DNA from: a virus
IMG/VR virus record: IMGVR_UViG_3300046006_003901
Coordinates: 1 to 21,166 of that record
Length of the DNA stretch: 21,166 nucleotides
Reading direction: 5' to 3' (one strand)
The stretch's first letter is position 1, and every line of letters starts with the position of its first letter. The notes under the pieces were generated by a model. The model ran no database searches. It saw only the letters and a program-made list of their open reading frames with translations, and was not told the DNA's origin. Both the position numbers and the translations under genes were made by a program. Below are positions 1 through 21,166 of this stretch, piece after piece.

Positions 1-990
1 ATCAGCAGAAAGCTTTGCACCCTTAAGAGTAATAATGTAACGTGGCACTGCCTTGTTCTGGAAGTAGTCAATGTTGTATTGTGCAGCAAGTGAATCTCCA
101 ACAAGAGAGCTTACAGCAGAAAGAATATCAGGAATGCCATAGAAGGTATTAAGAGGAGAGTAGGACTTGTAGTGAATAAGTTCGTTTGGTCTTGGGTCTC
201 CTGTTACAGGGTTTGGATTGTTTGCCCCAAAGTTTCTAAAGTAAACAACCTTGTTTCCAATAATCTGAAGGTATCCATCACGAAGTCTGCGAACACGAAT
301 AGTAGTTGCTGGAACGTGACCAACATATCCAATCTGTCCTAAAGCAGTTCTTCCAATTTCAAGGTAGCCATTTCCAGTTGACTCGTAGTCAATCAAAACC
401 TTCTTCATTGTAGTAGTAAATGAGTCATCGTCGTTCATAGACTCTAGCCAGTCAGCTAGCTCAATCTTCATTCTTTCAATTCTTTTGCGAGCTTTTTCAA
501 CTGCAGTGCTGTCTTCTTCTCTTGACTCAAGCCTTAGTGTTGTACGGTCTGTAACGTGGAAGGAATATCCAAGACCAACAATATTAGCAACCTTTGCATC
601 AATAGCTGCGTGGTTTGCAAATGAGGAGTCGTAGTAGTTTGCTAGCTCATACATGTTATATGGTGGGGTAATTACGTCAAACAGTCCATAACCATTTCTA
701 TAGACAGACCCAGGATTAATCTGCTTGCTTTCAGAACCATCTATACCAGCTGGTCTTGATGAAGCAGCTGTAAGATATGAATCTGAAGCTGGGTCTGCAT
801 TGTTTGGAGTAGCGTAGTCATACTGAACCTTTATAAGTCTTTCTGTTCTACGCTTAAAGTTTTTCTCTAGTCCGTCATAAGACTTTAAAGATTCCCAGTT
901 TTTGTTAAATGGGTCTTGCTCTTTAAATTGATTAACGGCTTCCTCTTCAGTATTAAGAGATGCCCCAATATAATATTCGTTCTGTTCCAT
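1..990 (-). CDS. Phage portal protein, N-terminal part (runs off the left edge)
   Basis: The visible part is 330 residues, starting MEQNEYYIGASL; the C-terminus lies beyond the window. Portal proteins form the dodecameric ring at one head vertex, through which DNA is packaged and ejected and to which the tail attaches. Recognisable portal-like stretches are DVITPPYNMYELANYY near residues 105-120, followed by NHAAIDAKVANIVGLGY, then GNGYLEIGR and VPATTIRVRR, then a run with YGIPDILSA and finally YFQNKAVPRYIITLKGAKLS near the edge. This pattern is that of the large phage portal family (Phage_portal / PBSX type) from memory, not from a search. The ATG at 990 shares one base with the stop of the preceding gene (TAATG), so the two are probably translationally coupled. 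The portal follows fibre genes instead of a terminase gene, which is an unusual order. Confidence 0.85.
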   Translation of the reverse strand, partial: MEQNEYYIGASLNTEEEAVNQFKEQDPFNKNWESLKSYDGLEKNFKRRTERLIKVQYDYATPNNADPASDSYLTAASSRPAGIDGSESKQINPGSVYRNGYGLFDVITPPYNMYELANYYDSSFANHAAIDAKVANIVGLGYSFHVTDRTTLRLESREEDSTAVEKARKRIERMKIELADWLESMNDDDSFTTTMKKVLIDYESTGNGYLEIGRTALGQIGYVGHVPATTIRVRRLRDGYLQIIGNKVVYFRNFGANNPNPVTGDPRPNELIHYKSYSPLNTFYGIPDILSAVSSLVGDSLAAQYNIDYFQNKAVPRYIITLKGAKLSAD

Positions 991-1373
991 TAATCTACTT
1001 CCAATGCTTCTTGTCCATAAACGTCAACAGTCTTTTGAGCATCTGCCCAGGCTCCGTAGTCAGTCATAGATGGGATATATCCTTGTTTCATACGATCTAC
1101 TTGTTCCGAATGTGTCTCGTCAGATACCCTGGTTAGTCCAGGAACAAACTTTGCTTCCCCATCGCCTGAATCGCCATGGTATTTAGCTGCATTAAACAAC
1201 TCTGACATTTTTGAAAGATCGCCCTTCATTGAGGGGATGTTTAAAACGTTTCCGTTTCCATCTGTAAAGTACTTGCCATCTGCTTTTTTATAGACATAAA
1301 GACCCCACTCAACGTCAGTCTCAATTACTTTTCTACGGACATTACTAACTTGTGATAAAATATCGTTTTCCAT
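990..1373 (-). CDS. Small protein of unknown function immediately upstream of the portal gene
   Basis: This is a 127-residue soluble, acidic protein starting MENDILSQVSNV; I do not recognise a family. It has no signal peptide or membrane segment. Short features are DGNGNVLNIPSMKGDL in the first half and an acidic C-terminus (YGQEALEVD). The reading frame can be extended two codons to a TTG at 1379, but I chose the ATG at 1373. A TGGTATACT extended -10 box ends seven bases before that ATG and no Shine-Dalgarno is present, so the transcript should begin at or next to the ATG. The stop overlaps the portal start by one base. Position and coupling suggest a head- or portal-associated role, but this is only inferred from the neighbourhood. 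Confidence 0.75.
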   Translation of the reverse strand: MENDILSQVSNVRRKVIETDVEWGLYVYKKADGKYFTDGNGNVLNIPSMKGDLSKMSELFNAAKYHGDSGDGEAKFVPGLTRVSDETHSEQVDRMKQGYIPSMTDYGAWADAQKTVDVYGQEALEVD

Positions 1374-1380
1374 AACCAAC

Positions 1381-1389
1381 AGTATACCA
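1381..1389 (-). promoter_or_regulatory. Extended -10 promoter, leaderless, for the pre-portal gene and portal
   Basis: The minus strand reads TGGTATACT, with the -10 hexamer TATACT at 1386-1381, then seven bases, then the ATG at 1373. It sits in the 18-base gap after the stop of the 1232-residue tail protein. There is no SD-like purine run before the ATG. A -35 element was not evident; TGn extended -10 promoters can work without one. Confidence 0.55.
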
Positions 1390-1391
1390 TA

Positions 1392-4300
1392 TTAAGCTGG
1401 TGTTTTGATAGTGCTTTCCCAAGAAATTTCTTTATAAGCTGTAATTTTTTCTGGATTAACCAATAATCCAGTGTTGTCATCAACAACAATCCTATTAGAT
1501 CCTACGTAATCTCCATAAATAGCTTCTAGATCAATGTTGAGCTCTTGGCTTTGAGAAATAATTTGGACATCTTGCCAACTAGCTATTTCTGGTAATTTCC
1601 AAGTAGCTGCTATATATCCCCAGGTATTATCTGTACCATTATCATCTAGATCTTCAACTGTTAACCAGGTTCTTGTTTCTATAGATTCGGATTTTTCAAT
1701 GTTTGTAGCTAATTTATAAGATATATTGTTGTACATAAGTGGTCCGTTAAGATTAATTGTTCCAGACACCTCGTCAAAACTAAGAAGGTCTGGGAACTTA
1801 ATGCTTAGGGCTGTCCATTCTTCATTAATTAAAAATGGGGTATTTACTGAATTTCCATTTATAGAATATTCTAACGTGTCAATTATTTCTAGTGACTCTC
1901 TGTTTACCCCAAAAACAAAACCTCTTTTTTGAGTTGAGTCAGCTTCAAGAAAAAAGTCAATTATGCCATCTTTATGACTAATAGAAAAAATCATGATAGC
2001 TCCAGTTGGAAATGTATTTTGATAAAATCTAACCCACATCTGAACAAGAGCTACCTCTAATCCTTGTGATCTAGATTCATTTACTACTATTGATAAACCA
2101 CGATCTGTTGTTGGACTAAAATCTCCTTTAACACTCCAACCACTTTGTCTATTAAGATATAGATGTGGGGTGCTTTTTTTATAAGTTGTTATTGGATTTT
2201 TACCCTTTAAATCAAAATATAGTCCAGACCTTGAATAATAGTAAACTGGGACACCAAGCTTAGACCCTACAGAAGTAAACGTTGTTCTTTCAAGCACTTG
2301 TGATGCAAGCTGAAGATCCCTAAGTCTAACTGGACTATGAAGAATCCCATTTGATATAAACTCTAAATGACAAACAATTGCGTAGTCGCTAAAGTTTATT
2401 TTAGATCCAGAGTATTTTTCTTTTGGTGGATAAATTATTGTTCCATTGGTAACTTGATACGCTGTATCTTTCCAATCTAAAGAATTAATGTTATCTGGAT
2501 CAAGGATTCCAGAAATCAGGGGTTTGTAGTAGTTGGTAAACTCTATAAGATTCTTATTTGCTCCATCACTAATTTTTTGAAATGAAACATAGCTTTTGAC
2601 TATATCTTCATCTGTATTGTAAAAATTTGTAATAATTGTATTACCAGACATGTCTTCATAGTTTTCCCAACCAGTATAATATGAGTTTTCTAAATCTCCA
2701 TACGTTAATAATTCTGGTACCCAATATTCATCCTTTAAGTCTTGATATGTCCAAGCAGAAGTTGTCTGGGTTGATTGCTTTGCTGGTGGTTCTGGAAAGT
2801 CTAGGTTTAATTGAATAAAATCTAATTCATAGTTTTGGTTTCCATCATAGTCTATGATACCCTTGCTAAAATATGATAGAGGTATATAGTCTTCCCAGTA
2901 TCCAGCTACCGCAATATCTGGAAACAGCAGTCCATATTCATTAATGGTTGTTAAGGTGTAGTTGGCTGTATGAGAAAATAACGTATTAGAGTTTGGAATT
3001 GTTGAACTTAAAATTCCAAATTGATCATACAAGGATGATATTTTTCGATTGTTGTATGCTGCATTAAAGCCAAACTTGTAGACTCTTCCAGAAAACTTTT
3101 TTGAGCCATCTCCAGCTAAAAAGATATCAAGGCTTGAGGTATCTGCAAAAAATCTGCCAAAGTCTACAGTTTGAGAAGATATAAGATTTTGAACATTAAA
3201 TCCTGCTGCAAACTTTTTTCCAACCTCTATGGTTTTTGTTGCTATTGTTGTTGTTGTGCCAGAGATAGTAACTGAGTATGTTACAGTAGTTCCATTTATA
3301 GACACCAGGAAAAAGTCATTGTTAAGTTTATTTGTAACTTTAAAAAGTGGGGAATTGGCCTCTGTACCGCTAGTTTTAAAAATACCATAAACTGTTTCAA
3401 CTGGTTCATTTAATAGTCCAAGCTTATCAAAATAAAGAAAGTGTGATTCTGAACTCCATTCAGAGTTTGCGTTTGGTTTTAATGTTAGATACTTTATTCC
3501 TGCAGCATCGTCAGTGTCTCCACCTGTTGCTGTTATTTCTGAGATAGCTTCATATAGGTCGTTTACTGTATTTGTTCCTATTGAAAATTCAGGCAATTGA
3601 TAATCTGGCAAACTAAGAATCTTTGATCCAGCCTCTACGTTACTAAAGAATGCCTGCTTCCAGTTTGCAAAGTCAGGGTAGTTATAGTTAGCTGTATAAT
3701 TAGCAAAAGCATAATCATTAAATGCAGTGATAGAGTTGATAGCTGAATTAGTTTGTTCTGGTGCTATAACTGCTTGACCCCAAACCCAATGACGCTTAGC
3801 AACTTGTGTTGGCATAGCATATGAGTATATTGAAAATGTATCTAAATCTACTGGGTCAACATCTTCATAAGAATAAAATCCTAGCCAGTCCTGGCCTTTT
3901 CCGTCTACAAATTCTGACGCTAGTGAAATTGTGTCCTGTTCAAAAGTTAAACTAATAACTTCTTCTCCATTAAGAACTACAATTAAAGAATTTTTTAAAA
4001 GTCTGATATGTACTAGCATTGGTCTAAACCATTCACCAACAAAATGAGACTTAACCTGACTTCCAAGCTTAAAGCTTAAGTGTGCATGATCTGCATATAA
4101 TCCGTCAGTACTTGCGATTGGTCCAAATATTTTTCTTGGTGTAGTAGCAGAAGCATTTATCTTTATCCACATTTCAACAGTATACTCATTATATCTTCCA
4201 CGTTCGTTTAAAAATCCACTACCTGGAAAAATTAAAGATGGGTATGTAATTTGATTATAAACATTTGGATATAGTTTTGTAATATTATAAGATCCATATA

Positions 4301-5090
4301 CCATAGGTATACCAAAGTTTTTGCAAGATAGGCTATAGCCCTGAGAAAGATAATATCCACTGTTATCAGAGGTTCCATATGGATATGCTGGCAATGCTTT
4401 AAAGTTTGCTGCTGTAGGCAAGTTTATGTCTGATGGAATGCTTGTTGGGTTTACGCCATAAGAATACTTATTAAAATCTTCTGACCATTGTCCCAAGGAT
4501 AAGCCACTAATATAAAAGTTATAATCTTCTGAGCCACCGCCAGTATCTATATTAATTTTAACAATAATTTTTATATCTGTTGCACCAACTGCTGGTAGTT
4601 CAAGTGTATTAGAAAAAAACTTCCACTTAAGCCTATCACTATTTGTTAGCAATACGGTACTAAGGCTTTCTTCTGCTACTGAAGAACTATTAATATAGGA
4701 ATATCCAAAAGATACAGAATTTGCCAGGGCAGTATCAATGTAAAGATAAAACCCTAAGCCAATATTAGATAACTCTTGAACTAAGTTGGCCTCTGGTATG
4801 CTAAAACTACTTGTAAGAATAATGTCTTGGGTTGAAGTTGCTGGTATGCTGCCAGCAATTTTAGAAATTGATGAGTCTATAATTGGAACGCTTGGTGCCC
4901 CAGAAATTGCAGAGGCATCAACAACAGTGCCATCAACAATGTCCCAATTGTCTGAATCATAAAAATTTCTTTGAGCATCAGTAATCTGAGAAACATAGTC
5001 AACTTGTTCATTAAGCATCCACAAAGCTAGTGGGTGCTCAGAACTAACTTTTTCAACATACAAGTTAGAAAGGGTAGTATTAATAGACAT
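1392..5090 (-). CDS. Large tail/receptor-binding protein with three LamG-like (concanavalin-type) regions
   Basis: A 1232-residue protein, the largest gene here, starting MSINTTLSNLYVEKVSSEHPLALWML. Three stretches look like LamG/concanavalin-A-type beta-sandwich domains: about residues 300-420 (EYTVEMWIKINA ... LVHIRLLKNSLIVVLNGEEV), about 540-680 (ETVYGIFKTSG ... TVTYSVTISGTTTTIATKTI ... KKFAAGFNV) and about 1000-1140 (LVQMWVRFYQNTFPTGAIMI ... NEEWTALSIKFP). Such domains commonly bind sugars on phage tail appendages, so it may contact host glycans; that is inference. There is no signal peptide or transmembrane segment. It has its own promoter and a strong SD (GGTAGGAG), unlike many neighbours. 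It may instead be a minor tail protein that only scaffolds the tip. The large size and its place next to the portal unit are notable. Confidence 0.75.
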   Translation of the reverse strand: MSINTTLSNLYVEKVSSEHPLALWMLNEQVDYVSQITDAQRNFYDSDNWDIVDGTVVDASAISGAPSVPIIDSSISKIAGSIPATSTQDIILTSSFSIPEANLVQELSNIGLGFYLYIDTALANSVSFGYSYINSSSVAEESLSTVLLTNSDRLKWKFFSNTLELPAVGATDIKIIVKINIDTGGGSEDYNFYISGLSLGQWSEDFNKYSYGVNPTSIPSDINLPTAANFKALPAYPYGTSDNSGYYLSQGYSLSCKNFGIPMVYGSYNITKLYPNVYNQITYPSLIFPGSGFLNERGRYNEYTVEMWIKINASATTPRKIFGPIASTDGLYADHAHLSFKLGSQVKSHFVGEWFRPMLVHIRLLKNSLIVVLNGEEVISLTFEQDTISLASEFVDGKGQDWLGFYSYEDVDPVDLDTFSIYSYAMPTQVAKRHWVWGQAVIAPEQTNSAINSITAFNDYAFANYTANYNYPDFANWKQAFFSNVEAGSKILSLPDYQLPEFSIGTNTVNDLYEAISEITATGGDTDDAAGIKYLTLKPNANSEWSSESHFLYFDKLGLLNEPVETVYGIFKTSGTEANSPLFKVTNKLNNDFFLVSINGTTVTYSVTISGTTTTIATKTIEVGKKFAAGFNVQNLISSQTVDFGRFFADTSSLDIFLAGDGSKKFSGRVYKFGFNAAYNNRKISSLYDQFGILSSTIPNSNTLFSHTANYTLTTINEYGLLFPDIAVAGYWEDYIPLSYFSKGIIDYDGNQNYELDFIQLNLDFPEPPAKQSTQTTSAWTYQDLKDEYWVPELLTYGDLENSYYTGWENYEDMSGNTIITNFYNTDEDIVKSYVSFQKISDGANKNLIEFTNYYKPLISGILDPDNINSLDWKDTAYQVTNGTIIYPPKEKYSGSKINFSDYAIVCHLEFISNGILHSPVRLRDLQLASQVLERTTFTSVGSKLGVPVYYYSRSGLYFDLKGKNPITTYKKSTPHLYLNRQSGWSVKGDFSPTTDRGLSIVVNESRSQGLEVALVQMWVRFYQNTFPTGAIMIFSISHKDGIIDFFLEADSTQKRGFVFGVNRESLEIIDTLEYSINGNSVNTPFLINEEWTALSIKFPDLLSFDEVSGTINLNGPLMYNNISYKLATNIEKSESIETRTWLTVEDLDDNGTDNTWGYIAATWKLPEIASWQDVQIISQSQELNIDLEAIYGDYVGSNRIVVDDNTGLLVNPEKITAYKEISWESTIKTPA

Positions 5091-5113
5091 TCTTCTCCTA
5101 CCTTATTTTACCA
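5091..5113 (-). promoter_or_regulatory. Extended -10 promoter plus strong ribosome binding site for the large tail protein
   Basis: TGGTAAAAT occupies 5113-5105 on the minus strand and is followed by 14 bases (AAGGTAGGAGAAGA) to the ATG at 5090. These 14 bases contain AGGAG at 5099-5095. A start site about seven bases after the hexamer would give a short leader that keeps the SD. This is one of the clear leadered exceptions among otherwise leaderless promoters of the window. Confidence 0.55.
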
Positions 5114-5126
5114 TATATAAGAAAAA

Positions 5127-5471
5127 CTAAAGGACTTCTACCCAAGAAATAGTTTCTTCGTCCCAATCATAATTTTTTCCGTCATCAGGATAAGCCGTTG
5201 GAGGTTCCCAAATACAAGTTTCTTCGTTAAGTAACCAAGACTCAAAAAGCTTAGGCGCTATAAAAGCATCTCGCTCTTCATCATATGTATAACCAATACC
5301 TGCATAGTGTTTTCTAATGTTGTTGTTGTAAGAAGTGCGCTTGCAAACCTGACCCCTGAAGTTTCCGTACCAAGTTTCAGTATCTAAACCTTCAATGAGT
5401 TCAGTCTCATGAATGCCAGTAATAACCTCGGTTACTACATTGTTTTCATCTAAAAATGCGTAATGTGCCAT
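5127..5471 (-). CDS. Conserved phage structural protein (MAHYAFLDENN family), function unknown
   Basis: A 114-residue acidic protein starting MAHYAFLDENNVVTEVI. The pattern RTSYNNNIRKHYAGIGYTYD, then RDAFIAPKLFESWLLNE, then CIWEPPTAYPDDGKNYDWDE is one I recognise as a recurring small protein beside tail-fibre genes of many environmental phages. Those homologues are usually annotated only as hypothetical. It is rich in Tyr and Trp and has no membrane segment. It follows the glycine-rich adhesin gene with a 15-base gap holding a modest AGGA ribosome site, so it belongs to the same transcription unit. A role as a small tail-tip or adhesin-associated component is inferred from context only. Confidence 0.7.
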   Translation of the reverse strand: MAHYAFLDENNVVTEVITGIHETELIEGLDTETWYGNFRGQVCKRTSYNNNIRKHYAGIGYTYDEERDAFIAPKLFESWLLNEETCIWEPPTAYPDDGKNYDWDEETISWVEVL

Positions 5472-5486
5472 TTGTTTTCCTATCTA

Positions 5487-6320
5487 CTAAAAGCTGACAT
5501 TTCCTGTGCCAGATATCAAAACATAAACCTTGAAGCCTGATGTAGTAAAAGTTGGAGGTTCTCTATTTCCAGAACCATCAATATCTTCATCGTCATCTTG
5601 GCTAAGAGTTAGTCCAGAACCAAGTATCATATTTGGTATTGTATTTGGATATCTAAGTATTACAACGCCAGATCCACCATAGCCAGAGCTAGCCCTATTG
5701 TTTACACCACCTTGGCCACCATTTCCAGTGTTTTCAGCTCCAGTAGCACCGCCTCCCACAGCAGAGGCTGAATAGTTTCCTGCTCCACCAACTCCTCTTG
5801 TAACGGAAGTTCCAGTAATTGAGCTAGCAAGACCTATACCTCCAGCACCAGCGGTTGTTCCTACGCCAGCTCCACCAACTCCTCCAGCACCACCACCACC
5901 ACCAGAAGCTCCACCACCGTTAGCATTTCCTCCAGCAGTACCTTGTCCAGCTGTACCAGAACCTCCAGTACTAGCACCACCAGCTGCTGGATACCCTGCA
6001 CCACCACCAGATCCACCAGATGTTCCGTTAGCAGAGCTGGGGACTCCACCTGCTCCACCACCAATAGCAGTAATGGAATCAAATATTGAATCACCACCTG
6101 GAGCTGCGGGGCCAGCGGCACCAACTGTTACGATATAGGACTTGCTTCCCTCAATGGCATAACCAGAAGCTGTTAGATAACCACCAGCACCACCACCACC
6201 AGTTCCAGTGTTGGTATAGGCTCCAACAGCAGTACCACCACCACCACCACCTGCAATGACTAAATATTCAGCATTAAATTTAATCCCAGTGCTCAGCAAA
6301 GCGCTCAAAACACCAGACAT
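5487..6320 (-). CDS. Glycine-rich tail-fibre adhesin
   Basis: A 277-residue protein. After a short N-terminus (MSGVLSALLSTGIKFNAEYLVIAGG) comes a glycine-rich region at about residues 23-215 with many GGGGG and GGxGG runs and intervening Ala, Ser and Asn. It continues with YGGSGVVILRYPN, an acidic linker (SQDDDEDIDGSG) and a C-terminus ending FKVYVLISGTGNVSF. The YLVIAGGGGGG start, GSGVVI-RYP block and final tGtgnvsF-type strand are typical of glycine-rich phage tail proteins. Related glycine-rich adhesins (for example the gp38 type of some T4-like phages) fold their glycine runs into polyglycine-II sandwiches that carry receptor-contact loops. Whether this protein folds that way is inference. 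The ATG at 6320 overlaps the upstream stop by one base (TAATG). The DNA has dense ACC/CCA triplet runs from the glycine codons, a likely site of recombination. Confidence 0.8.
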   Translation of the reverse strand: MSGVLSALLSTGIKFNAEYLVIAGGGGGGTAVGAYTNTGTGGGGAGGYLTASGYAIEGSKSYIVTVGAAGPAAPGGDSIFDSITAIGGGAGGVPSSANGTSGGSGGGAGYPAAGGASTGGSGTAGQGTAGGNANGGGASGGGGGAGGVGGAGVGTTAGAGGIGLASSITGTSVTRGVGGAGNYSASAVGGGATGAENTGNGGQGGVNNRASSGYGGSGVVILRYPNTIPNMILGSGLTLSQDDDEDIDGSGNREPPTFTTSGFKVYVLISGTGNVSF

Positions 6321-7255
6321 TAACTTATTCCATTACCCGAAATGTACCAAAGAGTTGATGTTACTTTTATAGCTGTTGCTATACCGTGAGGAGCTAGGGT
6401 CCTAGATGTTCCAGCTCCGCCAGCTCCTGAACCAGCTATGAGTAAAGTGTCTGTATTTATTGCAATAGTCAAGGTTGCACCAGTACCAGCAATAAAAGCA
6501 ATTGTTGTTCCAATTGGCAATGCTACAGTTCCATTAGCGGGAATTGTAACGGTTCTAGTAGCAGAAGCATAAATATGTTCACCAGCATCAGCTGCTGTGA
6601 TTGTGTATGAGCCAGTAGTTCCAGCAGCGGAGCTTTGCGGAATACCCATATAGCCAAGTCCAGTTGCTGCTGATGTTGTCGTACCGTCAGCTGGAGTTCC
6701 AGTTACAGTGCCAGTAAAAGTTGGAGAAGCAATTGGTGCTTTTAGTGCTAAGTCAGTAGTTAGATCTGTAACATCTGATTGTGGATGAGTGTGTGTAGAG
6801 GATGCTTTTCCAGATAAGTCAGTTGTAAGATTAGTAACTTGAGACTGAGCAATTGTAATTGCATCTGTTCCACCAAATTCATGTGAGGTTTTGTGGGCAG
6901 TTGGTGCAAAGGTAGCTGGAACATTTGTTAAGTCTAGATAAGATACACCTATAGCTGCAAGAGCTGCCCAGCTTGTAGCTGTTCCATTAGTAGTTAAATA
7001 CTTTCCAGTATTTCCTGTTTGACTGGGTAATGGGTCATAAGTAACATTAAAATTTAATTTTCCAGTTGAGTCATTGTAGGTTACTGCAATACCAGTTTCA
7101 GTATTGCTAGTCACCATGGCGCCAACAACATCTTGAACTATTTCACTAAGTGAACTATCTATTGATTCAGCCAATGCCTGAATATCGCCAGTAACGTCAA
7201 CTACATCAGCTGGTTCTGGGAACGGGAAAGAGTGGTTTGTAGTGATATCTGCCAT
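6320..7255 (-). CDS. Tail-fibre protein with HKTSHEFGG and THTHP motifs
   Basis: A 311-residue fibre protein. A short N-terminal part (MADITTNHSFPFPEPADVVD) with a helical stretch (residues 23-45) is followed by fibre-type segments: GKYLTTNGTATSWA (84-97), HKTSHEFGGTDAI (121-133), THTHP (154-158), and SPTFTGTVTGTP (177-188). The C-terminal part is a beta-rich module with TPRTVTI-like strands (ASATRTVTIPANG), IGTTIAFIAGTGATLTIA and a terminal LWYISGNGIS. The last module resembles one in 18639-19058. These elements recur in long tail fibres that reach the host. It is first in its transcription unit, with a near-leaderless promoter nine bases before the ATG, and is coupled to the glycine-rich adhesin downstream. 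No enzyme domain is visible. Confidence 0.8.
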   Translation of the reverse strand: MADITTNHSFPFPEPADVVDVTGDIQALAESIDSSLSEIVQDVVGAMVTSNTETGIAVTYNDSTGKLNFNVTYDPLPSQTGNTGKYLTTNGTATSWAALAAIGVSYLDLTNVPATFAPTAHKTSHEFGGTDAITIAQSQVTNLTTDLSGKASSTHTHPQSDVTDLTTDLALKAPIASPTFTGTVTGTPADGTTTSAATGLGYMGIPQSSAAGTTGSYTITAADAGEHIYASATRTVTIPANGTVALPIGTTIAFIAGTGATLTIAINTDTLLIAGSGAGGAGTSRTLAPHGIATAIKVTSTLWYISGNGIS

Positions 7256-7264
7256 AGTGATTTA

Positions 7265-7273
7265 ATTATATCA
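7265..7273 (-). promoter_or_regulatory. Extended -10 promoter, near-leaderless, for the 6320-7255 fibre gene
   Basis: TGATATAAT on the minus strand, with TATAAT at 7270-7265, lies nine bases before the ATG at 7255. No SD is visible in the nine bases (TAAATCACT). A TTAACA that could act as a weak -35 lies about 19 bases upstream of the hexamer. Confidence 0.5.
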
Positions 7274-7291
7274 TAATAAGTAGGTTGGGTG

Positions 7292-8107
7292 TTAATTTAC
7301 TATGTCTACCCAGGCTGTTCCATTGTATCTTTTAAAAGTGCTAATATTTACCCACTGAGTTCCACTATATCTTTTTCCAATAACCAGATCAGTTGCCATG
7401 TTTGTACCATTGGACCTATTCCCTGGTGGATTAACAGTTAAGGTTATTTCTGAGCTGAGGGTCGTTCCTCCACCGCCAGTTGCACTCACTTTAAAAGTAT
7501 AAACACCAACTGCTTCTGGCACTCCGCTTAGCTGACCAGAACTATTTATTGTTAGCCAGGCGGTTGGGCTTAAACCAGTTCCAGAAGCTACGATAGAATA
7601 GCCGCTTGCGTTAGAGGCAGCAACCGTTCTGTCTGTAGCAGTGCTAAAATTTATTGTTTTTATCCAAGTTGTTGTAATGGCTTGATCTAAAAACGATGGA
7701 GCTGGCGTTGCTGCTGGCGCTGATGTAGTAAAGCTAAATGAAACAGTTGCGCTTCCAACGTTTCCAGTGGTCGAAAAAGTCGCATTTATGTTATAAGTGC
7801 TTCCAGCCGCAAGTCCACCTGTTGTATTTGAAAATGTTACACCAGATTTTGGAAAAAATGCGTTAGAAACAATAGTATTGCTACCAGTGGTTCCACCAAA
7901 GTCATAAGACTTGTTACTGTGGTCACTTAGTTGACTTACACCATTAACGTTTACTGTTAATGTGGCACCAGAAAAACCATAACCACCATAGCTTGAATTA
8001 CCGTCAGTAACGGTTGCTGACCAAGTGACACTACTGGTTGATACGCTATTAACGTTTAGTATTAATTTAGCTCGGTTTCTAACATCATTGGTTAGTGCTT
8101 CTGGCAT
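7292..8107 (-). CDS. Modular tail adhesin: beta-sandwich, He_PIG-type Ig domain and W-x-G C-terminal repeats
   Basis: A 271-residue protein. Residues 10-130 are beta-rich with SYGGYGFSGATLTVNVNGV, like the N-terminal half of 19156-19932 and reminiscent of DUF859-type phage structural domains. Residues 137-227 look like a putative Ig (He_PIG) domain: WLTINSSGQLSGVPEAVGVY followed by TFKVSATGGGG. Residues 245-271 hold two copies of a 13-14 residue unit, KRYSGTQWVNISTF and KRYNGTAWVDIVN. Such short terminal repeats are frequent on phage fibre proteins. The gene shares its architecture, but little straightforward identity, with 19156-19932, so the two are probably diverged paralogues or products of module shuffling. 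Its ATG overlaps the stop of a 20-codon micro-ORF (TAATG). Confidence 0.75.
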   Translation of the reverse strand: MPEALTNDVRNRAKLILNVNSVSTSSVTWSATVTDGNSSYGGYGFSGATLTVNVNGVSQLSDHSNKSYDFGGTTGSNTIVSNAFFPKSGVTFSNTTGGLAAGSTYNINATFSTTGNVGSATVSFSFTTSAPAATPAPSFLDQAITTTWIKTINFSTATDRTVAASNASGYSIVASGTGLSPTAWLTINSSGQLSGVPEAVGVYTFKVSATGGGGTTLSSEITLTVNPPGNRSNGTNMATDLVIGKRYSGTQWVNISTFKRYNGTAWVDIVN

Positions 8108-8169
8108 TAGTTAGTCACCACAGTTCTATTTTTAAACAATTTGGATAACTTAAAAAGTTCATAAGTCAT
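8107..8169 (-). CDS. Micro-ORF of 20 codons coupled at both ends
   Basis: ATG at 8169 shares its A with the stop of the upstream fibre gene (TGATG), and its TAA stop shares its last A with the ATG of the downstream gene (TAATG). The peptide begins MTYELFKLSK and ends LFKNRTVVTN; it is basic and probably helical at the start. Perfect abutment on both sides in a 61-base gap suggests that ribosomes pass through it and that it may serve translational coupling. It could also be an evolutionary remnant. No family is recognised. Confidence 0.4.
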   Translation of the reverse strand: MTYELFKLSKLFKNRTVVTN

Positions 8170-8924
8170 CACCAAAACCAAAGATCGCCTGTGGCTGCTC
8201 CATCAATGTTAGCACCAGCAGATCCTACAATTGCTGGGTCAGCAACGTAAATTTTGCCTGAGTATGGTGTTCTGTCGTCTCCACCAGTTGCAGCAGTTTG
8301 AGAATTAAAGATTTGAAGAGTAGTTCTTGCAGTAGAGGCTGTCTCAGTCGTAGAAGACAGCTGAGCAACGTCTATACTTTTATTTGTGAGTGTTTGTGTG
8401 GTATTAGTTCCAACAAGCTCTGTATTGGCGTCTGGAAGCGTTATAGACCTATCTGCTGTTGGAGTGTTGGGGGCTAAGTTAATTGTAAAAGCATTTCCAG
8501 GAGGAGCAGCAAATTTAATACCAGCATTTGAAATAAGGGCATTTGTTAATGTTTTATTTGATAAAGCTACTGAGTTAATAAGTGTTACCTCTGGAGTCTG
8601 CCAACCCATACCAGTTCCACCACCTCCAGAAAGTGCTGTTAAAACCTGTCCAGAAGTTCCTAAAGAAATTGTTGATAATGTTTCTGCTGCTGTAGAAGAA
8701 ACCAAAGCACCTCTTGCTGCCCATAGCGCCAAAGGAACTGGACTTGCAATATTAGTAATTTGATTTTGTAAATTTGTTAAATGATTAACTATTGATTTTG
8801 TTGAATCAATTCCATCACCATAATGATAAAGTCTAAGGGCTGTTTGAATATTTGCTGTATCAGTTATAGCTGGTATCTTCGTGTTATATGAGGTGTTAGC
8901 ACCTGAAACTATATCTTCTGGCAT
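8169..8924 (-). CDS. Tail-fibre protein with TLTNK repeats
   Basis: A 251-residue fibre protein starting MPEDIVSGANTSYNTK. A helical N-terminal section with TANIQTALRLYHYGDG and HLTNLQNQITNI (residues about 22-60) is followed by PLALWAARGALV, LGTSGQVLTALSGGG and LSNKTLTNALISNAG. It continues with RSITLPDANTELVGTNTT and TQTLTNKSID. The ADRSITLPDA / VGT-TQTLTNK pattern is a classic tail-fibre module of phages from many hosts and forms the trimeric fibre shaft. The C-terminus ends GAATGDLWFW. It is coupled by one-base overlaps to both neighbours (TAATG upstream, TGATG to the micro-ORF downstream). No enzymatic domain is visible. Confidence 0.8.
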   Translation of the reverse strand: MPEDIVSGANTSYNTKIPAITDTANIQTALRLYHYGDGIDSTKSIVNHLTNLQNQITNIASPVPLALWAARGALVSSTAAETLSTISLGTSGQVLTALSGGGGTGMGWQTPEVTLINSVALSNKTLTNALISNAGIKFAAPPGNAFTINLAPNTPTADRSITLPDANTELVGTNTTQTLTNKSIDVAQLSSTTETASTARTTLQIFNSQTAATGGDDRTPYSGKIYVADPAIVGSAGANIDGAATGDLWFW

Positions 8925-9499
8925 TATGACTCTTCTTCTTGTAGGGTACTCTCATATGATATAAAAGTATGAATATTGTGAGGGCCACTCAGGTTAGTCC
9001 AGTTAGTGCCGTCCCACTCAGCAGCCTTAATAATAATTTGAATATATTTTACAGAAGAAACTGTTGCAATGCTGTATGTAAAAGAAGAGGCAATTGGATA
9101 ATCATTTTCAATATTATACCTAATAATAAATTGACCAGCAGTTAGCGTTGTGTCAGTAGTTATTTCTGAAGTTGGAATGCTTAAAGTTGTCTGACCAGTA
9201 GTAAAAGTTTTACTAGTAATTCTTGAGTCTTGCTGTTGATTAAGTCTTAAAACTTGAGCCCATGCTGGTCCACCAATTTCTGGTATATATTGATATAGCC
9301 AACCATCTGAAGATCCTGAGTCAATATAAAGATCATAAAGGTTAACATCTTGAGAAGCTAGAGCTACTGATGCATCACCATTTCCTACCCAAGTTCTGGT
9401 GCCTCTTTCTCCAGTCCTGCCAAAATCTAAAGATACGTCAAGGCTTGTTGGACCACCAAAAATATCTAAATCTTCATTTTGAAATAGGTAGTCTGGCAT
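8924..9499 (-). CDS. Putative tail/baseplate structural protein
   Basis: A 191-residue protein starting MPDYLFQNEDLDIFGGPTSL. The segment FGRTGERGTRTWVGNGDAS (residues about 27-45) followed by DLYIDSGSSDGWLYQY resembles the short collagen-like or 'GERG' leader of phage fibre proteins, which describes question-like scalar fields before a folded region. The second half alternates short beta strands (TTLSIPTSEITTDTTLTAGQ, YIQIIIKAAEWDG). The C-terminus is acidic (STLQEEES). It lies between a BppU-like gene and a TLTNK fibre gene with TAATG overlaps on both sides, which suggests a role in attaching fibres to the baseplate. This is inferred from order, not from a specific family match. Confidence 0.65.
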   Translation of the reverse strand: MPDYLFQNEDLDIFGGPTSLDVSLDFGRTGERGTRTWVGNGDASVALASQDVNLYDLYIDSGSSDGWLYQYIPEIGGPAWAQVLRLNQQQDSRITSKTFTTGQTTLSIPTSEITTDTTLTAGQFIIRYNIENDYPIASSFTYSIATVSSVKYIQIIIKAAEWDGTNWTNLSGPHNIHTFISYESTLQEEES

Positions 9500-9864
9500 T
9501 ATGACCCTGCTATGTCAGAAGTCTGAGTAACATCATTTTCTACAGTAATTGTTCCAGTTAGAAAAGTATAAACTGTAAAGGCGTCTCTAACTTCAATATC
9601 ATAATACCATGTTACACCTGGGGTAAGATCTTCACCAACTGTTGGTGTAATCGTACAAGTGATAATGTCATTTGCTGTATCAACTACTGCCAAGCCTGCA
9701 TAACGTAGTCCACCTGCCCCACGCTGATTGGCTATTGTAAAGGTTGCGCTATCAAGATAGGTGTCTAATGGAAAAGCGTTTCCACTACCATCTTTTGGGC
9801 GGATGATAAACTCAAAGGTATCACCCTTGTAATATCTAAAATTATATGTTCCTGGAAATGCCAT
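9499..9864 (-). CDS. Putative baseplate protein with BppU-like N-terminal fold
   Basis: A 121-residue beta-rich protein starting MAFPGTYNFRYYKGDTFEFI. The pattern Y-x-G-D-T-F-x-F, then a polar strand (RPKDGSGNAFPLDTYLDSAT), then a final strand ITVENDVTQ, resembles the Ig-like N-terminal domain of baseplate upper proteins (BppU_N) and similar small tail proteins. The likeness is from the general pattern, so it is moderate evidence. It is the first gene of its transcription unit. A TGGTAAAAT box ends six bases before the ATG and there is no SD, so it is probably translated from a leaderless mRNA. The stop overlaps the next ATG (TAATG). Confidence 0.65.
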   Translation of the reverse strand: MAFPGTYNFRYYKGDTFEFIIRPKDGSGNAFPLDTYLDSATFTIANQRGAGGLRYAGLAVVDTANDIITCTITPTVGEDLTPGVTWYYDIEVRDAFTVYTFLTGTITVENDVTQTSDIAGS

Positions 9865-9870
9865 AGCTAT

Positions 9871-9879
9871 ATTTTACCA
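9871..9879 (-). promoter_or_regulatory. Extended -10 promoter, leaderless, for the 9499-9864 gene and its operon
   Basis: TGGTAAAAT on the minus strand, with the hexamer at 9876-9871, then six bases (ATAGCT) and the ATG at 9864. No SD fits in that space. It lies in the 60-base gap after the last glycosyltransferase gene, separating cassette and second fibre block. Confidence 0.55.
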
Positions 9880-9924
9880 TACTTTCATAAATTGTGGTTA
9901 AAAGTCTTATTTATACCCTGGCCA

Positions 9925-10920
9925 TTATAGCATCTTTGATACTTTTTTAAGATCTCTTAAAAAGCTTTCTTTGCTTCTGTCCACGTTTGGAATAGCTATA
10001 TATGTATGGTTTTTTAGTACTGAGAAGGTTTTGTAAAAGTTGTGAATCTCCCACTCGTCTCCGCCATCATTTCCACATACTCCAAATTTTATTGGACAAA
10101 CTATTTCTATCAAAGTTTGACCTGGTTTCATAAACATTGAGCTTGTTAGACCTGATCCAGCATACCCAGCAAAAACACTGACTTGGTCAAAAAACTCTAT
10201 TTGTTTCTTAAGGCTGCCAAAAGACTCGCCATTGACCACTTCAAATCCTATAGACTCAAAAAACTTTTCTGCATCCTCTTCATAAGTGTGCCTAGTGTCT
10301 GTGCTATCTTTGTGAACATCCTTTTTTCTAGATAAGAAAACTTTTTTGTTTGGAACAGAGTCTTCTGACAAGCCAGCAAAACCTTTTGCACTTTCGTATA
10401 TAAAATCTAGAGAAATTCCAATATCATGTTGATCAATTACCGTTGAGTTGTTAACTCTAATATAAGTTTCAAATAAATTATTTGCTTTGTTAGCTTGATT
10501 TATAGTCACATAAGAGATTTCTATTTTATCTCTAAAGGTGTCTAAGCAGTAATTTAAAAATGACTCAAACTCTTTAACGGTTGGCTGCTTTTCTTCAAGC
10601 TCTAATAAAACAAGCTCTACTTTTTTAATATTGCTTTTTATACAGTTTTCTAAAAAAACAAAAATGTTTCCAATAAAATCTGGAAAATAATGAAAATAAC
10701 TATTTGGGATTTGAATTAACCCCTTAAAGTTATCGTTTATTACTTCTACAACAGCTTTTTCGTCTACAATGTCTGGGACCTTGGTGTCAAAATAGGAATT
10801 CATAAGTGTGACTTCTTTATTGAAACAATCTTCCGAAAACAATACTTTTTCATTTATGTGAACGGCGAAACTTGTTTTGTCATGAATGTGAAAAAAGTCA
10901 TATTTGTTATTTGTAGTCAT
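9925..10920 (-). CDS. GT61-type glycosyltransferase (paralogue 1)
   Basis: A 331-residue protein whose C-terminal half matches the pattern of GT61 (DUF563) glycosyltransferases: KKVFLSRK at 192-199, then EKFFESIGFEVV, then LKKQIEFFDQVSVFAG, then AGSGLTSSMFMKPGQ at 254-268 followed by TLIEI, and HNFYKTFSVLKNHTY at 293-307. Family members transfer sugars (for example GlcNAc or xylose) from nucleotide donors to glycans or to Ser/Thr. In the usual motif the residue before the GAGL core is often His; here it reads YAGSGL, so donor or acceptor may differ. There is no signal peptide or membrane anchor, so it should act in the cytoplasm. It follows a 51-residue Cys protein after a 24-base gap and has no clear SD. 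It is the last gene of the cassette. Confidence 0.75.
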   Translation of the reverse strand: MTTNNKYDFFHIHDKTSFAVHINEKVLFSEDCFNKEVTLMNSYFDTKVPDIVDEKAVVEVINDNFKGLIQIPNSYFHYFPDFIGNIFVFLENCIKSNIKKVELVLLELEEKQPTVKEFESFLNYCLDTFRDKIEISYVTINQANKANNLFETYIRVNNSTVIDQHDIGISLDFIYESAKGFAGLSEDSVPNKKVFLSRKKDVHKDSTDTRHTYEEDAEKFFESIGFEVVNGESFGSLKKQIEFFDQVSVFAGYAGSGLTSSMFMKPGQTLIEIVCPIKFGVCGNDGGDEWEIHNFYKTFSVLKNHTYIAIPNVDRSKESFLRDLKKVSKML

Positions 10921-10944
10921 TTTATTCTAAACAGCTTTTGCCTG

Positions 10945-11100
10945 TTATGAAAAGCTTGCTCCTTTATGTTCTGGGCCAAATTTTATTTGACAAACGTTAC
11001 AGGTTTTAGACTTAAACCTTGTTACTGGGCATTGAGCTACAGTAAGCTCGTGTCCTTTTAGTTGGCATATTAAGGATTTTACTATTTTAATAATTCTCAT
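10945..11100 (-). CDS. Small Cys-containing protein, possible zinc-binding, unknown function
   Basis: A 51-residue gene that fills most of the gap between the GDPD-like gene and a glycosyltransferase gene. It reads MRIIKIVKSLICQLKGHE, then CPVTRFKSKTCNVCQIKFG and ends GASFS. Cys residues at about 12, 24, 34 and 37 and a His at 17 form a C-x4-H ... C ... C-x2-C layout that could bind zinc, similar to tiny zinc-ribbon proteins seen in phages. The start is supported by a GGTATAAT box six bases before the ATG at 11100, with a TAGACA -35 seventeen bases upstream of the hexamer; no SD is present. Function is unknown. Confidence 0.65.
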   Translation of the reverse strand: MRIIKIVKSLICQLKGHELTVAQCPVTRFKSKTCNVCQIKFGPEHKGASFS

Positions 11101-11106
11101 AATTAT

Positions 11107-11135
11107 ATTATACCTCAAAAAAATCCAGGTGTCTA
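11107..11135 (-). promoter_or_regulatory. Promoter with -35 and -10, leaderless, for the small Cys gene and GT61 paralogue 1
   Basis: On the minus strand TAGACA (11135-11130, one mismatch to TTGACA) is followed by exactly 17 bases and TATAAT (11112-11107). Six bases then lead to the ATG at 11100. It is the most complete sigma-70-type promoter in the window and predicts transcription starting at the ATG. Confidence 0.65.
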
Positions 11136-11139
11136 TAAG

Positions 11140-11580
11140 TTAATCTTGTATAGTTTTTACGTAGTCACTGCATATGCCAAAAGCAACGCAGGGAGATGGT
11201 ACCGCTTCTTGATCCTTGAGAACAAGAATAGACTTATCAGTAATTGGCTTTCCTGGATAGGTCCAGATTAAACCATTGCTTGTTAGGGTGTAGCTATCTT
11301 CTTCATGCCAGAAGTATTTGTAGTTTTCTTTGAGATTGACGAAGTATTCCAGTGCCGCTAGATTTTTGCAATGAATCCAAAGACTGTCTTTATATCTATC
11401 AAGAAAGGTTTTAGATGTGAAATATTGAGGCTCATCATGTCCTAGCCAAAGTTGATTATCTATTAAACGAATATCAACCTCTACGTCAAAGCCTGCATAG
11501 ATTGCTTCTTCAATATAGAGTGGGTGGTTTTCTCTTGGCGATGGGCCTTTAAGGTTTCCTCTGTGAGCTATCTTTAACAT
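11140..11580 (-). CDS. Short GDPD-like (glycerophosphodiester phosphodiesterase fold) protein
   Basis: A 146-residue protein starting MLKIAHRGNLKGPSPRENHP. It keeps the signature residues of the GDPD TIM-barrel family: H6-R7-G8, E17-N18, E34 and D36 in FDVEVDIRL, and H48-D49 in LWLGHDEP. Family enzymes cleave glycerophosphodiesters or act on related phosphodiesters, using a metal bound by the Glu/Asp/His set. It is much shorter than the usual 230-250 residues, so part of the barrel is lacking or minimised. Members of this short type appear near surface-polysaccharide genes. Here it sits among glycosyltransferases, which suggests a job on a glycan or glycerophosphate decoration. It has its own leaderless promoter (TGCTATAAT, six bases before the ATG). 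Activity is not assured. Confidence 0.75.
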   Translation of the reverse strand: MLKIAHRGNLKGPSPRENHPLYIEEAIYAGFDVEVDIRLIDNQLWLGHDEPQYFTSKTFLDRYKDSLWIHCKNLAALEYFVNLKENYKYFWHEEDSYTLTSNGLIWTYPGKPITDKSILVLKDQEAVPSPCVAFGICSDYVKTIQD

Positions 11581-11586
11581 ATTTTA

Positions 11587-11595
11587 ATTATAGCA
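11587..11595 (-). promoter_or_regulatory. Extended -10 promoter, leaderless, for the GDPD-like gene
   Basis: TGCTATAAT on the minus strand, hexamer at 11592-11587, then TAAAAT and the ATG at 11580. The six-base distance leaves no room for a ribosome binding site, so the mRNA should start at the ATG. No convincing -35 was seen. Confidence 0.55.
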
Positions 11596-11613
11596 TTAAC
11601 AATTTTATTTTAA

Positions 11614-12501
11614 CTAAAGCTCTATATTATCAAGCTTGGCTTTAACCAGTTCTGCTTGTTTTTCTGAGTTTAAGACAACAAGATATGTGTGATTTTTTAA
11701 AAGTGCCATTTCCCTATAGTGATCGTGAATGCCATAAATAATATTTTTGGTTTCATGATCAGACATAGTAAAGCCAACCATTACCTCTGTCAATATTTCA
11801 ACGACTTTTTGATTTTCTTGCAAAAAAATCAAACTTGTTAGCCCAGAACCACTTAGCGCTGCCAAAGTTGAGCAAGAATTAAAAAGCTCAAACTGTTCTT
11901 TAAATGTAGGTATATCTTCTGGATAGACTATTTGAAATCCTTTTTCTATAAAATAATTTTCTAAGATTTCTTCATTGTCAACTCTTATATCGTGACTTGA
12001 ATAATTCTTCCTACTAATATATATTTTTTTATTTGGTGTTTCTGTAACCATATTATACTTATTTAAAAGATAATTATATAAAAGTGGAACACCAGTATTA
12101 AGGTCTGCACCATTTATTGGAATAAAGTTTTTTGCATTTAGGTATGTAAATTCAGAGTTGTTTAGTTGCGTATAGCTAATACCACGTTCTTCTAAAAGTT
12201 CTATCAGCAAGTTGTCAAAATTTTCTTCTCCAGATCTCAAGTTAAGATTGCATAAAACAAAATGAAGTCCTTCGTGGCTTACTTCTTCTAGCACCATAAG
12301 GGCTGGCATCATAAGGTTTATAAGAAAATGATGATAGTTTGACTTAGAGTCCATTATTACATATGTTTTATTGTCTTCTAAAAAGTTTATAGAGCTAGGG
12401 CCTTCTGGGGAATAACCTGGTTCAAAATCACAAAACGATCCCAGGGTGTGCAGGTTTATGTTGTGAATCTCATTTACTTTTTCTAGTCTATCGCAAACCA
12501 T
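11614..12501 (-). CDS. GT61-type glycosyltransferase (paralogue 2)
   Basis: A 295-residue protein with the GT61 C-terminal pattern: KKIYISRKNYSSHD at 158-171, ENYFIEKGFQIVYPED, FKEQFELFNSC, LSGSGLTSLIFLQENQKVVE at 216-235, and LLKNHTYLVV near 268-277. It is the shortest and most diverged of the three GT61 copies. The Gly-Gln-Thr of the other two copies after the GSGL motif is replaced by QENQKVV. The ATG at 12501 is preceded by GGAAGGTAGG, though at a longer than usual distance (about 18 bases from GGAAGG), so the exact start is less certain. Upstream lies a hairpin and a promoter. No signal peptide or membrane anchor is visible. It probably transfers a sugar to an unknown acceptor in the same pathway as the other copies. 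Confidence 0.72.
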   Translation of the reverse strand: MVCDRLEKVNEIHNINLHTLGSFCDFEPGYSPEGPSSINFLEDNKTYVIMDSKSNYHHFLINLMMPALMVLEEVSHEGLHFVLCNLNLRSGEENFDNLLIELLEERGISYTQLNNSEFTYLNAKNFIPINGADLNTGVPLLYNYLLNKYNMVTETPNKKIYISRKNYSSHDIRVDNEEILENYFIEKGFQIVYPEDIPTFKEQFELFNSCSTLAALSGSGLTSLIFLQENQKVVEILTEVMVGFTMSDHETKNIIYGIHDHYREMALLKNHTYLVVLNSEKQAELVKAKLDNIEL

Positions 12502-12528
12502 GATGTTTTCGCTAGCCTACCTTCCTAT

Positions 12529-12561
12529 AAAACTAAAGGGCCGTTGTGCCATCTTTAGTTT
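12529..12561 (-). terminator. Hairpin with T-run: probable intrinsic terminator overlapping the next promoter region
   Basis: The minus strand contains AAACTAAAG (12561-12553), then AT, GGC, a six-base loop ACAACG, GCC, and CTTTAGTTT (12538-12530), then TTA. This gives 12 base pairs with a 2-base bulge and a T-rich 3' side. It lies 27 bases past the stop of the HAD/nucleotidyltransferase gene, right for ending that transcript. It directly abuts the downstream TATAAT (12568-12563), so it could also act as an operator or leader structure for the next unit. The stem is AT-rich, so efficiency is uncertain. Confidence 0.5.
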
Positions 12562-12562
12562 A

Positions 12563-12571
12563 ATTATACCA
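12563..12571 (-). promoter_or_regulatory. Extended -10 promoter for GT61 paralogue 2 (leadered)
   Basis: TGGTATAAT on the minus strand, hexamer at 12568-12563. The gene start at 12501 is 61 bases downstream, so a leader of about 55 bases is predicted, unlike the neighbouring leaderless units. The 9-bp inverted repeat that forms the hairpin at 12529-12561 begins two bases after the hexamer. Confidence 0.5.
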
Positions 12572-12587
12572 GCATGTTTGTTATTTT

Positions 12588-13937
12588 TTACAAGACATCG
12601 TTAGATGGCTGTGTCAAAAATTTTTCTAAATCTTCTGGGGTTCCTAGACCATACATAGCATCTACAAATATGGGCAAGATTCTTTTATTATCTTGAATTG
12701 CTTCGTTGTACACTGGACAGATATAGAATTCATTGTTTACCCTGATATTTTTATTAATCATCTGTTCTGCATACTTTACGTAGTCAGAGCCTTTTGTCCA
12801 TCCGTAGATCCCCGTGCTGGCATTATTGCTTATAACTACTTTTTCTGCTACCTCTACAATCCTATTATTTTTAATTTTTGCATAAGACCACTTTTCTTCA
12901 TTAGCTAGAAATAGAGCCATATTTCCATCAGACCCCATCTCAAGTAATTGAGACATAAACTCTGAACTATCCCAATCTAAAAGCTGATCAGAGTTTGCAA
13001 TTATTAGTGGTCTCTGGTTGTCTATATACTGTTTTGACAGCAAGGCTGTTCTAGCTGCCCCGTCAGTTACTCCGTCTACCTGTATGATTTTACATCCTGG
13101 AACAAGTCTTGTAAGAACAACTTCAAGGTTGTATCTTTTATAATGCTCAGCCTGAACAATAAAAATATAGTTTCCAGGGATCTCAATGTTTTCAACCACC
13201 CTTTGAATCATTGGCTTTCCATCAACATCAATTAATGGTTTTGGGTCTTTATATCCAGCATTAAAAAATCTAGAGCCGTTTCCTGCCATTGGTATTAATA
13301 TATTTGGAAAACTGTTAGGTGTCAAAAACTCTATAGCTTTGGATATATAGGATAGCGAAATGTCTTTTCTTTCTGTTACTGGAAACAGCTTTGCCAAAGA
13401 TGCTTTTGCTGCTGCCTGGCCGATTTCGCTGTCTTCAAAGATTATAGTTGTTTCTGCAGAAGATCCTAGCAAAGACATCATTGTTTTATAAATTTCTGGA
13501 TTTGGTTTTGGATTAGAAACATCTTCGTTGCTGAGGGCATAGTCTACAAATTCATAGACCCCTAAACTTTTTAAAGATCCAACAACTGTCTCTCTTATGG
13601 CATTACTTGCAACACCAATCTTTATGCTAAATGACTTTATAAGTTTAAATAAATTTATTAGCCCTTGATCTTTATCAAATACCTGAAACATTCTTGATGA
13701 ATAGATTTGTTTCTTTTCCCATATAACATTATGAAATTCTTTTGGCAAACCCTTAGAGTATGAAAGAATGTCTAGCTTTGCCTTTGTGCTAAGCCCCTCA
13801 TAGGTCAAAGCCTGCTCTTTTTTAGATATTGCATAAGAGCTATCTATTTCAGATAGGGCAAGATTCAGGGCATCAAAGTGAATCTCTTTACTGTCTATCA
13901 GAACACCGTCTAGGTCAAAGATAAAAGCATTATTCAT
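12588..13937 (-). CDS. Fused HAD-family phosphatase and sugar-phosphate nucleotidyltransferase
   Basis: A 449-residue two-domain protein. Residues 1-205 are a HAD hydrolase of the beta-phosphoglucomutase/phosphoglycolate phosphatase class: D8-x-D10 in FDLDGVLIDS (nucleophile and acid/base), S111 in GVASNA, K144 in NPKPNPE, and E168-D169 in FEDSEIG. Residues 211-449 are a nucleotidyltransferase: IPMAGNGSRF (215-224), DPKPLIDVDGKPMIQ (231-245) and NSD (315-317) for metal binding, with GIYGW and FVDAMYGLGTPEDL later. This pair would dephosphorylate or isomerise a sugar phosphate and activate it as an NDP-sugar, the donor for the neighbouring glycosyltransferases. All key residues seem intact. 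I chose the ATG at 13937, which overlaps the upstream stop by eight bases; a longer frame reaches 13979 but adds a tail foreign to HAD proteins. The exact sugar is unknown. Confidence 0.82.
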   Translation of the reverse strand: MNNAFIFDLDGVLIDSKEIHFDALNLALSEIDSSYAISKKEQALTYEGLSTKAKLDILSYSKGLPKEFHNVIWEKKQIYSSRMFQVFDKDQGLINLFKLIKSFSIKIGVASNAIRETVVGSLKSLGVYEFVDYALSNEDVSNPKPNPEIYKTMMSLLGSSAETTIIFEDSEIGQAAAKASLAKLFPVTERKDISLSYISKAIEFLTPNSFPNILIPMAGNGSRFFNAGYKDPKPLIDVDGKPMIQRVVENIEIPGNYIFIVQAEHYKRYNLEVVLTRLVPGCKIIQVDGVTDGAARTALLSKQYIDNQRPLIIANSDQLLDWDSSEFMSQLLEMGSDGNMALFLANEEKWSYAKIKNNRIVEVAEKVVISNNASTGIYGWTKGSDYVKYAEQMINKNIRVNNEFYICPVYNEAIQDNKRILPIFVDAMYGLGTPEDLEKFLTQPSNDVL

Positions 13938-15018
13938 CTGACCTATCCAAAAATGTTTTAATTCTGTGATCTTTTTCAATTTTGTCGTTCAAAACCTCAA
14001 AACTTCTTTCATTATTATGAATTCCAAAATAAGTGTGATCTTTGTAAAATGCTAAATTTTTGTAAAAATTATGAAGCTCTTGTGTGTAATAGGGATCTGT
14101 TATATCTTTTGGACGTCCAGGAACTCCAACTGGAACTACGAGTGGCGTAATAATTTCAATAAGTGTCTGTCCTGGTTGCATAAAAGCTGCATTAGCTAAA
14201 CCTGATCCAGTTATTGACGCCAAAACTTTTGTTTCATAAAAAAGATCTAGCTGTTCTTGAAAAGATTCAAGCTCTTCTGTTTTAACAATTTCGTAACCCA
14301 TGGACGCAAACAGATTGTCTAGTTTTTCGTGATCATCCATTCTATCGTCGTTAGAATAAGATAATGTTGGTGCGTCATAGTCTCTTCCAGTTGTTAAAGA
14401 TCTACTAATAAAAACTTTTCTGGTAGGCTTAGCTTTTGGGTTAGAAAGTCTAATTTTAAAGAAGTCATAAACTAGGCTTGCTTTTCTAATTGACTCAAGA
14501 TCGTATTTTACTACCCTAAAATTATTCATATAAATAATGTCATGTTTTTTTAAACTAACAATTCTATATTTTATTTTTTTTATCTTTAAGGTTTCTAAAA
14601 AATATAGAAATACGTTATGATACATAAAGCCTTGGGCGGGGTCTTGTTTAAGTGATTCATTCGTTTCGCTAACGTCAATAATTAGTTCATGTTTTGGATA
14701 TGACTCTATTGCATAGATTACTTCTGATATATTGTCTAACAATGAATGATAAAAACTATTTACCATAGATATAACTAGCTTGTTTTTATTGCTTAAGATA
14801 TTTAAAGTTTTTTTGGAGCTTGAGTCTATATACCCAGAAATCATGTTTATATCTGGCATAAAATAAAAAAGGTCATCACTTGTTTCAGCAACAACGTTTC
14901 TTATTGTATAAACTCCCTCAAAATAGTCTAGCCTGTCGTACTGTTCCATATCGGACATTTCTATGGTTTTAACAATATTGCTTCTTTTTCTTAAGAAAAA
15001 ACTTAGAGGGTGTTTCAT
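13930..15018 (-). CDS. GT61-type glycosyltransferase (paralogue 3)
   Basis: A 362-residue protein, the longest GT61 copy. The C-terminal half has KVFISRSLTTGRD at 201-213, EKLDNLFASMGYEIV, FQEQLDLFYETKVLASITG, GSGLANAAFMQPGQTLIEI at 271-289 and HNFYKNLAFYKDHTY at 316-330. It shares the last two blocks closely with paralogue 1 (HNFYK and HTY match). The N-terminal half (residues 1-180) is variable and likely binds the acceptor. The N-terminus MKHPLSFFLRKRSN is basic and slightly hydrophobic but too short for a clear anchor. The start is one base after the preceding stop. It is followed by the HAD/nucleotidyltransferase gene with an eight-base overlap, so donor synthesis and transfer are translated together. 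Confidence 0.77.
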   Translation of the reverse strand: MKHPLSFFLRKRSNIVKTIEMSDMEQYDRLDYFEGVYTIRNVVAETSDDLFYFMPDINMISGYIDSSSKKTLNILSNKNKLVISMVNSFYHSLLDNISEVIYAIESYPKHELIIDVSETNESLKQDPAQGFMYHNVFLYFLETLKIKKIKYRIVSLKKHDIIYMNNFRVVKYDLESIRKASLVYDFFKIRLSNPKAKPTRKVFISRSLTTGRDYDAPTLSYSNDDRMDDHEKLDNLFASMGYEIVKTEELESFQEQLDLFYETKVLASITGSGLANAAFMQPGQTLIEIITPLVVPVGVPGRPKDITDPYYTQELHNFYKNLAFYKDHTYFGIHNNERSFEVLNDKIEKDHRIKTFLDRSDE

Positions 15019-15019
15019 T

Positions 15020-15361
15020 TTAATTGGTCTTTTCTTGACGGGACTTTAGTAGAGCTTCTATAAACTCTGTACTTCCTAGGCAAAATGGAATGTTTTTTGT
15101 TTTCCAGTAAACATTAAATTTGTTTCCTACGCAAAAAGATAAAAACCAAGATAGAAATTCTGAGTCAAATAAAGTATCATCCATTTCGTTTGCTTGTAAA
15201 TATCCAAAACCATCTACGTCTTCTAGAGAAATAAAAGCTTTAATAAGCGACGGCTTAAAGTGTTCTGGAACAGCCTGATCTATTTGCCAAAAACAAAAGG
15301 TCTTTGGCCCTAGCTTGCATTCTGGACATTCTCCACAAATTCTTTTTTTATTTTTTGCCAT
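15020..15361 (-). CDS. Small protein with N-terminal Cys cluster, unknown function
   Basis: A 113-residue protein starting MAKNKKRICGECPECKLGPK. Four Cys at residues 9, 12, 15 and 23 (C-x2-C-x2-C-x7-C) suggest a metal-binding knuckle, zinc being the simplest guess. A Trp/Phe-rich second half follows (EFLSWFLSFCVGNKFNVYW) with a basic C-terminus (SRQEKTN). The ATG at 15361 overlaps the upstream stop by one base (TAATG), so I prefer it to a longer start at 15385. It lies between an uncharacterised-family gene and GT61 paralogue 3, with one base before the latter. I do not recognise the family. Small zinc proteins inside sugar cassettes could be regulatory or accessory, but that is a guess. Confidence 0.65.
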   Translation of the reverse strand: MAKNKKRICGECPECKLGPKTFCFWQIDQAVPEHFKPSLIKAFISLEDVDGFGYLQANEMDDTLFDSEFLSWFLSFCVGNKFNVYWKTKNIPFCLGSTEFIEALLKSRQEKTN

Positions 15362-16014
15362 TAGGAATATTTCTTTCTTGTCCAAAAATGTTTCTTGTAA
15401 TAGCCAAAAGGAGGATTGTGCATCGTATGCGTAAAAGCTGGAAGTTGATAGCTTAAAGAATCTTCTACACTTGAAGACCAGCTTTCTCTTTTAACTGGTA
15501 TGGCTTGAGCAATTGGTGTTCCTGCTGGAATAATACCAACAAAATCTTTCTTAATTAGAAATGGAAAGTTTACTTCCACTGGAAATTTGTCTGTATCTAC
15601 AAGTCCAGAAAAACTGTAAAATGGCAAATCAATTCTGTTTATTGGGTGAACAAATAGTGTGCTGTATCCCTTTGGTGTTTTTAGTATAAAAGAATTTATC
15701 CATTTATAAACAGTATTGAAATACTCTGGGGTAATTTTTAAATTGCCAATTTGAGCATCTGCGTGAGATTCAATAACGTGACTTACAGATATGTCTTGTA
15801 CAACACCCCTATTAAAAAATACATCTGCGGCAAGAGTAAGCGTGTATCCTGCGGTCATAGAGTCAAGAAGTGGAACACATTTTTTTAAAGTTTCAATTCC
15901 CTCTACAAATGGCTTAGATGTTCTGTACCACTCTGGAATAGCCTTATAAGCTGGTACTGGATGTGGAATGTCTAAGTCTGGATGAACTGATCTAAAACTA
16001 ATCTTCTTTTTCAT
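15361..16014 (-). CDS. Uncharacterised protein, paralogue A of a C-x-P-x-LDSM family
   Basis: A 217-residue protein. Shared blocks with 16380-17069 are PEWYRTSK (residues about 27-34), LKKCVPLLDSMTAGYTL (about 43-59), TPKGYSTLFVHPINRIDLP, VDTDKFP, IPAGTPIAQAIPVKRESW and a terminal YYKKHFWTRKKY. The layout (Cys-Pro then D-S-M, a G-Y strand, a TP-G-ys-L-P-N-R segment, then an aGTPiaQ-P-kR end) reminds me of DUF6065-type proteins, from memory only. No catalytic triad is obvious; it is soluble and beta-rich, like cupin or jelly-roll proteins. The ATG at 16014 lies inside the last codons of the preceding gene (17-base overlap). Its stop overlaps the next start (TAATG). Function unknown. Confidence 0.65.
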   Translation of the reverse strand: MKKKISFRSVHPDLDIPHPVPAYKAIPEWYRTSKPFVEGIETLKKCVPLLDSMTAGYTLTLAADVFFNRGVVQDISVSHVIESHADAQIGNLKITPEYFNTVYKWINSFILKTPKGYSTLFVHPINRIDLPFYSFSGLVDTDKFPVEVNFPFLIKKDFVGIIPAGTPIAQAIPVKRESWSSSVEDSLSYQLPAFTHTMHNPPFGYYKKHFWTRKKYS

Positions 16015-16378
16015 TTTGCACCTTTGGATAAAATTTTCTTTTATTGTACCACATACCCTTTTTTACAAGCTGGGTTTGTGGGTTATAAGGAACTAGTTTT
16101 ATATTTTTGCTTAAAATTTGATCTGCAGTTTCTTTATTGATCCTAATTAGCTCAAGGACAATGCCTTCTTTATTAATCAGGGCTATATACTGCAATGGTA
16201 AATCTCTTAGTCTGTCCTCTTCTAAGGTCCAAGTTGCTCCTTCTGGAATAACTGGCTGCTTACCTTTTTGTAAGTTAAATAGCTTTACTCTTAAAATTTC
16301 TAGCAAAAAACTTTTTATGGTTGGTCTATGCTCGTTTAAAAGATTTTCATAAATTTGTTTTTTAGTTCTTTGTCTCAT
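15998..16378 (-). CDS. Unknown 126-residue basic protein between two paralogues
   Basis: The protein starts MRQRTKKQIYENLLNEHRPT and is basic, with a helical first 35 residues. A middle segment (PEGATWTLEEDRLRDLPLQY) is followed by LINKEGIVLELIRIN and a basic tail (GMWYNKRKFYPKV). I do not recognise a family. It starts one base before the end of the upstream paralogue gene (stop at 16380-16382, ATG at 16378) and overlaps the next by 17 bases, so it is certainly co-translated with both paralogues. A TATAAT hexamer encoded by the last two codons of the upstream gene lies just four bases before this ATG. This may be coincidence. A helper role for the flanking paralogues is suggested only by its position. 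Confidence 0.6.
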   Translation of the reverse strand: MRQRTKKQIYENLLNEHRPTIKSFLLEILRVKLFNLQKGKQPVIPEGATWTLEEDRLRDLPLQYIALINKEGIVLELIRINKETADQILSKNIKLVPYNPQTQLVKKGMWYNKRKFYPKVQNEKED

Positions 16379-16379
16379 C

Positions 16380-17069
16380 TTAATTATAGTCTTTTCTAAT
16401 CCAAAATAATTTTTTGTAGCTTTTTCCTGGAGTTCTTACAGTGGCCCCTTGTAAAGTGTCTAGATAAGCAATGCCTTGGTCATTCTGAATAGATTTCCAA
16501 GATTTTCTTTTGATTGGTAAAAGTTGTGCAAAAGGTGTTCCTGCTGGGACCATACCCTCAAAATCTTCTCTAACAAAAAATGGAACGTTTCCGCTAGTTG
16601 AATACTTATCTGTATCCATTATACCAGAGGTAATAGTCCATGGCAAATCAAACCTGTTTAGTGGCTGAACCACTAGCATACTCCATCCTCTAGGAGTTTT
16701 CATTCCCCAGAATCCTCTAAATGCTAAATGATTTGGATAGTGACCAGCTGGCCTAGGAATTTTTTCCCCTAGATCTTTTCCTCTTTCGGCTATAAAATCT
16801 TCCAAGTCTTGTACAGAATTCCACCTAATGTTTAGGGAACCATCTTCGTTTTTTGAAATAAAAATGTCTACTGGTGTTACTAACATGTAGCCACTAATCA
16901 TTGAATCTAAAAACGGAATGCATCTTTTAAGTCCAGAGTGTTCTTCTCCATTTTCGTCTATGGTTACTGTCTCTGAATCTTTATACCATTTTGGCAAAAA
17001 CTTTTTTGCTGGTTGAGGCTGACCCAGCCCCATATATTTTTTATTTGAAAAAAATCTTATAATTTTCAA
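16380..17069 (-). CDS. Uncharacterised protein, paralogue B of a C-x-P-x-LDSM family
   Basis: A 229-residue relative of 15361-16014: LPKWYKDSE, LKRCIPFLDSMISGYMLVTP, TPRGWSMLVVQPLNRFDLP, MDTDKYS, VPAGTPFAQLLPIKRKSW, and a final YKKLFWIRKDYN. The N-terminal PKWY and C-terminal KRKSW blocks are strongly shared, so the family is defined by these two plus any outside members. The start is TTG at 17069, one base past the upstream stop, with AGAGGG four to ten bases before it; internal ATGs would cut the conserved N-terminus. This is the first gene of the glycan cassette, directly after the Ser/Thr-rich repeat protein. Function unknown; it is probably soluble, with no signal peptide. Confidence 0.65.
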   Translation of the reverse strand: MKIIRFFSNKKYMGLGQPQPAKKFLPKWYKDSETVTIDENGEEHSGLKRCIPFLDSMISGYMLVTPVDIFISKNEDGSLNIRWNSVQDLEDFIAERGKDLGEKIPRPAGHYPNHLAFRGFWGMKTPRGWSMLVVQPLNRFDLPWTITSGIMDTDKYSTSGNVPFFVREDFEGMVPAGTPFAQLLPIKRKSWKSIQNDQGIAYLDTLQGATVRTPGKSYKKLFWIRKDYN

Positions 17070-17070
17070 T

Positions 17071-18642
17071 CTACCCTCTTTCTATCTTTACAGAGCTTCC
17101 AATCTCGCTATTTGTATACTCTGCTTTTGATATTGATATCCCGTATCTTGTATTTATTATAACACCTGTAGCGTTGTAAATCAAGTCAGCTCCAATTTGG
17201 GTAATAGGGGTTATGTCTGAAAAGGCTTTGGCTGTAATTTGATTTCCAGAGGTTTGAACAATAATAGATTTAATTGTTTGTGCAGTAGAGACTATTGCGG
17301 AAGAGATTTCTGACACAGTGTCGCTTACTGACTGAGATATTCTCAATATGGCCGCATAAGCAAAACTTTCTGGTACAAGGTTAGAAGTGTAAGAGCTAGC
17401 TGACGAATAGCTAGTTCCAGCAGTGTAGGATATTGCAGTAGAAAAAACAAGATCTGCAAAATAATTTGTAGCAGAAGAAAAAGTTGAAGCACTTGAATAT
17501 GGAGTGGCAGAACTAAATGGAGTTGTAGACGTAAACGCAGTTGCTGAGGAAAAAGTTCCTCCTGGTGCAAGAGTATAAAACGTGTCAGATGTGTAGTTGT
17601 CTAGTCCAGCAGTATAAGTTGGTGTTGCTGAAGTATAGGTTGTTATTCCTTCGGAATAAGTTGGTGCTGATGAAGTCCATGATTGGGATGCTGTAACACC
17701 GTTAACAACTGATGTCCAGGTTTGAGCTAAGTTCCAAAAATCTTGTCTAGACCAGGTATTTCCTAGTGAGGAAAAATATGCAGAAAAATAGCTTGCCGCC
17801 GAAGTCCAAGTACTTCCAGTATATGCTATAGGAGCAGTATTTTTTCTTGTATATCTTCTTGTAAAGTTTGCATTTCTAGAAAAGTTTTGAGTATAGCTAG
17901 TGGCTGATCTTGTATAGGGAGACCACCTGTTATATGAATTTGCTAAAGTAAAATTAGCAAATGAAGTGTAAGCATTATTTTGACTAAAATAAGCTTGTGC
18001 ACTTGAAAATGGGGCAACAGAACTAAATGGCTGCAAGCTAGTAAATGGAGTGCTTGATGAAAATGTTGGGGTAGAAGAATAAGTATCTACAGATGAGGTA
18101 TAGGTATCTAAACCAGCAGTATAACTTGCTATTCCAGAAGAATATTCTGCTGGTAAAACAGAGTATGTAGCAACTCCCGCAGAATATGCATCAACAGCAG
18201 TAAAACCTGCCTCTGAAGAGGTATAGGTAGTGTCCATTGTGTAAGATGCCATGCCACTAAATGTTGCTGGTGCAGAAGTATAGTTAGTGGCTGCTGGAAT
18301 GGTATTATAAGACGAATCAACAGATACCATCCACCAGTCAGCACTTGTTTGTACCCATAAAGCTACACCAGAACCAATATCAGTATCTTCTAGAGTAATG
18401 ATGTTATTTTGTGTTGGCATGTTGATTACTGCGATTGGATATTCGCTACCAGCGTCTGCTGGCTGGGGTACGTAATTAGCTACAGCTTTACCACTCAGAA
18501 CCGTAATTATTTTTGAAATAGCTTGCCACTGACTACCATCACTAGCAGTACCTAAAGATCCAATAGTATTAGCTCTAGCTGAAAATATATCTATAAAGGT
18601 TTTTCTTACAGATGCTGCTATACCTAAAAATACTTTTCTCAT
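17071..18642 (-). CDS. Ser/Thr/aromatic hexa-heptapeptide repeat fibre protein with ConA-like N-terminus
   Basis: A 523-residue protein starting MRKVFLGIAASVRKTF. Residues about 17-112 look like a LamG/ConA-type beta-sandwich (FSARANTIGSLGTASDGSQW ... SADWWMVSVD). Residues 121-418 are a repeat array in which an aromatic is followed by two Ser/Thr (F/Y-S/T-S-x-x-P) every six or seven residues. The C-terminal 105 residues (ESFAYAAILRISQSVSDTVS ... IKIERG-like end) look helical then beta. A basic stretch (NRWSPYTRSATSYTQNFSRN, about 238-257) interrupts the array. I do not recognise the repeat. It should be a fibre or spike shaft and is exceptionally rich in potential O-glycosylation sites. The ATG at 18642 overlaps the upstream TGA (ATGA) and has AGGAG ten bases before it; a longer start at 18669 is less likely. 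Confidence 0.75.
   Translation of the reverse strand: MRKVFLGIAASVRKTFIDIFSARANTIGSLGTASDGSQWQAISKIITVLSGKAVANYVPQPADAGSEYPIAVINMPTQNNIITLEDTDIGSGVALWVQTSADWWMVSVDSSYNTIPAATNYTSAPATFSGMASYTMDTTYTSSEAGFTAVDAYSAGVATYSVLPAEYSSGIASYTAGLDTYTSSVDTYSSTPTFSSSTPFTSLQPFSSVAPFSSAQAYFSQNNAYTSFANFTLANSYNRWSPYTRSATSYTQNFSRNANFTRRYTRKNTAPIAYTGSTWTSAASYFSAYFSSLGNTWSRQDFWNLAQTWTSVVNGVTASQSWTSSAPTYSEGITTYTSATPTYTAGLDNYTSDTFYTLAPGGTFSSATAFTSTTPFSSATPYSSASTFSSATNYFADLVFSTAISYTAGTSYSSASSYTSNLVPESFAYAAILRISQSVSDTVSEISSAIVSTAQTIKSIIVQTSGNQITAKAFSDITPITQIGADLIYNATGVIINTRYGISISKAEYTNSEIGSSVKIERG
17389..18282 (-). repeat. Aromatic-Ser/Thr 6/7-residue tandem repeat array (protein-level, 18/21-bp)
   Basis: Within the 523-residue protein, aromatic residues fall at 364, 370, 376, 382, 388, 394, 400, 406, 412 and 418, exactly every six. 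Another six-step run is 188, 194, 200, 206, 212 and 218, and seven-step runs are 153/160/167/174/181/188 (first two steps six or seven) and 329/336/343/350. Each aromatic is usually followed by Ser/Thr-Ser/Ala. Sequence is variable between units, so DNA identity is modest and the array is a fold-level repeat more than a recent expansion. Confidence 0.75.
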
Positions 18643-19058
18643 AGTACAAGGTCTCCTGCTAGCACCCAAACATTTTCAGCTCTTTTAATCAGGGTAGCAG
18701 AAGACCATTGTGCTCTTAGTTTAAGTCCTGGTGTTGCATTTATGGTAACGCTGCCGCTTACTGGAGCTATTGTTGTTTGCCCAGTTCCAGTCTGCAAAAT
18801 GTTTATTTGGCTTCCTATTGGAAATGCCTCTGAAGAATTAAGAGGAACCGTTAAAGTGTTTGCACTTGAAGAATTCATTTCAACAAGTTTATCTTTGTCT
18901 GACAAAACCAGGGTATGAGAAGCAGTTTTTTCAACTATTAAAAGTGTTGACCCAAAACCAGAAAACTCCCAAAAGACACCAGTCCATTTCCAAGTCCTAC
19001 CGCCAACAACAAATTCGTCATTTACGGTGGGGGAATCTGGAAAATTAATAGCAGCCAT
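18639..19058 (-). CDS. Small tail-fibre/structural protein with W-x-G N-terminal motif
   Basis: A 139-residue protein starting MAAINFPDSPTVNDEFVVGG, then RTWKWTGVFWEF, a signature of phage fibre and tail proteins (FPdsPtvnD ... W-W-G-W). A beta-rich module follows (LVLSDKDKLVEMNSSSANTL, PIGSQINILQTGTGQTTIAP, SATLIKRAENVWVLAGDL), a spike/carbohydrate-type fold ending in W-x-L-AG. The same type of terminal module is in 6320-7255. It is leaderless: TGGTATAAT ends seven bases before the ATG and no SD is present. Its TGA stop overlaps the next ATG (ATGA). It is probably a component of the same fibre as the 523-residue repeat protein. Confidence 0.75.
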   Translation of the reverse strand: MAAINFPDSPTVNDEFVVGGRTWKWTGVFWEFSGFGSTLLIVEKTASHTLVLSDKDKLVEMNSSSANTLTVPLNSSEAFPIGSQINILQTGTGQTTIAPVSGSVTINATPGLKLRAQWSSATLIKRAENVWVLAGDLVL

Positions 19059-19065
19059 ATTAGCA

Positions 19066-19074
19066 ATTATACCA
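19066..19074 (-). promoter_or_regulatory. Extended -10 promoter, leaderless, for the fibre-plus-glycan unit
   Basis: TGGTATAAT on the minus strand, hexamer at 19071-19066, then TTGCTAA-like seven bases and the ATG at 19058. No SD is present. It is the only promoter I see before the run of seven tightly linked genes from 19058 to 12588, so it may drive the repeat protein and most of the cassette. Confidence 0.6.
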
Positions 19075-19090
19075 TAATTAGCTATTTATG

Positions 19091-19159
19091 TTATAGCGGC
19101 TTAGGGTATTTCGTTTTTACTGCTAGACCACTAATACTGCCAACAGTTAATTCACTCAT
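19091..19159 (-). CDS. Micro-ORF of 22 codons with a fibre-like leader sequence
   Basis: ATG at 19159 overlaps the stop of the 19156-19932 gene in the ATGA fashion. The peptide begins MSELTVGSISGLAVKTKYP and stops at 19091. The MSELTVGSISGLA start looks like the opening of longer phage fibre proteins, so this may be the truncated remnant of a fibre gene whose body was lost. It could instead be a true micropeptide. It is too short for any fold. A promoter for the next gene begins 16 bases downstream. Confidence 0.4.
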   Translation of the reverse strand: MSELTVGSISGLAVKTKYPKPL

Positions 19160-19932
19160 ACAATACTCCAGGAAGATCCATTCCAAACTTTGGTTGTTGA
19201 AGAAACAAAAGCAGTTCCGTTCCAAACTCTTGTAGTGCCTGAAAGAAAAGCGGTTCCGTTCCAAACTTTTCCGCCACCCAGTACCGTAATTGTTTGTGTA
19301 TCCGTATCTATAGTTCCCTCAAAAGAACCAGTAGCTCTAAGAACAAAATTAAAAACCCCTGGTTCTGTTGGAGTTCCAGTAACAGCACCCGTAGATGTAT
19401 TTAAAGTAAGCCCACCTGGTAAAGCACCACTAAACACGCTATAGCTGGCAGCGTTTGTTGCGTTAACTCCATCTGAGTAAGCAGTCCCTACGCTAGCTGA
19501 GCTAGATACAGTCTGGTCATTCCAAGTTGGAAACCTATTATAGTCTGTAAGAGCAAGAGTACCTGAAACGTTAAAGGTTTGAATAAAGCTGTTAAATGGG
19601 GCAACTTCTGCAAAACCAGTGATGGTTTTAGTTCCATCAGCTGAGTGGGTAACCCAATGATAGCTATCATAAAAGTTATAAACAGCCCCAGAATTGCCAG
19701 TAAGGTTATAAGAAAAAGAACTAAAACCTTGTTCTACACCATTAAGCTGTACAACCCAGCTAGCAGTTCCAGTACCACCATAAGATGCATTGTTATCTCC
19801 AAACCTAGCTCTAAGCCTAATGTAACTTTGATTATTTGCTGGGTCATCTGTTATTTTATCTAACTCTACCTGTAAAAAAGCACGAGCGATGCTGTCAGCA
19901 GAACCAACCGATGTAGCGGTATAAGCGACCAT
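19156..19932 (-). CDS. Modular tail adhesin: beta-sandwich, He_PIG-type Ig domain and three WNGT repeats
   Basis: A 258-residue protein. Residues 1-130 resemble DUF859-type siphophage structural domains (GTASWVVQLNGV; HWVTHSADGTKTITGFAEV). Residues 133-217 look like a He_PIG-type Ig domain: GALPGGLTLNTSTGAVTGTP then PGVFNFVLRAT. Residues 222-258 carry three units KVWNGTAFLSGTT, RVWNGTAFVSSTT and KVWNGSSWSIV. The design matches 7292-8107. Such proteins sit at tail tips or fibres and contact surface glycans; this is inferred. The ATG at 19932 has an AGGGGG ribosome site six to twelve bases before it that overlaps the preceding stop. Its own stop overlaps a micro-ORF start (ATGA). Confidence 0.75.
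   Translation of the reverse strand: MVAYTATSVGSADSIARAFLQVELDKITDDPANNQSYIRLRARFGDNNASYGGTGTASWVVQLNGVEQGFSSFSYNLTGNSGAVYNFYDSYHWVTHSADGTKTITGFAEVAPFNSFIQTFNVSGTLALTDYNRFPTWNDQTVSSSASVGTAYSDGVNATNAASYSVFSGALPGGLTLNTSTGAVTGTPTEPGVFNFVLRATGSFEGTIDTDTQTITVLGGGKVWNGTAFLSGTTRVWNGTAFVSSTTKVWNGSSWSIV
19159..19269 (-). repeat. Three 13-residue WNGT repeats (39-bp tandem units)
   Basis: The last 37 residues of the adhesin are three units of 13, 13 and 11 residues with W-N-G-[TS]. At the DNA level GGAACCGCTTTTCTTTC-like and GGAACTGCTTTTGTTTC-like stretches recur after a TTTGGAACGG-type core on the minus strand. The final unit diverges (SSWSIV). Tandem units like this can expand or contract by slippage and so alter receptor contact. 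Confidence 0.7.
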
Positions 19933-19944
19933 TACTTACGCCCC

Positions 19945-20526
19945 CTAGAAAGAAATCCACACATCGCCAGCAACTAAGCTAGTACCATCTGGTCTTGTTG
20001 TTGGAGCTGTTGAGCCAGAGGCGGTAGCAGTCATGACAACTCTGCTTGTTTGAGCAAAAGCACCAGAAGCACTGTTATAGCCAGAAGCAATTAAAGCATT
20101 TTTTTGCTGAGCATTTGTAATTCCATTAGACGTTGTAACGACTCCCGTAAAAGTTGCTCCTGCTAGTTTTGCAAAACCAGTTTCATCAAAACCAATATTA
20201 GCAGAAGTGGATGATCCTGAATTAGTTATAGGACCAGTTACAGATATAACTCCAGATGGCCCAGCAATTCCTGAAACATTTTCTACCCAATAAGAATCAT
20301 AGTAAACAAAAGTTTGACCAGTTTCTGAATTATACCAAAGGTCTCCTGATGCTGGATAGCTTGGTGGGGTAGCAGAAACCTGTGCAGAACCACCATTAGA
20401 AATAGATCCATCTGCTTTTAAGAATTGATTAGCAGCTCCACCATCTTTTACAAATGAGGTAGCCGTGGCAGCACCACCTACGTCAAGACCATTCTTGACT
20501 TTAAAATTTTTGTTTGAAGTTGCCAA
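19945..20526 (-). CDS. Tail-fibre protein, N-terminal attachment type, TTG start
   Basis: A 193-residue protein starting MATSNKNFKVKNGLDVGGAA, the usual opening of many phage fibre proteins (FKVKNGLDVgG), followed by ATATSFVKDGGAANQFLKAD and PASGDLWYNSETGQTFVYYD. The middle resembles collagen-like GPSGVISVTGPITNSGS. The end has QTSRVVMTATASG and GDVWISF. The start codon is TTG at 20526; it has a good GAGGTG ribosome site six to twelve bases before it and no ATG nearby that keeps the conserved opening. It has its own promoter (TGGTATAAT) after a hairpin. It probably anchors other fibre components of this block. Confidence 0.75.
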   Translation of the reverse strand: MATSNKNFKVKNGLDVGGAATATSFVKDGGAANQFLKADGSISNGGSAQVSATPPSYPASGDLWYNSETGQTFVYYDSYWVENVSGIAGPSGVISVTGPITNSGSSTSANIGFDETGFAKLAGATFTGVVTTSNGITNAQQKNALIASGYNSASGAFAQTSRVVMTATASGSTAPTTRPDGTSLVAGDVWISF

Positions 20527-20544
20527 ATATATTCACCTCGCTTA

Positions 20545-20553
20545 ATTATACCA
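20545..20553 (-). promoter_or_regulatory. Extended -10 promoter (leadered) with SD for the TTG-start fibre gene
   Basis: TGGTATAAT on the minus strand, hexamer at 20550-20545. The TTG at 20526 is 18 bases after it, with GAGGTG between, so a leader of about 11 bases that keeps the SD is predicted. No -35 was found. Confidence 0.6.
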
Positions 20554-20599
20554 GATAATAAAATTTATTAGGCTAATAGCATATAGAGATGATTTTTAG

Positions 20600-20624
20600 T
20601 GGGGGATTTTGAAAGGATCCCCCA
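20600..20624 (-). terminator. Hairpin after the fibre gene end, possible terminator
   Basis: TGGGGGAT (20624-20617 on the minus strand) pairs with ATCCCCCA (20607-20600), eight base pairs with a nine-base loop. It lies 15 bases after the fibre-gene stop and just upstream of the next promoter. The bases after it are ACTAAAAATC, without a T-run on the transcribed side, so it may be a weak terminator or an mRNA-stabilising stem. Confidence 0.4.
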
Positions 20625-20638
20625 AACCTTTAATATAC

Positions 20639-21166
20639 TTAGGCCAGTAGTGTTCCAACTACTGTAACTGTTGAGTCATCGTTAACTGGTGTTACCAATA
20701 ACTGAACATTTGAACCGCTAATACCAGCTGAAATACCAGAGTAAGATGCATTTGTAGATACCACGGCAAATTCAGTAATTGCAATGTTATCAGATGAATC
20801 TAGGGTAAGCAATATCTCAGAAATTTCAGTGTGAGTGCTATATGCTACTTTTACCAAAAATTTAGCTGAGCGATAGGTTGCTTTTGCAAATGCATAGGCT
20901 ACAACTGGAGAAGCTGCTGTAGGAGCAGAAACTGTAGCTGCAACTTGTTTTGCAATATTGTTAACTTCAATTGCAGTAAAGTCTGGGACAACTGCCTGAA
21001 GTGCATCTACTGCTCTTTGGTTTGTGAAGTACAGGTTTGTACCTTCAGCCAAGTTTGTAGTAGTTGAGTCAGCAACACCGTTTTCAGCTGTAATTGTTAG
21101 ACCTGCACCGTTACCTGTAATGGTAATGTTGCTAAGAGTTGCACCTGTTAGAAGCGCTGCTGCTCT
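20639..21166 (-). CDS. Tail-fibre protein, C-terminal part (start lies beyond the right edge)
   Basis: The frame stays open to position 21166, giving 175 visible residues; the apparent start at 21052 is a TTG leucine inside the frame. The segment ATLSNITITGNGAGLTI is followed by LAEGTNLYFTNQRAVDALQA, a classic phage tail-fibre signature (LaEGTNLYFTnqRA). It continues with a helical run and a final beta-rich domain (YSTHTEISEILLTLDSS, VQLLVTPVNDDSTVTVVG). It is likely a large fibre whose N-terminal part is outside the window. It ends 15 bases before a hairpin. The receptor-binding part may be the C-terminal 100 residues. Confidence 0.75.
   Translation of the reverse strand, partial: RAAALLTGATLSNITITGNGAGLTITAENGVADSTTTNLAEGTNLYFTNQRAVDALQAVVPDFTAIEVNNIAKQVAATVSAPTAASPVVAYAFAKATYRSAKFLVKVAYSTHTEISEILLTLDSSDNIAITEFAVVSTNASYSGISAGISGSNVQLLVTPVNDDSTVTVVGTLLA

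Follow-up and report, generated by a model that had tools for sequence, protein, structure and literature searches.

A predicted ConA-like phage tail protein with a regular aromatic-Ser/Thr array in one hairpin loop

Introduction

Short-period repeats are found in several types of viral fibre, including the triple beta-spiral shafts of the adenovirus, reovirus and T4 type and the left-handed hexapeptide beta-helices. Their repeats comprise 15 residues or follow the pattern L/I/V-G-x4, have an aliphatic core and lie between an N-terminal and a C-terminal domain. Low-complexity repeats of the RNA polymerase II CTD or FUS type are also rich in Tyr, Ser, Thr and Pro at short periods, although these occur in cellular proteins without shown homology to the protein described here, whose repeat sits inside a lectin-type domain, and the likeness is by analogy only.

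Concanavalin A (ConA)-like or carbohydrate-binding module (CBM)-like sandwiches are carried by some tail-tip proteins of actinobacteriophages. In phage Douge, the ligands of the CFP domains and of BppU-CBM are mycobacterial LAM/AM and alpha-glucan, and the CBMs of gp20 and BppU (gp23; PDB 8zdp, 8zdo) are borne by a trimeric fibre or baseplate protein (PMC13033339). The passages of that account consulted here make no mention of an aromatic-Ser/Thr array. Similar folds are seen in the C-terminal receptor-binding domain of TM4 gp23 (PDB 9n6a), in CBM66 (161 residues) and in CBM2 of the phage J-1 evolved Dit.

Here we describe a 523-residue protein encoded by a viral sequence of 21,166 bases (IMG/VR record IMGVR_UViG_3300046006_003901, positions 1 to 21,166; hereafter the window). 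Its two ends are predicted to form a sandwich of this kind, and its middle is a long array of evenly spaced aromatic residues, most of them followed by Ser or Thr.

A family of putative tail proteins with an insert at one fixed site

The gene occupies positions 17071-18642 on the minus strand, and its layout is shared by 85 distinct relatives. The ATG start at 18642 overlaps the stop codon of the upstream gene as ATGA; an in-frame TTG farther upstream would lengthen the protein to 532 residues. The N-terminal half (residues 1-111; 18310-18642, minus strand) and the C-terminal half (residues 427-523; 17074-17364, minus strand) are both conserved in family alignments. The former has a short basic/amphipathic N-terminus followed by LGTASDGS..W and, farther on, DWWMV, and the landmarks of the latter are AYAAILRISQSV and GNQITAKAFSD. 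Between them lies the insert with the aromatic-Ser/Thr array. The original prediction had located the repeat at 17389-18282, where it is indeed found, but the region is somewhat larger and covers approximately residues 112-426, a length of some 315 residues (17365-18309, minus strand).

Parsing of IMG/VR proteins with separate profiles of the two halves identified 85 distinct complete family members, defined by the conserved halves and a hairpin insert of more than 80 aa. The window protein scores 147 bits with the N-half HMM and 127 bits with the C-half HMM, and its insert measures 321 aa by HMM boundaries. In all members (85/85) the insert is at the identical site and is 83-409 aa long; conservation among relatives is confined to roughly the first 111 and the last 97 residues, and the part between them differs in both length and content. 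The Cys content of the inserts is bimodal, with none in 21 members and about 5% or more in 64, and three classes can be distinguished: Cys-rich (64), Cys-free irregular (12) and regular 6/7 array (9). In a tree of the flanking halves, rooted arbitrarily at the midpoint, the regular arrays form one clade (support 93) within a Cys-free clade (99), which is placed among Cys-rich relatives; one Cys-free member, L064, falls outside the main Cys-free clade. On this tree the regular array has a single origin. A change from a Cys-rich toward a Cys-free insert is suggested by the same tree, the direction depending on its arbitrary root. The Cys-rich inserts of L081, L074, L080, L082 and L087 hold short repeats, for example CSSPSYPCGSPSYPC or CNAASYPCNAASYPC, with a seven-residue period, and a short aromatic period thus exists in the Cys class too. 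In some viruses a second family member is present: the two genes lie in tandem in L018 (L018:8491-11506), and a second, more distant ORF of the Cys type with weaker profile scores is present at L008:13147-14280 and L048:8999-10160.

No match to the family was obtained in 50,697 phage records by tblastn with five family proteins, megablast of the window region gave no match, and a family profile scan of GTDB genomes revealed no member, all at the sensitivities used. The window protein, L030, L036 and other insert-bearing relatives have no match to Pfam or NCBIfam above the curated cut-offs or to PHROGs at E 0.001, and the sole PHROG match under 0.001 is that of L061 to phrog_25859, over the extra N-terminus of L061. 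PDB sequence searches returned nothing but a chance match to spectrin, and no account of a split ConA-insert protein type or of DUF6065 was found in the open-access literature searched. The portal protein is 45% identical to those of Streptomyces phages, and WhiB genes are present in 6 of 16 related records; therefore, actinobacterial hosts are likely, and the host of the window virus is probably an actinobacterium. A diversity-generating retroelement was also looked for, and RVT_1 is absent from the window and from the 16 related records, all of which are fragments.

The two halves are predicted to form one ConA-like sandwich

The fold was modelled on the natural relative L030, which has a short Cys-free insert and is 34% identical to the window protein. 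AlphaFold2 with a 51-row alignment gave a pTM of 0.76 and a pLDDT of about 95 for the domain formed by both halves, with 92-98 for most of them: residues 15-112, the counterpart of the N-terminal half of the window protein, range from 83 to 98 and residues 179-280, the counterpart of its C-terminal half, from 92 to 98. The L030 insert has a pLDDT of ~42. For the window protein itself, with an 8-row alignment, the pLDDT is 28. In the L030 model, the N- and C-terminal halves together are one ConA-like beta-sandwich of two antiparallel sheets with the insert in one hairpin. The insert exits from and re-enters at two strands, 97-112 and 179-195, which are long as in a stalk and would pair with each other. 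Solved ConA-like domains are matched across residues 11-280. The highest VIA-align Z scores are those of the Douge central fibre gp20 (17.5), CBM66 (16.3), the TM4 gp23 receptor-binding domain (15.7; 170 residues aligned, 14% identity) and a Douge baseplate chain (15.2), and Foldseek reported a probability of 1.0 to L-type lectins and of 0.99 to CBM2 of the J-1 evolved Dit. In addition, a profile in which the two halves were joined minus the insert runs without a break along an uninterrupted domain of L066/L067 and places the junction within a short hairpin turn (E 0.004, weak on its own). Gordonia gp38, which is encoded beside a relative of the upstream gene, was considered as an insert-free homologue and rejected, as by eye it is not recognisably related.

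The likeness to the described proteins is thus one of fold. Douge gp20 is the best structural match to the L030 model, at about 10% sequence identity, and whereas the Douge CBMs are domains of a trimeric fibre or baseplate protein, the predicted sandwich of the window protein makes up nearly the whole protein. The matched range of the TM4 gp23 chain (248-451) is too short to contain so large an insert, and CBM66 and the J-1 CBM2 are compact and without such a hairpin insert. By analogy with these structural neighbours, the split ConA-like protein may bind carbohydrate, bearing in mind that ConA-like folds are common and that a shared fold is no proof of glycan binding.

The original prediction had also viewed the repeat as a beta-solenoid or a trimeric beta-spiral shaft with an aromatic ladder, and a shaft does not agree with its position. 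The array is inserted in a hairpin loop of the modelled sandwich, and therefore both of its ends return to one place; the known shafts differ in this respect, and none is matched by the array in PDB sequence searches. A trimeric shaft of the triple beta-spiral type was rejected for the same reason, since the array lies inside one domain rather than between an attachment and a head. The assignment of the protein to the tail, in contrast, is supported.

Regularity of the array and what it may form

The spacing of the aromatic residues is as regular as first described. Ten of them follow each other at a spacing of six (F364, F370, F376, Y382, F388, Y394, F400, Y406, Y412 and Y418, numbered from the ATG), with one extra aromatic, F395, within the run; a second spacing-6 run is formed by Y188, F194, F200, F206, F212 and Y218, and seven-residue runs are found at residues 153-188 and 322-350. 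Within the stretch originally claimed, 34 of the 54 distances from one aromatic to the next measure 6 or 7 residues, as compared to a mean of 6.6 and a maximum of 18 in 20,000 composition shuffles, and the longest spacing-6 chain has ten members, against nine in any of these shuffles. Ser or Thr follows 45 of the 56 aromatics (shuffles: mean 21, maximum 34). In the other proteins of the window, 0-17% of aromatic spacings are 6 or 7. The consensus is Y-T-S-G-x-T-T for the seven-residue unit and [YF]-[TS]-S-[AN]-T-P for the six-residue unit. It differs from the hexapeptide pattern [LIV]-[GAED]-x2-[STAV]-x and there is no Pfam hexapeptide match; nor was any other described repeat family matched, as had been foreseen.

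The array is arranged in two blocks, each composed of seven-residue followed by six-residue units and joined by an irregular linker richer in Trp and Arg. This order of sevens, sixes, linker, sevens and sixes again is broadly common to the regular-array clade, including relatives whose overall identity is just ~40%. When aligned with each other, the two halves of the window insert score 215, as compared to 132 +- 12 (maximum 159) for register-preserving shuffles; most other members show a lesser excess, which the largest shuffles also reach.

Tandem duplication of DNA could give rise to such a pattern as a by-product that has little function. When DNA was scanned for five or six [YF][ST][ST]xxx units, at least 223 matches were obtained in viral and cellular contigs, and the top-ranked matches inspected, family members apart, look like identical-unit minisatellites in chance frames among the matches listed. 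The window array has a different character. Its neighbouring units have on average only 48% of nucleotides in common and hence it is not a recent minisatellite, and TRF detected only two weak short arrays in its DNA. Across the nine array members, 150 of the 197 six-residue units and 117 of the 134 seven-residue units are distinct, and the aromatics are conserved as other sites diverge. We therefore regard an origin of the pattern as a mere duplication by-product as very improbable.

Selection was estimated from comparisons within a set made up of the window protein and the three distinct relatives nearest to it. The dN/dS ratio is 0.27-0.39 for the insert and 0.04-0.16 for the halves (0.04-0.12 for the C-terminal half). 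The aromatic positions of the insert retain the same class in 96% of comparisons, as opposed to 57% for Ala and an identity of 52% at the remaining, mixed positions. Since the aromatic class is kept while the rest changes fast, the register is under selection, with the spacer residues comparatively free.

What structure this register would serve can be read in two ways. The insert may be extended and largely disordered, a "sticker" comparable to low-complexity Tyr/Ser regions or to the RNA polymerase II CTD heptads, which would have no fixed fold and whose regularly spaced aromatics would provide many weak contacts or let tails associate with one another. It is nearly uncharged (3.5-6.6% charged residues), consists of 38% Ser/Thr and has Pro before the aromatic in 30% of the six-residue units, and the low pLDDT of the L030 insert points in the same direction. 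A two- or three-unit super-period, as expected of a solenoid, was not found in the six-residue units (~2 SD at lags 1 and 2, none beyond). However, an aromatic content of 18% together with so strict a register would be unusual for a purely disordered linker, as would the retention of the two-block architecture in distant relatives. We hold this reading to be a real possibility, short of an even chance. Alternatively, the insert could carry an aromatic ladder within a beta-solenoid, a beta-spiral or a stack of hairpins that projects laterally or apically from the lectin domain. Here T-T-Y-T strands would alternate with S-G or N-x turns, which fits the 40-48% of beta-branched or aromatic residues and the conserved aromatic register, and the homologous inserts are Cys-rich, like disulfide-stapled beta structures. 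On the other hand, mixed six- and seven-residue units and Pro at position -1 are ill-suited to a uniform coil, and the missing super-period also argues against it; an ordered fold of this type is a tentative proposal that we find somewhat doubtful.

Neighbouring genes and the sugar module

The gene directly upstream (18639-19058, minus strand) is of the tail-fibre type according to PHROG tail and virion structural matches. Its C-terminal module (..TPGLKLRAQWSSATLIKR..WVLAGDLVL) is 46-49% identical to the C-termini of Gordonia minor tail proteins. Of the 61 relatives in which an upstream ORF could be recognised, nearly all have the module before the family gene, with start-stop offsets between the two genes of mostly -10 to +1. 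A He_PIG Ig-like domain protein (19156-19932), a protein that looks Ig-like but has no Pfam match (7292-8107) and a Gly-rich PF21722 protein (5487-6320) are also encoded among the tail genes, and the portal gene (1-990) is located downstream of the fibre genes.

Downstream follow two genes for phrog_7084 (DUF6065-like) proteins, protein A (16380-17069, minus strand; PHROG E 3.2e-39) and protein B (15361-16014, minus strand; PHROG E 9.5e-40). The match of protein B to PF19541 (DUF6065) is weak (E 0.0019) and under the gathering score. Between them lies a gene for a small conserved protein of 126 aa (15998-16378, minus strand), which by inspection has the same position and a similar start in L008, L009, L011 and L015-L018. 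The small protein has no PHROG or NCBIfam match and only a sub-threshold one in Pfam (E 0.09), and no PDB match was found for it or for the phrog_7084 pair. Of the 70 loci with enough sequence, which are related and not independent, 64 have one or two phrog_7084 genes just after the family gene. These genes follow in all Cys-free loci, L008 being counted as Cys-free although a second, Cys-type ORF shares its locus, and are present in 16 of 17 records, the exception being at a contig edge. The phrog_7084 pair is thus a constant genomic partner of the split ConA-like gene. In the L007 record (G004:C1:19053-19751), the phrog_7084 match crosses an in-frame TAA, perhaps reflecting a frame boundary at the match edge and not a broken gene. 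Relatives of phrog_7084 also occur in haloarchaeal tailed viruses, in one case near a thymidylate synthase gene.

Starting ~2 kb downstream of the family gene, and on the same strand, the window encodes three GT61 glycosyltransferases (Pfam PF04577) at 13930-15018 (minus strand; E 4e-15), 11614-12501 (E 3e-18) and 9925-10920 (E 2e-12). The sugar module (9925-15018) also includes a fused HAD phosphatase/sugar nucleotidyltransferase (12588-13979). A protein encoded at 11140-11580 resembles a glycerophosphodiesterase by eye and has no Pfam match. L008 carries a similar gene set. It had been suggested that the array is a good candidate acceptor for these enzymes, and the Ser/Thr residues could accordingly be modified so that the tail bears a glycosylated brush shielding the virion. 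The proximity of the three GT61 genes and the fused enzyme is consistent with this reading, as is the presence of GT61 in records that contain regular arrays, namely those of L004-L008 and L022. However, across the family the expected co-occurrence is not seen: GT61 is found in 6 of 22 family records and in 8 of 70 gene neighbourhoods. It is absent from the 32-60 kb fragment records of L011, L016 and L017, whose arrays are equally regular, and in L011 and L017 no glycosyltransferase was seen in the stretch that separates the array gene from the portal gene. Three relatives of the Cys type, L140, L142 and L143, whose inserts are very long (298-386 aa when delimited by HMM), likewise have GT61 ~1.6 kb downstream. 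L015 and L018 have weak GT2-like genes instead. As GT61 is present in few loci, and GT2-like genes or none in others, the glycosyltransferase link is a trait of some lineages, and the role of the array as a GT61 acceptor is unlikely.

A proposed role in host adhesion

Taking these observations together, we hypothesize that the window protein is a tail receptor-binding lectin, or adhesin, with a tip loop turned aromatic-hydroxyl array, an explanation that as a whole we consider reasonably probable. A ConA-like, CBM-type beta-sandwich would be placed at the tail tip beside the fibre protein of the upstream gene, a location suggested by the gene order and by the structural neighbours. One beta-hairpin of the sandwich would be prolonged into a stalk, with its loop bearing the long insert. 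The commonest form of the insert is Cys- and Tyr-rich, and one lineage is without any cysteines; in the sub-lineage of the window the insert would have expanded to about 50 aromatic-Ser/Thr units of seven and six residues in two blocks. With their even spacing, the aromatics may stand in for disulfides as a stabilising ladder, a view based on sequence and the tree only. The Ser/Thr and aromatic surface could make many weak contacts to glycans on the host surface, and the array probably helps the phage to adhere to its host. The two phrog_7084 proteins probably aid the folding, assembly or modification of the split ConA-like protein, as their constant association with it would suggest. A more far-reaching proposal is that the two-block array is a new kind of repeat that replaces a disulfide-stapled Cys-rich insert and depends on the dedicated DUF6065-like pair for its folding or modification, and this we put forward as a possibility on which we remain sceptical.

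Conclusions

The proteins described here form a large unnamed family of predicted phage tail lectins in which one fixed loop bears a hypervariable insert, and no member of it was found in the phage records or genomes searched. The family ties the uncharacterised phrog_7084/DUF6065-like genes to these putative tail lectins. It also provides a natural series on one scaffold, from Cys-rich through Cys-free irregular inserts to the regular aromatic array, and this series makes the proposed replacement of a disulfide-rich loop by an aromatic repeat directly testable.
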